Of a stretch of DNA of 64,000 nucleotides, positions 1 to 64,000 are shown piece by piece. Each line of letters starts with the position of its first letter. The first letter of the stretch is position 1. The stretch is from Methylotenera sp. (GTDB taxonomy: Bacteria > Pseudomonadota > Gammaproteobacteria > Burkholderiales > Methylophilaceae), in NCBI RefSeq assembly GCF_029945535.1, contig NZ_JAQSCU010000012.1:1-64000 (forward strand), read 5' to 3'. The position numbers and the translations under genes are program-made. The notes beneath the pieces were generated by a model. That model was not told where the DNA came from. It saw only the letters and a list, made by a program, of their open reading frames with translations, and did not search any database.

Positions 1-151
1 CAAGCTGTATTGCTATAGCCTCAATAGTACTGAATATTTTGTCATCTATTCTGCGCACCAACTTTGTACGCATGCGGCTTAATAGACGTTCAGCATCCTC
101 AACGCTTAAGTTAGCAGCTCTTTCAAGATATTCTTTATCAGGCTCTCTCAT
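1..151 (-). CDS. Hypothetical protein, 3' part beyond window edge
   Basis: This gene runs off the left edge, so only about its first 50 codons are visible. The ATG at 151 follows a GGGGAG ribosome-binding site with a six-base gap, and the frame stays open to base 1. The visible protein starts MREPDKEYLERAANL, is charged and probably helical, and has no signal peptide. I do not recognise the family. It points away from the PEP-CTERM remnant and may belong to the same accessory block. The start is well supported; no function can be assigned. Confidence 0.6.
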   Translation of the reverse strand, partial: MREPDKEYLERAANLSVEDAERLLSRMRTKLVRRIDDKIFSTIEAIAIQL

Positions 152-205
152 TTCAATCTCCCCTTTTAAGTACTGACAGCATGTAAATGTTTATTGGCAG
201 TATAG

Positions 206-709
206 TTCATTGAAATTAATATCATATTAAATTTTAGGGAATCTATTCATATTAATGTAGCGCAGTGGAACCATCACACTAACGCTAAGAACCAAGCAAT
301 CAATTCTGTCGGATCTTCCTTGCTGACAACAACTGGTTCAGCTGTTGAAACTTTTAATTCAACAGGTGGCTTTACCACTATTAGTTTCAACAACCTTGGT
401 TTGAACTTGAATTCAAATACTAAGTATATTGCATATCTAACCAGCAATGATCCTACTGTGACAGGCATTCAACTGTCGCGCACTCAGACAACCGCTGATA
501 TCACGGGCTTCGGCATTGGTAGTGCTTATCTCAGCACTGTACCAAGCACTGGCTGGCAGTTACCGTTCAACGGAAATGGCTTCCTTAGTCTGCAATATAC
601 TGCTACTACAGTTGCTGCAGTACCTGAACCAGAGTCTTACGCTATGCTACTCGTTGGTTTGGGTTTGATCGGTGCTGCTGGGCGACGCCGCAAGTCCAAA
701 CAATCTTAA
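206..709 (+). pseudogene. 5'-truncated PEP-CTERM sorting-domain protein
   Basis: The C-terminus is a textbook PEP-CTERM anchor: VPEPESY, a hydrophobic helix (AMLLVGLGLIGAAG), then RRRKSK. Proteins of this type are exported, processed by exosortase and linked to exopolysaccharide. The rest is Thr/Ser/Asn-rich, as in a secreted beta-sandwich. The frame is open from base 206, just after an in-frame TAG, but has no ATG or GTG start and no signal peptide; the only initiator is a TTG at 320 inside the domain. The residues before that TTG (for example NVAQWNHHTNAKNQ) look like real protein, so the gene has probably lost its 5' end. A hairpin terminator follows. Confidence 0.65.
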
Positions 710-722
710 AGGTTTGATATAG

Positions 723-746
723 ACGGGTGCTTAGGCTCCCGTTTTT
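723..746 (+). terminator. Rho-independent terminator after the PEP-CTERM remnant
   Basis: ACGGG-T-GC pairs with GC-T-CCCGT around a TTAG loop and is followed by five T. The single T-T mismatch aside, this is a normal terminator for the plus strand. Its survival suggests that the gene upstream was transcribed until recently. Confidence 0.55.
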
Positions 747-825
747 GCATATCACTTTTCATTTTCTTCCATCCAAAGATTAATGCTGGATTTGTCTGCA
801 AACTGGGTTGCGTTACAGTTGCTAT

Positions 826-1071
826 TTAGTTGCGTTTAAGGGCGTCAGTTAAACCCTTAAGTTGCTTCAACATAGCTCTAAATTTTCGTCTATCTTCCAA
901 ATGAGCTTTCCTAAATTTACTACTGGGAGTACTAGGCCTTCCTGTCGATTTGCCGCCATGCATACGGCACCTTGCCTTGCCATGAATGGCTGGTGACTTG
1001 CACGGATGACCTGATCTGGTTTTTGCCCCACATCTTGGCGCACAGTGCATGGGGTAAATTATATTTTTCAT
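826..1071 (-). CDS. Small HGG-motif Cys-rich protein
   Basis: An 81-residue basic protein whose centre reads CGAKTRSGHPCKSPAI, then RCRMHGGKSTGRP. This Cys/His layout (Cys 11, 15, 24, 36 and the HGG that follows) is seen in small proteins common on integrative elements of proteobacteria; their role is unknown. The likely fold is a metal-binding knuckle. The ATG lies inside the stop of the upstream gene (ATGA overlap), and its GGAGG-type ribosome-binding site is formed by the last codons of that gene, so the two are translationally coupled. It is the last gene of the minus-strand island operon. Confidence 0.7.
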   Translation of the reverse strand: MKNIIYPMHCAPRCGAKTRSGHPCKSPAIHGKARCRMHGGKSTGRPSTPSSKFRKAHLEDRRKFRAMLKQLKGLTDALKRN

Positions 1072-1673
1072 CTTGCGCTTCCTCCCTGAATATTTCCAAT
1101 CACCGCTTGCCCCCCATCGGACACAGAAACGTGCTTTACAACAATATGCTGACTACCACCTGATTTAAGTCGCTGCATTGTCAATATGGCTTTTTGATAG
1201 GATCCCATCATCATTGCAGCTATATGCATCAATCGTGCTTTATTTGCTACATCTTCTTCAAAGAAAGCCTCTGCCATCAAGTCCATGTAGCCTTTGTGAC
1301 AAATTGCCATCTGGTGTGACAGCATTTTTTCAAAACTATTTTCTGCCTTGCAATCTAACTCAGCAGTCATTGCCATAGCTACACAATCATTCCCTAGGTA
1401 GCTGAGCAACTCCCCGCGGTGGTTTGCAGCATCATTGATAACAACCTCAGGAAGCAATCCCACGACGTCTAGTTTTGACTCTTTAATGCTCAGCGCGACT
1501 TTGGTAGTGCTTTCACTTAATTGCTGCTTAATAATTTGTGTTGTTTCATCACGGCCAATACGTGAAGCGAGGACACATTCATTGCAAATGTATCCACCTC
1601 CACGCTTAACAAGCTTGAAGGTCGACTTACATTTTCTACATATTTTTTCTGGAATTGGTTGCTGCATTTTCAT
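1068..1673 (-). CDS. Uncharacterised island protein with N-terminal zinc ribbon
   Basis: A 201-residue protein. Residues 12-35 hold a CRKC...CNEC pair, a likely treble-clef or zinc-ribbon. The middle is helical and Met-rich. The C-terminus contains VKHVSVSDGGQAVIGNIQGG, a tail I associate with uncharacterised proteins on phage-like islands of alpha- and betaproteobacteria. An AGGA precedes the ATG at a usable distance. It overlaps the next gene by four bases, so it is part of one operon. The molecular function is unknown; nucleic-acid binding is a guess from the Cys pairs. Confidence 0.65.
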   Translation of the reverse strand: MKMQQPIPEKICRKCKSTFKLVKRGGGYICNECVLASRIGRDETTQIIKQQLSESTTKVALSIKESKLDVVGLLPEVVINDAANHRGELLSYLGNDCVAMAMTAELDCKAENSFEKMLSHQMAICHKGYMDLMAEAFFEEDVANKARLMHIAAMMMGSYQKAILTMQRLKSGGSQHIVVKHVSVSDGGQAVIGNIQGGSAR

Positions 1674-1732
1674 CGTAATGTATCCTTAATAGTTGGTTAC
1701 TTTTTATTGTTAACCCATAAAGTTTATCGCTA

Positions 1733-1921
1733 CTAATTTTTTGCTTTTTTTAACTTAAAGCCATTTCTATATGCAATATCTACAGCACTCATAGGTGTAC
1801 GTTTTTCATGTGCCATACAGCCTTCGGTGCAATAGCCTTTTTGGCGATAGATTAAAAAATCTACAGACATGAATTTCAAGCCACAAAATATGCAACTCTG
1901 ATATTTTTTTAGATTGCACAT
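1733..1921 (-). CDS. Small four-cysteine protein
   Basis: A 62-residue protein with CIFCG near residue 10 and GYCTEGC near residue 30, a two-pair cysteine pattern that suggests a zinc finger. It overlaps the 3' end of the preceding gene by 13 bases. The GGTGAGGA before its ATG is also the GEDTV coding sequence of that gene, so translation is probably coupled. No family recognised. It is short, but the ribosome-binding site, the overlap and the Cys pattern support a real gene. Confidence 0.55.
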   Translation of the reverse strand: MCNLKKYQSCIFCGLKFMSVDFLIYRQKGYCTEGCMAHEKRTPMSAVDIAYRNGFKLKKAKN

Positions 1922-2595
1922 ACTGTGTCCTCACCAGTAATTGGAGCTTGTGCAATTGGCTTTCTTATTCCGCTTTTGCCTTTTCTACCTACTACTCGTT
2001 TAGGCTTCTTAGAGTATGTATTGGTATTAACTACATTGTTTACGGTTGTCGTAGTTGGAGAAGTTGCCAAAAGTGCATTTTCAGCTACGGTAATCGTAGC
2101 TGGTGGGATACTCACGCTTACGATAAGCGTAGTTGCACAACTACGCTTATCGTGTGGCTTTTCTGATTTTTTATTGATTGGTTTTGCACGTCTTGGAGTA
2201 GGTGGCAATTTGCATCTTGCCCAAGCTCCACGCTGGAAATCAGCTTCCTCAATATCCAATCCCACAAAGTTACTGATAACCAGCCAAGTAACGGCATATA
2301 GATTTGTGCCATTATTCAGGCCACCCCATCTTGTTTGTGTAATTAATCCACGCTCTATTAACTCAGCACGTGAAGCATAGACGCTACTTGAGGTATAGCC
2401 TTGCTTTTTTAGCCATTGAGGTGCTAGTTGAATATGACCGTTATTTTTACCATTAACTTGGCGAATTAATGCAAACAGTAATGCTTTAGCTTTGTCTGTT
2501 GCACCAGTAAAAGATGAGTTATCCTGCACTGAATGTGGTAACGCGGAAAACCCACCATCAAAGGTTTCAGGTTGTTTTTTTGGATTATTAGCCAT
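1909..2595 (-). CDS. Winged-helix-like island protein
   Basis: A 228-residue protein. Residues 35-110 look like a winged helix: a helical stretch around AKALLFALIRQVNGKNNGH, then LAPQWLKKQGY, ELIERGLITQTR and a beta segment LYAVTWLVISNFVGLDI. I associate this layout with uncharacterised proteins on integrative elements, often near AlpA-type regulators. The last 90 residues are low-complexity (Thr, Val, Lys) and end in a basic tail. Part of that tail is encoded by a large palindrome. The function could be regulation or element replication; the sequence does not decide. Confidence 0.65.
   Translation of the reverse strand: MANNPKKQPETFDGGFSALPHSVQDNSSFTGATDKAKALLFALIRQVNGKNNGHIQLAPQWLKKQGYTSSSVYASRAELIERGLITQTRWGGLNNGTNLYAVTWLVISNFVGLDIEEADFQRGAWARCKLPPTPRRAKPINKKSEKPHDKRSCATTLIVSVSIPPATITVAENALLATSPTTTTVNNVVNTNTYSKKPKRVVGRKGKSGIRKPIAQAPITGEDTVCAI
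2082..2102. repeat. 8-bp hairpin in the tail of the winged-helix gene
   Basis: CAGCTACG and CGTAGCTG are perfect inverted arms around GTAAT. This lies 17 bases from a much longer palindrome and shares the CTACG/CGTAG core with it, so the two look related. Confidence 0.6.
2120..2153. repeat. 34-bp near-perfect palindrome inside coding sequence
   Basis: Two 16-base arms (ACGATAAGCGTAGTTG and its exact complement) surround the two bases CA. It encodes part of the low-complexity tail of the winged-helix protein. No T-run follows, so it is not an ordinary terminator. It could be a protein binding site, a cruciform or a remnant of a small inserted repeat. Confidence 0.75.
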
Positions 2596-2677
2596 AGATT
2601 AACTTTTAAATTTGCTTATATGATGAGGCTTGTCAATACGTGATAAATTTAATTCTAATTTCATCATGACTTAGCTT

Positions 2678-2920
2678 CTAAGCTTCGTTAGTTAAAGCGA
2701 TACGTGAGTCCACCCAATCCTCAACGTCAGTTGATAACCAACCGACCGCTCTCGACCCTAGCGAAAAAGGTTTTGGGAAAGATCCATCCTTGATTTTTGA
2801 ATATAGACCTGAACGACTTAAGGGTACAATTTCCATCACTTCATGGATTCGTAAGAATCTGCGTGTTGAATTTGTTTGAGTTGTGTTGCCGATTGAGAGG
2901 CTTTGGTGTTCGCGTAACAT
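2678..2920 (-). CDS. AlpA family phage-type transcriptional regulator
   Basis: An 80-residue MerR-like/excisionase-fold helix-turn-helix protein. The signature runs FLRIHEVMEIVPLSRSGLYS, then GSFPKPFSLGSRAVGW and DVEDWVDSRI, as in AlpA of prophage CP4-57. Known members activate integrase or excision genes of integrative elements. An AAGGA sits seven bases before the ATG and lies inside an inverted repeat that could be its own operator. It is the first gene of the minus-strand island operon, and its presence beside a tRNA gene marks the block as an integrative element or its remnant. Confidence 0.85.
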   Translation of the reverse strand: MLREHQSLSIGNTTQTNSTRRFLRIHEVMEIVPLSRSGLYSKIKDGSFPKPFSLGSRAVGWLSTDVEDWVDSRIALTNEA

Positions 2921-2928
2921 GGTATGTC

Positions 2929-2958
2929 CTTAAGCAAGGCTTTTGTGCCATGCTTAAG
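2929..2958. promoter_or_regulatory. Inverted repeat over the alpA-like translation signal
   Basis: CTTAAGCA and TGCTTAAG are perfect 8-base arms separated by 14 bases. The proximal arm covers the AAGGA ribosome-binding site of the AlpA-like gene. An operator for autoregulation or an RNA hairpin blocking translation would both fit. Confidence 0.4.
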
Positions 2959-3379
2959 TGCAATAGCAACAAAAGCGGTTAATAAATAAACGCTTTTGTC
3001 GCCACCCAACGTGCTATTTCAAGCACCTGCCTAGTTACGGGGGTAATTATGCTAAAAAATACTATATGGTTTGATAGCCTTCCCAGTTACTCCTATCTGG
3101 ACGAGCGATGGTCATATAACTTAATTAGTCTTACTTTCTTTGGCTAACTAAGTTACTTTAAGCGTCATTTTGATTTAACGCAAGGTCTAATAGGATGTAT
3201 TTAGGTGTTATTTGGTTCTATGCTGTTAAGCGTTCAAAACAACTTTGATTGAAGAACTCAATATACAAGCAAGTCAATTGCCTTGCCTTTGTAATGCTTC
3301 AGGCTTTTAAATTTGAAGGTACATTAATTAGCGCACATTAATACGACTGCTTTTAATTTCATGGAGGAAATAGCTGAGC

Positions 3380-3401
3380 ATAACGGCACGATAACGGCAC
3401 G
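3380..3401. repeat. Two tandem 11-bp repeats (ATAACGGCACG)
   Basis: ATAACGGCACG occurs twice without a gap, about 60 bases from the tRNA-Lys 3' end. The position would suit a recombinase arm site of an integrative element. That role is inference. Confidence 0.5.
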
Positions 3402-3426
3402 TTCAGAAGAAAACAGCGCAAATGAA

Positions 3427-3454
3427 AAAAGGCTCCCATCGCTGGAAGCCTTTT
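3427..3454 (-). terminator. tRNA-Lys terminator
   Basis: On the minus strand AAAAGGCTTCC pairs with GGGAGCCTTTT around AGCGAT (11 pairs, one G-T) and ends in a T-run. It lies six bases past the CCA end of the tRNA. Confidence 0.8.
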
Positions 3455-3460
3455 AGATAT

Positions 3461-3536
3461 TGGTAGGGCGTGCGGGGATCGAACCCACGACAAACGGATT
3501 AAAAGTCCGCTGCTCTACCAGCTGAGCTAACGCCCC
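3461..3536 (-). tRNA. tRNA-Lys (anticodon UUU)
   Basis: A 76-base tRNA with an encoded CCA end. The acceptor arms are GGGGCGT and ACGCCCT (one G-T pair). The D-arm AGCTCAGCTGGTAGAGC, the anticodon loop CTTTTAA (anticodon TTT) and the T-arm GTGGGTTCGATCCCCGC are all standard. The 3' side faces the accessory block, the usual geometry for tRNA-targeting integrases. I found no second copy of the tRNA 3' end in the window, so the far junction would lie to the left of base 1 or is lost. Confidence 0.95.
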
Positions 3537-3738
3537 ATTGTGAAACTAACTACTTAATGGGTAATTCTTGTGTTTCTGGTATTTCTTTCAGCGCTGCTTT
3601 GTTACTAATAAAGCATCACTTACGAAAGGGCGCAATTATGCTAGAAACTTAGTACTTGGTCAATGCTAAATTAGCAAATTAAGTAAACTTTTTATATTAT
3701 TAATGCTGACTACGCCATAAACCCCGCCGAATATGCGT

Positions 3739-3770
3739 TTAGAGCAAATATCGTTGGATATTTGCTCTAA
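3739..3770. terminator. 14-bp hairpin just past the ffh stop codon
   Basis: TTAGAGCAAATATC and GATATTTGCTCTAA are perfect arms around GTTG. The T-run lies on the plus-strand side, so as an intrinsic terminator it would act on transcription entering ffh from the left. For ffh itself it may only protect the 3' end of the mRNA. Confidence 0.5.
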
Positions 3771-3773
3771 TTT

Positions 3774-5138
3774 TTAACGCATACCTGGCATTTTCCCGCC
3801 CATTAAATTGCCCATGTTGCGCATCATTTTTGCCATGCCGCCTTTTGCAAACATTTTCATCATCTTTTGCGTTTCTTCAAACTGCTTGAGCAAACGGTTC
3901 ACTTCTTGCACTTGCACGCCAGAGCCATCTGCAATGCGTTTCTTGCGTGTGGCCTTAATCAACTCTGGTTTACGGCGCTCAAGTGCTGTCATGCTGTTAA
4001 TAATGCCTTCTATGCGGCGAATGGCTTTGTCTGCATCGTCTGGATTCATTTTATTTGCCATGCCAGCCATTTGCGCAGGCATTTTATCCATCAGTGCGCC
4101 CATGCCACCCATTTTGCGCATTTGCGACATCTGCGCTTTAAAATCATCTAAATCGAAGTTTTTACCTGACTTAACTTTATCAGCAAGCTTCTGTGCTTCA
4201 GCCATGTCGACATTTTTATGCGCTTGCTCAATTAAGCTCAGTACATCGCCCATCCCTAGAATGCGTGATGCCATACGTTCTGGGTGGAATGGCTCTAAGC
4301 CATCAACTTTTTCACTCACGCCGACAAATTTAATTGGCTTGCCTGTAATGTGACGCACAGAGAGTGCCGCACCGCCACGTGAATCACCATCTAACTTGGT
4401 AAGTATGACGCCTGTCAGTGGCAAAGTGTCGCCAAAAGCTTTTGCCGTATTGACTGCATCTTGACCTTGCATTGCATCGACCACAAACAGCGTTTCAATC
4501 GGATTAAGTAAGGTATGCAACGCTTTGATTTCCGCCATCATGGCTTCATCAATACCTAAGCGACCTGCGGTATCGAAAATAATGACATCGTAATAACCGC
4601 GTTTGGCGAAATCTAAAGCCGCAGCAGCAATATCTGCTGGCTTTTGAGTGGCGTTACTATCGAAGCAATCTACATCTAATTGCTTAGCCAGCGTTTTAAG
4701 CTGCTCTATCGCCGCTGGGCGATATACATCGGCACTAGCTAACAGCACTTTCTTTTTTTGTTCTTTTAATAATTTTGCAAGTTTGGCTGAGGTAGTCGTT
4801 TTACCAGAACCTTGCAAACCTGCCATCAAAATAATGGCTGGTGCAACCACTGCTAGATTCAAACCCACATTTGCCTTACCCATTAAAGCGGTAAGTTCGT
4901 CATGTACCACTTGAATGACTGCTTGGCCTGGCGTTAGGCTTTGAAGCACCTCTTGGCCCTGAGCGCGCACTTTCACCTGCGCAATAAATTCTTTTACCAC
5001 AGGCAGGGCAACGTCCGCCTCAAGTAGTGCCATACGCACTTCACGCATCGCATCCGAAATATTTTCTTCCGTAAGCCTAGCTTGGCCACGTAAATTTTTG
5101 ATGACGCCCTGTAGGCGGTCGGTTAGATTTTCTAGCAT
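3774..5138 (-). CDS. ffh: Signal recognition particle protein Ffh
   Basis: The 454-residue GTPase binds 4.5S RNA and signal sequences of nascent membrane proteins and delivers ribosomes to FtsY. The N-domain helices come first. The G-domain carries GLQGSGKTT (107-115), DTAGR (189-193) and TKLDGDSRGG (from 247). The Met-rich M-domain starts near 330 with MSQMRKMGGMGALMDKMP and includes the RNA-binding helix-turn-helix (SGVQVQEVNRLLKQFE). Length and all motifs are normal for the family. It is divergent from the cytochrome-assembly-like gene, the same neighbourhood as ffh and ypjD/corE in E. coli. Confidence 0.97.
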   Translation of the reverse strand: MLENLTDRLQGVIKNLRGQARLTEENISDAMREVRMALLEADVALPVVKEFIAQVKVRAQGQEVLQSLTPGQAVIQVVHDELTALMGKANVGLNLAVVAPAIILMAGLQGSGKTTTSAKLAKLLKEQKKKVLLASADVYRPAAIEQLKTLAKQLDVDCFDSNATQKPADIAAAALDFAKRGYYDVIIFDTAGRLGIDEAMMAEIKALHTLLNPIETLFVVDAMQGQDAVNTAKAFGDTLPLTGVILTKLDGDSRGGAALSVRHITGKPIKFVGVSEKVDGLEPFHPERMASRILGMGDVLSLIEQAHKNVDMAEAQKLADKVKSGKNFDLDDFKAQMSQMRKMGGMGALMDKMPAQMAGMANKMNPDDADKAIRRIEGIINSMTALERRKPELIKATRKKRIADGSGVQVQEVNRLLKQFEETQKMMKMFAKGGMAKMMRNMGNLMGGKMPGMR

Positions 5139-5219
5139 AGCATTCTCTTACAAATCATTAGATAGTTGATTTTACATCAACCTATTATATTTACAGCATA
5201 TTTGCGCCATAATCACGTT

Positions 5220-6026
5220 ATGCAAAAATTAATTCCTTATTTAGTCGTTTTCGTTATTTATATCGCGGTAGCTGCGGACTTTTGGCGTGGCGCTAAAACC
5301 ACTGCAAGTAGCCAATCACTCAATCTACACTCAGCCATGATTGCGCTAGGGTTGGTTGTTCACGCATGGTTGCTGTATCAAGTTATCTTTGTAAATGGTT
5401 TTAATCTTGGGTTTTTCAATATGCTCTCAGCGATCGCTTGGCTGACAGTGTTAATTTACTGGGTGGCAGACTTAAAACATCAACTCACTAGCCTGCAAGC
5501 TTTTGTTCTACCTCCATCGGCTATATTTGCCATTCTGCCTGCCTCAAATGTCACTAATCACTTAATGCCTTTAGCTGAATCGCCCTTATTTCTGGCGCAT
5601 ATTGCGATTGCATTACTGGCCTATAGCTTATTCACCTTCGCGACATTTCACGCGCTGCTAATGACCGTTGCCGAGCGCACGCTGCATAACAAGCCGACAC
5701 TCATCAAATTGCCTAGCTTCCCACCGCTAATGGTGATGGAAACCTTGTTATTCAGAATCATCACGCTAGGTTTTATTCTGCTAACAGTCACGCTCATCAG
5801 CGGCATGCTATTTTCTGAGGAGATTTTTGGCAAACCAATGCAGTTTAATCACAAAACTGTATTCTCAATTGCCAGTTGGATTATTTATGGCGCACTTTTA
5901 TTCGGACGCTTCCAATATGGCTGGCGTGGTCTAAAAGCCATACGCTGGACTTTAACTGGATTTATGTTATTAGTATTAGCTTACGTAGGCAGTAAGTTCA
6001 TACTTGAAGTAGTACTTGGTCGATAA
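5220..6026 (+). CDS. Cytochrome c assembly-like (YpjD/CorE-type) membrane protein
   Basis: A 268-residue protein with about eight hydrophobic segments, resembling the CcsA/CcmC-type cytochrome assembly domain found in E. coli YpjD. I start it at the ATG at 5220 (MQKLIPYLVVF), which begins directly with a membrane helix; an upstream TTG at 5166 would add 18 polar residues from the intergenic region. The canonical heme-binding WGxxWxWD loop of true CcsA is not present, so heme export is not certain. It is divergent from ffh, a conserved pairing. Its exact role is unknown. Confidence 0.8.
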   Translation: MQKLIPYLVVFVIYIAVAADFWRGAKTTASSQSLNLHSAMIALGLVVHAWLLYQVIFVNGFNLGFFNMLSAIAWLTVLIYWVADLKHQLTSLQAFVLPPSAIFAILPASNVTNHLMPLAESPLFLAHIAIALLAYSLFTFATFHALLMTVAERTLHNKPTLIKLPSFPPLMVMETLLFRIITLGFILLTVTLISGMLFSEEIFGKPMQFNHKTVFSIASWIIYGALLFGRFQYGWRGLKAIRWTLTGFMLLVLAYVGSKFILEVVLGR

Positions 6027-6040
6027 AAACCAGCAACTGA

Positions 6041-6712
6041 CTAGTCACGCAGGCTGATAGCTGGCCATGCTTGCGCTTTTGCATAGGCAGCTAAAGTTTC
6101 ATCCGCATCCACCGCAACAGGATTGGTCACCAGCTTCATTAAGGGCAAATCGTTGTGCGAATCACTGTAAAAATAGCTGACATCGTAATCACTCAGCTTA
6201 CTACCGCGCGCTTCTAACCACTGATTAAGACGAATGACTTTACCTTCTTTGTAAGTTGGCACACCTGTCACGCCACCTGTATATTGACCAATCACCATTT
6301 CAGGGTCGCTGCCAAGTAAATGCTCAATGCCATAGGCCGTTGCAATGGGCTTTGTGACAAAGCTATTGGTTGCAGTAATGACCACACACAAATCACCAGC
6401 GGCTTTATGCTTATCCACCAAGGTTTGCGCTTTTTTCGTCATCATCGGGCGAATCACTTTATCCATGTATTTAACATGCAGTTCATCTAAGAACTGTTTG
6501 GAGTGTTCTGATAGCGGTTTCAATTGAAATGCTAAAAACTCAGTAATATTCAAACAACCATTTTTATAGTCTTGATAAAACTGTTCGTTACGATCTTGAT
6601 GTGTCTTTGCATCAAGCAAACCTTCGCCGATTAAAAACAAACTCCAGTTATAGTCGCTATCACCTGCCAGCAAAGTATTGTCTAAATCGAATAGTGCTAA
6701 ATTTTGTTTCAT
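6041..6712 (-). CDS. HAD-IB family phosphatase (SerB-like)
   Basis: A 223-residue cytosolic HAD hydrolase. The nucleophile motif FDLDNTL gives Asp10 and Asp12; motif II is the VVITATNSF segment, and motif III/IV lies in YFYSDSHNDLPLM with the catalytic acidic pair. The long helical cap after motif I (WSLFLIGEGLLDAKTHQDR) is typical of subfamily IB, which includes phosphoserine phosphatase and phosphoethanolamine/phosphocholine phosphatases. The substrate cannot be told from sequence. It converges tail to tail with the preceding plus-strand gene. Confidence 0.85.
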   Translation of the reverse strand: MKQNLALFDLDNTLLAGDSDYNWSLFLIGEGLLDAKTHQDRNEQFYQDYKNGCLNITEFLAFQLKPLSEHSKQFLDELHVKYMDKVIRPMMTKKAQTLVDKHKAAGDLCVVITATNSFVTKPIATAYGIEHLLGSDPEMVIGQYTGGVTGVPTYKEGKVIRLNQWLEARGSKLSDYDVSYFYSDSHNDLPLMKLVTNPVAVDADETLAAYAKAQAWPAISLRD

Positions 6713-6754
6713 ATTAAAGGTCTTTTAAATTAAATTTTATAAGCTAAAGGCTGT

Positions 6755-7630
6755 TTAAACTTCTTTGCCACTTTCAGAAAGGACTAAGAATACGCCAAGC
6801 AAAATAATCGCCAGCGCAATAAATTCATTTGTAGTGACATGCTCGTTTGCAAACCAGATTCCAACCGTGAATGCTACAACAGGATTAACAAACGTATTGC
6901 TACTCGCCACTAACGGACGCAGGGTTTTAAGTAAATATTGGTAAGCGCTATACGAGACGATAGAGCCTAAGACTACCAAAAACAACATCGCACCCCAAGA
7001 TTTAGCACTGATATGTTGCGGCCAGCTTTCACCTTGAAATGCGCTCACACATAACAGCACGATGCCGCCGGCCAGCATCTGCGCGGCGCTTGCCATTAAA
7101 CCAGCTGGCATATCCATGCGTTTGCTCCATACTGAACCAAACGACCAGCAAGCTGCGGCAAATATCAACAGCATTGCACTCGCGAACTCTCCATGCAGGC
7201 TACCACCAACATTTAGCAGCACGATACCTATTAAACCAATAGCGATACCCAACCATTCTTTATGGGTAATGTGATGCCCCCAAATAGACGAAAAAATCGC
7301 CATCCAGATTGGCGCAGTCGCTATTGAAAGTGCCGCAACACTTGATGAAACCGTTTGTTGCACATAGCACACCGTACCATTGCCGAGTGCCGGCAACAGA
7401 ATACCAATTGCAGTTGCGCCTAGCCATTGCCGCTTGGTGGGGTTAGGCGCACCCAAAAAGCGCATCACGATATATAAAATTGAGCCTGCAACCGCAAAAC
7501 GTATGCCAGCCATCAAAAATGGCGGAAAACTTTCTATGCCAAAACGAATAGCAAGATAAGTTGAGCCCCAGATGAAGTAGGTGCAGAACAGCGCTAGAAC
7601 AATCAGCAGGCTTTGATTTTTATTACTCAT
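6755..7630 (-). CDS. EamA/DMT family metabolite exporter
   Basis: A 291-residue inner-membrane protein with ten predicted helices as two EamA repeats. The first repeat starts FIWGSTYLAIRFGIESFPPF, the second around AACWSFGSVWSKR; a YedA-like protein by overall layout. Members export amino acids or other small metabolites. The substrate is unknown. It lies upstream of the HAD phosphatase in the same direction with a 42-base gap, so they may be cotranscribed. Confidence 0.85.
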   Translation of the reverse strand: MSNKNQSLLIVLALFCTYFIWGSTYLAIRFGIESFPPFLMAGIRFAVAGSILYIVMRFLGAPNPTKRQWLGATAIGILLPALGNGTVCYVQQTVSSSVAALSIATAPIWMAIFSSIWGHHITHKEWLGIAIGLIGIVLLNVGGSLHGEFASAMLLIFAAACWSFGSVWSKRMDMPAGLMASAAQMLAGGIVLLCVSAFQGESWPQHISAKSWGAMLFLVVLGSIVSYSAYQYLLKTLRPLVASSNTFVNPVVAFTVGIWFANEHVTTNEFIALAIILLGVFLVLSESGKEV

Positions 7631-7649
7631 AATCGATCGTTAAGTTGTT

Positions 7650-7732
7650 AAATCGACCAAAGACGAGGCGCTTAAGCGCGGACAGTACGTTTAGTACGGA
7701 AAGCGAAAAGCAACAAAGTATTTGGTCGATTT
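7650..7732. repeat. 83-bp hairpin repeat between leuA and the EamA gene
   Basis: AAATCGACCAAA and TTTGGTCGATTT are perfect 12-base ends; the interior has its own palindromes (GCGCTTAAGCGC and GTAC-GTTTA-GTAC). A T-run follows on the plus strand. The compact, branched structure looks like a dispersed repeat of the REP/MITE kind, and I have the impression of similar sequences between genes in related betaproteobacteria; there is no second copy in this window. It may also serve to end leuA transcription. Confidence 0.6.
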
Positions 7733-7742
7733 TTACGGAAAA

Positions 7743-9305
7743 TCACACCTGCGGATGCGCACGCTCAGACTTAGACTGAATCTTATTCAATGCATTCAAA
7801 TAGGCTTTTACTGATGCCACTACAATATCAGTATCCGCCCCCTGCCCATTCACAATACGGCCACCTTTAGAAAGACGTACCGTCACTTCGCCCTGCGCAT
7901 CTGTACCACTGGTGATATTGTTCACTGAATAAAGCTGCAACTCAGCGCCACTGCTTACGATGGTTTCAATCGCTTTGAAGGCAGCATCTACTGGACCACC
8001 GCCATTAGCTTCAGCACGTGTTTCAACACCATTTTCTGATACAGTAATAATGGCATGCGGTACTTCACCAGTAATGGATGACACTTGCAAATACACTAAT
8101 TTGAAGCTTTCTGTTGCCTCAGAAACAAAGTCATCGCTCACCAAAGCATGCAAATCTTCATCAAAAATCTCTGATTTTTTATCAGCCAAATCTTTAAATT
8201 TTGCAAACGCCACATTCAACAAATCATCGGTTTCCAACTCAATACCAAGCTCTTTCAAACGGGTTCTAAACGCGTTACGACCTGACAATTTACCCAAAGT
8301 TAATTTGTTAGCATTCCAGCCTACATCTTCTGCGCGCATGATTTCGTACGTTTCGCGATGCTTCAAGACGCCATCTTGATGAATACCAGATTCATGTGCA
8401 AAGGCATTCGCACCTACAATTGCTTTGTTTGGCTGTACTGGGTAGCCCGTAATGGTTGACACTAACTTACTAGTTGTGACAATTTGCGTGGCGTCGATAC
8501 TTGTAGTTAAGTTAAAGATATCGCTACGGGTTTTAATCGCCATGACCACTTCTTCTAAGCTGGCATTACCGGCGCGCTCACCCAAGCCATTAATGGTACA
8601 TTCCACTTGACGTGCACCATTCATTACCGCAGCCAATGAGTTAGCTACCGCCATACCCAAATCATTATGACAGTGCGTCGACCATACGACTTTATCGCTA
8701 TCTTTTACGCGCTGTATTAAGGATGCCATACGCTCGCCCCACGGCGCAGGTATTGAATAGCCAACGGTATCTGGCACATTGATCGTAGTTGCACCCGCTT
8801 CAATGACTGCATCAAACACGCGTACTAAGAAGTCCATATCTGAACGCACTGCGTCTTCGGCTGAAAACTCTACATCTTTGGTATATTCCAACGCCCATTT
8901 AACTGCCTGCACCGCACGCTCGACCACTTGGTCTTCCGTCATGCGCAATTTGTTTTCCATGTGGATTTTGCTGGTGGCAATAAACGTATGAATACGACCG
9001 CTAGCTGCATGTTTAATCGCCTCGCCTGCACGTCGCACATCGTTTTCACTAGCACGCGCCAATGAACATACCGTTGAGTTTTTAATGATTTTGGCGATTT
9101 CTGAAATTGATTCAAAATCACCTGGGCTGGCAGCAGCAAAGCCTGCCTCAATGACGTTAACACCCAATTTTTCAAGTTGTCGTGCAATACGGATTTTTTC
9201 TTCTTTGGTCATCGCTGCGCCTGGGCTTTGTTCGCCATCGCGCAAGGTAGTGTCAAAAATAATAATTTGATCTTGTTTAGCTGCTTGATTCGTCGCTGTG
9301 TTCAT
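7743..9305 (-). CDS. leuA: 2-isopropylmalate synthase LeuA
   Basis: This enzyme condenses acetyl-CoA with 2-oxoisovalerate in the first step of leucine synthesis. The N-terminal TIM barrel has [16 protein letters not shown] and the metal-binding [15 protein letters not shown]. The C-terminal LeuA dimerisation/regulatory domain, which binds leucine for feedback inhibition, begins around [15 protein letters not shown]. The length (520 residues) is normal. I place the start at the second ATG (9305) because AGG lies eight bases upstream of it but only three bases before the ATG at 9311. It stands alone, without leuBCD. Confidence 0.95.
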
Positions 9306-9654
9306 AGTCATTACCTATCTTTTATTCTGTTTAATTTTAGCGCTATCTAACTCAAATGCATTGAGCACAAATAATAGCATTTCGCTGCGATTATTACGCA
9401 ACGGCATTTAATACAATGGGGTGTGGGGGTATAGTTTGCGCGCTAGCGCAGATTGTTGCTACGGAGCGCAGCAGTACGTAACGCAAAAAGCTTGCGTAAT
9501 AATAATGCGCTAGCGATGACACTAGCCGCATAAATAACTGATGAAATATGTGAAATAAACATAGTGATATAAATATAGTATTTTTTACATAGTTGCGCAA
9601 GTGTTTAATTTGATGAGCGCAACTTCAAATGGCAAGAATCGTAGAGTAAACGAT
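9306..9654. other. Non-coding region upstream of leuA
   Basis: About 340 bases with no supportable gene. They contain a 12-base inverted repeat (9390-9401 and 9492-9503), two copies of a GCGCTAGCG palindrome and the hairpin ACGCAA-AAAGC-TTGCGT. A leucine leader peptide was looked for on the minus strand and not found. The leuA promoter probably lies in the first 100 bases upstream of its start; TATTAT sits near 9375 on that strand without a good -35 box. Confidence 0.5.
9390..9503. repeat. Inverted-repeat element upstream of leuA
   Basis: ATTATTACGCAA and TTGCGTAATAAT are perfect 12-base arms about 90 bases apart. The interior has a palindromic GCGCTAGCGC, repeated as GCGCTAGCG just outside the right arm. 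This could be a MITE-like remnant or a leader structure for leuA. Confidence 0.45.
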
Positions 9655-10464
9655 TTACTCAGGTTTAACTTTCTCAAATTTTTCCTGTATCCACATGATG
9701 TAACCTGACAGCGCATAAGATGCCATCACGAACAGCAACACTTCTGGCGGGCTGTATGAAATCAGCACAATCACTAACATAATGGCCAAAATCACAAAAA
9801 ATGGTACGCTTTCTTTTAGGTTAATGTCTTTGCCACTGTAATAACGCAAATCACTCACCATAGAAAGACCCGCGAATATAGTGAGGCCCCAAGCCATCCA
9901 TTTCCATTGCAATACACCGAAGAATACATCACGACCACTCACACCGTATTCGTACGAAACCCATACAAAACCAGCCAATAATGCAGCTGCACCTGGGCTA
10001 GGTAGGCCCTGGAAGTAGCGTTTATCTTGATTGTCATCATCTAACTTAGTGTTGAATCTTGCCAAACGCAATGCAGCACAGGCGCAATAAGTAAATGCCG
10101 CTAGCCAGCCTAATTTGCCCAGTGGTTTCAATGCCCATATATATAGTATAAGCGCTGGCGCAACGCCAAAAGACACCATATCTGAAAGGCTATCGTATTC
10201 TGCACCGAAGGCGCTTTGTGTGTTGGTCATACGGGCAACACGACCATCTAAGCCATCTAAGACCATCGCCACAAATACCGCAATTGCAGCAAGCTCAAAG
10301 TTACCATTCATAGCCTGCACAATGGCAAAAAAACCTGAGAATAATGCAGCTGAAGTAAACAAATTTGGCAGCAAATAAATACCACGGTGGCGCAAGCTAG
10401 CGCTATCAGTTTCCCTGCGCTTTACTTTATCGTTAGATTTAATCTTGTCGTTAGGCTCAATCAT
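9655..10464 (-). CDS. pssA: CDP-diacylglycerol-serine O-phosphatidyltransferase
   Basis: An integral membrane CDP-alcohol phosphatidyltransferase that makes phosphatidylserine, the precursor of phosphatidylethanolamine. The signature spans residues 70-95: DGLDGRVAR, then SAFGAEYDSLSD, giving the full DGxxAR-G-D-D set. There are about seven hydrophobic segments. At 269 residues it matches the type II enzyme found in most non-enteric proteobacteria. The next minus-strand genes upstream are cdsA-like and plsC, so three consecutive phospholipid steps are grouped. Confidence 0.93.
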   Translation of the reverse strand: MIEPNDKIKSNDKVKRRETDSASLRHRGIYLLPNLFTSAALFSGFFAIVQAMNGNFELAAIAVFVAMVLDGLDGRVARMTNTQSAFGAEYDSLSDMVSFGVAPALILYIWALKPLGKLGWLAAFTYCACAALRLARFNTKLDDDNQDKRYFQGLPSPGAAALLAGFVWVSYEYGVSGRDVFFGVLQWKWMAWGLTIFAGLSMVSDLRYYSGKDINLKESVPFFVILAIMLVIVLISYSPPEVLLFVMASYALSGYIMWIQEKFEKVKPE

Positions 10465-10540
10465 GCTTGAACAACCATTTAAAATTAAGGTGAGCTAGTA
10501 TATCAAACACTAGCTGTAGCAAACAATTTACTTAAGTGGT

Positions 10541-11533
10541 TCACGGCGTAAAGTAATACCGCACTAGGTGAAAGAAAACCGGCGCAGCAAAACTCACAGA
10601 ATCCATTCTGTCTAACATGCCGCCATGGCCCTCTATCATGTCACCCCAATCTTTAGCGCCCAAACTGCGCTTGATGGCAGACATCACCAAGCCGCCCAGA
10701 AAGCCCATTATTACGATGACCGTAGCCATACCTGCGCTTTGCAGTGGTGTGAATGGCGTAATCCACCACAATCCAGTGCCCACTAAAATTGTCGACAAAC
10801 CACCGCCGATTAAACCTTCCAGCGTTTTATTAGGACTGACGACAGGGGCAACCTTAGTTTTGCCAAACAAGTTACCGAATACATATTGCAGCACATCGCT
10901 CAATTGAACGATCAGTAAAAAGTAAAACAACAGCAAGGTATTTTGACCTTCAAAGTTTGTAATTGGCAGCAAAAGCAATGCTGGCGCGTGGCTGATGCAA
11001 TAAATAGAAATCATCACACCCCATTGAATTTTAGCTGCGCGCTCTAAAAAATGTTCGGTATCCTGCGCGAGCACTGAAATAGAGGGCATCAATAAAAAAG
11101 CATAAACGGGGATAAGTACGCTAAACAGGCCGTACCAATCGGTGTAAATCAAATAATAATGTAAAGGTATCAGCAGAAAAAAAGCCAATGACAATGTGCG
11201 GTGATCGCCTGCGCGTGTTGGCGTAAGCGTCATAAATTCACGCAATGCAAAATATGAAATAAAGCCAAATAAAATTATGGTGCCCAACTTCCCTGCCAAA
11301 AAGGCAATAATGAGAATTGCCACCATCACCCACCATGCATTCACACGTGAAATGAGATTATTAATGAGCTTGAGTGACTTTTCTGATGGGTTATTTTTAG
11401 CTAGCAGTTGACGTTTTAACGCCCAGCCAACAATTGAGGCAATGAGCAGCAATGCGGCTACCGCGCCTATTAACCCATAAAACTTATGCGTTGGGTCTAG
11501 CATTTCAAGCGTGTTAGCAAAATTAGTTAGCAT
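10541..11533 (-). CDS. cdsA: Phosphatidate cytidylyltransferase (CdsA family)
   Basis: This membrane enzyme makes CDP-diacylglycerol, the substrate of PssA next door. The family signature is present as SPNKTLEGLIGGGLST followed later by KRSLGAKDWGDMIEGHGGMLDRMDS. I start it at the ATG at 11533, eight codons inside the longest frame, because AGGAAAG lies seven bases upstream; the resulting 330-residue protein begins MLTNFANTLEM. It has about nine hydrophobic segments. A longer N-terminal extension than classical CdsA is typical of the YnbB-like branch, so a second cdsA copy may exist elsewhere in the genome. Confidence 0.9.
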   Translation of the reverse strand: MLTNFANTLEMLDPTHKFYGLIGAVAALLLIASIVGWALKRQLLAKNNPSEKSLKLINNLISRVNAWWVMVAILIIAFLAGKLGTIILFGFISYFALREFMTLTPTRAGDHRTLSLAFFLLIPLHYYLIYTDWYGLFSVLIPVYAFLLMPSISVLAQDTEHFLERAAKIQWGVMISIYCISHAPALLLLPITNFEGQNTLLLFYFLLIVQLSDVLQYVFGNLFGKTKVAPVVSPNKTLEGLIGGGLSTILVGTGLWWITPFTPLQSAGMATVIVIMGFLGGLVMSAIKRSLGAKDWGDMIEGHGGMLDRMDSVSFAAPVFFHLVRYYFTP

Positions 11534-11570
11534 GGCTATACTTTCCTGTACTTTCATTCAATCAATTACC

Positions 11571-12176
11571 CTAAATCAAACTCAAAATCGCAGTGCGAGC
11601 ACGCGTTAGAAATGCTTTTTTATGCTCATCGGCTTGCCATGTAAGCGTAGCGCCAAATCTCACCGTACAAATTAATGGCACTGGCAAATAACTGCCTTTT
11701 GGCATGCAACGATGTAATGTATCTAAATAAACTGGGATAAGTTTTACATGAGGAAAAGCTTCGGCTAAATGATACAAACCGCCTTTAAAATCGCTAGGCT
11801 CAGCCTGCGCTTTACGCGTGCCTTCTGGAAAAAGAATCAATGAATCACCCGCAGCAAGCGCAGCTAACAGCGGCGCTAATGGATCGCTATGGCGCGAAAC
11901 CTCCCGCTCGATTAACACTGCATTCAACACTTTCAATGCAATAAAGCGCTTAATCTTGCCACGCCCCCAGTAGTCTTTAGCGGCTACCGGCCTAGCTTTT
12001 GCGCGAATAGCTGAAGGCAATGCAACCCATAAAGCCAGCGTATCTAAATGACTAGTGTGGTTCGTAAAATAAATACTTTGCGTCAAACTAGGTGCAGCGC
12101 CTACCCAACGCGGATGAGCACCGACTAAAAGCCGAACCAAACCTATCATGGCCAATCGTGTGATATCTATAAGCAT
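11571..12176 (-). CDS. plsC: 1-acyl-sn-glycerol-3-phosphate acyltransferase (PlsC-like)
   Basis: A 201-residue membrane-associated acyltransferase that should convert lysophosphatidate to phosphatidate, the substrate of the CdsA-like enzyme downstream. The catalytic HX4D is NHTSHLD and the acyl-acceptor motif is FPEGTRK. A third block (RFGATLTW) follows. It is at the short end of the family. The gene lies 37 bases upstream of the cdsA-like start in the same direction. It is divergent from tgt. Confidence 0.88.
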   Translation of the reverse strand: MLIDITRLAMIGLVRLLVGAHPRWVGAAPSLTQSIYFTNHTSHLDTLALWVALPSAIRAKARPVAAKDYWGRGKIKRFIALKVLNAVLIEREVSRHSDPLAPLLAALAAGDSLILFPEGTRKAQAEPSDFKGGLYHLAEAFPHVKLIPVYLDTLHRCMPKGSYLPVPLICTVRFGATLTWQADEHKKAFLTRARTAILSLI

Positions 12177-12269
12177 ATTGGCTAAGTTAATGAATGAACA
12201 TTGCGTTTTTTATTAAGGTTTATTGTGGTTTATTGATACAAAAATGAGTATAGCAAAGCCTTGTGATAA

Positions 12270-13415
<1,146 letters not shown>

Positions 13416-13620
13416 GATTACCAACGCTACAAACCATGTAAATATTGCCTTGTAGAGTAAGTCTTTTTGTTGGCAGTACGCATGTCATTAAAGCGTTCAT
13501 TGCCAACTAAAAAGCATAAGGTGTTGTACTAAATTGACGAGTCTGCAATAAATAACAGTCTGTGTTAAAATCCGAAGCTAATTTTTTACAATATCCAGTT
13601 CATTTTAAAGAGAGTTCAAC

Positions 13621-13938
13621 GTGTTTATTTCAAATGCATACGCAGCAGGCGCTACAACAGGTGGCGATTTAATGAGTTTTCTTCCACTCGTTGTAATTTT
13701 TGTATTATTTTTCTTCATGATCATTCGTCCGCAAATGAAAGCGGCAAAAGCGCAGCGCGAGATGATTACAGCTTTACAAAAAGGCGATGAAGTTGTTACT
13801 AGCGGCGGCATTGTAGGCAAGGTAACTAAAGTAACTGAGTCTTTTGTGAGCCTTGAGATTGCTGCAAACACTGAAATTACCGTGCAAAAACAAGCGGTAC
13901 AAAGCGCATTACCTAAAGGCACGATTAAGAGTCTTTAA
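13621..13938 (+). CDS. yajC: Sec translocon accessory subunit YajC
   Basis: A 105-residue single-span protein of the SecDF-YajC complex that assists SecYEG. The short N-terminus (MFISNAYAAG) leads into a membrane helix (LPLVVIFVLFFFMIIRPQ), followed by a cytosolic domain with the conserved GDEVVTSGGIVGKV. The start is a GTG; AGAGAG lies upstream at a proper distance, and N-termini of this form are usual. It lies between tgt and secD. Confidence 0.93.
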   Translation: MFISNAYAAGATTGGDLMSFLPLVVIFVLFFFMIIRPQMKAAKAQREMITALQKGDEVVTSGGIVGKVTKVTESFVSLEIAANTEITVQKQAVQSALPKGTIKSL

Positions 13939-13960
13939 TCACTATTGATTAAGACTTTTT
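13930..13960 (+). terminator. Hairpin with T-run between yajC and secD
   Basis: AGTCTTTAATC pairs with GATTAAGACT (one bulged T) around ACTATT and runs into five T. It overlaps the yajC stop. In an operon this could reduce readthrough from yajC into secD. Confidence 0.5.
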
Positions 13961-13993
13961 CAACACCACAACGTTATTAATTAGAGCCAGACT

Positions 13994-15838
13994 ATGAACC
14001 GCTATCCAATGTGGAAGAACATCCTTGTTGCAGTCATGATTTTGATTGGGCTGATTTACACGATTCCAAACTTCTTTGGGGAATCTCCAGCCGTACAAAT
14101 CACTCCTGCTAAAAGCACCACCAAGCTTGACTCAGCTTTACTGGGTAAGGTTGAGGATATATTTAAGCAAGAGAAGATTGAATATGATGGCGTGTATCAA
14201 GATGCACGTGGTGTAAAAGCACGCTTTAAGAACACCGACACACAAATCCGTGCTAAAGATGTATTGCAAGCAAATTTAGGTACTGATTATACGGTAGCGT
14301 TAAACTTGCTTTCACGCTCACCAAGCTGGTTGCGCAGCTTAGGTGCTAAACCAATGTATCTAGGTTTGGATTTACGTGGTGGTGTGCACTTCTTAATGCA
14401 AGTAGATATGAAAGCCGCTTTAAGTAAAGCAGCTGAGCGCTTTGTTGGCGATTTCAAAATCGCGTTGCGTAAAGAACGTATTTCTTATGTTGGCGTGTCA
14501 CGCGAAGGCGAAACAGTGCAAATTCGTTTCAATAATGCAGATGAATTGACTAAAGCTCACGCAGTGATTGCTAAAGAATATCCAAACTTGACGCTGGAAG
14601 AATCAACCATTGGTGAAGAAAGAATTCTAAAAGCCTCACTTAATTTGGTTGAGCAAAAATCTATTCAAGACTTTGCGATTAAACAAAACATTCAAACACT
14701 GCATAACCGTATTAACGAGTTAGGTGTTGCAGAGCCTATTATTCAACAGCAAGGTGCTGACCGTGTGGTAGTACAGTTGCCAGGTGTGCAAGATACTGCA
14801 AAAGCGAAAGAGATTTTAGGTCGTACCGCGACACTAGAAATTCGCATGGTGGATGAAGAGAAAAGCGACGCTGCTACACTAGAAAAAGCGGAAAAAGGCC
14901 AAGCACCGGTAGGTGACGATGTCTTTAAAAACCGTGATGGTCGTGCAGTTCTGGTTAAAAAGAACGTAGTACTCACGGGTGATTACATTACAGATGCAGG
15001 CCCTGGCGTAGATGGCCAATCTGGCAGATCTACCGTAAACGTCACTTTGGACGCACGTGGCGCTCGTATTTTCCAACAAGTGACACGTGAGAACGTAGGT
15101 AAACGCATGGCGATATTGCTGATTGAAAAAGGCAGTACGGAAGTGATTACCGCACCAACCATTAACGAAGAAATCGGCGGCGGTCGCGTGCAGATTTCAG
15201 GTATGGCAAATACGCAAGAAGCCACTGATGTCGCATTGCTACTACGTGCTGGCGCACTTGCCGCACCTATGGATATTGTTGAAGAGCGTACCGTCGGCCC
15301 TAGCATGGGGCAAGACAATATCAACCGCGGTATCCATTCGACCCTGTGGGGCTTTGCTGCCATCGCAGTGATGATGATGGTTTATTACATGGCTTTTGGT
15401 GCAGTTTCAGTGACTGCACTTGCCATTAACTTGCTGCTTTTGGTTGCGATTTTATCCATGTTACAAGCAACGCTTACTCTGCCAGGCTTGGCGGCGATTG
15501 CATTGGCACTGGGTATGGCGATTGATGCCAACGTGTTAATTAACGAACGTATTCGTGAAGAGTTGCGTAATGGCAACACGCCACAAGCAAGTATTCATGC
15601 TGGTTACGAACGTGCATGGGATACCATCTTAGACTCAAATGTAACAACACTGATTGCAGGTTTAGCGCTATTCATGTTTGGTACAGGCCCAATTAAAGGC
15701 TTTGCGGTAGTACACGTTTTGGGTATTTTGACTTCAATGTTTAGTGCGGTATTGGTATCACGCGCAATAGTGAACTTGATTTACGGTTATCGCCGTAAGC
15801 TAACTAAGTTGTCAATTGGTCAAATTTACAAAGGCTAA
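13994..15838 (+). CDS. secD: Protein translocase subunit SecD
   Basis: A 614-residue membrane protein that, with SecF, uses the proton-motive force to pull exported proteins from the translocon. After the first membrane helix comes a large periplasmic region with YLGLDLRGGVHFLMQVD and the P1 head, then six C-terminal helices including ALALGMAIDANVLINERIREE, which holds the proton-path Asp. Length and order are standard for proteobacteria. It is followed by secF after a 123-base gap containing a branched repeat. Confidence 0.96.
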   Translation: MNRYPMWKNILVAVMILIGLIYTIPNFFGESPAVQITPAKSTTKLDSALLGKVEDIFKQEKIEYDGVYQDARGVKARFKNTDTQIRAKDVLQANLGTDYTVALNLLSRSPSWLRSLGAKPMYLGLDLRGGVHFLMQVDMKAALSKAAERFVGDFKIALRKERISYVGVSREGETVQIRFNNADELTKAHAVIAKEYPNLTLEESTIGEERILKASLNLVEQKSIQDFAIKQNIQTLHNRINELGVAEPIIQQQGADRVVVQLPGVQDTAKAKEILGRTATLEIRMVDEEKSDAATLEKAEKGQAPVGDDVFKNRDGRAVLVKKNVVLTGDYITDAGPGVDGQSGRSTVNVTLDARGARIFQQVTRENVGKRMAILLIEKGSTEVITAPTINEEIGGGRVQISGMANTQEATDVALLLRAGALAAPMDIVEERTVGPSMGQDNINRGIHSTLWGFAAIAVMMMVYYMAFGAVSVTALAINLLLLVAILSMLQATLTLPGLAAIALALGMAIDANVLINERIREELRNGNTPQASIHAGYERAWDTILDSNVTTLIAGLALFMFGTGPIKGFAVVHVLGILTSMFSAVLVSRAIVNLIYGYRRKLTKLSIGQIYKG

Positions 15839-15860
15839 GCAATAATAAACCTAGCAGTTT

Positions 15861-15908
15861 GGTAGGTCGGACTTTAGTCCGAGTTGTCGGGTTAAAACCC
15901 GACCTACC
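15861..15908. repeat. 48-bp cloverleaf repeat between secD and secF
   Basis: GGTAGGTC and GACCTACC close the element; inside are two mini-hairpins, CGGACT-TT-AGTCCG and CGGGTT-AA-AACCCG. This resembles the dispersed GTAGGTCGGGCTT-type intergenic repeats common in proteobacterial genomes. It lies inside an operon, so it would be transcribed and could affect mRNA stability or the SecD:SecF ratio. Confidence 0.7.
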
Positions 15909-15961
15909 AGCAAGTAAAATGTCTCAAACAAATGCAATCTAAATTTTAAGAGTAAAAAATT

Positions 15962-16930
15962 ATGGAATTATTTAGAATCAAAAAAGATATTCCCTTTATG
16001 AGTTACGGTCGCCTGACGACTGCAATTTCATTGGTGACATTCATATTAGCCGTTGTATTTTTAGCCACTCGCGGTTTGAACTTCGGTGTGGATTTCACTG
16101 GCGGTACGGTGATGGAAGTAAACTACCCACAAGCAGCGAATCTGGAAAGCGTTCGTAAAGCGGTAGATAGCATAGGCCTAAAAGAGGCGACTGTACAAAA
16201 TTTCGGCTCTAGCCATGACGTATTGATTCGCTTACCAGTTAAAGCAGGCGTTTCAGTGGCTAAACTTTCAGAGGAAGTAAAAGTCGCGTTAGTCGCTGCG
16301 GATGCTACCGCTGAAGTGCGCCGCGTAGAGGCTGTAGGCGCGCAAGTTGGTGATGAGCTTTATGAAAATGGCGGTTTAGCGCTATTTTTCGTAAGTTTAG
16401 GCATTATGCTTTATTTGTGGTTACGCTTTGAATGGCGTTTTGCAGTAGCCGCTATTATCGCCAACATGCATGACGTGGTAATTATTTTAGGTTTCTTTGC
16501 GTTCTTCCAATGGGAATTCAACCTAACGGTATTAGCCGCTATTCTGGCTGTTCTAGGCTACTCAGTGAATGAATCCGTAGTGGTGTTTGACCGAGTACGT
16601 GAAAACTTCCGTAAAATGCGTAAAGCTAGCGTGGTTCAAGTGATTGATAACGCGATTACTCGCACTATGTCTCGTACCATTATCACGCACACCATGACAC
16701 AAACTATGGTTGGCTCGATGTTGTTATTCGGCGGCGAAGTATTGCATAACTTTGCATTAGCGCTAACGATTGGTATTTTGTTCGGTATTTACTCTTCAGT
16801 ATTGGTCGCATGTCCAATCGCCATGTGGCTGGGGGTTAATCGTGCCAACTTAATTGGTGATGTAGAGAAAAAAGAAGGCGGCAAGAAAGAAGTCGTAGTT
16901 GAACCAGATCCTTCTGAGTTCGCATCTTAA
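15962..16930 (+). CDS. secF: Protein translocase subunit SecF
   Basis: Partner of SecD, 322 residues with six membrane helices. The first periplasmic part has GLNFGVDFTGGTVMEV; the helix-4 block reads LGYSVNESVVVFDRVRENFR and the following cytosolic loop ITRTMSRTIITHTMTQ. The C-terminal tail is acidic/lysine-rich and ends in PDPSEFAS. All landmarks are intact. Confidence 0.96.
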   Translation: MELFRIKKDIPFMSYGRLTTAISLVTFILAVVFLATRGLNFGVDFTGGTVMEVNYPQAANLESVRKAVDSIGLKEATVQNFGSSHDVLIRLPVKAGVSVAKLSEEVKVALVAADATAEVRRVEAVGAQVGDELYENGGLALFFVSLGIMLYLWLRFEWRFAVAAIIANMHDVVIILGFFAFFQWEFNLTVLAAILAVLGYSVNESVVVFDRVRENFRKMRKASVVQVIDNAITRTMSRTIITHTMTQTMVGSMLLFGGEVLHNFALALTIGILFGIYSSVLVACPIAMWLGVNRANLIGDVEKKEGGKKEVVVEPDPSEFAS

Positions 16931-16955
16931 CCTTCGTATAAACCTCAAGTAAATC

Positions 16956-16990
16956 AATCAAGTGCAGATACATTGCACTTGATTTCTTAC
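16956..16990 (+). terminator. Hairpin after secF
   Basis: AATCAAGTGCA and TGCACTTGATT are perfect 11-base arms around GATACAT, followed by a weak T-rich stretch. It likely ends the yajC-secDF transcript. Confidence 0.5.
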
Positions 16991-17041
16991 CCTTCTGCCG
17001 TATAAACTCCCTTTATCTTACATCTCACAAATTAGACCCCA

Positions 17042-18313
17042 TTGGATAATATTTCCTTAAGCTCCCAGTTTGGCATTCTGGTATTGCTGCTGCTGTGTAC
17101 TGCGTTTTTCTCAATCTCAGAAACCAGCCTCATGTCAGTCAACCGTTATAGGATGAAACATTTGGCAAGACAAGGCCATCGCGGCGCGCGCTTGGCCAGT
17201 GTATTGCTATCAAAAACTGACAAGCTATTAGGCGTTATTTTATTAGGCAATACGCTCTGCATTGTGGGCTCATCAGCCTTAGAAGTAGTCATCAGCCATC
17301 AGTTATTTGGAGAGGGTGAATACGTGCTAGCCGTTGGCTCACTGGCACTGACATTCGTTATTTTAGTGTTCAGTGAAATATCGCCCAAAGTGATTGCCGC
17401 AGCGCATCCTGAGAAGTTTGCCTTTGCCTGCAGTTATTTGCTCTACCCTTTGCTATGGCTATTTAACCCTATCGTTTCATTCGTCAATCTTTTCGTAAAA
17501 GGCTTTATGTATTTATTGGGCATGAAAGCCAATTTTGCAGAAGCGCATCACGCCGTCACCACAGAAGAATTACGCAGCATCGTCACTGATGCGGGTCACT
17601 TCATTCCCAAAAAGCACAGGTCAATTTTATTAAATCTATTTGATTTAGAGAAAATTACCGTCGATGACGTTATGACCGCTCATACATTGGTAGAAAGCAT
17701 AGATTTCGACGCACCGCTTGATGAAATTATGCAGCAGATTTCAAATAGCCAACATACGCGCTTGCCCGTTAGACAAGGTGAAAACGAAGAAATTATCGGC
17801 ATACTGCATCTGCGTAAAGTGATGTCGCAATTGCGCGCGCACCATGAAAGTGACGACTTTGATAAAGAAACGCTACGGGAAGTGATTGCCGAGCCTTATT
17901 TTGTACCCTCAGGTACACCGCTTTATACACAAATTCAGCAATTTCAAGAAAAACAACAACGCGTCGCTCTGGTTGTTGATGAATATGGCGAATTTAAAGG
18001 GCTAGTGACCTTAGAGGATATTTTAGAAGAAATGATAGGCGACTTCACTACGCAATCGCCTTCTCGCCTAGGTAGTTACCGCAAAGATGAAGATGGCGGT
18101 TGGATAGTTGATGGTAGCAGCACGCTACGCGACCTGAATAAGAAGTTAAACCTAAGCCTACCACTGGAAGGTCCGCGCACGATCAATGGCCTGATTCTAG
18201 AGCACTTTGAAGATATTCCAGAATCCAACACCAGCTTTAAAGTGGGTACGCACGTGATTGAAATAATCCAAACGCAAGACCGCATTGTTAAAAGCGTTAA
18301 AATCTTCCCTTAA
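17042..18313 (+). CDS. HlyC/CorC family transporter (CNNM-CBS-CorC_HlyC)
   Basis: A 423-residue membrane protein. It has an N-terminal DUF21/CNNM domain with about four helices (FFSISETSLMSVNRYRMKHL), a CBS pair (from about residue 195, MTAHTLVESIDFDAPLDEIM and VALVVDEYGEFKGLVTLEDI), and a C-terminal CorC_HlyC domain (GGWIVDGSSTLRDLNKKL). Members are linked to Mg/Co efflux and resistance. The start is a TTG (MDNISLSSQFG), accepted because relatives begin the same way; no strong ribosome-binding site is visible. Confidence 0.88.
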   Translation: MDNISLSSQFGILVLLLLCTAFFSISETSLMSVNRYRMKHLARQGHRGARLASVLLSKTDKLLGVILLGNTLCIVGSSALEVVISHQLFGEGEYVLAVGSLALTFVILVFSEISPKVIAAAHPEKFAFACSYLLYPLLWLFNPIVSFVNLFVKGFMYLLGMKANFAEAHHAVTTEELRSIVTDAGHFIPKKHRSILLNLFDLEKITVDDVMTAHTLVESIDFDAPLDEIMQQISNSQHTRLPVRQGENEEIIGILHLRKVMSQLRAHHESDDFDKETLREVIAEPYFVPSGTPLYTQIQQFQEKQQRVALVVDEYGEFKGLVTLEDILEEMIGDFTTQSPSRLGSYRKDEDGGWIVDGSSTLRDLNKKLNLSLPLEGPRTINGLILEHFEDIPESNTSFKVGTHVIEIIQTQDRIVKSVKIFP

Positions 18314-18526
18314 AGCATCGTTCTTCTTTACTCAGCCCTAACCAATACAGGCCTACTCTACTCGGTGCAGCCTGATTCAAACTCAATAACTCGCATAAAA
18401 TAATTGCTGACAATCAGCCACTATTTTGCACGTTTATTCCACGCAATGAATTTTATTTAATGATTTACGATAACCCTATTGAAATTGGGCTTGAAATTTC
18501 TGTGGTTTGGCTCAAAATAGGTTCAT

Positions 18527-18853
18527 ATGAGCCAGTTACAGAAAAACGCCAAGCCCTTTGAAAATGATGTTGCACTTAAGCCGGAAGTGGCGAAGCCCAA
18601 GTTGCCGCCTATGTTTAATGTTTTGTTATTAAACGACGACTACACCCCTATGGAGTTTGTTGTTGAGTGTATAGAGCGTTTTTTTAACAAAACCCGTGAA
18701 CAAGCGACGCAAATTATGCTCAAAGTACATACAGAAGGCTTAGCAGTATGCGGTGTATACCCGCAAGATATTGCAGAAACGAAAATGAATCAAGTACTTA
18801 GCTACGCAAGAGATCAGCAGCATCCTTTGCAGTGTGTAACAGAACCAGCTTAA
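18527..18853 (+). CDS. clpS: ATP-dependent Clp protease adapter ClpS
   Basis: A 108-residue adapter that brings N-degron substrates to ClpAP. The disordered N-tail is followed by the core with [20 protein letters not shown], the Asp pair and Met that recognise hydrophobic N-terminal residues, and the [20 protein letters not shown] block. It lies 63 bases upstream of clpA in the normal order. Confidence 0.96.
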
Positions 18854-18916
18854 CATCTGCCTGCACATTAAAACTGCAATATTGAAATATGGAATTTAAA
18901 TTTAGAGGGTTATGAA

Positions 18917-21190
18917 ATGATTGCTCAAGAGTTAGAAGTTAGCCTTCACATGGCATTTATGGACGCTAGACAAAAGCGTCATGAGCTCATTACGGTTGAG
19001 CATTTGCTACTTGCCATGATAGACAACCCAACCGCAGCCGAAGTGATGCGGGCATGCGGTGCGAAATTAGAGGTATTACGCACCGAACTAAACCAATACA
19101 TAGAAGAGCATACGCCAACAGTGGGCGGTCAAGAAGATGTCGATACACAACCTACACTAGGCTTTCAACGCGTGATTCAACGTGCGATGTTACATGTGCA
19201 GTCTTCTGGCAAAAAAGAAGTAACAGGTGCTAATGTGCTGGTCGCGATCTTTGGTGAAAAAGATTCTCATGCGGTATTTTTCTTGCATCAGCAAGGCGTA
19301 ACGCGTTTAGACGTGGTGAATTTCATTTCACATGGCGTATCAAAAATTGGTGAAACTGCTAAACCTGAAGGCGCTGATACAGAAGCTGATGTTGAGGCTT
19401 CTCCCGCTGGCGCACTTGAAAATTACACCCTCAACTTAAATGCGCAAGTTGCAGCGGGAAAAATTGACCCACTTATTGGTCGAGGCCCTGAACTTGAACG
19501 CGTTGTGCAAACGCTATGCCGTCGCCGTAAAAACAACCCACTATTAGTTGGTGAGGCTGGCGTAGGTAAAACTGCGATTGCTGAAGGCTTAGCACGTCGT
19601 ATCGTGGAAAAAGATATTCCTGAAGTATTAGCCAATGCCACGGTTTACTCGCTAGATATGGGTGCATTACTGGCTGGTACAAAATACCGCGGTGACTTTG
19701 AGCAACGCTTAAAAGCGGTAATGAAACAGCTTGCTGAAAACCCAGATGCTATTTTGTTTATTGATGAGATTCATACTTTGATAGGTGCAGGTTCAGCCAG
19801 CGGCGGCACTTTAGACGCTAGCAACTTGTTAAAACCAGCGTTATCAAACGGTACGCTCAAATGCATAGGCGCAACGACTTACCAAGAATATCGTGGTATT
19901 TTTGAAAAAGACCATGCGCTATCACGTCGCTTCCAAAAAGTGGATGTGACTGAACCTAGCGTGGCTGAAACCATTGAGATTCTAAAAGGCTTGAAATCAA
20001 GATTTGAAGAGCATCACAGCGTGAAATACTCAGCATCTGCGCTAACGACTGCGGCGGAGCTTTCAGCTAAATACATTAATGACCGTCACTTGCCAGATAA
20101 GGCTATTGACGTGATTGATGAGGCTGGTGCTGCGCAACGTATTTTGCCGAAATCTAAACAGAAAAAAGTAATTGGCAATAAAGAGATTGAAGACATCATT
20201 GCAAAAATCGCTCGTATTCCGCCTAAAAACATATCTGCGGATGACAGAAGTGCACTTAAAACACTTGAGCGCGATTTAAAAGCCGTGGTGTTTGGTCAAG
20301 ACAATGCTATTGAAGCACTTACCTCTGCCGTTAAAATGGCACGTAGTGGTTTGGGAGGCAACAACAAACCTGTTGGTAGCTTCTTATTCAGCGGCCCGAC
20401 TGGTGTGGGTAAAACTGAAGTGGCTAAGCAATTGGCTTACATCATGGGCATTGAATTGATTCGCTTCGATATGAGTGAATACATGGAGCGCCATGCGGTT
20501 TCGCGATTGATTGGTGCGCCTCCCGGCTATGTTGGCTTTGAGCAAGGTGGCTTGATGACCGAAGCGATTACAAAGCATCCATATTGCGTATTGTTGCTTG
20601 ATGAAATTGAAAAAGCGCATCCTGATATTTTCAACATTCTGTTGCAAGTGATGGATCACGGCACGCTCACAGACAATAATGGCCGCAAAGCCGACTTTAG
20701 AAACGTCACGATTATCATGACAACTAATGCTGGCGCAGAGAACCTGTCTAAAGCAAACATTGGCTTTACCAATGCGAAACAAGCAGGCGATGAGCAAGCT
20801 GATATTAAACGCTTATTCTCACCTGAGTTCCGTAACCGTTTAGATGCAACCGTATCATTCGCCGCATTGTCACAAGACATTATCATTCGTGTTGTTGATA
20901 AATTCTTGATTCAATTAGAAGACCAATTGCATGACAAGAAAGTGGAAGTCACCTTTAGTGATGCATTGAAAGTTTACTTGGGCAAAAAAGGGTTTGACCC
21001 ATTGATGGGCGCAAGACCAATGTCTAGGCTGATTCAAGATACGATTCGTAAGGCGCTAGCGGATGAGTTATTGTTTGGCAAATTAGCAAACGGCGGCAGC
21101 GTACATGTGGATATTGACAGCAAAGATGAAGTGAAATTGATTTTTGCTGATGATAAAGCACCTTCAGAAAGCGCATTAGCAGAAGTTTAA
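18917..21190 (+). CDS. clpA: ATP-dependent Clp protease ATP-binding subunit ClpA
   Basis: A 757-residue AAA+ unfoldase for ClpP. Two Clp_N repeats come first, followed by AAA-1 with [17 protein letters not shown] and [14 protein letters not shown], then AAA-2 with [13 protein letters not shown] and [16 protein letters not shown]. The C-terminal D2-small domain is complete. A GAGGG ribosome-binding site precedes the ATG. It is paired with clpS. Confidence 0.97.
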
Positions 21191-21217
21191 CTTTGCACTC
21201 TTTCTAGTAGTAAAAAC

Positions 21218-21250
21218 AACAGCCAGCTTATTCAATATAAGTTGGCTGTT
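21218..21250. terminator. Bidirectional terminator between clpA and the GST-like gene
   Basis: AACAGCCAGCTTA and TAAGTTGGCTGTT pair over 13 positions with one G-T around TTCAATA. T-runs lie on both sides, so it can end transcripts from both convergent genes. It includes the stop codon of the GST-like gene. Confidence 0.75.
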
Positions 21251-21830
21251 TTTCCATCACGCTGATAAATAGTTCAGATTCAACAAGTCTACTTAGCCAA
21301 GCCTGCAATTTTGGATAAGGTGCAGCTTCAAACCAAGCAGGGTCTACCGCAGCAAACTGGCGAACGAATGGGAAGATTGCAATATCGGCCAAGCTAGGCA
21401 CGGCGCTAAATAAATAAACATTTTCAAGCAGTAGTTTTTCAAGCTTTTGCAAAAACACTTCAGCCTCTACCCGATGCTGTATTTGCGTTTTACTTGGATA
21501 ACGTTCTGGATACTTGTAAGCATCTAAAGCTTGTTTAAACGCCGTATCATTCTCTAGAATAAGCGCATCAGCACTCGCTGACGTTTGGGTACCTAGAGCA
21601 TGCTGTTGCAATGCCCAATGCATAATCTCCAAGCTCTGCTCAATCACTGCGCCATCTTGCAACACCAGCACTGGCACGGTAGCTTTAGGCGAAACTTGCA
21701 ACATGTGTGCTGGTTTATCGCGTAATGAAATTTCACGAATCTCAACATCTACTCCAGCCAGTTTCAGCGCCATACGCGCACGCATGGCGTAAGGACAGCG
21801 ACGATATGAATATAAGATTGGTAAAGCCAT
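21228..21830 (-). CDS. Glutathione S-transferase-like protein
   Basis: A 200-residue cytosolic protein. It has a thioredoxin-fold N-domain starting LPILYSYRRCPYAMRARMAL with a CPYA active-site-like motif, the cis-Pro block KATVPVLVLQDGAVIEQSLEIM, and a helical C-domain with SLADIAIFPFVRQFA. The CPYA motif resembles glutaredoxin-2 and omega-class GSTs, which act as reductases. The physiological substrate is unknown. It is 12 bases downstream of pyrD in the same direction and may share its transcript. Confidence 0.85.
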   Translation of the reverse strand: MALPILYSYRRCPYAMRARMALKLAGVDVEIREISLRDKPAHMLQVSPKATVPVLVLQDGAVIEQSLEIMHWALQQHALGTQTSASADALILENDTAFKQALDAYKYPERYPSKTQIQHRVEAEVFLQKLEKLLLENVYLFSAVPSLADIAIFPFVRQFAAVDPAWFEAAPYPKLQAWLSRLVESELFISVMEKQPTYIE

Positions 21831-21842
21831 TACACTTTAAAC

Positions 21843-22859
21843 CTATCCAAGTGTTTTACAAATATCGTGCACTAGCTTAGGTCCTTTATATATCAACCCG
21901 CTATACACTTGTACGAGATCTGCTCCAGCTGCGATTTTCTCTACTGCATCTGCTCCGCTCAAAATGCCACCCACACCAATAATCGGCAAAGCGCCTTGTA
22001 AGCGTTGTGATAATTGCTGAATCACCAACGTTGACTTCGTTCGTACAGGCGCTCCAGATAAGCCGCCTGCTTCTTCTGCATGCGCCATGCCTTGCACCAA
22101 TTCACGAGATAAAGTTGTGTTGGTCGCAATCACACCGTCTATTTTATGTTGCATCAACAAATCAGCGATTTCATTCACTTGCTCAAGCTCTAGGTCTGGC
22201 GCTATTTTTAGGGTGATAGGCACATATTTACCATGCAGATTAGCTAGCTTGGTTTGTTCTAGTTTGAGCGTAGCCAACAAGTGAGACAAAGCCTCTTTTT
22301 CTTGTAGCGCACGTAGATTTTTAGTGTTTGGCGATGAAATATTCACCGTGATATAGCTGGCATACGCATACACTTTTTGCATACCAATCAAATAATCATC
22401 GACTGCATTTTCCATTGGCGTATCAAAATTTTTGCCTATATTAATACCCAGCACGCCTTTGTATTGTGCGGCTTTCACGTTCTCGATTAAATTATCCACA
22501 CCTAAGTTATTAAAGCCAAAGCGGTTCACAATGCCTTGTGCCTCTTTTACACGAAACAAACGAGGCTTTGGGTTACCAGGTTGCGGGCGTGGTGTCACGG
22601 TACCGACTTCTATAAAGCCAAAACCTAATGCTGCCATGCCATCAATCACCGCACCATTTTTATCCAAACCCGCGGCCAAACCCACTGGGTTAGAAAACGT
22701 AATCCCCATGACATTTCTAGGCTGACAGGTAGGCGCTTGTTTTAAGCATTGCGTTAAATGCAACTTAGTCGCTAGCTTGAGACTCTTAATTGTGACATCA
22801 TGCGCGACCTCGGCATCTAAGCAAAACAACAAGGGTTTTGCCATGGCGTATATATTCAT
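21843..22859 (-). CDS. pyrD: Dihydroorotate dehydrogenase (quinone), class 2
   Basis: Oxidises dihydroorotate to orotate, passing electrons to the quinone pool. The N-terminal amphipathic helices for membrane association (residues 1-40) mark class 2. FMN-site blocks include [11 protein letters not shown] and [21 protein letters not shown]. The catalytic Ser is in [11 protein letters not shown]. The C-terminus has [17 protein letters not shown] and [13 protein letters not shown]. Its 338 residues are typical. Confidence 0.96.
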
Positions 22860-22970
22860 ATTGGGCTTAATCTTTTAAATTGATAGGTAAAACTGCTGGT
22901 ATCTGGGAAATTATATTTATCTAAGCGCTATTATAATTAAAATTACTGGAATGCTAACCCTAAGTTATAC

Positions 22971-24149
22971 ATGTTGAACTATAAGAAAGAGATCATCTAC
23001 CCGCTTCTTGCGGCGTCGCTATTAATTAGCGTGGTTATGTTGAGTCTTTTTTATACGATGTACAGTTTTGATAAAATTGAAAAAAGCAAAGATTTTATCG
23101 ACACGCAACGCTTTAACATTATCACGTTAAGAAATGCCGTATTAGAGGCTGAAACTAGTCAGCGCGGATATTTAATCACAAATAATGTCACGTTTCTCGA
23201 TCATTACAATGAAGGTAAAATTCAGGCGTATAAAACCTTAGATAAACTCTCCAAAAGTAGCGAGAAGCTACCCTCGTTAGCGCCAATTTTAGAAAAAATA
23301 CAGCGACTTTGCGACGATAAATTTAGCATTATAGAAGCCAGTACCTCGGTGCAACTTAATGCTGGCTCCTACGCATCACACCTAAGCTTATCTAAAGACC
23401 GCGGCAAGGCCGTTATGGACAGCATACGCACAGCGTTGATGGAAGCTGACAAAGACTTGCTTGAGCGTCGACATATACTCAGTAACCGCATGCAAACAAC
23501 GATCCGTTTCAGTATTATTGCAGGCGTCACTTTAGCGATAATGATTTTTGGCATCTTGATCTTTTCCTATCTACACACACTACACTTATTTAAAGCCATT
23601 TTATCCAGCTCAAACAAGGTTGATCACCTTAGCCATCAAGCCACACATGACCCACTCACCAATTTATTAAACAGACGTGGATTTGAAAACAGGCTTCAAA
23701 GCATTCACGATAATGCGATTATAGAAAAACAAAAATATGCCTTTTTTTATATGGACCTAGATAATTTTAAAACCGTCAACGACCAATACAGCCATGCAAT
23801 AGGCGATCAACTTCTTATTACCGTCAGCCAGCTATTTCAAAACTGTTTAAGAGAACACGACGCCTTGGCTCGTTTGGGCGGTGACGAATTTACTTTAATC
23901 GTGCAAAAATTTAAAGACAAAGACGAGCTAGAAACACTAGCCAACCGTCTCATCAACGCATTAAAAAATCCGATTCCAGTCGAAAATGCCATGCTATCTG
24001 TTGGTGTTAGTATAGGCGTGGCTATTCACCGCTCAGATGCATTCACCCCTAAAAAACTCATGATGGCTGCGGATAAGGCGATGTATCACGCTAAAAATTC
24101 GGGCAAGAATAAAGTCGTATTTTTGAATAAAGCACCAAGTCAAAACTAA
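22971..24149 (+). CDS. CHASE3-GGDEF diguanylate cyclase
   Basis: A 392-residue inner-membrane sensor that should make cyclic di-GMP. Helix 1 (13-32) and helix 2 (about 180-200) flank a periplasmic helical CHASE3 domain with the typical LRNAVLEAETSQRGYLIT. The cytosolic GGDEF domain has DPLTNLLNRRGFE and LARLGGDEFTLI; all catalytic residues are present. The REHD five residues before GGDEF is an RxxD inhibitory site, so product feedback is expected. There is no EAL domain. The ATG at 22971 has no strong ribosome-binding site. The signal sensed is unknown. Confidence 0.92.
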   Translation: MLNYKKEIIYPLLAASLLISVVMLSLFYTMYSFDKIEKSKDFIDTQRFNIITLRNAVLEAETSQRGYLITNNVTFLDHYNEGKIQAYKTLDKLSKSSEKLPSLAPILEKIQRLCDDKFSIIEASTSVQLNAGSYASHLSLSKDRGKAVMDSIRTALMEADKDLLERRHILSNRMQTTIRFSIIAGVTLAIMIFGILIFSYLHTLHLFKAILSSSNKVDHLSHQATHDPLTNLLNRRGFENRLQSIHDNAIIEKQKYAFFYMDLDNFKTVNDQYSHAIGDQLLITVSQLFQNCLREHDALARLGGDEFTLIVQKFKDKDELETLANRLINALKNPIPVENAMLSVGVSIGVAIHRSDAFTPKKLMMAADKAMYHAKNSGKNKVVFLNKAPSQN

Positions 24150-24190
24150 AGCCACTGGATTCCGACGAAAGTCGGAATCTAGTGGCTTTA
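24147..24190. terminator. 20-bp-stem hairpin at the GGDEF gene stop
   Basis: The arms at 24147-24166 and 24171-24190 pair over 20 bases with one G-T and a GAAA loop; the left arm includes the TAA stop codon. No T-run follows. The GGATTCCGAC core resembles dispersed GGATTCCCG repeats, so it may be a repeat that now protects the 3' end. Confidence 0.6.
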
Positions 24191-24215
24191 ACGATATTTG
24201 AAGAATTTTTAACCA

Positions 24216-24770
24216 TGTCGGGGGCAGCCCGACAGCTAGTCACTTTCTTTATAACTGCCTAAAAAGAAAGCCCCACGGCCTAACGGCTCCCCTACGCTAC
24301 TCAACATAAAGGCAGCAATCGGAAACTCGCCAATAAATTCACTTGGCTCAAACAGCCGCTTGCTGAAAGCTCCTTTATGTCTGCGTTGCTCAGCGTGGCG
24401 CAAAGGGCAGGATATACACACCACAGCCGTCATTCCCGCGAAAGCGGGAATCCAATGTAAGGTTTTTAAAAACAAAAATGGATTCCCGTTTTCACGGGAA
24501 TGACGAAATTAGTAAGGATTCAGAAAAGTTCATTCAGAATGAAGGTAGTACATAGGTGGTTTTGACTTTCAATCCCCTGCTACCGCGCCTGAGTTTTGCA
24601 TGATGATGGGGAGTTTTCGGCAAGCGGCTGTTTGAGTATAAGCGAGTTTCCGATTGCCGCCCCATGATTATGTAAATCTCAGGAGATAAGCGGTAGGGGC
24701 AGCCTTTTCTTTGGTTACTTTCTTTTGGCTAAGCAAAAGAAAGTAACTCGCCCGTCGCGCGAGAGCGACC
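24216..24770. mobile_element. Imperfect inverted-repeat element (MITE-like)
   Basis: The left and right parts match in opposite orientation. GCAATCGGAAACTCGC (24315-24330) is complementary to 24642-24657, and CTCAAACAGCCGCTTGC (24347-24363) to 24620-24636. Outer ends carry ACTTTCTT/AAGAAAG hairpins on the left and GTTACTTTCTTTTG with its complement on the right (24714-24747). No transposase is present. I read it as two opposed copies of a dispersed non-coding repeat, or a MITE-like element, now diverged. Confidence 0.5.
24428..24505. repeat. Opposed pair of REP-like GGATTCCCG units
   Basis: A unit beginning CGTCATTCCCGCGAAAGCGG and its near-complement ending CACGGGAATGACG lie 24 bases apart, each being a hairpin itself. 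This GGAATGAC/GTCATTCC family is widespread in proteobacterial intergenic DNA. The pair sits in the centre of the larger inverted repeat. Confidence 0.75.
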
Positions 24771-24812
24771 TAACAGATGTACAATTGATTTCAGTATATT
24801 AGGAATACATAA

Positions 24813-25337
24813 ATGGCTGAATTCATCAATCCACAAGAAGGCTTTTTTAAAGAGGGATATTTTCCAAATGTTGGAAACACAATGTTAGAGGTATACAGAC
24901 TTCTAACAATTTTCTTAGCCAGCAAGAACTTTGCTTCACTTCTAACAAATTATCCAGGAGAAGGCTTTGACCCTATTTATAAAGTTCAGGAAGTTGAGGA
25001 GGATGAAATTACTAGGTTATTGCTTACTCTTTCAATTACAGCAAGGGTAATTGATGACCGTGAGAATCTTATTTTTAAAAATATATCCTCACCCTGCGGC
25101 ACTCTTCAAGCGAACTTAGATAACGAGACCGTAATTCAGCTCAACCTTCGTGAAGCGTGTAATAAAATTATTCACGCCAAAAAAATACATTTCGATGTCG
25201 AGGGTAGAGATATGCTAGCGTACTTAAATCCATTTATTTATATATATGGCGAGTCATCAAATGGAAGAGCATGGAAAGCTACTTTAGACATTATTACATT
25301 TGCAAAAGAATACTCATTAGTTCTGTCTAAGGTCTAA
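24813..25337 (+). CDS. Uncharacterised accessory protein with an NKxIHA motif
   Basis: A 174-residue soluble protein, Leu/Ile/Asn-rich and more AT-rich than its neighbours. Its best landmark is LREACNKIIHAKKI near residue 113, followed by IYIYGESSNGRAWKATLDI. The R...NKIIHA helix recalls HEPN-like helices, but the Arg-to-His spacing is longer than the usual Rx4-6H, so an RNase role is only a weak possibility. The ATG has AGGA upstream. Codon use and its place beside a repeat element suggest acquisition. Confidence 0.6.
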   Translation: MAEFINPQEGFFKEGYFPNVGNTMLEVYRLLTIFLASKNFASLLTNYPGEGFDPIYKVQEVEEDEITRLLLTLSITARVIDDRENLIFKNISSPCGTLQANLDNETVIQLNLREACNKIIHAKKIHFDVEGRDMLAYLNPFIYIYGESSNGRAWKATLDIITFAKEYSLVLSKV

Positions 25338-25380
25338 AAGTTGACAGCTTTCCAAGGCTTAGTTAATTTAATTGAGGAGC

Positions 25381-27513
25381 CTAATTTAAAGCCACCTCCA
25401 CCAAATTATCACTAAACGTAGTCGAATGCCCCATATCCCCAAACTCCGCTGAACTAATACAATTGACCGTCCCATTATTCAACTGCCGCCAATACCCAAG
25501 CGTCGCCACAACAATCCCCGCATTCACATCATCCGAAATTTTTGCCAAACCCTCGAATGCACCACGGTCATTAAACACCTTCACCACATCGCCTGCCTTA
25601 ATATTTCTGGCTGTGGCATCCAACTGATTAATCATGACAAACTGCTCACCCTGCCCTTTAATTTTCTCCGCCACATTGGCATAGCATGAGTTTAAAAATC
25701 CATGACTCTTAGGTGAAATAATATTCAAAGGGTACTTAGCCGCCAAAGCTGGGTTGGTATCAGGCGTTTCGCGCGAAGCGACATAATCAGGTAATGGGTC
25801 TATATCCTCACCCGGTTGAAAGCCTTCATACATTTGGCGAAAAGGCCCTGCCACAAAGTTTTTAGCACCTTCTGCGATGAATTGACATTTGCCACTAGGC
25901 GTAGGGAACTCACCTTTGGCATGCCGTGCTCGGGTATCTTTATCACCAAAGGCTTTTAAGCGTGCAAAGCCGTGTTGGCGTAGATAATCTAAATCAATAC
26001 CTTCGCAAGTGGGTGAAGCCCAATCCACGTAATTTTCTAGGCATTCGGTATCGTTCCATTTGAAATTATCTTCTTCGTAGCCCATGCGTTTGGCAAGCTG
26101 CCTAAAGATTTCATTATTAGGAAGCGCCTCGCCTGGTGGGTCTATGCATTTTTCATTGTAAGTGAGGTATAAATGCCCCCACGACAGCACCATGTCTTCC
26201 ATCTCTGCGCCCATGGCGGCTGGCAGCACAATATCGGCATAGGCTGCTGTGTCAGACATAAAATGCTCGGCCACCACTGTAAATAAGTCTTCCCGTTCCA
26301 AGCCTTTGATAATTTTGTCAGTTTCAGGCGCTTGAGTGATGGGGTTGGTGTTCCATACCATCATCGATTTAATCGGCGTATCGAGTTTTGTTTCACCCGT
26401 TAGCACGCGGCCTAGTTGTAGATTGTTAACGACTGGCGTGCCTTCTGGGATTAAATCTGGGCGCGAAATCACACCAAACTTATACGGATGCTCCCACACT
26501 GGGAACTGCAAAGCACCACCGCCTACGTGACGCCATGCGCCTATCAGTGCAGGCAAGCACGTCACTGCCCGAATGGCTTGGCTGCCGCCATAGCTTCTTT
26601 CAAGCGCTACACCTAAGCGAATCGCCGCAGGCGGCGTGGTAGCGTATTCACGTGCAAATTTACGAATATCATCCGCTGAGATACCAGTAATTTCTGCCGC
26701 CCATTCTGGCGTGCGCGTTTTAGCGCGTTCAGCGAGTTCTTTGTAACCTATGGTGTAGTTATCAATATAATCTTGGTCAACCAAACCTTCTGCAATAATC
26801 ACGTTCATCATCGCCATAGCGAGTGCGCCGTCAGTGCCTGGTTTGGGGGCAATATGCCAATCAGCCTCTTTCGCGGTTTTAGAGACGTAAGAATCAATCA
26901 CCACAACTTTGGCACCTCGTTTTTGTGCCTCGTGGATAATATGCCAGTGATGTAAGTTAGTACTTACTGAGTTACATGCCCAAATGACAATGTATTTGGA
27001 GTGGCTAAAGCTTTCAGGGTCAACGCCGGCGGTCGGGCCAACGGTTAACAGCCATGCGGTGCAAGAGCCTTCACCGCAAAAAGTACGCTCGCATACAGTT
27101 GCGCCCATGCGGTTAAAAAATGCGTCGCCACCGTTAAGGCCATGCACCAAGCCTTGGTTGCCCAAATAGCTATTCGGCATAATGGCGTGAGGACCATCAC
27201 TGGCGATTATGGCTTTCCATTTACTGGTAATTTCAGTCAGCGCTTCATCCCAAGTAATACGTTTAAATTGCTTAGTGCCTTTAGCGCCTGTGCGTTTAAG
27301 CGGGTAGAGCAAACGGTCTGGGTGATAGTGTCTTTTTTCGTAATCTTTGAGCTTGACGCACAAGCCGCCGCGCGTCATGGGGTGGTCTTTATTGCCGGTG
27401 ACTGAGATAAGTTTGTTATCTTTAACGGTGTAGACCATGCTGCAAGTGTCTGGGCAATCATGTGGACAGCCGCCGTGAAAGGTTTTAGTGGATGTATCAG
27501 TTGGTGCGTTCAT
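25381..27513 (-). CDS. Molybdopterin-dependent oxidoreductase, substrate unknown
   Basis: A 710-residue DMSO-reductase-superfamily protein. The N-terminal iron-sulfur motif is CPHDCPDTC (Cys16, 20, 24) with a fourth Cys in GGLCVKLKDYEKR. Molybdopterin-binding blocks include AIMPNSYLGNQGLVHG, YIVIWACNSVSTNLHHWH and the C-terminal cap from about residue 590. VCERTFCGEGS lies near the expected metal-ligand region. There is no Tat signal, so it is cytosolic, and no partner subunit lies next to it. It belongs to the stand-alone BisC/formate-dehydrogenase-like group; the substrate cannot be named. Confidence 0.88.
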   Translation of the reverse strand: MNAPTDTSTKTFHGGCPHDCPDTCSMVYTVKDNKLISVTGNKDHPMTRGGLCVKLKDYEKRHYHPDRLLYPLKRTGAKGTKQFKRITWDEALTEITSKWKAIIASDGPHAIMPNSYLGNQGLVHGLNGGDAFFNRMGATVCERTFCGEGSCTAWLLTVGPTAGVDPESFSHSKYIVIWACNSVSTNLHHWHIIHEAQKRGAKVVVIDSYVSKTAKEADWHIAPKPGTDGALAMAMMNVIIAEGLVDQDYIDNYTIGYKELAERAKTRTPEWAAEITGISADDIRKFAREYATTPPAAIRLGVALERSYGGSQAIRAVTCLPALIGAWRHVGGGALQFPVWEHPYKFGVISRPDLIPEGTPVVNNLQLGRVLTGETKLDTPIKSMMVWNTNPITQAPETDKIIKGLEREDLFTVVAEHFMSDTAAYADIVLPAAMGAEMEDMVLSWGHLYLTYNEKCIDPPGEALPNNEIFRQLAKRMGYEEDNFKWNDTECLENYVDWASPTCEGIDLDYLRQHGFARLKAFGDKDTRARHAKGEFPTPSGKCQFIAEGAKNFVAGPFRQMYEGFQPGEDIDPLPDYVASRETPDTNPALAAKYPLNIISPKSHGFLNSCYANVAEKIKGQGEQFVMINQLDATARNIKAGDVVKVFNDRGAFEGLAKISDDVNAGIVVATLGYWRQLNNGTVNCISSAEFGDMGHSTTFSDNLVEVALN

Positions 27514-27678
27514 ACTTCTCTCCGCTTATATTTAAGTTAAGGATTATGTCTGGCCACTTACAACTATTTAATCTCGCAACGATTTAATCACTTTTATTTT
27601 TTAAATTATTTTTAAATCTTGGTCAATATATACCCACCTGTATATCAATGCAATGGCATAATTATCAACTAAATTATC

Positions 27679-28875
27679 GTGCAAACTTTTAAACCAATGA
27701 AAACAAAAAACAATCCTTTGCAATTACTGGGCGGCCTAACTCCAGGGGCGTTTCTGGCGGAATATTGGCAGAAGAAGCCTTTGCTGATTAAAAATGCTAT
27801 TCCTGATTTTACGGGCTTATTAAGTCCTGATGAACTTGCTGGCTTAGCTTGCGAGGATGAAGTGCAGTCACGCATTGTGGAATATAAAAAAGGTAAATGG
27901 CATGCAACACATGGCCCATTTGATGATGAAGCCTTTGCTAATCTGCCTGAAAAACCAACAGCTGATAACAATTGGACGCTACTTGTGCAAAGCGTGAATC
28001 ACCACCTACCCGAAGGCGCCGCCTTGTTACAGCGATTCGATTTCATTCCACACGCGAGGCTTGACGATTTAATGGTGAGTTACGCGCCCAATGGCGGCGG
28101 CGTAGGGCCGCATTTTGATAGTTATGATGTATTCCTATTGCAAGGCCAAGGCAAACGACTATGGCGCATTAGCGAGCAAACTGATTTAAGCTTGGTTGAT
28201 GGTGCACCATTACGTATCTTGCAGAATTTTGACATCTCGCAAGAGTGGCTGCTTGAAGCAGGCGATATGCTTTATTTGCCACCTCATCTTGCACATTGGG
28301 GTATTGCTGTGTCCGATGGGGCGATAGACTGCATGACCTACTCTATTGGCTTTAGAGCGCCTAAAAACCAAGAGCTTGCTACTGAGTTTTTAGGTTTCAT
28401 GCAGGATCAACTGAATCAAGATAAGCTTGTATTAGATGGAATCTATCAAGATGCAGATTTAAGCTTACAAGACCACCCTGCCGAAATTGGCAAAGAAATG
28501 ATTACTAAAGTCAGTGTGAATTTACAAAAGATTCAATGGTCAGATAAAGTGATTGCAGAGTTTTTAGGAACGTATCTTTCTGAACCTAAACCCGATGTTG
28601 TATTTGAACCAAATAAAAAAATGTCTATGCGTAACTTTAGCGAAAAGCTGGCAAAGATCGGCATTGCACTGGATTTAAAAAGCCAAATGCTATTTTCCAC
28701 AGATCACTTTTATCTCAATGGCGAAGTCGCAACATGGATAGGCGAGCCCGCAAAAATTCTAACTAAGCTTGCAGATCAACGTTATATTGAGGCTAGCAGC
28801 ATTCAAGATGCACTATTGCTGCAACAGCTTTATGATTGGTATATTGCAGGTTACCTGAGTTTTGATTCTTTATAA
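27679..28875 (+). CDS. Cupin/JmjC-type ribosomal protein L16 hydroxylase (RoxA/YcfD-like)
   Basis: A 398-residue Fe(II)/2-oxoglutarate oxygenase. The iron triad starts with HFD in GVGPHFDSYDVFLLQ (His145, Asp147) and ends with a His in LPPHLAHWGIAV. Residues 1-40 (LGGLTPGAFLAEYWQKKPLL) match the YcfD/RoxA start, whose E. coli member hydroxylates an Arg of ribosomal protein L16. The first codon may be the GTG at 27679 or the ATG at 27697. It is followed closely by two further genes in the same direction. Confidence 0.88.
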   Translation: MQTFKPMKTKNNPLQLLGGLTPGAFLAEYWQKKPLLIKNAIPDFTGLLSPDELAGLACEDEVQSRIVEYKKGKWHATHGPFDDEAFANLPEKPTADNNWTLLVQSVNHHLPEGAALLQRFDFIPHARLDDLMVSYAPNGGGVGPHFDSYDVFLLQGQGKRLWRISEQTDLSLVDGAPLRILQNFDISQEWLLEAGDMLYLPPHLAHWGIAVSDGAIDCMTYSIGFRAPKNQELATEFLGFMQDQLNQDKLVLDGIYQDADLSLQDHPAEIGKEMITKVSVNLQKIQWSDKVIAEFLGTYLSEPKPDVVFEPNKKMSMRNFSEKLAKIGIALDLKSQMLFSTDHFYLNGEVATWIGEPAKILTKLADQRYIEASSIQDALLLQQLYDWYIAGYLSFDSL

Positions 28876-28888
28876 GATATTTAAACCT

Positions 28889-29395
28889 ATGACTACTAAC
28901 GACATTAATAACGAACTTACTCCAGACCAGATCATGGTTGGTGAGCACCTATACGCCGAGGCCATTAATCTAATTTTAGCCAGTGCAGAGCGTGAGTTAT
29001 TGATTTTTGACCAAGATTTAAGTCATGGCGATTTTGCCAGTAAACAAAAATATGCGTTGTTTCAAGCGTTTTTAAATAAAAGTCCAAGCAATCAACTAAC
29101 GATTGTTTTACAAGACACAGGATTTTTTCAAAACAAATGCCCACGTTTACTAGAGTTATTAACGATTTACGGGCACAAAATGACGGTGTACGAAACCAAT
29201 CAATCGGCAAAGCACGCGAAAGACTGCTTCATATTGGCTGATGACAAACATTACGTTAAGCGTATACACATCGACCAAGCGCGTTTTAGGTATGGTATGG
29301 ATGATCTTGCAACGGCGGGATTACTCAATACACGATTCAAAGAGTTGCTTGAGGCAATACAAGATGTTGTGACTATTTCAAGACTAGGTTTATGA
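28889..29395 (+). CDS. Uncharacterised protein (DUF7931-like)
   Basis: A 168-residue protein starting MTTNDINNELTP at the ATG 14 bases after the oxygenase stop; a TTG further up overlaps that gene and is less likely. The fold looks like a partial phospholipase-D-type domain (AERELLIFDQDLSHGDF, LTIVLQDTGFF) without the HKD catalytic motifs. I associate small proteins of this kind with neighbours of YcfD-like oxygenases in beta- and gammaproteobacteria. The family name is from memory; the role is unknown. Its stop overlaps the next start (ATGA). Confidence 0.7.
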   Translation: MTTNDINNELTPDQIMVGEHLYAEAINLILASAERELLIFDQDLSHGDFASKQKYALFQAFLNKSPSNQLTIVLQDTGFFQNKCPRLLELLTIYGHKMTVYETNQSAKHAKDCFILADDKHYVKRIHIDQARFRYGMDDLATAGLLNTRFKELLEAIQDVVTISRLGL

Positions 29396-30246
29396 AGCTA
29401 CGAAACTCGATTACTGGCAAATGGTTAGGAACACTTTCGCTAGTAGGCTATTTACTTACACTATCGCTATACTCAGTCAATGCACTAGCGGCAACCGAGT
29501 TTAAGATTATTGACTTACAACATCATTTTGCTGAAGACATTCTACCCATCATTCAGCCTTTAGTCGGTAGCGATGGCACTGCAACTGGCATGCAGAACCA
29601 CTTAATTATTCGAGCTAGCCCAGAAAAAATGATAGAGATAGAGCAAATTATCTCTACATTGGACGTTGAGCGTCAAAATCTTAGAATTACAGTAAGTCAC
29701 CAAAGTAATTTACAGTCTAACAATGATAACGTTACCGTGAGTGGTCGCAAGCGCATAGGCAAGGTCACCATAGGAACGAATAAATATCCTAGAAATGCAG
29801 TTGATGGCGTTCAACTAGATATTGAAAACAATCAAAGTAGCATACGCAGCAATGGTAACCAATTCATCAACGTGATGGATGGTGAGCGCGCATTTATTCG
29901 AGTTGGACAATCAGTACCATATACCCAAGAATGGGTCACGCTAACCCAGCGCTATACAAGTATTCAGCGCAAAACCGAATTCGTGGATATCAGCACAGGA
30001 TTCTCCGTGCGGCCTCGTAGCATTGGCAATCAAATCGAACTAGAGATCACGCCAAGAATTGCGCAGCTCAACCAAAATAAATATATAGACTTTGAAGAAC
30101 TCAGTACGATTGTTAGGGTGAATCGTGGCGAATGGCTTGATTTAGGTGGGACCATGCAACAAAAAGATGAGGTCAGCCGCGCTATTTTAAGTAGACAAAA
30201 TGGCGAGCAACTCCAGAACAATTCACTGTCGATTCGTGTGGAATAG
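29392..30246 (+). CDS. Orphan secretin-like exported protein
   Basis: A 284-residue protein with a signal peptide (residues 1-33, cleavage after SVNALA). It then has an N-type secretin domain (FAEDILPIIQPLVG, NHLIIRASPEKMIEIEQII) and a C-terminal half like the secretin beta-domain (MDGERAFIRVGQSVPY, LEITPRI, GEWLDLGGTMQQ). True secretins are about twice as long and come with ATPase and pseudopilin genes; none is here. It is translationally coupled (ATGA) to the gene upstream. It may be a periplasmic or outer-membrane accessory protein. Confidence 0.75.
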   Translation: MKLRNSITGKWLGTLSLVGYLLTLSLYSVNALAATEFKIIDLQHHFAEDILPIIQPLVGSDGTATGMQNHLIIRASPEKMIEIEQIISTLDVERQNLRITVSHQSNLQSNNDNVTVSGRKRIGKVTIGTNKYPRNAVDGVQLDIENNQSSIRSNGNQFINVMDGERAFIRVGQSVPYTQEWVTLTQRYTSIQRKTEFVDISTGFSVRPRSIGNQIELEITPRIAQLNQNKYIDFEELSTIVRVNRGEWLDLGGTMQQKDEVSRAILSRQNGEQLQNNSLSIRVE

Positions 30247-30449
30247 GGAAAAATTGATACAAAACTGTTAATTGTTGTGAAAATAATACATTTAGTTGGA
30301 AATTTTGTCGCTTTCTTCTTGAAAGACACTGGTTTTTTAAAAAAAAACTGGTAAAATTTGCATCACTCGGTATAGCTAATTAGGTAAAACTTTTAAGCGG
30401 TTATCGAAAAAAGTTTTTTTAACTAGTTATAAACCTTAAGGAATAAAAA

Positions 30450-30701
30450 ATGACACGTTCTATTTTACTAGCTGCATTATTAGCTCTTGCTCTAACTGCT
30501 TGTGGCGAAAAAGCTGCTGAAGCTCCTGCTGCTGATGCAGCTGCTGCCGCTGAAGCTGCTGCACCTGCTGCTGCCGAAGCTGCTGCACCTGCTGCTGCCG
30601 AAGCTGCTGCACCTGCTGCTGCCGAAGCTGCTGCACCTGCTGCTGCTGAAGCTGCTGCACCTGCTGCCGCTGAAGCTGCTGCTCCTGAAGCTGCTAAGTA
30701 A
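30450..30701 (+). CDS. Small Ala-rich repeat lipoprotein
   Basis: An 83-residue lipoprotein with a lipobox ending LALTAC (Cys18). The mature part is almost only an 8-residue repeat, EAAAPAAA, five full copies and a partial one, encoded by 24-base repeats. Such a chain would form a flexible or helical periplasmic rod. A good AAGGA precedes the ATG and a strong terminator follows, so the gene is expressed alone. The function is unknown; a spacer or cell-wall role is a guess. Confidence 0.8.
   Translation: MTRSILLAALLALALTACGEKAAEAPAADAAAAAEAAAPAAAEAAAPAAAEAAAPAAAEAAAPAAAEAAAPAAAEAAAPEAAK
30552..30692 (+). repeat. 24-bp tandem repeat tract in the lipoprotein gene
   Basis: Five consecutive 24-base units start at 30552, 30576, 30600, 30624 and 30648, then a shortened sixth. 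The first three are identical (GAAGCTGCTGCACC...), the later ones differ by one or two bases. Being a multiple of three, copy-number change keeps the frame and alters only protein length. Confidence 0.9.
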
Positions 30702-30723
30702 TTAGCCTTTAGTCAGAAGTGAC

Positions 30724-30750
30724 AAAAGCCGACTTTTAGTCGGCTTTTTT
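30724..30750. terminator. Terminator between the lipoprotein and MBL-fold genes
   Basis: AAAAGCCGAC and GTCGGCTTTT form a perfect 10-base stem around TTTTA, followed by T. It sits between convergent genes and can act in both directions. Confidence 0.85.
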
Positions 30751-30778
30751 ACGTGTATCATTTCTATACTTATTCCAT

Positions 30779-31558
30779 TCAACTCGAAGTAATCTCTCGC
30801 CAATTAAAACCTTGTAGCTGGTCAGCAATTCCAACCCAATCATCATCGCAACCTAATACTTTTGCCAAGCTAGCCTTAGCAAGGGCTGGTGTATTGTTTT
30901 TTGCACTTAGGTGTGCAGCCAGAATGTGTTGTAACTGACTGTTATCTAATTTTGATAGTAAATTTGCTGAATCTAAATTTTCTAGATGCCCTAAATCTCC
31001 ACCTACACGCTTTTTGAGCGCCCAGCTATATGGTCCAGTTTGCAACATACTGGCATCATGATTACATTCCAATACCAGCGCTTTACAGCCACTTAACGTT
31101 TCAACAATATGCGGCGTAATGCGACCAACGTCCGTCAGTACGCCTAACTTGTGGTTACCATCAGAAAAAACGCATTGCATCGGTTCGCGCGCATCATGCG
31201 GCACGGGGTATGGCTGAACGTAAATATCACCCACAGAAAATTCACTATGGCTATCAACAACATTCAATTGAAGGTCATGCTGTGCGGGGATATATCTGCT
31301 AGACATTTTAAGTGTGCCATAGGTGAGCCACACGGGGATTTTGTACTTAGCAGCAAATTTAAACGCGCCGCCAGCGTGATCATCATGTTCATGCGTGATG
31401 ACGATGCCAGCTAAATCATCTGGCTGTAGATCTAAGCGTGCCAGTCTGGTGAGCGTTTCTTTAATACTAAACCCACAATCCAACATGAGTCTAGTTTGGT
31501 TGATTTCTACGACTAGCGCATTGCCAGCACTGCCACTACCCAGCGAAGCAAAGCGCAT
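30779..31558 (-). CDS. MBL-fold metallo-hydrolase (YycJ/WalJ-like)
   Basis: A 259-residue cytosolic metallo-beta-lactamase-fold protein. The metal-binding motif is THEHDDHAGG, preceded by the family start RFASLGSGSAGNALVVE and LMLDCGFS; later blocks are LGVLTDVGRIT, LVLECNHD and HILAAHLSAKNN. This layout matches YycJ/WalJ and related nucleases or phosphodiesterases. The substrate is not known. It is downstream of bamC with a 43-base gap, so it may end the dapA-bamC transcript. Confidence 0.88.
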   Translation of the reverse strand: MRFASLGSGSAGNALVVEINQTRLMLDCGFSIKETLTRLARLDLQPDDLAGIVITHEHDDHAGGAFKFAAKYKIPVWLTYGTLKMSSRYIPAQHDLQLNVVDSHSEFSVGDIYVQPYPVPHDAREPMQCVFSDGNHKLGVLTDVGRITPHIVETLSGCKALVLECNHDASMLQTGPYSWALKKRVGGDLGHLENLDSANLLSKLDNSQLQHILAAHLSAKNNTPALAKASLAKVLGCDDDWVGIADQLQGFNWREITSS

Positions 31559-31601
31559 CGTATATTGATTAAGCCATACCTAGGTCAATACCCAGATAAA
31601 A

Positions 31602-32867
31602 CTATTTTAACTGCTCATACATTAGTGCAACAATTCGGTTTGCCGTAGTCGTTTTAACGCGGCCACCGTCTTTATCAACCACTGTCACCGTAGTACCGCC
31701 TTTTTCACCATCAGCTACTTTGATGCGATATTGTTTTTCTGGATTAGTTTTTTGTTTGTCGTCACTACCCCAAAATTTTAGTTTCTCAACCATGCTTTTT
31801 TCTTCTTTAGCTTCTTTACCAGCTCCAGAAGTTTCTTTTTTGTCATCATCGCCCCAGAACTTCAAGGTTTCAAATAATCCTTTCTTTTTCTGTGGCGTAT
31901 CGTCGATATCGACATCGGCATAACGCACAAAGAATAGCCCGTTTGAGCGATCTTTATCTTCAATCACAAAGCCTACTCGGTCTAAAGCTAAACCAACTCG
32001 ACGCCATGCACGGTCAAAAGCATCATTTAACACTAAGGTCGCACTACCATCTGCTTCTTTAATAACGTCTGCACGTTTTGGTGTTGTAGCTTGCGCCAAT
32101 ATTGTTTTAGATTTTTGTTCTTCAACACCAAGTTTTACCATTAAGCGACGTAATAACTCTGCATCTAATTCAGCATCTCTGGCATCAGCTGTCACTGCAG
32201 TTTTTGCATCAGCTCTATATCCAGTATCAATTTCACCAAGTTGCGTTTGTACACGGTTTTTACCGTCATCCGGTGCTCCGCTTACTGAGCGATGCGTCAT
32301 ATAGATTTCAGTCGTATTCGCTTCATCACCGCGATCTAAACGTGTACGGAATTTTTTCTTATCCGCAAAACCTGATAGTTTATCTAACCATTTATCAAAT
32401 TTTTCGCCTACATTGCCTGACTCATCTTTTTTAATAGCTTCAGAGTCAATCCATTCAGTTTCCATTACGCCAATTTGTGCATCTTCTGAACGCACAGCAA
32501 ATCCTTGATCGGTCCAGAACTCGCGAATCACAGGCCAGATTTTTTCCGCAGGTGCATTCACTACCAACCAACGCTGCGCACCGGCTCTTTCTAATCTAAC
32601 ACCATCAGGATTCGTTAATACTTTCTCAACACCCGCTTCTTGACTATCTTGCGCTTGGCTGTATGTTGAATAGCTAGTATTGCCTGGAATAGAATATGCA
32701 TCGCTAACCGGGCTAGCGGTTAAGTCTGGCGGCACTTCTAATGGCTTAGATCTGCTAGCGCCTTTATAATCTGACTCGTTATTGATAAACGGAATAGAAT
32801 CGCAACCGACTAAAGTGGCAGTGAGTAGCATGTAAATGGCAGTGCGCTTGATATGCATTTGTTTCAT
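31602..32867 (-). CDS. bamC: Outer membrane protein assembly factor BamC
   Basis: A 421-residue lipoprotein of the BAM complex. The signal ends in LTATLVGC (Cys22). The N-tail carries SKPLEVPPDLTASP, the conserved peptide that binds BamD. Two helix-grip domains follow (RWLVVNAPAEKIWPVIREFW and LNDAFDRAWRRVGLALDRVGF). The second domain is interrupted by a charged insert with two LKFWG-D-DK units, which makes the protein longer than E. coli BamC. The gene follows dapA, the classic arrangement. Confidence 0.92.
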   Translation of the reverse strand: MKQMHIKRTAIYMLLTATLVGCDSIPFINNESDYKGASRSKPLEVPPDLTASPVSDAYSIPGNTSYSTYSQAQDSQEAGVEKVLTNPDGVRLERAGAQRWLVVNAPAEKIWPVIREFWTDQGFAVRSEDAQIGVMETEWIDSEAIKKDESGNVGEKFDKWLDKLSGFADKKKFRTRLDRGDEANTTEIYMTHRSVSGAPDDGKNRVQTQLGEIDTGYRADAKTAVTADARDAELDAELLRRLMVKLGVEEQKSKTILAQATTPKRADVIKEADGSATLVLNDAFDRAWRRVGLALDRVGFVIEDKDRSNGLFFVRYADVDIDDTPQKKKGLFETLKFWGDDDKKETSGAGKEAKEEKSMVEKLKFWGSDDKQKTNPEKQYRIKVADGEKGGTTVTVVDKDGGRVKTTTANRIVALMYEQLK

Positions 32868-32928
32868 TCAGACCTCTTGAGAAAACGATTTTTCTTTATG
32901 TAAAAAGTGCTTTATATAAAAATATGAC

Positions 32929-33822
32929 TTATAAAATACCCGCTGGTTTGCATGCATTGCGTAATACATCATGATATTGCGCAGACAAATGCACCATAGG
33001 TAACCGGATACCCATTTTAATTAAACCCATTTGCGCTAATACCCATTTAACTGGCATTGGGTTAGCTTCAACAAATAATTTTTGATGCAACTGGAATAGT
33101 TTCGCATTGATTTCACGTGCTTTAATCGCATCACCCGCAACAGCCGCAACACACATCTCGTGCATCAATTTTGGCGCCACGTTGCCAGTTACTGTAATCA
33201 CGCCTTTACCGCCAAGCAGCATTAAAGACATTGCGGTAGCATCATCGCCACTTAACACAGCGAAGTCTTTTGGTGCGCGTAAGATTAAATCCGTCCCACG
33301 CTCTATGCCGCCTGTGGCATCTTTAATACCAATAATATTTTTGTGAACGGCTAAACGTAGAGTTGTATCATTAGTAAGATCACAACCTGTGCGACCTGGT
33401 ACGTTATATAGAATCTGTGGAATATCAACAGCATTGGCGATTGCCATAAAATGCTGATACAAACCTTCTTGTGTAGGTTTATTGTAATAAGGCGCCACCA
33501 GCAAGCAAGCATCCACACCTAGTTCTTTGGCTTTCTGTGTGAGTTCGATGGCTTCTTTAGTTGAGTTAGCACCAGTGCCTGCAATGACAGGCACACGACC
33601 ATTCACTTGGCTCACTGCCGTTTTTATCAATAGACAATGTTCATCAAAGTCTACCGTTGGTGATTCACCTGTAGTACCTACAATGACAATCCCATCGGTA
33701 CCTTGATCAATATGATAATCAATCAACGCGTTCAATGAGGGTATATCTAAACGCCCGTCATCAAACATTGGCGTAACGATAGCAACTAGACTACCTTGAG
33801 CGACTAAACTACCTTGCAGCAT
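32929..33822 (-). CDS. dapA: 4-hydroxy-tetrahydrodipicolinate synthase DapA
   Basis: Condenses pyruvate with aspartate semialdehyde in lysine and diaminopimelate synthesis. The TIM barrel shows GTTGESPTVDFDEH, the Tyr in VAPYYNKPTQEG and the Schiff-base Lys in IIGIKDATGG. The N-terminus is odd: MLQGSLVAQGSLVAIVTP has the segment QGSLVA twice, whereas relatives have it once. The copies differ at two synonymous positions. The start has AGG six bases upstream. Lysine feedback cannot be judged from sequence. Confidence 0.95.
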   Translation of the reverse strand: MLQGSLVAQGSLVAIVTPMFDDGRLDIPSLNALIDYHIDQGTDGIVIVGTTGESPTVDFDEHCLLIKTAVSQVNGRVPVIAGTGANSTKEAIELTQKAKELGVDACLLVAPYYNKPTQEGLYQHFMAIANAVDIPQILYNVPGRTGCDLTNDTTLRLAVHKNIIGIKDATGGIERGTDLILRAPKDFAVLSGDDATAMSLMLLGGKGVITVTGNVAPKLMHEMCVAAVAGDAIKAREINAKLFQLHQKLFVEANPMPVKWVLAQMGLIKMGIRLPMVHLSAQYHDVLRNACKPAGIL

Positions 33823-34123
33823 AGCAAACCTAAACTATTTGTAATTCACTATTTTAACTTAAAAGTTCAGTAAATAAACAGCTTCTATATGCAAACTTAT
33901 CAGCTAGCTAATTTGCTGATTGGTAATAAATATTCGATGTGCTTATATCTGTATAATTACACATGCTTTGATAAGCGTAAAACTTAGCGTTATATTTCAC
34001 GTCATAATGCTATGAATGCTGTTTTGACAGGCTTTTCTGGGGTTCGCGGTCAAGCTTAAACACGGTATAATTCGCACTGATTTACCCTATCAATTACTTA
34101 ATCAGTATTGCACAGAAGCTCAT
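33823..34123. other. Divergent promoter region between dapA and rnfA
   Basis: About 300 bases without a gene. It must hold promoters for both the dapA-bamC and the rnf operons. The best -10 box is a perfect TATAAT at 34066-34071 toward rnfA. Nothing else stands out. Confidence 0.6.
34043..34071 (+). promoter_or_regulatory. Candidate rnf operon promoter
   Basis: TATAAT at 34066-34071 is a perfect -10 box; TTCGCG at 34043-34048 is a weak -35 with a 17-base spacer. The distance to the rnfA ATG is about 50 bases. An exact TTGACA at 34024-34029 lies too far upstream to pair with it. Confidence 0.4.
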
Positions 34124-34717
34124 ATGACTATTGATTTTCACCATTACATTATGATTTTAATTGGCACAGTGCTTGTAAACAACATTGTGTTGGTCAAAAT
34201 TCTAGGGCTTTGTCCATTTATGGGCGTTTCTAAAAAACTGGAAGCGTCAATCGGCATGGCGGGCGCGACCGCATTCGTATTGAGCATCGGCTCTATGACA
34301 AGCTGGGGAGTTAATCAATATCTGCTTGAACCGAATAATCTGCAATATCTGCGCACGCTTTCATTTATCGTCATTATCGCCAGTGTGGTGCAGCTGACCG
34401 AAATGATTATGGAAAAGAATTTTCCTCCGCTGTATCAAGGTTTGGGGATATTTTTACCTTTAATTACTACTAACTGTGCGGTACTGGGTATTCCACTATT
34501 GAATGCGCAAGCCAGCCATAGCTTTCTAGAGTCTTTATTGTTTGGCATGGGCGGCGCCATTGGCTTTTCACTCGTGCTTATCTTATTCTCTTCCATGCGC
34601 GAAAGGCTGGAAGCGGCTGATATACCAGTTGTTTTAAGAGGTTCTGCAATTGCCATGGTGACCGCTGCGCTGATGAGTTTAGCTTTTATGGGTTTTGCTG
34701 GTCTAGATAAATACTAG
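34124..34717 (+). CDS. rnfA: Rnf/Rsx electron transport complex subunit A
   Basis: A 197-residue integral membrane subunit with six helices, homologous to NqrE. It has [18 protein letters not shown] and the [15 protein letters not shown] block that, with RnfE, holds the membrane-embedded iron-sulfur centre. It is the first gene of a complete rnfABCDGE operon; the order is that of the E. coli rsx operon. The complex couples ferredoxin and NAD redox to an ion gradient, or acts to reduce SoxR in E. coli. Confidence 0.95.
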
Positions 34718-34783
34718 GTTAAGTATTAAACAAAAGCCTCAGATTAATCATAAGCTAAATATTAAGTACTCAAGAATCTCTAC

Positions 34784-35356
34784 ATGTTAATTTCACTTTA
34801 TATCATGCTTGGCCTTGCTTTGGTGCTAGGCACTTTATTAGGCATCGCCGCTTTGCTATTCAAGGTAGAGGGCGACCCGCTGGTAGCGCGTATCGATGCA
34901 ATCTTGCCACAAACGCAGTGCGGTCAATGCGGCTACCCAGGCTGCAAGCCTTATGCAACAGCCATCGCAGTTGGTGAAGCAGATATTAATCAATGCCCTC
35001 CTGGTGGTGATGCTGGCGCACATGCATTGGCAGATTTAATGGGCGTGGAATATAAGCCTATCAATGCAGCTAATGGCGTCGAAAAGCCAAAAGCAGTGGC
35101 TTTTATTGATGAAGCCACATGTATTGGCTGTACTTTATGCATACAAGCCTGCCCAGTAGATGCGATTTTAGGTGCAGCGAAACACATGCACACCATCATC
35201 AGTTCGGAATGTACAGGTTGCGAGCTATGTTTGGCGCCTTGCCCCGTAGACTGCATTACGATGGTACCAATCGCAGAAAATCCAGATAACTGGAAATGGA
35301 AATACCCTGTAATCCCCATTAAGGCTGTGCCTTTTGAAGCTCAGATCGTCAGCTAA
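34784..35356 (+). CDS. rnfB: Rnf/Rsx electron transport complex subunit B
   Basis: A 190-residue iron-sulfur protein. One N-terminal membrane helix is followed by a CGQCGYPGC cluster site (Cys46, 49, 54 plus a fourth Cys in INQCPPGG) and a ferredoxin domain with [14 protein letters not shown] and [14 protein letters not shown]. It is the entry point for electrons from soluble ferredoxin. The 66-base gap from rnfA contains no terminator. Confidence 0.95.
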
Positions 35357-35413
35357 AATTACAAGTTAAATATTAGACAATATAAATAAAACCAAGATAA
35401 ATAAAACCTAAGC

Positions 35414-37339
35414 ATGAATGCAATTATCAACTTTGCGAGCAATTTAATTCGCGGCGTCTCTAGCAATAAGGACGTCTTTAAATTCAATGGTGGCGTGCAT
35501 CCGCACGATCACAAGGCTGAATCGACCACGCTACCTATTGCTCAGCTTGCCCTCCCTGAAAAACTCATACTGCCGCTACGCCAACATGTAGGTTATATTC
35601 CTAAAGTTTTGGTGCAGGTGGGCGACTTTGTACTAAAAGGTCAAATGCTTGCTGAGCCAGAAGGTACGGTATCTGCCGCGATTCATGCGCCAACCTCTGG
35701 CACGATTACCGCCATTAGTGAACAAGTTATCCCTCACCCATCAGGTCTACCTGATATGTGCATTACGCTAACACCCGATGGCAAAGATACTTGGGCGCAA
35801 TTACAGCCAACGGACTGGCGAAATGCAGATAAAAAAGTGCTGGTAGATAGCTTGCGCTCATCAGGCATTGTTGGCTTAGGCGGCGCGACTTTCCCTACGC
35901 ACATTAAATTGCGCACCAACGGCAAATCTAACGTACAGACTTTAGTGATTAACGCAGCAGAGTGTGAACCTTATATTACTTGCGATGACATGCTGATGCG
36001 CGAACGTGCAGACCAAGTCATCAAAGGCATAGAAATCGTACAACATTTGCTTGGCGCAGAAAAATGCATCATAGGTATTGAAGACAATAAACCTCAAGCA
36101 GCCAGTGCAATGACAGCCGCCTGCACAAGCAAAGCAATGCAAGTAAAAGTCGTTCCTACGCTTTACCCTAGTGGCGATGCGCGGCGCTTGATTCACCTGC
36201 TACTTGATATTGAAATTCCGAATGACAAGCGTTCGACTGACGTTGGCATACAAGTATTTAACATCGCCACCGTGCTGGCTGTTTATCGCTATTTTGAGTT
36301 TGGTGAACCAGCCATTAACCGCATAGTGACGATGACGGGCAATGTTGCTAAACCGCAGAATTTTGAAGTGTTATTTGGCACACCGCTTGAGGCGCTCATA
36401 AAAGCGGCAGGCGGTGCCAAAGCGGATACTACGCATTACATTATGGGCGGCCCAATGATGGGCTTTGATTTACCTAACGAGCAAGTGCCAATTACTAAAG
36501 CGGCAAACTGTATTATTGCTGCCGCACCAGATTTATTTGCAGCGCCACCACCAGCGATGCCCTGCATACGTTGTGCGCGTTGTGCTGATGCTTGCCCAGT
36601 TAACCTGCAACCACAAGAACTGTACTGGTTTTCAAAGGCAGATAACTTTGAAAAAGCGCGCGACTATCATTTATTTGACTGCATAGAATGCGGCTGTTGT
36701 ACTTATGTATGCCCAAGTGATATTCCATTGGTGCAATATTATCGCTATGCGAAAAGTGAAATTATTGCCTTGGATAAAGCTAAAGAAGCCGCCGACTTAG
36801 CGCGCGAACGCAATGACTTTAGATTAGCGCGAATTGAGCGTGAAAAATTAGAGCGTGCGCAAAAACATGCAGAACGAGCTCTAGCAGGCAAAGCAGAAGC
36901 TAAATCTTCGGAAATTGCTGTTGCTGAAGCTACTAAAGAGCAACTTTCAGAAAAGCAAGAAACTGCACCTAATGTTGAAACGACTACTTCGGCACCTAGC
37001 GATAAACAAGTTGCGATTGCCGCAGCTATTGCTCGCGCTAAAGCGCAAAAATTAGCGTCAGCTAACGCTACAGAATCAACAACAGAGAGTGCTACAGCAA
37101 CTGAAGCCATTAAAACGCCAGAAGTTGAAGCCGCAGAACTGAAAGCAAAGCAAGATAAACAAGCCCTTATCGCCGCTGCCATTGAGCGTGCAAAGGCACA
37201 AAAGTTAGCAGCAGCACAAGCAGGCGTTACGCCTAAAAATGTAGAAAACGTCAGCGCAGCAGTTCAGGCGGAAATTAATGAAACTGATGCGCTGCGCGAA
37301 AAAGTAAAACTGGCCACAGAAACCAAAAAGCCTGAATAA
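35414..37339 (+). CDS. rnfC: Rnf/Rsx electron transport complex subunit C
   Basis: The peripheral NADH/FMN-linked subunit, 641 residues. The N-part (HPHDHKAESTTLPI) and the Rossmann-like VGLGGATFPTHIKLR block resemble NuoF. Two [4Fe-4S] motifs are CIRCARCADACPV and CIECGCCTYVCPS. After about residue 450 comes a long Ala/Lys/Glu-rich coiled tail with repeats of the form AAIARAKAQKLA. Such a tail is common in the proteobacterial branch and probably tethers other subunits. Confidence 0.95.
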   Translation: MNAIINFASNLIRGVSSNKDVFKFNGGVHPHDHKAESTTLPIAQLALPEKLILPLRQHVGYIPKVLVQVGDFVLKGQMLAEPEGTVSAAIHAPTSGTITAISEQVIPHPSGLPDMCITLTPDGKDTWAQLQPTDWRNADKKVLVDSLRSSGIVGLGGATFPTHIKLRTNGKSNVQTLVINAAECEPYITCDDMLMRERADQVIKGIEIVQHLLGAEKCIIGIEDNKPQAASAMTAACTSKAMQVKVVPTLYPSGDARRLIHLLLDIEIPNDKRSTDVGIQVFNIATVLAVYRYFEFGEPAINRIVTMTGNVAKPQNFEVLFGTPLEALIKAAGGAKADTTHYIMGGPMMGFDLPNEQVPITKAANCIIAAAPDLFAAPPPAMPCIRCARCADACPVNLQPQELYWFSKADNFEKARDYHLFDCIECGCCTYVCPSDIPLVQYYRYAKSEIIALDKAKEAADLARERNDFRLARIEREKLERAQKHAERALAGKAEAKSSEIAVAEATKEQLSEKQETAPNVETTTSAPSDKQVAIAAAIARAKAQKLASANATESTTESATATEAIKTPEVEAAELKAKQDKQALIAAAIERAKAQKLAAAQAGVTPKNVENVSAAVQAEINETDALREKVKLATETKKPE

Positions 37340-37352
37340 ATAGGATAATCAT

Positions 37353-38372
37353 TTGAACCGCTCACCCTACATCACCGACGCACCAACCGTCAGCATTATT
37401 ATGCTCAAAGTGCTGCTGGCGCTGGTGCCTGGCATTATCGCTTACACTTGGATTTACGGTGGCGGCATTTTAGTGTCACTGACAATCGCGACAACCACGG
37501 CTTTAGCTGCAGAAGCTATGTTACTTAAAATCCGCCAACGCCCAATCAAGCCTTATTTAATGGATATGAGTGCCGTAGTAACAGCATGGTTACTCGCATT
37601 GGCCTTGCCGCCTTTAGCGCCTTGGTGGTTAGTAGTGGTAGGTACATTCTTTGCGATTGTCATTGCTAAGCAACTATATGGCGGCTTGGGTTATAACCCT
37701 TTTAACCCAGCAATGGTCGGTTATGCTGTACTGCTGATTTCTTTCCCACTGATTATGACCAAGTGGCCAGCGCCATTATTATTGGCAGAGCATCCACTTA
37801 GCTTTATTGAACAATTACATTTCATTTTTAGCAATGTGCTACCGAACGACATTAAAGTCGATGCGATTACTTCAGCCACACCACTCGATTACTTAAAAAC
37901 GCAATTAATGCTAAAGCATGAGGTCGCAAGCATTACTGAAGCGTCTATATTCGGGCAGTTTGGCGCTAAAGGCGGTGAGGTAGTGACTGGCGCTTATTTA
38001 CTTGGGGGCTTGTATTTAATACAGCAACGCATCATTAGTTGGCACTTACCAACGGCATTTTTAGCGGCTTTAGCGGCAATTTCATTTACGTTTTGCGCAA
38101 TCAACCCTGCACACTACGCCAACCCGTTATTTCATTTAATGAGTGGCGCATCGATGCTATGCGCATTCTTCATAATTACCGACCCGGTCAGCGGTCCAAC
38201 AACGCCGCGCGGCAAACTTTACTTTGCAGCCGGTGTTGGCGTACTCACTTATTTAATACGCGTTTATGGCGGTTACCCAGATGGCGTGGCATTTGCGGTG
38301 TTATTAATGAATATGTGTGTGCCGCTCATTGATGCGCTGACACAACCTCGCGTCTTTGGACATAAAAAATAG
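37353..38372 (+). CDS. rnfD: Rnf/Rsx electron transport complex subunit D
   Basis: A 339-residue membrane subunit with about nine helices, homologous to NqrB. The covalent FMN site is the Thr in ITSATPLDYLK. YGGLGYNPFNPAMVGYAVLL is the conserved mid-membrane block. The start is a TTG, supported by AGGA eight bases upstream and by the usual MNRSPYI-like N-terminus. Confidence 0.94.
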   Translation: MNRSPYITDAPTVSIIMLKVLLALVPGIIAYTWIYGGGILVSLTIATTTALAAEAMLLKIRQRPIKPYLMDMSAVVTAWLLALALPPLAPWWLVVVGTFFAIVIAKQLYGGLGYNPFNPAMVGYAVLLISFPLIMTKWPAPLLLAEHPLSFIEQLHFIFSNVLPNDIKVDAITSATPLDYLKTQLMLKHEVASITEASIFGQFGAKGGEVVTGAYLLGGLYLIQQRIISWHLPTAFLAALAAISFTFCAINPAHYANPLFHLMSGASMLCAFFIITDPVSGPTTPRGKLYFAAGVGVLTYLIRVYGGYPDGVAFAVLLMNMCVPLIDALTQPRVFGHKK

Positions 38373-38373
38373 T

Positions 38374-39021
38374 ATGCAAGAAACCATCTTTAAACATGCA
38401 ATAAAAACTGCCATTACGCTGGTCGCCTTTGCCTTCGTTGGCACTGCGATGCTTGCATACGTGTTTAACATCACTCGTGCGCCTATCGAAGCCAGCGAAA
38501 AAGAGGCTCGTTTGGCGCTGTTTAAAGAAATATTGCCTGAAAGCACCTACAACAACGATTTGCTAAAGGATACTGTTGAAATCGCGCCTAATGAACAATT
38601 AGGTAATCGCCAGCCCACTGTAGCCAATATCGCAAAGCTCAACAACAAAACTGCCGGTGTGATACTAGAATCAATTGCGCATGATGGTTACAGCGGCGAC
38701 ATCAAGTTACTGATTGCGATTCGCGCAGATGGCTCAATAAGTGGTGTACGAGTGCTGGCACATAAAGAAACACCAGGTCTAGGTGACTATATCGAGGTTG
38801 CACGCGGTAACTGGATAAAACTATTCAACGATGAATCGGTCAATAAGACACCAGCCACACAATGGCAAGTGAAAAAAGATGGTGGTAAATTTGATTATAT
38901 GGTCGGTGCAACCATCACACCACGCGCAGTAGTGAAAGCCGTTTTTAAGGCATTGCAGTTTTATGATGCAAATAAAACGACACTTTTTGCAGTTGCTAAA
39001 GTTGAATCGAACGGTCAATAA
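38374..39021 (+). CDS. rnfG: Rnf/Rsx electron transport complex subunit G
   Basis: A 215-residue subunit with one N-terminal helix and a periplasmic domain, homologous to NqrC. The covalent FMN attachment is at Thr in MVGATITPRAVV; HKETPGLGDYI is also conserved. I start it at the ATG at 38374, one base past the rnfD stop, instead of a TTG at 38356 inside rnfD. Confidence 0.94.
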   Translation: MQETIFKHAIKTAITLVAFAFVGTAMLAYVFNITRAPIEASEKEARLALFKEILPESTYNNDLLKDTVEIAPNEQLGNRQPTVANIAKLNNKTAGVILESIAHDGYSGDIKLLIAIRADGSISGVRVLAHKETPGLGDYIEVARGNWIKLFNDESVNKTPATQWQVKKDGGKFDYMVGATITPRAVVKAVFKALQFYDANKTTLFAVAKVESNGQ

Positions 39022-39030
39022 GGATTAGCC

Positions 39031-39711
39031 ATGAGCAACCTCTATAAAGAAATTACCATCAATGGTCTATGGAAGCAAAATCCTGGCGTGGTTCAGTTAC
39101 TTGGCTTGTGTCCAACTCTAGCTGTCACAACTAGCGCAGTGAATGGTTTAAGTTTAGGCTTTGCCACAGCTTTAGTCATGGCTGCTGCCAATGGCTCTGT
39201 GTCACCTGTACGTAGATTTGTACCTAACGAAATCCGCGTGCCAGTATTTATTTTGGTGATTGCAGCACTAGTGACTGTGATTGATTTAACCATTAACGGT
39301 TTCGCTCACCAATTACACAAAGTACTAGGCATCTTTATTCCACTGATTGTGGTGAACTGTATCGTACTGGCTAGAGTAGAATCATTTGCTGCTAAAAACT
39401 CACCTGTGCCGTCGATGCTAGATGGTTTTATGATGGGTTTGGGCTTAGCGTTGGTATTAGGTTTATTAGGCGCAATGCGTGAGTTTGTGGGTAAAGGCAC
39501 CATATTATCTGGCTTGGATTTAGTCTTTAGCAGCATGCCTAAACAACTTTACACCATCCCTGATTATCATGGCTTCTTATTAGCTGTATTGCCGCCTGGT
39601 GCGTTCCTAGGCTTAGGCACGCTCATCGCGATTCGTAATTGGATCGAAATTAGAAAAGCTGCCAAAATCAGTACGCCTACGCCAAATCTAAAACCTGCGC
39701 TGAGTCATTGA
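39031..39711 (+). CDS. rnfE: Rnf/Rsx electron transport complex subunit E
   Basis: A 226-residue membrane subunit homologous to NqrD and paired with RnfA. The sequence WKQNPGVVQLLGLCPTLAVT is the family start; IVVNCIVLARVESFA carries the conserved Cys for the membrane iron site. It closes the operon; nth follows after 21 bases, as in E. coli, where rsxE precedes nth. Confidence 0.95.
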   Translation: MSNLYKEITINGLWKQNPGVVQLLGLCPTLAVTTSAVNGLSLGFATALVMAAANGSVSPVRRFVPNEIRVPVFILVIAALVTVIDLTINGFAHQLHKVLGIFIPLIVVNCIVLARVESFAAKNSPVPSMLDGFMMGLGLALVLGLLGAMREFVGKGTILSGLDLVFSSMPKQLYTIPDYHGFLLAVLPPGAFLGLGTLIAIRNWIEIRKAAKISTPTPNLKPALSH

Positions 39712-39732
39712 TATTGATGGTCATTAACATTC

Positions 39733-40398
39733 ATGAATGAGCAAAAACGCTTTGAAATCTTTAAGCGCCTAAGTGTAGCTATCCCCAACCCATCGACAGA
39801 GCTCAAGCATAGCAGCACGTTTGAGCTACTGATTGCGGTGATCTTATCGGCTCAGGCAACTGATAAGGGCGTGAACCTTGCCACTGATAAGCTATTTGCT
39901 GTCGCCAATACGCCAGAAAGTATTCTAGCCTTAGGTGTAGATGGTTTAGAGCATTACATCAAAACCATAGGCTTATATCACGCGAAAGCAAAGAACGTGC
40001 TTGCCACCTGCCAAATGCTGATTACGCAGCATGATTCGCAAGTACCTAACACGCGCAAAGCCTTAGAAGCCTTACCCGGTGTTGGTCGCAAAACAGCCAA
40101 TGTCATTCTAAACACTGCATTTGGTGAGCCCACAATTGCAGTAGATACGCATTTATTCAGGCTAGGTAATCGCATTAAACTTGCAACGGGTAAAACTGTT
40201 TTAGAAGTTGAAATGAAATACCTAAAAACGATACCCAAAGAGTTTATGCAAGATGCGCATCATTTACTCATCTTACACGGACGCTATGTTTGCACCGCAC
40301 GTAAACCAAAATGCGGCGAATGTTGTATTCAAGACTTATGTGAATACGGCGCTAAAGAATATGCCTCGTATCCTACACCATCTCCAATACAGCCATGA
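39733..40398 (+). CDS. nth: Endonuclease III
   Basis: A DNA glycosylase/AP lyase for oxidised pyrimidines, 221 residues. The helix-hairpin-helix is LPGVGRKTANV with the catalytic Lys; the Asp is in AVDTHLFRLGNR. The [4Fe-4S] motif near the C-terminus is CTARKPKCGECCIQDLC, the exact C-x6-C-x2-C-x5-C. Its stop overlaps the next start (ATGA). Placement after rnfE is conserved and may help supply the cluster redox environment, but that is inference. Confidence 0.96.
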   Translation: MNEQKRFEIFKRLSVAIPNPSTELKHSSTFELLIAVILSAQATDKGVNLATDKLFAVANTPESILALGVDGLEHYIKTIGLYHAKAKNVLATCQMLITQHDSQVPNTRKALEALPGVGRKTANVILNTAFGEPTIAVDTHLFRLGNRIKLATGKTVLEVEMKYLKTIPKEFMQDAHHLLILHGRYVCTARKPKCGECCIQDLCEYGAKEYASYPTPSPIQP

Positions 40399-41483
40399 AA
40401 GTCGCCACCAGCCTAGTACTAGGTAAGAAAGCTAGCCCCGCCTTAGTTGCTGAAGCCGTTTCTAGCGCAATGTCAAAGGCAGATATTACTGTTGCCTCTA
40501 GTGTCCTGCTGCTACTTACCTCTGAATTTGCAGATGACCCGCAACCAGCGATTACTGCCGCTGCAAAAGTCGCCAACTGCACACAGGTTTTTGGCTGCTC
40601 GGCTACAGGTATATTTACAGAGGAAGACTGGGTTTTAGATTCTCCAGCCGCGGCTGTCATGGTATTTGGCGACGATGTGAGTATACAAACCGCAAAACAT
40701 TATCAGCCTGACCAAGTGTTATTAACCATCAGCGCGCCAAATGCGATTAACAGCACTTGGCTAAACGACGGCAATGCGCGTTATGGTGGCGTATCTGGTG
40801 ATGCTGTAGGGCAAGGGCCTTTCTCTGTCTGGCAAAATGCCAAAGGTGGAAATACAGGAAAAGTAGATGCGCACATCAATGGCGTGAAGCTAGCAACCAA
40901 AGCATCACATGGCTTTAAAATGCTCACCAAGCCCAAACAAATTCAGCAAACAAATGATTTTGATATTGCGCTATTAAACAATAAATCACCGCTAACTGCC
41001 TTACAAAAGGCTTGGAAGTTGCACAGCAAAAATACCGCTCCAATCCCGTTGCACTTAATGATGGCAGTTTTTGCCGATAGTGCAGAAGCGATTAATCAAG
41101 GCGAATTTAACCAAACCAATTTAATCAGTGTTGATGAAGCTGCTGGCTACGTTACCTTAGCGCAGCCACTTAAGGTAGGGCAGTTTTTAAGTTGGGGCTT
41201 ACGTGACCAACTGGTTGCTGAAGCGGATTTGCTACTAACGACTCAGCAATTAAAGCAAGAGTTAGGCACTACCCCTGACTTTGGGCTATTATTTTCCTGC
41301 TTAGGGCGCGGCCCTTTTTATGATGGCATTGACCACGACTTAAAAATCATTGCTCAACAATTGCCAAACATGCCTTTAATAGGATTCTATGGCAATGGTG
41401 AAATTGCAAATATTGCCGGTAATAACCAACTGCTACCGTACTCAGCCGTGCTTAGTTTGTTTGCAGAACATAGCGGCTCTTAA
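40395..41483 (+). CDS. FIST N/C domain protein
   Basis: A 362-residue protein. The N-part (NCTQVFGCSATGIFTEEDW, GGVSGDAVGQGPFSVW) fits the FIST N domain and the C-part (LLFSCLGRGPFYDGIDHDLK, PLIGFYGNGEIA) the FIST C domain. FIST domains are thought to sense small ligands and are often fused or adjacent to signalling proteins. Here it stands alone and is translationally coupled to nth, so its partner is unknown. There is no signal peptide. Confidence 0.85.
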   Translation: MKVATSLVLGKKASPALVAEAVSSAMSKADITVASSVLLLLTSEFADDPQPAITAAAKVANCTQVFGCSATGIFTEEDWVLDSPAAAVMVFGDDVSIQTAKHYQPDQVLLTISAPNAINSTWLNDGNARYGGVSGDAVGQGPFSVWQNAKGGNTGKVDAHINGVKLATKASHGFKMLTKPKQIQQTNDFDIALLNNKSPLTALQKAWKLHSKNTAPIPLHLMMAVFADSAEAINQGEFNQTNLISVDEAAGYVTLAQPLKVGQFLSWGLRDQLVAEADLLLTTQQLKQELGTTPDFGLLFSCLGRGPFYDGIDHDLKIIAQQLPNMPLIGFYGNGEIANIAGNNQLLPYSAVLSLFAEHSGS

Positions 41484-41557
41484 TTTGAGAGCCTGTTCAT
41501 TTACAATAATGCTGTCTATTTAAAAATCGCCAATCTAAAAGTCCCATTTATAATTTT

Positions 41558-41998
41558 ATGAGCTTATACAATCCCACTCGCGATCAAGCGCGTCAATTTT
41601 TATTTGATGCATGGTCTAAATTCAAGCAACACTTAAGCCTGACAGATTTAGAAAAAATCGCGGTAGAAGTCATACAAATGCATCCTGAATACCATGTGGT
41701 ATTTGATTCGCCAGAACATTTTATGCACCAACAATACTTTCCTGAAATGGGCGAAACCAATCCATTTTTGCATATCACCCTGCATTTATCTGTGATAGAA
41801 CAAATTAGCATCAACCAGCCTATAGGCATCACACAGATTTATGATAAATTACGTCAGCAACATAGCGATACTCACCTTGCGTATCATGATTTGATTGATT
41901 GCCTTGCTGAAACTATCTGGCAAGCGCAGCGTAATAACCAAGCTTTAGATTCTGAACATTATCTGAACTTGCTAAAACAAAAGTCAGGATTAGTTTAA
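41558..41998 (+). CDS. DUF1841 family protein
   Basis: A 146-residue soluble, helical protein starting MSLYNPTRDQARQFLFDAW, with HPEYHVVFDSPEHF and ETNPFLHITLHLSVIEQI; these are the hallmarks of DUF1841, a betaproteobacterial family of unknown function. The pattern of His residues could bind a metal. Its stop and the sigma factor start share a base (TAATG), so it is translationally coupled to the sigma factor and may belong to the same regulon. Confidence 0.85.
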   Translation: MSLYNPTRDQARQFLFDAWSKFKQHLSLTDLEKIAVEVIQMHPEYHVVFDSPEHFMHQQYFPEMGETNPFLHITLHLSVIEQISINQPIGITQIYDKLRQQHSDTHLAYHDLIDCLAETIWQAQRNNQALDSEHYLNLLKQKSGLV

Positions 41999-42555
41999 TG
42001 AATAAAAATGTCAATGACTGGCTAAACGATCACGGCGATTATCTATATCGTTTTGCCTTAGCAAGGTTACGTGACCCTCATCAAGCTGAGGACGCTGTAC
42101 AGGAAACCATGCTAGCCGCGATTAAAAGTGATAGCTTTGAAGGTGACTCTTCTGCCAGAACTTGGTTGACCGGCATACTCAAACATAAAATAATCGACTT
42201 GCAACGCAAACAAATTCGCGAACAACCACTTTCCGATTTAATCGATCTAGATGCATCCGACACCAGTATGGATGATTTTTTTGACAAGAGCGGCCATTGG
42301 CTGGATAAACCACAAACGCTAGACATGCCGGAAAATGCACTTGAGCAAAAACAGTTTCTCAGTATTCTAAGTGGATGTATGGACAAGCTGCCAGCTAAAC
42401 TAGCCGCCATTTTTATGTTGCGCGATGTACACGAAGTAGATAATGAAAATATTTGTAAGGAACTTGATATTACCGCGACCAATGCTTGGGTGATGTTGTA
42501 TAGAGCTCGAATGGGGTTAAGAAAATGTCTGGAAATAAATTGGATCGCTGGTTAG
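41998..42555 (+). CDS. ECF-type RNA polymerase sigma factor
   Basis: A 185-residue sigma-70 family protein with region 2 (YRFALARLRDPHQAEDAVQE, then FEGDSSARTWLTGILKHKII) and region 4 (LPAKLAAIFMLRDVHEVDNE, TATNAWVMLYRARMGLRKCL). There is no region 1 or 3, as in ECF factors. It is followed 18 bases later by a zinc-finger anti-sigma factor and then the metallophore genes. It most likely directs their transcription, in response to metal or oxidative stress; the signal is not shown by the sequence. Confidence 0.9.
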   Translation: MNKNVNDWLNDHGDYLYRFALARLRDPHQAEDAVQETMLAAIKSDSFEGDSSARTWLTGILKHKIIDLQRKQIREQPLSDLIDLDASDTSMDDFFDKSGHWLDKPQTLDMPENALEQKQFLSILSGCMDKLPAKLAAIFMLRDVHEVDNENICKELDITATNAWVMLYRARMGLRKCLEINWIAG

Positions 42556-42573
42556 TAATATGGATACCATAAA

Positions 42574-42834
42574 ATGAAATTAATGCTTACCTGTAAACAA
42601 GCCAGTCAGATTATTTCGCAGTCATTAGACAATCCTTTGTCATGGTCAGACCGCATAAAATTAAAGTTTCATCTATTTATTTGTAATGCTTGTACGCGCT
42701 TTAATCAGCAATTACGTTTAATTAAAAGTGCAGTGCAACGCATGAAACTTGAAACTGAAAATGACGACACTATACAACTTACTGTAGATGCGAAAGCCAG
42801 AATTAATCAGGCAATTGACTCTAATCATCACTAA
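42574..42834 (+). CDS. Zinc-finger (zf-HC2) anti-sigma factor
   Basis: An 86-residue cytosolic protein with the anti-sigma zinc motif: Cys in MLTCKQASQIIS and HLFICNAC further on (H-x3-C-x2-C). It has no membrane helix, so it is a soluble ZAS/ChrR-type factor that can lose zinc or form disulfides to free the sigma factor. A copper or redox signal would be plausible given the downstream genes. It lies between the sigma gene and hvfA. Confidence 0.85.
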   Translation: MKLMLTCKQASQIISQSLDNPLSWSDRIKLKFHLFICNACTRFNQQLRLIKSAVQRMKLETENDDTIQLTVDAKARINQAIDSNHH

Positions 42835-42879
42835 ACGCATATTTTAAGTTTTATCATTTAATTTTTTAAAGGATTTGTC

Positions 42880-43260
42880 ATGAATAATACACAAAAAACT
42901 ATCGCTCTTGCTCTTAGCGGCGCATTCGCTTTATCAATCGCAACTACCTCAATGGCTGCAGCGCAGAACCCATTTGCTGCAAGATCATTATCATCAGGTT
43001 ATCAAGTAGCTGATGCCGATACCAAAATGAAAGACGGTAAATGCAGCACTGGTAAATGTGGCGCAAATAAAAAATCAGCGATGAAAAAAGCTGAAGCTGA
43101 AAAAGCTAAAGAAGGCTCATGCAGTGCGGAAAAGATGAAAGATGGTTCTTGTAGTGCTGAAATGAAAGCTTCTGCAGAAAAAGCAAAAGAGGGTTCATGT
43201 AGTGCCGAAAAAATGAAAGACGGTAATTGCAGCGCTGAGATGAAAAATAAAGCTAAATAA
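42880..43260 (+). CDS. hvfA: HvfA/bufferin-type RiPP metallophore precursor
   Basis: A 126-residue secreted precursor. A Sec signal peptide (1-27, ending SMAA) is followed by a leader-like NPFAARSLSSGYQVADADTK and a Cys-rich core. The GYQ-V/L-A segment before the Cys region is typical of HvfA/BufA2. Six Cys (55, 60, 81, 91, 107, 117) sit in KDGKCS, TGKCG and four (E/D)G(S/N)CS contexts; residues 74-96 and 100-122 are a tandem duplication (22 of 23 identical). In studied relatives, MNIO enzymes convert such Cys to oxazolone/thioamide or thiooxazole groups that bind copper. An AAAGGA precedes the ATG. Confidence 0.85.
   Translation: MNNTQKTIALALSGAFALSIATTSMAAAQNPFAARSLSSGYQVADADTKMKDGKCSTGKCGANKKSAMKKAEAEKAKEGSCSAEKMKDGSCSAEMKASAEKAKEGSCSAEKMKDGNCSAEMKNKAK
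43099..43245 (+). repeat. Two 23-codon repeats in the metallophore core
   Basis: Units at 43099-43167 and 43177-43245 are separated by three codons. The proteins differ at one residue (Ser to Asn), but ten of the other codons differ synonymously. The duplication is old and the peptide is conserved by selection. Confidence 0.85.
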
Positions 43261-43311
43261 TATTAATACGTTACCTGATGAAGCATCACTGTTTTAGCAG
43301 TTAATATAGTT

Positions 43312-44211
43312 ATGTTTAATCAGACCGACAGCAAAATTAACGGTGTGGGTTTGGGGCTAAAGCGTGAGCTTATCCCTCAAATCCAAGCCGCCTTTGGTAA
43401 TAGCACTATTGCCAATCTGAATTTCGTTGAAATCGCCCCAGAAAACTGGATAGAGATTGGCGGCAAAGCGGCAAAACAGCTGGATTGGTTTGCTGAACGC
43501 TATCCTATTGCTTGCCATGGTTTATGCCTTTCACTTGGTGGCCTAGCCCCACTTGATACAATCTTCTTAAACCAAGTGAAGCAATTTCTACAGCAATATC
43601 AAATTCCACTTTATACCGAACACTTAAGCTACTCAACCGATGGCTACAAAGGTCAACAAGGCTATCTGTATGACTTGTTGCCCGTCCCCTTCACTGAAGA
43701 AGCGGTGCATTACGTCGCTAAACGCATACGCCAAACTCAGGACATTCTTGGACAACGCATTGGAATAGAAAATGCTTCTTTTTATGTGCAAGCGCCAATC
43801 TCGACGATGGATGAGTTAACCTTCATCAAAGCTGTATTGACTGAGGCTGATTGCTTATTACACTTAGACATCAACAATATTTACGTGAATAGCGTTAATT
43901 TTGGCCATGATCTGAGCGATGGACTAAAAGCTGATCCAATCAAAATTGCGCAAGAGTTTTTACGAGCTATCCCAGGTGAACGTATCGCTTATGCGCACAT
44001 GGCGGGGCATTATCAGCAAGCACCAGATTTACTGATTGATACCCATGGCGCAGATGTAATAGACCCCGTATGGGCGCTACTTGAAGAAGCTTACCGACTA
44101 TTTGGCGCATTCCCAACCTGCTTAGAGCGTGACAATAATATTCCGCCCTTGCACGTATTGATGCGTGAAGTTAATAAAATTGCTGATTTTCAGAAGCATG
44201 CTAAATCATAA
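43312..44211 (+). CDS. hvfB: MNIO-type RiPP maturase (HvfB/BufB, DUF692)
   Basis: A 299-residue TIM-barrel multinuclear non-heme iron-dependent oxidase. Conserved segments are NFVEIAPENWIEIGG, YTEHLSYSTDG, IGIENASFYVQAP, LHLDINNIYVNSVNFG, AYAHMAGHYQQAPD, DTHGADVIDPVW and LERDNNIPPL, which carry the His, Asp, Asn and Glu iron ligands. The enzyme modifies core Cys of the precursor next door. It lies 51 bases after hvfA and six bases before hvfC. Confidence 0.93.
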   Translation: MFNQTDSKINGVGLGLKRELIPQIQAAFGNSTIANLNFVEIAPENWIEIGGKAAKQLDWFAERYPIACHGLCLSLGGLAPLDTIFLNQVKQFLQQYQIPLYTEHLSYSTDGYKGQQGYLYDLLPVPFTEEAVHYVAKRIRQTQDILGQRIGIENASFYVQAPISTMDELTFIKAVLTEADCLLHLDINNIYVNSVNFGHDLSDGLKADPIKIAQEFLRAIPGERIAYAHMAGHYQQAPDLLIDTHGADVIDPVWALLEEAYRLFGAFPTCLERDNNIPPLHVLMREVNKIADFQKHAKS

Positions 44212-44217
44212 CTAAAT

Positions 44218-44976
44218 ATGACTAAAGATCTGCCTAATTTTCAGCAGTATCAGCAAGCGTTCACTGCGCATATCCGCGATCCGCACAATCAATCTAGACC
44301 TAAAAATGTAAAAGCCAAGGGTATGGATGTGTACAAAGAGATTGTATTCAACAATCTCTTTGAATCAGTATCTGCTTGCTTTCCAGTAGCACAAAAGGTT
44401 ATCGGCAAGCGGGCGTGGCTCAAATTAGTCCGTGATTTCTTTCGTGAACACTCTTCATCGACGCCTATTTTTAGAAAGATTCCTGAAGAGTTTCTTGTCC
44501 ATTTATCTAATATTAATGCACTTACTCCAGAAAATATTCCACCTTATCTAACAAGCCTTTGTCATTACGAATGGGTTGAGTTGCTAGTTTCAACCATGGC
44601 AGATGAGGCTAATAAGCGTGATATTAATCTAACTGGTGAGCTGCGTTTGAATCAGCCTGCATTTACGCATACGATGCAGTTACTTAATTACGAATATGCA
44701 GTGCAAAAAATATCACCTCGTTACAAACCGAAAGAGAAAGTGAATACACAACTTTTAGTTTATAGAAATGCGGAGTTTGAAGTGAAGTTTATAGAACTCA
44801 ACACCGTTACATATCGGTTAATTGAAATTCTAAAACAAGATAGACTGAACTGTGAGCAAGCACTTACTGTGCTTGCAAAAGAGATAAACCAAACCCAAAC
44901 TGAAAGTATCATTCAGTTTGGGTTAGCTATATTGGAAGACTTGAGAAGCCAAGGCGTGATTCTTGGCGTGTACTGA
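44218..44976 (+). CDS. hvfC: RiPP maturation partner protein (HvfC/BufC, DUF2063)
   Basis: A 252-residue soluble protein. The N-terminal DUF2063 domain has FQQYQQAFTAHIRDP, MDVYKEIVFNNLFESVSACF and FFREHSSSTPIFRKIPEEFL; the C-part is a winged-helix-like domain (LLVYRNAEFEVKFIEL, TYRLIEILKQDRL). In known systems this partner binds the precursor and presents it to the MNIO enzyme. Two perfect hairpins lie in the last 130 bases of the coding sequence. There is no DoxX-like membrane gene after it, which many similar clusters have. Confidence 0.9.
   Translation: MTKDLPNFQQYQQAFTAHIRDPHNQSRPKNVKAKGMDVYKEIVFNNLFESVSACFPVAQKVIGKRAWLKLVRDFFREHSSSTPIFRKIPEEFLVHLSNINALTPENIPPYLTSLCHYEWVELLVSTMADEANKRDINLTGELRLNQPAFTHTMQLLNYEYAVQKISPRYKPKEKVNTQLLVYRNAEFEVKFIELNTVTYRLIEILKQDRLNCEQALTVLAKEINQTQTESIIQFGLAILEDLRSQGVILGVY
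44856..44924. repeat. Two successive hairpins at the 3' end of hvfC
   Basis: GCAAGCAC-TTACT-GTGCTTGC (44856-44876) and AACCCAAACTGAA-AGTATCA-TTCAGTTTGGGTT (44892-44924) are perfect stems of 8 and 13 bases inside the reading frame. Neither is followed by a T-run. They may slow 3' decay of the cassette mRNA. Confidence 0.6.
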
Positions 44977-45007
44977 AATTTAGTATCGAAGAGAATATAA
45001 AGCCTAA

Positions 45008-45205
45008 TTAATCGAAACTCACTTGTTGCATCTGGCGCTCTTCTAGCGTGACCAGCAAGTCTTTTTGCGCGTCTTGCCCCATATCCCACCACGCTCTAAT
45101 TTCATCGATAGTGCGGTAGCAGCCATGGCACAGACCGTTCTCTTCGTCCATTGCACAAACACCAATGCATGGTGATTTAACTTCTGTTTGTATATTTTCA
45201 GACAT
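45008..45205 (-). CDS. DUF1289 Cys-rich protein
   Basis: A 65-residue protein with SPCIGVCAMDEENGLCHGCYRTIDEI: the four-Cys signature of DUF1289, a probable small iron-sulfur or zinc protein of unknown role. It lies 23 bases downstream of secA in the same direction. Being so small and conserved, it is likely a real gene with a housekeeping function. Confidence 0.85.
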   Translation of the reverse strand: MSENIQTEVKSPCIGVCAMDEENGLCHGCYRTIDEIRAWWDMGQDAQKDLLVTLEERQMQQVSFD

Positions 45206-45228
45206 AAATTAACGCTTTCAGTAACTGA

Positions 45229-47952
45229 TTAACTTAATACGCCATGGCATTGTTTATATTTTTTGCCAGAGCCGCATGGACATGGATCATTACGGCCGAC
45301 TTTTACACCATCACGTATGACAGGTTGACCACTGGCTAACAGCGCTTCAGAATTATCTGGATTTGCTAATGCTTCGTCATAATCAGCATGTTGATAATGC
45401 ACATTTTCTAGTTCCACTGGCTTTTCAACCGCTTCAACATCTGCCTCAGTTTTTACTTGAACGAGCATCGTCACTTTGGTAACTTCGCTTTTCACTGTAT
45501 TCAGCAAGCCTTCAAACAACTCAAACGCTTCACGTTTATATTCTTGTTTAGGATTTTTTTGTGCGTATGAACGCAAATGAATACCTTGGCGTAAGTGGTC
45601 TAGTGCAGCTAGGTGTTCGCGCCAATGGTTGTCTAAGCTTTGCAACATCACAGAACGTTCAAACTGTCGCATCACATCAGAGCTGGCTTGTTGTTCTTTC
45701 TCAACGTAAACACTATTAGCCGTGTCAATCACGCGCTCGCGCAAGGTTTCTTCATGCAAATCTGGGTTTTCTTCCAGCATTTTTTGCAAAGGAATATCTA
45801 AATTTGCCTCAGCTTTTAGCTCGCGTTCTAAACTTGGTATATCCCATTGTTCTTCAACGCTGTTTGGTGGAATATGTGTTGCAATCATGCTGGTAAGGAC
45901 ATCTTCACGCATTGCCTTAATGGTATCTGCAACGTCAGCAGCTTCTAACAACTCATTGCGCTGCTCGTAAATCACTTTACGCTGATCATTTGCTACATCA
46001 TCGTATTCAAGCAATTGTTTACGAATGTCAAAGTTGCGACCTTCAACTTTACGCTGCGCATTTTCAATAGCACGCGTGACCCATGGATGCTCAATTGCCT
46101 CACCATCAGGCATATTCAATTTTTCCATAATCGCAGATACACGGTCAGATGCGAAAATACGTAGTAGCTGATCTTCTAGTGATAGATAGAAACGGCTTGA
46201 ACCAGCGTCTCCCTGACGACCAGAGCGGCCACGTAACTGATTATCTACACGACGTGACTCATGGCGCTCAGTACCCGCAATATGCAAGCCACCAGCAGCC
46301 AATACAGCATCGTGACGTTGTTGCCATTCAGCTTTAAGAGTCACAATGCGGGCTTCTTTTTCAGCATCGCTTAGTGCAGCATCGTGTTTAACAGCTTCAA
46401 TATCAGTCTCTGGATTACCACCTAAAACAATATCTGTACCGCGACCAGCCATATTGGTAGCAATCGTAATCACACCAGCACGGCCCGCTTGGGCAATAAT
46501 GTGCGCCTCACGCTCATGTTGTTTCGCATTTAAAACTTGGTGTTCTAATTTTTCAGCATTCAATAACTGAGAAATCAGCTCTGAGTTTTCAATTGAGGTT
46601 GTACCGACCAACACTGGCTGACCGCGACTTTGACAGTCTTTAATATCTAAAATGACCGCAGCATATTTTTCATTCGCTGTACGATACACTTTATCCATAT
46701 TATCTTTACGCAACATTGGGCGATGCGTTGGGATCACCACTGTTTCTAGCGCATAAATCTGATTGAATTCATAAGCTTCGGTATCCGCAGTACCCGTCAT
46801 ACCTGAAAGTTTGGTATACATACGGAAGTAGTTTTGGAATGTGATAGAAGCCAGCGTTTGATTTTCTTTTTGAATCTCAACACCTTCTTTAGCCTCAACG
46901 GCTTGATGCAAGCCATCTGACCAGCGACGACCTGGCATCATACGGCCATTGATTTCATCCACAATCGTCACTTCACCATCACGAACTACATAATGCTGAT
47001 CTCTATGATAAAGGTTACGAGCGCGCAGCGATGCGTATAAATGATGTACCAAGGTGATGTTAGAAGCTTCATACAAACTTGAGCCTTCAGCCAGTAAGCC
47101 AGCTTCTGTTAGTAAGTTTTCAGCATGCTCATGACCTTCTTCAGACATGACGACATTTTGGCCTTTTTCATCAACCCAGAAATCGCCAGCACCTTCCTCT
47201 TCAGTTTGTGCAACTAACTTGGCAGCAACCACATTGATTTGATTGTAAAGCGCAATACTGTCATCAGCTTGACCGGAAATAATCAACGGTGTTCGTGCTT
47301 CATCGATTAAAATCGAATCAACCTCATCAATCAACGCATAACTTAAACCGCGCTGAACACGATCTTCACTTCTGTGCACCATGTTATCGCGCAGATAATC
47401 AAAACCGTATTCATTGTTAGTACCGTAAGTAATATCCGCAGCATAAGCTTGGCGCTTTAAGTCTGTCGGCATTTGCGATAAATTGATACCGATTGAAAGG
47501 CCTAAAAAGTTATAAAGCTTACCCATCCACTCAGCATCGCGCTTAGCTAGATAGTCATTCACCGTCACCACATGAACGCCCTTACCTGCTAATGCATTTA
47601 AATAAACAGGCAATGTCGCACATAAAGTTTTACCTTCACCTGTACGCATCTCGCCGATTTTACCGGCATTAAGAACCATGCCGCCTATCATTTGCACATC
47701 AAAATGACGCATACCCAACGCACGTTTACCACCTTCGCGTACCACGGCAAAAGCTTCTGGCATCAACTGATCTAAGGTTTCACCATTTTTAAAACGTTGC
47801 TTGAACTCCTCAGTTTTAGCTCTTAAGGCCTCATCTGATAAGGCCTGTATCGCTGGCTCTAACGCGTTAATTTGCTGTACTTTTTGCGCGTATTGTTTAA
47901 CCAACCTGTCGTTACGGCTACCAAATAATTTTTTGAACAACGTAGATATCAT
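45229..47952 (-). CDS. secA: Protein translocase ATPase SecA
   Basis: The 907-residue motor of Sec export. Nucleotide-binding domain 1 has [19 protein letters not shown] and [20 protein letters not shown]; domain 2 has [16 protein letters not shown] and [35 protein letters not shown] follows. The C-terminal zinc-binding SEC-C tail, [16 protein letters not shown], binds SecB. It is full length and intact. The upstream peptidase gene is in the same direction, 185 bases away. Confidence 0.97.
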
Positions 47953-48137
47953 GAAATGAGTGACTTTCGGCTTGAGAGGATAAATGCTTTTTTAATGAAG
48001 GTTAATTTTTATAAGCTGCGCTATTTAAGTTGCAATACTAACTAAGTTGCAACTTAAAGTGCAAAACTCTTTATTTTAGATTTTAAACAACTTCTTAACG
48101 GTTAGTTGCGTCATATATGGGGCTTATTCTTATAAAT

Positions 48138-49067
48138 TCAATTGCTAGCTTTAAGATATTTTCTAGGATCCAATGCGTTACCATTGAGCCTAATTTCATA
48201 ATGCAAATGCGCCCCTGTAGAGCGCCCTGTACTGCCTACCAATGCTACTACTTGGCCTTTCTCTACACGATCGCCAACCTTAACCATCAGTTTTGAGGCA
48301 TGCGCATAGCGTGTTTCTAAACCAGATCCATGATCAACTTTTACAATATTACCATAATCCGGTGTACGTTCTGCGGTTGTGACTATGCCACCAGCTGCCG
48401 CATAGATTGGCGTGCCTTCAGCCGCAGAGAAATCTAAGCCTTCATGAAAGGCTTTATTGCCATTGAATGGGTCAATCCGCCAGCCATAGCTGGATGAATT
48501 AAATGCGGCATTGACTGGACTACTATTAGGCAACATATCTTTCAACACCCCTTGCTGCAATAACTTTGCTTCTATATCGCTTAAATAATCAGTATCAAAA
48601 TCAATTTTAGCCATAGTTTCAGTAATTTTTTGCTGCAAATCTAATTCAGTAATGGGTGCATTAAGCACCAATGGACCACCGCGACTAGCGGGGTCGGCTT
48701 TGCCCGCATTGGTGCGAAGCTCAGGACTCACAGGTGTTATTTTTTCTGACGCAGGCTTTTTCTCACCAGCCAACTTGGCCAGACGCTCGCTTTGCGCATC
48801 TAAGCGCATGATGCGTGCTTGCAACTCGCCCAGTTGTAGCGCGTAGGCATCTAAATGTTTTTGTGGATTATTAATACCGAAGGCTTGTTTAAGTTTTGAA
48901 GGGATCAATGATTTATCCCCTTGTTGCGTTGTAGATTCCTGTGGCACAATCAAGGATAGCATGATGACTACTGGTAACGATATCAGTAACAGCGCTATCA
49001 AGCACACTTGTAGCGTTGATAGCGTTTTCGCTTTCGCCATGTTATTTGAGACAAAAATGATATTCAT
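48138..49067 (-). CDS. M23 family metallopeptidase
   Basis: A 309-residue inner-membrane-anchored LytM-type protein. The start at 49067 (MNIIFVSNNMAKAK) has AGGG six bases upstream; a GTG six codons earlier is possible. After a membrane helix (VCLIALLLISLPVVIMLSLI) and a coiled region comes the LytM domain with HEGLDFSAAEGTPIYAAAGG and GAHLHYEIRLNG, so the metal ligands (H-x3-D, HLH) are complete and it can be an active peptidoglycan endopeptidase. It is divergent from the DUF721 gene. Confidence 0.9.
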   Translation of the reverse strand: MNIIFVSNNMAKAKTLSTLQVCLIALLLISLPVVIMLSLIVPQESTTQQGDKSLIPSKLKQAFGINNPQKHLDAYALQLGELQARIMRLDAQSERLAKLAGEKKPASEKITPVSPELRTNAGKADPASRGGPLVLNAPITELDLQQKITETMAKIDFDTDYLSDIEAKLLQQGVLKDMLPNSSPVNAAFNSSSYGWRIDPFNGNKAFHEGLDFSAAEGTPIYAAAGGIVTTAERTPDYGNIVKVDHGSGLETRYAHASKLMVKVGDRVEKGQVVALVGSTGRSTGAHLHYEIRLNGNALDPRKYLKASN

Positions 49068-49111
49068 AGCAGCCCTAATCACCACTCCAGTTATTTGTAC
49101 TGACCATCATC

Positions 49112-49528
49112 ATGCGCCAGTTTAACTCTCTGCTTAAACAACCCGAGTTGATTGCATTAAATGCGCGTAACTTAGAAGCTCAAGCCGCACAAGATATCTG
49201 GAAAGCAGTAGCGCCTGATAATTTGGCACAATTTAGCCATGCAAGCAGTATTAAAAATAAACAACTTAATTTATTTGCTGACAACAATGCAGTCGCTGCA
49301 AAAATTAAACTTTTTATACCTAGCTTGTTGATTAAGCTAGAAAACCAAGGGTGTGAAGTTACTTCAATTCAGGTGAAAGTGCAAGTAAAATCTACCCCGC
49401 CAGCCAAAGCAAAACGGATTAAAAAGCTCAGTTCGCATGCAGCAACAGAGCTAAATCAACTGTCAGAAAAACTATCTGGCACACCGCTTGGTGACGCACT
49501 GGCTAGATTAGCTACGAAAGCTAAGTAA
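49112..49528 (+). CDS. DUF721 (DciA-like) protein
   Basis: A 138-residue protein with KQPELIALNARNLEAQAAQD, IWKAVAPDNLAQFSHASSIK and IKLFIPSLLIKLENQG, the DUF721 layout. Related DciA proteins load the replicative helicase in bacteria lacking DnaC. This copy is short and lacks a long disordered tail. It sits next to the secA/M23 pair, a frequent place for DUF721 genes in proteobacteria. Helicase loading is therefore likely but unproven. Confidence 0.75.
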   Translation: MRQFNSLLKQPELIALNARNLEAQAAQDIWKAVAPDNLAQFSHASSIKNKQLNLFADNNAVAAKIKLFIPSLLIKLENQGCEVTSIQVKVQVKSTPPAKAKRIKKLSSHAATELNQLSEKLSGTPLGDALARLATKAK

Positions 49529-49538
49529 AATATAAATC

Positions 49539-49558
49539 ACACTGCTTCCAGTGTTTTT
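49539..49558 (+). terminator. Terminator after the DUF721 gene
   Basis: ACACTG and CAGTGT pair around a CTTC loop and run into five T. The stem is short but the stable tetraloop and T-run support it. The following 255 bases to hppA are AT-rich and hold no visible riboswitch or gene. Confidence 0.65.
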
Positions 49559-49813
49559 CCTCGTCACTCTTCCACTGCCAAATAACCAAAAGCCACCCAT
49601 AAATCTATAGGTTGTTAGCTGCGCTTAATAGTGCAATAATGAATCGTTGTTACAAATTATTTACATTATTAAAGTAACTTGCAGCAGCAGATTTGGTTAG
49701 ATTTTTGGCACTTAGTCTTAAATTTGTATTTGTTTTATTTTTAACATTTTAAATTTAGTTTTTAAATATTGTTTTAAGTTAGCGATTTATAAAAATTTAG
49801 ATAGGGAGAAGTC

Positions 49814-51847
49814 ATGTCATCACCACTAATGATTGCCGTTGGCGCCGCTGTTCTAGCTGTGTTATACGGTGTAGTAATGAGTAAATGGATTAGCAATTTA
49901 CCGGCAGGCAATGCGCGTATGCAAGAAATCGCCAGCGCAATTCAACAGGGGGCAGCGGCATATTTAGCTCGCCAATATAAAACCATCACTATCGTCGGCA
50001 TCATTCTAGCCATTTTAATTGGCATATTTCTTAATATCACCACTGCGATTGGTTTTGTTATTGGCGCTTTCTTATCTGGCGCTTGCGGCTTTATTGGCAT
50101 GAATGTCTCAGTAAAAGCTAACGTGCGCACAGCACAAGCAGCCACTGGTGGTATTGCACCTGCATTAGATGTGGCATTTAAAGGCGGAGCAATCACGGGA
50201 ATGCTGGTGGTTGGTTTAGGCTTATTAGGTGTAGCTGGTTTCTACTGGTATTTAGGTGGTGAAGCTGCAACAGACTTGAATCCGTTAATTGGTCTAGCTT
50301 TTGGCTCATCACTTATTTCTATATTTGCACGCCTTGGTGGCGGTATATTTACCAAAGGTGCTGACGTTGGTGCTGACTTAGTGGGCAAAGTGGAAGCAGG
50401 TATTCCTGAAGATGACCCACGTAACCCAGCCGTGATTGCCGATAACGTAGGCGATAACGTAGGCGACTGCGCGGGGATGGCAGCCGATTTATTTGAAACA
50501 TACGCTGTGACTTTAATTGCAACCATGGTGCTAGGCAGCCTACTGTTAACAAACGCAGGCGCCAATGGCACACTCTACCCCTTGATGCTTGCAGCTGTTT
50601 CTATTGTCGCCTCTATCATTGGCTGCTTCTTTGTTAAAGCCTCTCCTGGCATGAAAAATGTAATGCCAGCTTTATACAAAGGCTTAGCAGTAGCGGGTAC
50701 TTTATCTTTGGCTGCCTTTTACTTTGTGACTATGAAAATGTTCCCTGAAGGCTTGATCGCTGGCGACTTAACTATCTCTGCAAACCAGTTATTTGGCGCT
50801 TGCGCAGTGGGCTTAGTCCTTACAGCGGCATTAGTGTGGATTACCGAGTATTACACAGGGACTGATTACGCACCGGTAAAACACATTGCACAAGCTTCAA
50901 CAACCGGTCACGCGACTAATATCATTGCAGGTATTGGCATTTCAATGAAGTCGACTGCTTGGCCTGTACTTTCGGTTTGTGTAGCAATTTTCGTGTCGCA
51001 TCACTTAGGCGGTTTATACGGTATTGCAATTGCGGCAACCTCTATGCTCAGTATGGCAGGTATCGTAGTGGCGCTGGATGCTTATGGTCCAATCACGGAT
51101 AATGCGGGTGGTATTGCTGAAATGGCTGGCTTACCTGCAGAAGTGCGTGATGTGACTGACCCATTAGATGCGGTTGGCAATACCACTAAAGCTGTCACTA
51201 AAGGATATGCGATTGGCTCTGCGGGTTTGGCAGCATTGGTGTTATTTGCCGATTACACACACAAGCTACAAGGCGCAGGTATTGACGTTAAGTTTGACCT
51301 AAGTGACCCAATGGTGATTATTGGCTTGTTTATTGGCGGCTTAATTCCGTTCTTATTCGCTGCGATGGCGATGGAAGCGGTTGGGCGCGCAGCTGGTGCA
51401 GTGGTTGAAGAAGTACGCCGTCAGTTCCGCGACATCAAAGGCATTATGGAAGGCACAGCTAAACCAGAATATGGTAAAGCCGTAGATATGCTCACTACAG
51501 CTGCGATTAAAGAAATGATGATTCCATCACTCTTGCCAGTAGCAGTGCCAGTGGCGGTAGGCTTATTACTTGGCCCTGTAGCATTAGGTGGTCTATTAAT
51601 GGGTACAATTGTGACTGGTTTATTCGTTGCGATTTCCATGTGTACGGGTGGCGGTGCTTGGGATAACGCTAAAAAATATATCGAAGATGGCAACCACGGT
51701 GGCAAAGGTTCAGAAGCGCACAAAGCGGCTGTGACTGGCGATACCGTTGGCGATCCTTACAAAGATACTGCAGGCCCAGCAGTGAATCCATTGATTAAAA
51801 TCATTAACATTGTGGCTTTACTGATTGTGCCATTGCTCCATATGTAA
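49814..51847 (+). CDS. hppA: K+-independent proton-translocating pyrophosphatase
   Basis: A 677-residue membrane pyrophosphatase with about 16 helices that uses pyrophosphate to pump protons. The active-site block is [13 protein letters not shown], then [19 protein letters not shown]; a second Asp-rich block lies at [18 protein letters not shown]. The K+-requirement segment reads [17 protein letters not shown]; the Lys here (Ala in K+-dependent forms) indicates K+ independence. An AGGGAGAAG ribosome-binding site precedes the ATG. Confidence 0.95.
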
Positions 51848-51885
51848 GCTGGTTAATTAAGCTAATAAAATACAGTGGATTAATT

Positions 51886-51910
51886 AAAAGGCGGCTCAGG
51901 TCGCCTTTTT
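51886..51910 (+). terminator. Terminator after hppA
   Basis: AAAAGGCG and CGCCTTTT form an 8-base stem around GCTCAGGT with a T-run. Confidence 0.8.
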
Positions 51911-52053
51911 ATTTGGCTTTCTTACATGTTCTATTATCAAATTATCTAATGATTAAACTTGAAAGCTAGGTTGCCGAAATTCACTTTGGAGCTTATCGAT
52001 AATTCATTGATAATACATAGATCGTCACCACAGCTAAAAACAGGAAAAATTAC

Positions 52054-52746
52054 TTGAGACATTCTGAATTTCATCGCTCGCATCATATTGGCTGGCTAAG
52101 AGCAGCCGTATTAGGCGCAAATGACGGCATTATTTCAACCTCCAGCTTGATTATTGGCATTGCGACCGCGCATGCGACTCACCATAACATTTTACTCACA
52201 GGCATGGCTGGCTTGGTCTCTGGCTCTATGGCGATGGCCGCAGGTGAATATGTTTCTGTAAGTTCTCAAGCAGATACTGAAACTGCAGATTTAGCGCGCG
52301 AGCGTGATGAACTTGCGACCCAACCTGAACATGAGCTGGAAGAGCTGACGGGTATTTACATGCAACGCGGCTTAACACATGAGCTTGCCAAGCAAGTGGC
52401 GACACAACTCACGGCAAAGGATGCGCTTGCGGCACATGCTAGAGATGAGCTAGGCATTATAGAGGCTATGAATGCACGACCGATACAAGCGGCATTGGCA
52501 TCAGCTGGAACATTTGCTGTTGGTGCTGCATTGCCTTTACTCATTGCATTTTTTGCAGCTGAAGCCAATATCGTGCCTTTTGTAGCAGTAACATCGCTGG
52601 CATTTCTGGCTTTACTGGGTGGCTTAGCGGCAAAAGTTGGCGGCGCAAATATTTGGATTGGCACTGGACGTGTTGCATTTTGGGGTGCATTGGCAATGGC
52701 TGCTACGGCTGGGGTCGGAAGCCTATTTGGTGTTGCTGTCGCTTAA
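52054..52746 (+). CDS. VIT1/CCC1 family iron or manganese transporter
   Basis: A 230-residue membrane protein of the VIT family, which moves Fe(II) or Mn(II). It starts HSEFHRSHHIGWLRAAVLGANDGII, then has MAMAAGEYVSVSSQADTE and the cytosolic helix DLARERDELATQPEHELEEL with metal-binding acidic residues. The last helices carry GGLAAKVGGANIW. The start is a TTG with AGGAAAA upstream. No metal regulator lies beside it. Confidence 0.88.
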   Translation: MRHSEFHRSHHIGWLRAAVLGANDGIISTSSLIIGIATAHATHHNILLTGMAGLVSGSMAMAAGEYVSVSSQADTETADLARERDELATQPEHELEELTGIYMQRGLTHELAKQVATQLTAKDALAAHARDELGIIEAMNARPIQAALASAGTFAVGAALPLLIAFFAAEANIVPFVAVTSLAFLALLGGLAAKVGGANIWIGTGRVAFWGALAMAATAGVGSLFGVAVA

Positions 52747-52768
52747 TCAGAAGTCAATTAAGTCAATA

Positions 52769-52794
52769 AAAAAGGCAGCTTTCGCTGCCTTTTT
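52769..52794. terminator. Terminator between the VIT gene and ppa
   Basis: AAAAAGGCAGC and GCTGCCTTTTT are perfect 11-base arms around TTTC. It can serve both convergent genes. Confidence 0.85.
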
Positions 52795-52822
52795 GTTAAT
52801 AGCTCAAAGTCTAACCTAATAC

Positions 52823-53371
52823 TTAAAACGCTGGTTTAACCATAGCGTTATTATAATTAGCTACACCTTCTAAAATCTCTTTTTTCGCTTGGTCAATATC
52901 ACCCCAACCGTTAATTTTCACCCATTTGCCTTTGTCTAAATCTTTGTAGTGCTCAAAAAAGTGTGAAATCATATTCAAACGCCAATCAGAAACATCTGTA
53001 TGCGCTTTCAAATGACCGTACAAACCACATACTTTTTCAACTGGCACCGCTAACACTTTAGCATCTAGGCCTGCTTCATCTTCCATCAACAACACACCTA
53101 AGGGACGGCAGCGCACAACTACACCTGGAATCAAAGGCACTGGCGTCATCACCAATACATCTACAGGGTCGCCATCGTCAGCAAGCGTATGCGGCACGTA
53201 GCCATAATTGGTGGGGTATTGCATGGCAGTACCCATAAAACGGTCTACAAAAATCGCACCGCTTTCTTTATCAACTTCATACTTAACTGGATCACCTTGC
53301 ATCGGGATTTCAATGATGACATTGAAGTCATTTGGTACGTCTTTGCCGGTTGGCACATCATTTAACGACAT
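52823..53371 (-). CDS. ppa: Soluble inorganic pyrophosphatase
   Basis: A 182-residue family I enzyme. It has [19 protein letters not shown] with the DxDPVDV metal motif, [14 protein letters not shown], and the substrate-binding [16 protein letters not shown]. It hydrolyses the same substrate as hppA, which is 1 kb away, but without energy recovery. The Asn-Asp start [16 protein letters not shown] is normal. Confidence 0.96.
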
Positions 53372-53473
53372 TGCTTTTTCCTAGATAATAAAATGTATTG
53401 GTTAATTTTCTGAGATTTAATTTTGAGCCGCAATTATAGCAAGCAGATTGGCAATAATATCAAAGGCTTGTAA

Positions 53474-53755
53474 CTAAATTATGACTTTGGCCTGCTCTCT
53501 GCAGCTTTGAATAATTTCTTTGGGAATGAAAAATAGCGCGATATACAGCAAAAGCGGAATGATCACTACATCATCCAACTGACCTAATACTGGAATAAAG
53601 TCTGGAATCAAATCAAACGGTAATAACAAATAGCCTATTGCTAGCCATAAGCATATCTTGGCAGGCAAAGGTGTTTTTGGGTGTTTAAGCACTAAACGAT
53701 ACACCTCAAACTCTTGCTTGAGGTGTTTAGTGAAGGATTTGAGCTTTTCAATCAC
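53474..53755 (-). CDS. YkvA family (DUF1232) membrane protein
   Basis: A 93-residue protein with the DUF1232 core: LPAKICLWLAIGYLLLPFDL, then IPDFIPVLGQLDDVVIIPLL. It has two hydrophobic segments. Function unknown. The start is a GTG without a strong ribosome-binding site. It is 22 bases after purC in the same direction and probably cotranscribed. Confidence 0.82.
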   Translation of the reverse strand: MIEKLKSFTKHLKQEFEVYRLVLKHPKTPLPAKICLWLAIGYLLLPFDLIPDFIPVLGQLDDVVIIPLLLYIALFFIPKEIIQSCREQAKVII

Positions 53756-53777
53756 GTGATGTGCTGATTTGCGCTAC

Positions 53778-54680
53778 TTAATCAGCGGCAAGCGGATGAC
53801 CTGTCAAACGCTCAAAGGCCTCCATGTATTTTTCACTGGTTTTTTGTGCAACATCTGCCGGCAAGGCTGGTGCTGGCGCAACTTTATTCCAGCCGGTACT
53901 TTCCAGCCAATCACGCACAAATTGCTTATCGTAACTTGGTGGGTTGCTACCAACCGCATAGCTATCAGCCGGCCAGAAGCGTGATGAATCTGGCGTTAAC
54001 ACTTCATCCATCACATGCAATACACCATTGGTATCTAAACCAAATTCAAACTTAGTATCGGCAATGATAATACCGCGAGTAAGCGCATACTCTGCCGCCT
54101 GTTGATAGAGCGCAATGGCAACTTTTGCGACTTGTTCAGCCATGTCTTTTCCAATCAAATCTGCACATTGTTGCAAGCTGATGTTTTCATCATGCTCGCC
54201 CACGGCAGCTTTGCTGGACGGTGTAAAAATTGGTGTAGGTAACTTAGAAGCTTCTTGTAGCCCAGCAGGTAACTCAATACCACAGACTGTGCCTTTAGCT
54301 TTGTATTCTTTCCAACCGCTACCCACTAAATAACCACGCACAATCGCTTCAATAGGCAAGGCCTTTAACTTTTTCACGACTACCGCACGAGAGCCAAGCT
54401 GCGCTTGCTCTGCAGGACTGCTCACCACAGACTTTGGATCAATCCCAGTTAAATGATTTGGCACAACATTCTTAAGTTTCTCAAACCAGAAATTAGCCAT
54501 CTGCGTTAGCATCGCGCCTTTATTGGCAATGCCTGTGGGCAATATCACATCAAAAGCTGAGAGGCGATCTGTGCTGACTAACAACATGGTATCGGCATCA
54601 ATATCGTAAATATCGCGCACTTTACCTTGGTGGATACGTTTAAGACTTTGAATGGAGGTTTCTAGTAAAGGTGTATTCAT
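53778..54680 (-). CDS. purC: SAICAR synthase PurC
   Basis: Joins aspartate to CAIR in purine synthesis. It has HQGKVRDIYDIDADTMLLVSTDRLSAFDV at the ATP site, EAIVRGYLVGSGWKEYKAKG, and IIADTKFEFGLD with the VLTPDSSRFWPADSY block. At 300 residues it is the longer, yeast-like form typical of betaproteobacteria rather than the 237-residue E. coli type. Confidence 0.96.
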   Translation of the reverse strand: MNTPLLETSIQSLKRIHQGKVRDIYDIDADTMLLVSTDRLSAFDVILPTGIANKGAMLTQMANFWFEKLKNVVPNHLTGIDPKSVVSSPAEQAQLGSRAVVVKKLKALPIEAIVRGYLVGSGWKEYKAKGTVCGIELPAGLQEASKLPTPIFTPSSKAAVGEHDENISLQQCADLIGKDMAEQVAKVAIALYQQAAEYALTRGIIIADTKFEFGLDTNGVLHVMDEVLTPDSSRFWPADSYAVGSNPPSYDKQFVRDWLESTGWNKVAPAPALPADVAQKTSEKYMEAFERLTGHPLAAD

Positions 54681-54857
54681 ATTGATTTGTTTATATGGTT
54701 TATATATGGCTTATTGATAAAGTCTAGCTAAGTGATACAGTTAAAAATGCAATTAGCTTATTATAAACTTTATCTATATCAACTGACTTATGAATTAACT
54801 AATTCAACTGATTCGCTTTGATTAAAGCGCCTGACATTCATCAAGCTATGAATCTGG

Positions 54858-56294
54858 CTAGGCTTGTTTGTTCTCACCAATTTTTACTATTTTAAGTGTA
54901 TTTGTACCGCCCGGACTGCCAATCGGCTCACCGAATGTGAGTAAAACCAAGTCGCCTAAATTAACCGCTTTTTGTTGCAATAAGACCTGCTCCATTTCTT
55001 GCAGAATTTCGTCTCTATTTTTAGTACCTTGCTCAATAGGGAATGGATAAACGCCGCGATGCAAGGTAAGTTTTCTGCGCGCATATTTATCTGGTGAAAG
55101 TGCATAAATCGGCATCTCTGAATCCGCACGAGATAGCCATTGTGCTGCATTTCCAGATTGTGTAAGTGCAGCAATCGCCTTCACTTTTAAGTGCTGCGCC
55201 GTATAAATTGCAGCAGCGGCTATCGCTTCATCAGTCCTAAGAAATACTTGCTCCACTCTGCGCACATGAGGCTGAATATAATATTCTTTCTCAGCCTCCA
55301 TCACTACGCGATGCACCGCCTGCACGCTTTCTAATGGATACTGCCCTGCCGCCGTTTCAGCTGATAGCATAATCGCATCAGTGCCATCCAACACGGCATT
55401 GGCCACATCAGACACTTCAGCACGCGTTGGAATCGGGCTGGTAATCATAGACTCCATCATTTGCGTGGCGGTAATCACTAATTTGTTTTGCTCACGCGCC
55501 ATGCGTATCATACGTTTCTGCAAGCCTGGAATTGCAGCATCGCCAACTTCCACACCCAAGTCGCCTCGAGCGACCATAATCGCATCTGACGCATCAATAA
55601 TAGATTCTAAATTATCAATCGCCTCAGCCCGCTCTATTTTAGCGACTATGCTAGCCTTACCTCCGGCTTGTTGTACTAAAACGCGAGCAAGCTCTACATC
55701 TAAAGCGGTTCTAGGAAATGACAGTGCAACATAATCAGCTTCTAATGCAACGGCCGTTAGAATATCTTCGCGATCTTTTTCCGTGAGCGCTTCAGCTGAT
55801 AAACCACCACCAAGGCGATTAATACCTTTATTGTTGCTCAATACGCCGCCATTCATCACCAAGCAATGAATCTGATTGCCTTTTACTCTATCCACTTGCA
55901 TGGTAATACGGCCATCATCCAATAGTAGAATAACGCCCTCTACTACCTCTTGTGGCAGGGTTTTGTAATCCAAACCGACATGATCTTGATTGCCTAACTG
56001 ACAATCAGAATCGAGTATAAAGATATCCCCAGTTTTTAAAGTGATTTTGCCTAACTCAAACTTACCTATACGTATTTTTGGCCCTTGCAAATCACATAGC
56101 ACGCCAATCGGACGGTTTAATTTCAAGGCAATCGCACGTACCATTTCGGCACGATTAATATGCTCTTCTGCGCTACCATGCGAAAAGTTTAATCTCACTA
56201 CGTTTACACCAGCCATAATCATGCGTGCCAGCATTTCCTCGCTGTTTGAGGATGGGCCTAGTGTTGCAACAATTTTTGTTTTACGTAATGTCAA
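54858..56294 (-). CDS. pyk: Pyruvate kinase
   Basis: A 478-residue glycolytic enzyme making pyruvate and ATP. It has RKTKIVATLGPSS, VRLNFSHGSAEEH, the catalytic Lys block ASIVAKIERAEAIDNLESII, MVARGDLGVEVG and ITATQMMESMI. The C-terminal regulatory domain is complete. The start is a TTG supported by AAAGG seven bases upstream. It is the last gene of the tkt-gap-pgk-pyk series. Confidence 0.96.
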   Translation of the reverse strand: MTLRKTKIVATLGPSSNSEEMLARMIMAGVNVVRLNFSHGSAEEHINRAEMVRAIALKLNRPIGVLCDLQGPKIRIGKFELGKITLKTGDIFILDSDCQLGNQDHVGLDYKTLPQEVVEGVILLLDDGRITMQVDRVKGNQIHCLVMNGGVLSNNKGINRLGGGLSAEALTEKDREDILTAVALEADYVALSFPRTALDVELARVLVQQAGGKASIVAKIERAEAIDNLESIIDASDAIMVARGDLGVEVGDAAIPGLQKRMIRMAREQNKLVITATQMMESMITSPIPTRAEVSDVANAVLDGTDAIMLSAETAAGQYPLESVQAVHRVVMEAEKEYYIQPHVRRVEQVFLRTDEAIAAAAIYTAQHLKVKAIAALTQSGNAAQWLSRADSEMPIYALSPDKYARRKLTLHRGVYPFPIEQGTKNRDEILQEMEQVLLQQKAVNLGDLVLLTFGEPIGSPGGTNTLKIVKIGENKQA

Positions 56295-56347
56295 TGTAGT
56301 GCCTTTTCAACTCGGTATAACTATAAGTATATGCTTAAAATTCAAAT

Positions 56348-56374
56348 AAAAATGGGGCTTATCGCCCCATTTTT
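56348..56374. terminator. Terminator between pgk and pyk
   Basis: AAAAATGGGGC and GCCCCATTTTT form an 11-base stem around TTATC, with A and T runs on both sides. It would end pgk transcripts, so pyk likely needs its own promoter or some readthrough. Confidence 0.8.
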
Positions 56375-56396
56375 TGTATCACTCATTTGAGAAAAA

Positions 56397-57578
56397 TTAA
56401 GCCGAGGCTCTCTGCTCAAGTATCTCAACTGCTGGTAGCTTCTTACCTTCTAAAAACTCTAAGAATGCACCGCCTGCTGTGGAAATATAATCGACTTTAT
56501 CTTCGATACCATACTTCTGTATCGCAGCAATCGTGTCGCCACCACCCGCCAAGGTAAAGGCTTTTGTGTTCGCAATGGCATGAGCAATCGTTTTTGTACC
56601 TTCACCAAATTGGTCAAATTCAAAAACACCTACCGGACCATTCCAAACCACCGTACCTGCATTTTTAATGATCTCCGCTATTTCATTAGCAGATTTCGCG
56701 CCAATATCAAAAATCATATCATCCGTGGCCACATCAGCCACGTCTTTCTTGATTGCAGGCTCGTTTGCATCAAATTTCTTACCGCAAACTACATCTACTG
56801 CAATAGGCACTGCCGCTCCTCTTTGGTTCATTTTGTCCATTAAGGTGCGAGCCACTGGCACTAAATCATCTTCACAAAGTGATTTTCCAACTTCATTGCC
56901 AGCGGCTTTCAAGAAGGTATTAGCGATACCGCCACCTACTACCATTTGATCAACTTTTTCTGACAAACTTTCAAGCACAGTCAATTTAGTGGAAACTTTG
57001 CTACCACCAACAATCGCCACCATAGGGCGCGCTGGACTGAGTAGTGCCTTTGTTAAGGCATCTAACTCATTCACCAATAAAATACCGGCCGCGGCCACTG
57101 GTGCGAACTTCGCCACACCATGCGTTGAGGCTTCTGCACGATGCGCTGTGCCGAATGCATCCATGACAAATACATCACAAAGTTTGGCATATTTTTGTGA
57201 CAATTCGTCGGTGCTTTTTTTCTCACCTTTATTGAATCTGCAGTTTTCTAAAACAACCAATTCGCCAGCAGCAACTTCAAAACCACCATCTACCCAATCT
57301 TTTACTAATCGAACAGACTTGCCTAATTTAGCAGAAATCACATCAACCACTGGTTTCAATGAGTTTTCTTCTGAATAAACACCCTCTTCAGGACGACCTA
57401 AATGTGAAGTCACCATTACCTTTGCGCCAGCTTTAAGCGCATATTCAATAGTTGCCATCGATGCAGTAATACGTGCGTCAGAGGTAACTTTGCCATCAGC
57501 GACTGGTACATTCAAATCTGCACGTATCAATACGCGCTTTCCATTCAAATCTAAATCCGTCATTTTAATTACATTCAT
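56397..57578 (-). CDS. pgk: Phosphoglycerate kinase
   Basis: A 393-residue enzyme with [59 protein letters not shown] and the ATP-site [17 protein letters not shown] and [11 protein letters not shown] use the ATG at 57578 ([11 protein letters not shown]), nine bases after GGAG; a longer frame begins with a TTG six codons earlier that overlaps this ribosome-binding site. Confidence 0.96.
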
Positions 57579-57643
57579 TACCTTTAACTCCCCCAAAATC
57601 TGTCTATTACAAATGGCTACCTATGGCTATTCACTGCTATTTC

Positions 57644-57880
57644 TTATGATTTTATCCAATAAAACTCGACGACCTCTTTATCACCCATCGCTTTTTCTAT
57701 AATAGCGGCTAAATCTATATCCGCACCACGCGCTTTAAGCATTTCCAATGCCTCACGATTTACCCGATAATCTTGGTCATCTTTATGTTCTGCGGCTAAC
57801 TCATCATTCAAAAACTTCAATTGGGCGTAGCTAATCTGGCCTAACCAACGATTATTGCTTTTATCTTTAAGCGTAATCAT
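57644..57880 (-). CDS. Small conserved hypothetical protein
   Basis: A 78-residue acidic soluble protein with ITLKDKSNNRWLGQISYAQL and DQDYRVNREALEMLKARGAD. I recognise it as a short conserved hypothetical found in many bacteria; database names for it are unreliable. It lies between gap and pgk and points the same way, so it is probably part of the transcript. Confidence 0.7.
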   Translation of the reverse strand: MITLKDKSNNRWLGQISYAQLKFLNDELAAEHKDDQDYRVNREALEMLKARGADIDLAAIIEKAMGDKEVVEFYWIKS

Positions 57881-57964
57881 CTATTTCCTTACTTTTTTAT
57901 TATTTGAAATCAAATCGAAATAGACTGGATACAGTCTATTTCTAATGACACTAAATGATAGCAA

Positions 57965-59017
<1,053 letters not shown>

Positions 59018-59053
59018 TTAAATGACGTATAAAAATACTAAACTTATAAAAAA

Positions 59054-59083
59054 ATAGGGCACCCCACAAGTGAGGTGCCCTAT
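59054..59083 (-). terminator. Terminator after tkt
   Basis: On the minus strand ATAGGGCACC pairs with GGTGCCCTAT around a 10-base loop and is followed by a long T-run, 40 bases past the tkt stop. gap therefore has its own promoter in the 70 bases that remain. Confidence 0.85.
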
Positions 59084-59119
59084 TAAACTAAGCAGCTAGT
59101 TAAATTACAGCACCTTAAA

Positions 59120-61102
59120 TTACAGTACTGATTTAACCGTTGCAACTACATTTTCAACTGTGAAGCCGAAATGTTTCAACAACACACCACCAGGAGCTGA
59201 TTCACCGAATGTATCGATACCAACAACAGCGCCTTCTAAACCTACATATTTACGCCAGAAGTCAGTTACACCAGCTTCAACCGCCACGCGTACAACGCCT
59301 GGAGTTAATACGCTGTCTTTGTATGCTTTATCTTGACGATCAAATACGTTAGTTGATGGCATTGAAACCACACGTACTTTAGTACCAGCAGCATTCAACT
59401 CAGCAGCCGCTTTAACCGCTAATTCAAGCTCTGAACCGTTAGCGATAATGATGACTTGTGCGCCAGCAACATCAGACAATACATAACCACCTTTGCGCAT
59501 TAAATCAAATTGCGCAGCATCATGTTTCATGCCTGGCACGTTTTGACGGCTTAATACTAAGCTAGATGGACCAGTTTTGCGCTCAACCGCAGCAACCCAA
59601 GCAACAGCAGTTTCTGTTGAGTTACCTGGACGCCATACGTCCATGTTTGGAATTAAGCGTAAACCAGCAGTATTTTCAATTGGTTGGTGTGTTGGACCAT
59701 CTTCACCTTGACCGATAGAGTCATGCGTCAATACAGCGATAGTGCGTTGTTTCATCAATGCCGCCATACGCAACGCGCTCTTCGCGTAGTCAGAGAACAT
59801 ATGGAATGTACCGCCGAATGGAATCAAACCACCGTGCAATGCCATACCGTTCATGATTGCGAACATACCGAATTCACGTACGCCGTATGAAATGTAGTTA
59901 CCTGGTTTTTTAGCATCAACGTGCACAAAGCTGCCAGTTGAAGTTAGGTTAGAACCAGTCAAGTCAGCAGAACCGCCTAAGAATTCAGGTAATAATGGCG
60001 CTAATGCACCGATAACGTTTTGTGAAGCTTTACGTGTTGCAACGCCTTCAGCTTTTTCGTTTGTAGCTGCGATGATTGCATCAGTTGCCGATTTCCAGTT
60101 AGCTGGTAAATCACCTGCCATGCGGCGTGTATATTCAGCAGCTTCCGCCGGGAATGCTTTTGCGTATGCTGCAAATTTATCATTCCATGAAGATTCAGCG
60201 GCTGCGCCTTTAGCAGTTGCATCCCATCCAGCATATACGTCAGCAGGAATGACGAATGGCTCGTGGTTCCAACCGATGTTTGCACGTGTCGCTGCAACTT
60301 CTTCTAAACCTAATGCAGAACCGTGGCAATCATGTGAACCAGATTTGTTTGGTGAACCCATACCAATAACTGTTTTACAGCAGATCAATGATGGTTTGTC
60401 TGTTACTTTTTTAGCAGCAGCGATTGCAGCTCCGATTGCAGCAACATCATGACCATCTACTGACTGAACATGCCAGCCGTATGATTCAAAACGTTTCGCT
60501 GTATCGTCTGTGTACCAACCTTCAATGTGACCATCGATAGAAATACCGTTGTCATCCCAGAATGCTGTTAATTTGCCTAAGCCCCAAGTACCAGCTAAAG
60601 CACAAGCTTCGTGAGAAACGCCTTCCATCATACAACCGTCACCTAAGAACACGTATGTGCTATGGTCAACGATTTCATGGCCTGGTTTGTTAAATTGATG
60701 CGCCATTAATTTTTCAGCCATTGCGAAACCAACACCGTTTGCAATACCTTGGCCTAGTGGGCCAGTTGTTGTTTCAACGCCTGGTGCATAGCCATATTCT
60801 GGGTGACCAGCACATTTTGAATGTAATTGACGGAATGTTTTGATTTCGTCCATTGGCAATGCATAACCTGTGAGGTGTAGCAATGAGTAGATCAACATTG
60901 AACCGTGGCCATTTGAAAGCACGAAACGATCGCGATTTGACCAGTTTGGATTTTTTGGGTTATGGCTTAGATGGTGATTCCAAAGCTCTTCTGCAATTTC
61001 TGCCATGCCCATAGGCGCGCCTGGGTGACCAGAGTTAGCCTTCTGTACCGCATCCATAGATAACGCACGGATGGCGTTGGCTAGGTCTTTACGTGTTGCC
61101 AT
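59120..61102 (-). CDS. tkt: Transketolase
   Basis: A 660-residue thiamin-diphosphate enzyme transferring two-carbon units between sugar phosphates. It has [40 protein letters not shown], the ThDP motif [18 protein letters not shown] ending in [10 protein letters not shown], and [20 protein letters not shown] in the pyrimidine domain. In methylotrophs it also serves the regeneration of ribulose monophosphate. A GGGAG ribosome-binding site precedes the ATG. Confidence 0.96.
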
Positions 61103-61470
61103 AAATTTCTCCCTAATAATTAACTTGTAGTTTTACGATTCGAATCTGACTAACTAATTGCTTGAACATCACTGCAAGTCTTATAGAAAATCGAACAAAA
61201 CCTTGATTGAATTCTTTAAAAAGCCAGCGTATTGCACTGCTTTTTGGTAAAAGTGAAATTATTGCTTAATTACCCTTTTTCGGCAAGGGCTTAGGCTGTA
61301 TTTGGTGTGTAGAAAATAATATTTTTAGCATTTAACTCAATTGATTATTTATTTATTGCGTAAATTACGTCCATAAAAAAGCCAGCGGGTGTGCTGGCTT
61401 TATAAATTGAAGCACGTACTTAAAAAAATAAGTCATCAGTTTGACGAATTATTTTTTTCACGAGGTTTAA
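61103..61470. other. Non-coding region between tkt and the EF-hand gene
   Basis: About 370 AT-rich bases. The left part must hold the tkt promoter; TATAAG on the minus strand near 61180 is a possible -10 with no good -35. The right part has the terminator of the EF-hand gene. No gene or riboswitch is visible. Confidence 0.5.
61379..61400 (-). terminator. Terminator after the EF-hand gene
   Basis: On the minus strand AAGCCAGC pairs with GCTGGCTT around ACACCC and runs into six T. Confidence 0.75.
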
Positions 61471-61947
61471 CTACAAAAGCTTAGCGGCCCATTCTTGGGC
61501 AGTTATCTCTTTGTCGCCTGAAGTATCTTTATGTGCAAAAATGGTCTGATGGTAAGCTAAAAACTCCGCTCTTGTGACCTTATGGTCGCTATCAGCATCC
61601 ATCATTCCCATCATTTTCATTGAGCGAAGCTCACGACTATAACCACCTGTTGCAAGATCAAGCTTAGAATGTTTAGCTGGTCCAGCCCATTCTTTTGCAT
61701 CAACTGAACCATCTTTGTCTTTATCAAGCTCTTCGAAAATACTATTGTAATAAGTATCCGCTTCGGCAGCTGTCACCATGTGATTGCCATCAGCATCTAA
61801 CATTTTCATCATGCCCATTTTGCTAAACTCACGTGCATAACCACCCGTACTTAACATTGCATCTGCCGCAAAAGCTGGTGCCGATAGAACGCCTGCTGAA
61901 AGTAAGGTTGCTACCACTAATACTACGTTTTTAATTTGAATGTTCAT
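61471..61947 (-). CDS. Secreted EF-hand protein, internally duplicated
   Basis: A 158-residue exported protein with a signal peptide (1-28, ending APAFA). It has four EF-hand loops, at residues 51-62, 75-86, 117-128 and 141-152, each with Asp at position 1 and Glu at 12. The two halves are alike: each starts L-x-TGGY-x-RE and runs M-x-MM-x-M-x-DAD. It therefore comes from a duplication of a two-hand unit. It binds calcium or similar ions in the periplasm by inference; no partner is evident. Confidence 0.85.
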   Translation of the reverse strand: MNIQIKNVVLVVATLLSAGVLSAPAFAADAMLSTGGYAREFSKMGMMKMLDADGNHMVTAAEADTYYNSIFEELDKDKDGSVDAKEWAGPAKHSKLDLATGGYSRELRSMKMMGMMDADSDHKVTRAEFLAYHQTIFAHKDTSGDKEITAQEWAAKLL

Positions 61948-62129
61948 CTTAATATCTCCTGAATAACCACTATTTGAAAAATAATTTTGCTAGCAAGCCG
62001 AATTTAGCTGGCAACCATTAGTCTTCTGGCGCATCAAGTTCCTTACAGTTAATTATTATTTTTCAGAAACATCTTAAGCTCAACACTAATTAACTCCTTA
62101 ATTTTTGTTTATTACCTTAAACTATCTTA

Positions 62130-62990
62130 ATGAAATCTATGCGCCATTTATTTTTAATTCTGATCGCAAGCGCGACTTTCTCAGCCTTATTCGCTACACA
62201 AATTAACGCCAAACAAAATGACTCCAACGTCTTGCTCGCGAAGGTTTATCAGCCAGGCACGAACGTACAGCAATACTTGGTCAGTGAGAAGTTTGATGGT
62301 GTGCGTGCAGTATGGGATGGCAGCACTTTTCATACGCGTACAAATCATGTCATTGCGGCGCCAGCATGGTTCACTAAAGGCTTACCTACAACACCGCTTG
62401 ATGGCGAACTTTGGCTTGGACACGGCAAATTCGAGGCACTTTCTGGCGCGGTAAGAAAAGATGTGCCGATTGACGAAGAATGGCGTGGCATCTCCTACAT
62501 GGTATTTGAATTACCAAATGCAACAGGCACATTTGCAGAGCGTGCAAAACGTATTGTCAGCATCGTAAAACTGGCAAATACTCCACATCTAAAAACTGTA
62601 AAACAATTTAAAGTGAATGACGAAGTAACGTTACACAAACTGCTTAAACAAATTGTTGCTCAAGGTGGCGAGGGGCTAATGCTGCATCGCGCCGACGCAC
62701 CTTATGTGACAGGCCGTAGCGATGTGCTGCTTAAGTTAAAATTGTTATACGATGCCGAAGCGACCGTAGTGGCGCATACCGCTGGTCAAGGGAAATATAA
62801 AGGCAAGCTTGGGGCGCTAGAGGTAGAAACACCAGAAGGCATACGCTTTAAGTTAGGGACAGGCTTCACCGATGCGCAACGGGAAAATCCGCCAACAATT
62901 GGCAGCACCGTTACCTACACTTATCGTGATAAAACTAAAGCCGGCAAGCCAAAGTTTGCCAGCTTTTTACGAGTTCGCAATGAGCAATGA
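62130..62990 (+). CDS. Periplasmic ATP-dependent DNA ligase (LigE type)
   Basis: A 286-residue minimal ligase: a signal peptide (1-27, ending QINA), then the nucleotidyltransferase domain with the adenylated Lys54 in VSEKFDGVRAVW, PLDGELWLG, YMVFELPN, GEGLMLHR and LLKLKL, and an OB domain with GKLGALEVETPEG and YTYRDKTKAGKPKF. All motifs are present, so it should be active. LigE proteins are exported and linked to handling extracellular DNA. It stands alone. Confidence 0.9.
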   Translation: MKSMRHLFLILIASATFSALFATQINAKQNDSNVLLAKVYQPGTNVQQYLVSEKFDGVRAVWDGSTFHTRTNHVIAAPAWFTKGLPTTPLDGELWLGHGKFEALSGAVRKDVPIDEEWRGISYMVFELPNATGTFAERAKRIVSIVKLANTPHLKTVKQFKVNDEVTLHKLLKQIVAQGGEGLMLHRADAPYVTGRSDVLLKLKLLYDAEATVVAHTAGQGKYKGKLGALEVETPEGIRFKLGTGFTDAQRENPPTIGSTVTYTYRDKTKAGKPKFASFLRVRNEQ

Positions 62991-62999
62991 GCAATGACG

Positions 63000-63599
63000 C
63001 TACTGCCCAAGTAACGACTTTTTTAAACTAGTATCAACCGCATGATCGCCTAGCCAAACACGCAATAAAGCTTGATTGAACAACTCGCCGTCAATTTTAC
63101 CTAGCAACCTGCCATTCAAACTCACTTGCGTGCCTGCTGTTGTGCAGTCCAGCAGAATCACATCACCCTCTTTCACTTCTTTTGCCGATACCATCATTTT
63201 TTGGAATATCTTCATTTGCGCGTCAATCGAAGTCATTTCAGCCTGAGTATTATTGTCGGCAAAACCTTCGTTCATACCATCCAACAACTGCTCTGAACTT
63301 ACATCGCGTAAAAAATGCATAGAAATACGCTTATTGCCATGATCATTGATCACGGCATTTGCATCGCTTTGCTTTTGCGGCAAATAAAGGGCACCAGCAT
63401 AGACCTTAAACATCATCTTGGTCCGTAAGCCAGCGCCATTTAACACCAAAGTGCTGCTGCCGACTTGCGCGGTTTCATCAATCTTTACACCTTTGACTTC
63501 TAATGCCTGAGCAGAAATAGTAAGCGCTAGCAATATTGCAAAAATTGAGCTTTGAGCAAGCGCCTGTTTAACACCAAGCTTACTAAATCTAGATTTCAT
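63000..63599 (-). CDS. Secreted chalcone isomerase-like domain protein
   Basis: A 199-residue exported protein. The start at 63599 (MKSRFSKLGVKQALAQ) has AAAGG upstream; a further ATG seven codons earlier is less likely. After a signal peptide ending SAQA comes EVKGVKIDETAQVGSSTLVL, MMFKVYAGALYLP and ISMHFLRDVSSEQL, the bacterial chalcone isomerase-like domain. These proteins are fatty-acid-binding or unknown in role, not flavonoid enzymes. It is convergent with the ligase gene. Confidence 0.83.
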   Translation of the reverse strand: MKSRFSKLGVKQALAQSSIFAILLALTISAQALEVKGVKIDETAQVGSSTLVLNGAGLRTKMMFKVYAGALYLPQKQSDANAVINDHGNKRISMHFLRDVSSEQLLDGMNEGFADNNTQAEMTSIDAQMKIFQKMMVSAKEVKEGDVILLDCTTAGTQVSLNGRLLGKIDGELFNQALLRVWLGDHAVDTSLKKSLLGQ

Positions 63600-63621
63600 A
63601 AAAGTACCTTTAGCATTCAAT

Positions 63622-64000
63622 TTAAGCCAAGCTCACTCGAGCGCCACTGCTTATAGACTGCAAAACTGCCTCTATCACTTTGCAGTTGGCTTTCGCGTCA
63701 GCAAAGCTTAGATGCGGCGTTGTATTATTAATTACACAATCGCCGAAATGCTCGATCTCCAAAGTAAAATGATTACTTGGCGCGAAGCGCTCTTCTGCAT
63801 ACTTACCATCTTCCAGCGCCCATGAAATCACAGGTACATCGTTTTGAAACACCCAAGCGGCATGGCACTTCACCCAACCTTTAGTGCCGATGATTTCATA
63901 TTCTGATTTACGACTACGCTCAAAGCTAATATCAAAATGACCGAATCGGGCACGGCCTTCTGCATCGTTACCAAAATCCAGCACGCCACTAGTGACAATA
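63622..64000 (-). CDS. Gfo/Idh/MocA family oxidoreductase, C-terminal part
   Basis: The gene enters from the right edge; its last 126 residues are visible and the frame is open to the end of the window. VTSGVLDFGNDAEGRARF, ISFERSRKSEYEIIGTKGWV, PSNHFTLEIEHFGDCVINN and SFADAKANCKVIEAVLQSI are the C-terminal dimer domain of NAD(P)-dependent sugar or sugar-nucleotide dehydrogenases. The Rossmann part and hence the substrate are outside the window. Confidence 0.82.
   Translation of the reverse strand, partial: IVTSGVLDFGNDAEGRARFGHFDISFERSRKSEYEIIGTKGWVKCHAAWVFQNDVPVISWALEDGKYAEERFAPSNHFTLEIEHFGDCVINNTTPHLSFADAKANCKVIEAVLQSISSGARVSLA

Follow-up and report, generated by a model that had tools for sequence, protein, structure and literature searches.

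A predicted promoter word within the ECF sigma gene of a divergent Methylophilaceae cassette for HvfABC-type thiooxazole peptides

Control of thiooxazole-peptide genes by a sigma/anti-sigma pair is known from Neisseria (PMC2893595, PMC13097082), where the consensus of sigmaE was reported as GTMAGBWTT/CGTCTAAH (PMC2893595). Positive autoregulation of the sigma gene is described as usual for ECF sigma factors (PMC8103513), and the ZAS motif of small anti-sigma proteins is defined as C/H-x23-26-H-x3-C-x2-C (PMC7907618). The role of Phe250 in the maturase FonB has also been described (PMC13097082).

The window (the whole 64,000-nucleotide stretch analysed) comes from a genome whose nearest named relatives are Methylotenera, which agrees with the likely methylotroph proposed by an earlier sequence-only reading of the same DNA. 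We found that the five consecutive genes from the sigma factor to HvfC (Table 1) are separated by 18, 45, 51 and 6 bases, as the 6–51 bases given in that reading had indicated. Its proposal that a sigma/anti-sigma pair accompanies an hvfABC-type RiPP cassette was borne out by the family models: HvfB and HvfC exceeded their cut-offs, as did the sigma factor (TIGR02943, 204.9 bits against 162.2; Pfam Sigma70_r2 5.7e-15 and r4_2 1.4e-9) and the anti-sigma factor (NF052368, 70.9 bits against 50; zf-HC2 1.4e-6). The DUF692-type and DUF2063 models expected by the reading likewise matched (Pfam MbnB_TglH_ChrH 1e-94 for the MNIO enzyme; DUF2063 3.7e-25 and NGO1945_C 5e-24 for its partner); the precursor, for which an HvfA match had been expected as well, is filed as HvfA-like and not as HvfA, since it missed the equivalog cut-off (26.4 of 95 bits). 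This HvfA model, NF050188, is narrow, matching 29 of 299 genomes of the phylum at E <= 0.001 and only one of them above cut-off.

Table 1. Features of the locus, numbered from the first base of the window
Feature	Position	Strand	Remarks
DUF1841 gene	41558..41998	+	PF08897 4.6e-54; neighbour, outside cassette
ECF sigma factor, TIGR02943 family, 185 aa	41998..42555	+	Pfam and NCBIfam matches
Embedded promoter word (predicted)	42455..42482	+	-35 GTAAGG 42455-42460, 15-base spacer, -10 CGACCAA 42476-42482
Small ZAS-type anti-sigma factor, 86 aa	42574..42834	+	NF052368 above cut-off
HvfA-like precursor, 126 aa, six Cys	42880..43260	+	26.4 bits with NF050188 (cut-off 95)
Core doublet DGKCSTGKCG (Cys 55, Cys 60)	43033..43062	+	
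Tail, four (E/D)G(S/N)CSAE repeats	43111..43242	+	
HvfB family MNIO maturase, 299 aa	43312..44211	+	NF003818 376.4 bits (cut-off 360); 3bww 3.5e-66
MNIO residue 275 codon (Asn), right after Asp of ERD	44134..44136	+	
HvfC family partner (DUF2063), 252 aa	44218..44976	+	NF050145 246.4 bits (cut-off 142); 3dee 1.3e-10

All five genes occur together in 38 of 52 loci (L001-L052), two of the 38 being the window itself and some others near-copies, and this co-occurrence is far beyond chance. The unit is a Methylophilaceae thiooxazole-peptide cassette of a divergent HvfABC type. The earlier label "bufferin-type" had to be abandoned and the strict bufferin type is excluded, as the MNIO enzyme scored 246.9 bits against the BufB cut-off of 310 and the precursor matched none of the BufA models up to E 1; a strict bufferin cassette, of BufA2 type, lies elsewhere in the genome on contig C6. 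As for the upstream DUF1841 gene, its coupling to the sigma gene was seen correctly (a one-base overlap, TAATG), but it was rejected as a cassette member, since in genomes without a cassette match it stays beside nth or FIST. The clean empty sites L085 and L092 read nth-FIST-DUF1841-DUF1289-secA, and the term DUF1841 was not found in the literature searched. We consider it quite likely that the five genes form a stress-induced thiooxazole-peptide (captophorin, HvfA-like) unit with a self-limiting sigma loop, of which promoter activity, signal, chemistry and metal are predictions.

The gene identities were computed directly, as were the promoter word, its conservation and its positions. Footprinting yielded GTAAGG-N15-CGAC(T/C)AA, which resembles the Neisseria sigmaE consensus and is most likely the promoter word read by the sigma factor of the cassette. 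One copy coincides with sigma codons 153-162 (CKELDITATN), within the region-4 coding sequence and upstream of the anti-sigma gene and hvfABC; transcription would start a few bases 3' of its -10 element. Judged by motif, the sigma gene itself would not be positively autoregulated, its best word match within 250 bases upstream showing 4-6 mismatches in all 43 genes. Of 26 upstream regions, 9 carry TGnTTnAAT shortly ahead of the sigma start (the best word of one shuffle reached 5), and this word is perhaps the housekeeping promoter of sigma. The classical ECF promoter (GGAAC..GTC) was rejected as the sigma target, as sigma-bearing loci lack it ahead of the cassette. It does stand 78-79 bases before the precursor at three distinct loci of a genus without the cassette's sigma (L018, L023 and L026; L052 repeats L023), though not at L020 of the same genus, and one may guess at a switch to general RpoE control there.

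Further copies of the word point to a wider regulon. The sequence-only reading had noted no DoxX-like gene, which is correct for the locus and incorrect for the genome: HvfX (DoxX) is present away from the cassette, on contig C10 behind msrP-msrQ (119.9 bits against 80). In this genome the word precedes both msrP and hvfX with one mismatch each, and it also precedes the BufA2-type cassette. A regular expression permitting spacers of 12-18 bases independently recovered the word before msrP at 25 of 30 loci, with a spacer of 15 in all 25, and a 26th locus was found later. The upstream regions from precursor-bearing genomes cover 25 of the 33 with a strong msrP match, none of them with hvfX behind HvfC, and all 25 loci examined carry the word. 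Strong HvfX matches occur in 31 of 36 precursor-bearing genomes versus none of 24 other genomes of the family; msrP is strong in 16 of these 24. The shared word appears to tie the sigma factor to the cassette, msrPQ, hvfX and the second cassette. An EF-hand gene of the window, at 61471-61947, is a candidate for a further member. In the titles, abstract starts and term counts searched, we found no report of HvfX or DoxX with MsrP.

The anti-sigma factor carries the ZAS motif as C7-x25-H33-x3-C37-x2-C40, with C7 kept in 58 and H33, C37 and C40 each in all of the 60 proteins aligned, a set that contains near-copies and two paralogues. An alternative start at 42583 (MLTCK, as in many relatives) is equally likely. 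By analogy, the switch over the peptide genes is probably redox-controlled, and, given the ZAS motif, copper is no more likely as its signal than thiol or oxidative stress. The system may even respond to reactive chlorine or other oxidants, with metal binding secondary or absent, a reading that we place a little below an even chance. It would fit the ZAS-type anti-sigma factor, the word before msrP at every locus examined from precursor-bearing genomes, and the control of msrAB by Haemophilus RpoE2 and Neisseria sigmaE (PMC7907618, PMC2893595); yet copper binding is general among 5-thiooxazole peptides, and, besides oxidants, copper or gold often induces the genes for them (PMC13097082).

The precursor combines a signal peptide (called by eye), an NPF..L..GYQVA block, the core doublet and a repeat tail; the leader block and doublet are conserved across the 15 rows of alignment A1, and 40 of the clade's 42 distinct precursors keep the doublet. 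When the EGKCG word was sought, the core held DGKCS-TGKCG only and the tail was EGSCS-like. Glycine follows the second doublet cysteine in 38 of 40 precursors and is lost after 132 of 155 tail cysteines; the tails have shifted from Cys-Gly to Cys-Ser. The maturase has lost the aromatic residue beside the catalytic Asp: residue 275 is taken as the place of Phe250 in FonB, a matching drawn from the text of PMC13097082 and 3bww. Residue 275 agrees with the residue after Cys in 90 of 95 rows, comprising 53 aromatic rows, mostly Cys-Gly (one of them, L118, with no Cys scored by the cut), and 37 non-aromatic rows with at least 34% non-Gly; L027, L031, L044, L152 and L157 are discordant. The 95 rows remained of 109 after removal of window copies (L119, L127), duplicates (L126, L131, L159), incomplete loci (L008, L023, L052, L137) and five identical maturases; loci where no precursor was found (e.g., L158) were never in the set. 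A paired test of this covariation on the tree gave p 0.5-1 and cannot reach significance, because the tree has only two changes. Grouped by precursor trait, column 275 ranks fourth of 277, and among columns over 0.6 only 275 and 72 are also left by L135; grouping on column 275 itself was discarded as circular. We discarded the residue preceding Cys as a main correlate, since several Phe enzymes carry Ser at that place. A pattern search of 369 genomes of the class gave three matches besides that of the window: L162 is not an MNIO, L164 is a distant MNIO (26% identical, unscored), and L163 is a counter-example, since this relative of HvfB has Asn yet all Cys-Gly, the Lys before Cys being lost instead.

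The tail cysteines might also stay unmodified thiols in a metallothionein-like manner, the DGKCxxGKCG doublet alone being converted to thiooxazoles, which we find somewhat doubtful. The glycine retained in the doublet and lost from the tail speaks for this, as do the precursors of L039 and L040, which keep the doublet without any tail Cys, and the finding that FonBC tolerates only Ala, among the residues tested, in place of the Gly that follows Cys (PMC13097082). Against it, the aromatic residue that is thought to pack against the post-Cys position has disappeared from the maturases, twice independently on the tree, as if adapted to Cys-Ser.

When the 64-kb window was shuffled 20 times, 3 of the shuffles yielded a chance site with at most one mismatch, so the case for the embedded promoter rests on conservation. 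Allowing up to one mismatch and CGTCTAA as an alternative -10, the embedded word was found in 40 of the 43 sigma genes of the non-redundant set, i.e., 27 of 28 in the clade, the single miss being the incomplete gene of L089, and 13 of 15 in other families. In the two misses there, L132 and L143, the sigma gene is inverted and the embedded word is gone, and the exact word stands about 40 bases before the anti-sigma gene. At eight of eight loci without a local sigma match, one of them a cut contig (L039), the best match has 2-4 mismatches. Within the 842,642 bases of selected loci, the forward word gave 80 distinct matches versus 5 for the word read backwards; some forward matches (L068, two in L113, and L136 at 2887) lie at sites without clear meaning. 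The three most conserved wobble positions among 162 sigma columns belong to codons of the word: TGT in 41 of 42 (17.1 expected), AAG in 36 of 42 (11.6 expected) and NCG, at residue 160, in 40 of 42 (10.1 expected). These wobble bases are fixed far beyond codon usage; the relatives share kinship, which the p values ignore. That the conservation stems from constraints on the protein or its translation, such as the region-4 helix, codon choice or RNA structure, with the cassette read through from an upstream promoter, is improbable: the C-K-E-L..T-N residues are themselves conserved in cassette-type sigma factors and the genes are tightly spaced, with DUF1841 and sigma overlapping in the window, but the NCG wobble is fixed though its residue varies (A/S/P/T), the identical word with its 15-base spacer stands in non-coding DNA before msrP, hvfX and bufA2, the two inverted sigma genes have it before the anti-sigma gene instead, and a paralogous sigma gene of the same genome (L065), with no anti-sigma found beside it, lacks it.

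We regard it as likely that the region-4 DNA is also a promoter copy read by its own sigma factor, which drives the anti-sigma and peptide genes and leaves sigma outside the loop, that this is an old, selected double coding across several betaproteobacterial families, and that two metallophore cassettes, HvfX and MsrPQ belong to one self-limiting redox/metal regulon. In such a circuit, a zinc-holding cytoplasmic anti-sigma factor would silence the sigma factor until, by analogy with relatives, thiol oxidation or displacement of zinc by copper releases it to read GTAAGG-N15-CGAC(T/C)AA. The copy within the region-4 codons would yield an anti-sigma-hvfA-hvfB-hvfC messenger, and the copies elsewhere in the genome would serve msrP-msrQ, hvfX and the BufA2-type cassette. 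With the promoter located downstream of the sigma gene's start, induction would raise the anti-sigma factor and the product but not sigma; the loop would limit itself, in contrast to that of Neisseria sigmaE, which is positive. HvfB and HvfC would oxidise precursor cysteines, at minimum those of the doublet, to 5-thiooxazoles before Sec export; in the periplasm, the exported peptide may bind a soft metal (copper) and MsrPQ would repair oxidised methionine.

New here are the likely promoter word of the sigma factor and its embedding, the location of hvfX, and the changes in tail and maturase. We found no report of a promoter within an ECF sigma gene before the anti-sigma gene in the titles, abstract starts and term counts searched. 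Internal promoters exist in the Escherichia coli rpoE and Pseudomonas algU operons, so that our claim of novelty for the embedded promoter is limited. If true, the reading assigns a defined regulon and one common promoter word to peptides of a copper-binding type whose signals are unsettled, locates the "missing" HvfX partner and connects these peptides with methionine repair in the periplasm. A sigma gene with its own target promoter in frame, the anti-sigma factor inside the loop and sigma outside it would be an unusual circuit, and the change from an aromatic residue to Asn, Thr and others in the maturase alongside Cys-Gly to Cys-Ser in the substrate makes MNIO substrate choice testable.

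Among known systems, Brucella BcrS/AbcS with bcrXQP also places MsrPQ homologues under an ECF sigma factor, responding to hypochlorite, but differs in its DUF1109 anti-sigma, its promoter words (TGTAAC/GCGAAA) and its autoregulated sigma operon (PMC8315932); the text of that paper does not contain the terms DUF692 or DUF2282. Bufferins (BufA1, BufA2) share the MNIO/DUF2063 pair, and the cassette here differs from them in the BufB score of its MNIO and in a precursor without a BufA match. Fontiphorin (FonABC) and other captophorins likewise combine an MNIO, a DUF2063 partner and a Cys-repeat precursor (PMC13097082); FonB has Arg15, Arg16 and Phe250, and HvfB here Lys, Arg and Asn at the places taken as matching. 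In turn, the HvfB, HvfC and HvfX models of Haemophilus influenzae hvfABCX, under RpoE2/HrsE, match here too, and that system shares a small cytoplasmic anti-sigma factor related to ZAS proteins and has msrAB and a DoxX cluster under sigma (PMC7907618, PMC13419390). Its HvfA contains three AEGKCGEGKCG blocks, whereas the precursor here has one doublet and a Cys-Ser tail; by locus tags, rpoE2 lies apart from the hvf cluster, and here the two are adjacent. The N. meningitidis sigmaE operon NMB2140-2145 (rpoE, mseR) and gonococcal ngoABC show, like the genome analysed here, a sigma factor with a ZAS anti-sigma, GTAAGG-like and CGTCTAA promoter words and a methionine sulfoxide reductase in the regulon; DoxX and further genes, equated in other papers with MNIO/DUF2063 biosynthesis, lie in the same operon (PMC2893595, PMC13097082). 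Neisseria behaviour is not directly transferable because its promoter precedes NMB2140 and places sigma in a positive loop; in the present system the sigma gene itself contains the word, and hvfX accompanies msrPQ rather than hvfABC.

The genes read from sequence as one cassette (ECF sigma, anti-sigma, HvfA-like precursor, the maturase HvfB and its DUF2063 partner HvfC) were recovered with the positions and identities stated, and both HvfB and HvfC score above NCBI's curated cut-offs. The precursor, proposed to be of HvfA/BufA type, matches the HvfA model but remains below its cut-off (26.4 vs. 95 bits). This cut-off is very narrow: matches to the model (E ≤ 0.001) occur in 29 of 299 phylum genomes, one of which passes. 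The precursor family pools 1023 matches in the protein database (E ≤ 0.001; the best 120 are listed) and, within the taxonomic family of the window's genome, is present in 85 of 150 genomes; the nearest named relatives are Methylotenera. Alignment of 15 rows revealed a constant leader block, NPF....L..GY.VA, together with a Cys doublet (DGKCxxGKCG).

All five genes, from sigma through HvfC, were matched in 38 of 52 loci (L001–L052). Precursor and maturase occur with no sigma match in clade loci L018, L020, L023, L025, L026, L040, L047 and L052, and likewise in three Thiothrix loci (L049–L051); L039, too near a contig end, was left out of this set. In five genomes of the set (G067, G076, G082, G094, G122), sigma genes elsewhere are only distant paralogues (best E 9e-9 to 1e-5). 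A promoter-like word, GGAAC-N-GTC, lies 78–79 bases 5' of the precursor start in L018, L023 and L026, from a genus devoid of the cassette's sigma, as if the precursor had been handed over to another sigma. DUF1841, previously regarded as a coupled cassette gene, does not belong here: it adjoins nth or FIST whether or not the cassette is present, so its TAATG overlap with sigma in the window reflects adjacency. The empty site is seen in L085 and L092 (nth-FIST-DUF1841-DUF1289-secA).

We found that a putative promoter word, GTAAGG-N15-CGAC(T/C)AA, most likely read by the cassette's sigma, is embedded within the sigma gene itself. It ends 70 bases short of the end of the last sense codon and 91 short of the anti-sigma start.

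Features located by motif or family-model matches
Feature	Location	Details
Embedded word TGTAAGG-N15-CGACCAA	window 42455-42482	sigma codons 153-162; motif match
Second MNIO cassette	L001 853-3101 (contig C6, window's genome)	BufA2 precursor + BufB + DUF2063 protein

Among 43 non-redundant sigma genes (< 90% identical; at most one mismatch, CGTCTAA also accepted), the embedded word is present in 27 of 28 from the clade, 24 of them exact, the exception being a truncated gene (L089), and in 13 of 15 from other families of the same order. In the two misses outside the clade (L132, L143) the sigma gene is inverted, and an exact word lies around 40 bases 5' of the anti-sigma gene, downstream of which lies the precursor. 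Ranked by third-base conservation over 162 columns, codons 154, 153 and 160 take the top three places; the wobble position of spacer codons 156–159 is variable. The amino acid at position 160 is in most cases A, S, P or T, yet 40 of 42 genes encode it with NCG (10.1 expected from codon usage in the rest of these sigma genes); the TGT and AAG codons are similarly enriched (41/42 vs. 17.1 and 36/42 vs. 11.6 expected). No word precedes sigma itself, the best candidates within 250 bases upstream having 4–6 mismatches in 43/43. As for paralogues, one in the window's genome with no visible anti-sigma beside it (L065) lacks the word, and two accompanied by an anti-sigma (L054/L055 in G051 and G107, genomes with no precursor match) carry TGTAAGG-N15-CGTCTAA within the sigma gene. 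By eye, this related pair is flanked by glutaredoxin-like and OvoA-like (ovothiol-type) genes.

The word gives 98 hits (80 distinct) vs. 5 when read backwards, both over 842,642 bases; some of the forward hits are not readily interpreted (L068, L113 twice, L136 at 2887). In the fetched loci of the window's genome it occurs with one mismatch before hvfX (GTAAGT) and msrP (AGACTAA), and exactly 154 bases 5' of the BufA2-type precursor on C6. The latter scores 107.8 bits (cut-off 60) and has a lipobox-like LAGC; its BufB is above cut-off, and its DUF2063 protein matches Pfam (1.8e-18) and lies below the HvfC cut-off (34.9 bits). In L097, the only one of the 299 phylum genomes above the HvfA cut-off, a one-mismatch word (892-919) around 90 bases 5' of a DoxX-HvfA-HvfB-HvfC row suggests that the same promoter may serve a Haemophilus-like hvf operon. 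A near copy (62046-62018, minus strand; spacer 16, one mismatch; possibly by chance) also lies some 70 bases before a Met-rich, EF-hand-like secreted protein, as judged by eye (window 61471-61947, minus strand).

The sequence-only reading noted the absence of a DoxX-like gene, which does not hold for the genome: it encodes three DoxX proteins, one above the HvfX cut-off, located on contig C10 behind msrP and msrQ. Across 30 family genomes including this one (excluding G009 and the additional G014 copy), HvfX lies behind msrPQ in 24, behind HvfC in 6 and elsewhere in none. Strong HvfX matches (E < 1e-50) occur in 31 of 36 precursor-bearing vs. 0 of 24 other family genomes (Fisher p 3e-12, kinship ignored). 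The count omits five weaker matches, one in a genome with a precursor (G036) and four in genomes without (G030, G043, G053 and G023, the last a 51-residue piece, 73% identity). Since strong msrP (E < 1e-100, manual count) is found in 49 of 60 genomes, including 16 of the 24 with no precursor match, it is HvfX, not MsrPQ, that tracks the cassette. Small numbers of EGKCG clusters hold molybdopterin oxidoreductase and ferric reductase genes, according to PMC12452194, which fits MsrPQ.

Upstream of msrP, a regular expression allowing spacers of 12–18 detected the word in 25 of 30 loci, always with a spacer of 15, and in L221 too after start correction. It is present in 25/25 loci covered from precursor-bearing genomes; 8 further such genomes with strong msrP lie outside the set. 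Of five loci from genomes with no precursor match, G023, where a sigma gene adjoining DUF1841 runs to the contig end, has an exact word, G020 a worn one (two mismatches), and G049, G053 and G051 none. G051, with msrPQ and no HvfX, has a one-mismatch copy around 48 bases behind msrQ (L204, 3170), perhaps a relic of the hvfX promoter.

The clade precursors differ in what follows their cysteines. The doublet is kept in 40 of 42 distinct sequences, its second Cys being followed by Gly in 38/40; in the tail repeats of these 40, Gly follows only 23 of 155 Cys, the others preceding Ser (108), His (17), Asn (6) or Gln (1), vs. Cys-Gly in 302/313 outside the clade (52 loci). L039 and L040 precursors have lost every tail Cys and retain the doublet (DGKCATGQCGA) beside open maturase and partner genes. 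In PMC13097082, FonBC is inactive with each tested substitute for this Gly except Ala, and a model places FonB Phe250, beside the catalytic Asp, against it. In the clade, the place taken as matching Phe250 holds Asn, Thr, Leu, Ile or Ser, save in Methylobacillus L048 (Phe, Cys-Gly only); Cys-Gly systems have Phe/Tyr there. The aromatic residue was lost in two origins, one being L135 from another family. These patterns are suggestive of a gate for the residue after Cys, with five discordant rows of 95 and L163 as a counter-example. In G554 (L135/L159), two precursors, one with Cys-Gly only, the other with Cys-Ala and Cys-Ser, precede one maturase with Leu at this place.

The anti-sigma Cys7, His33, Cys37 and Cys40, kept in 58, 60, 60 and 60 of 60 aligned proteins, form the sequence signature of zinc-bound, thiol-switched anti-sigmas. 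Given a low-level sigma supply from elsewhere, released sigma would fire within its own gene, yielding anti-sigma, precursor, HvfB and HvfC and no further sigma; lying outside its own output, it would give a self-limiting pulse. HvfBC modification would precede export.

Sigma/anti-sigma genes beside hvf, msr control and thiooxazole chemistry are already known. Judging literature by titles, abstract openings and term counts, we found no report of a promoter within an ECF sigma gene before the anti-sigma, nor of HvfX behind msrPQ, and the words listed in the main-text portions seen of PMC13097082 and PMC12452194 include no Cys-Ser precursors. The signal peptide aids recognition in Haemophilus (PMC13419390), and the words upstream of msrP are similar to the consensus of Neisseria sigmaE (PMC2893595). 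The self-limiting circuit proposed here would be unlike the Neisseria one (PMC3240639), and would differ from the positive loop in which ECF sigma factors usually act (PMC8103513).
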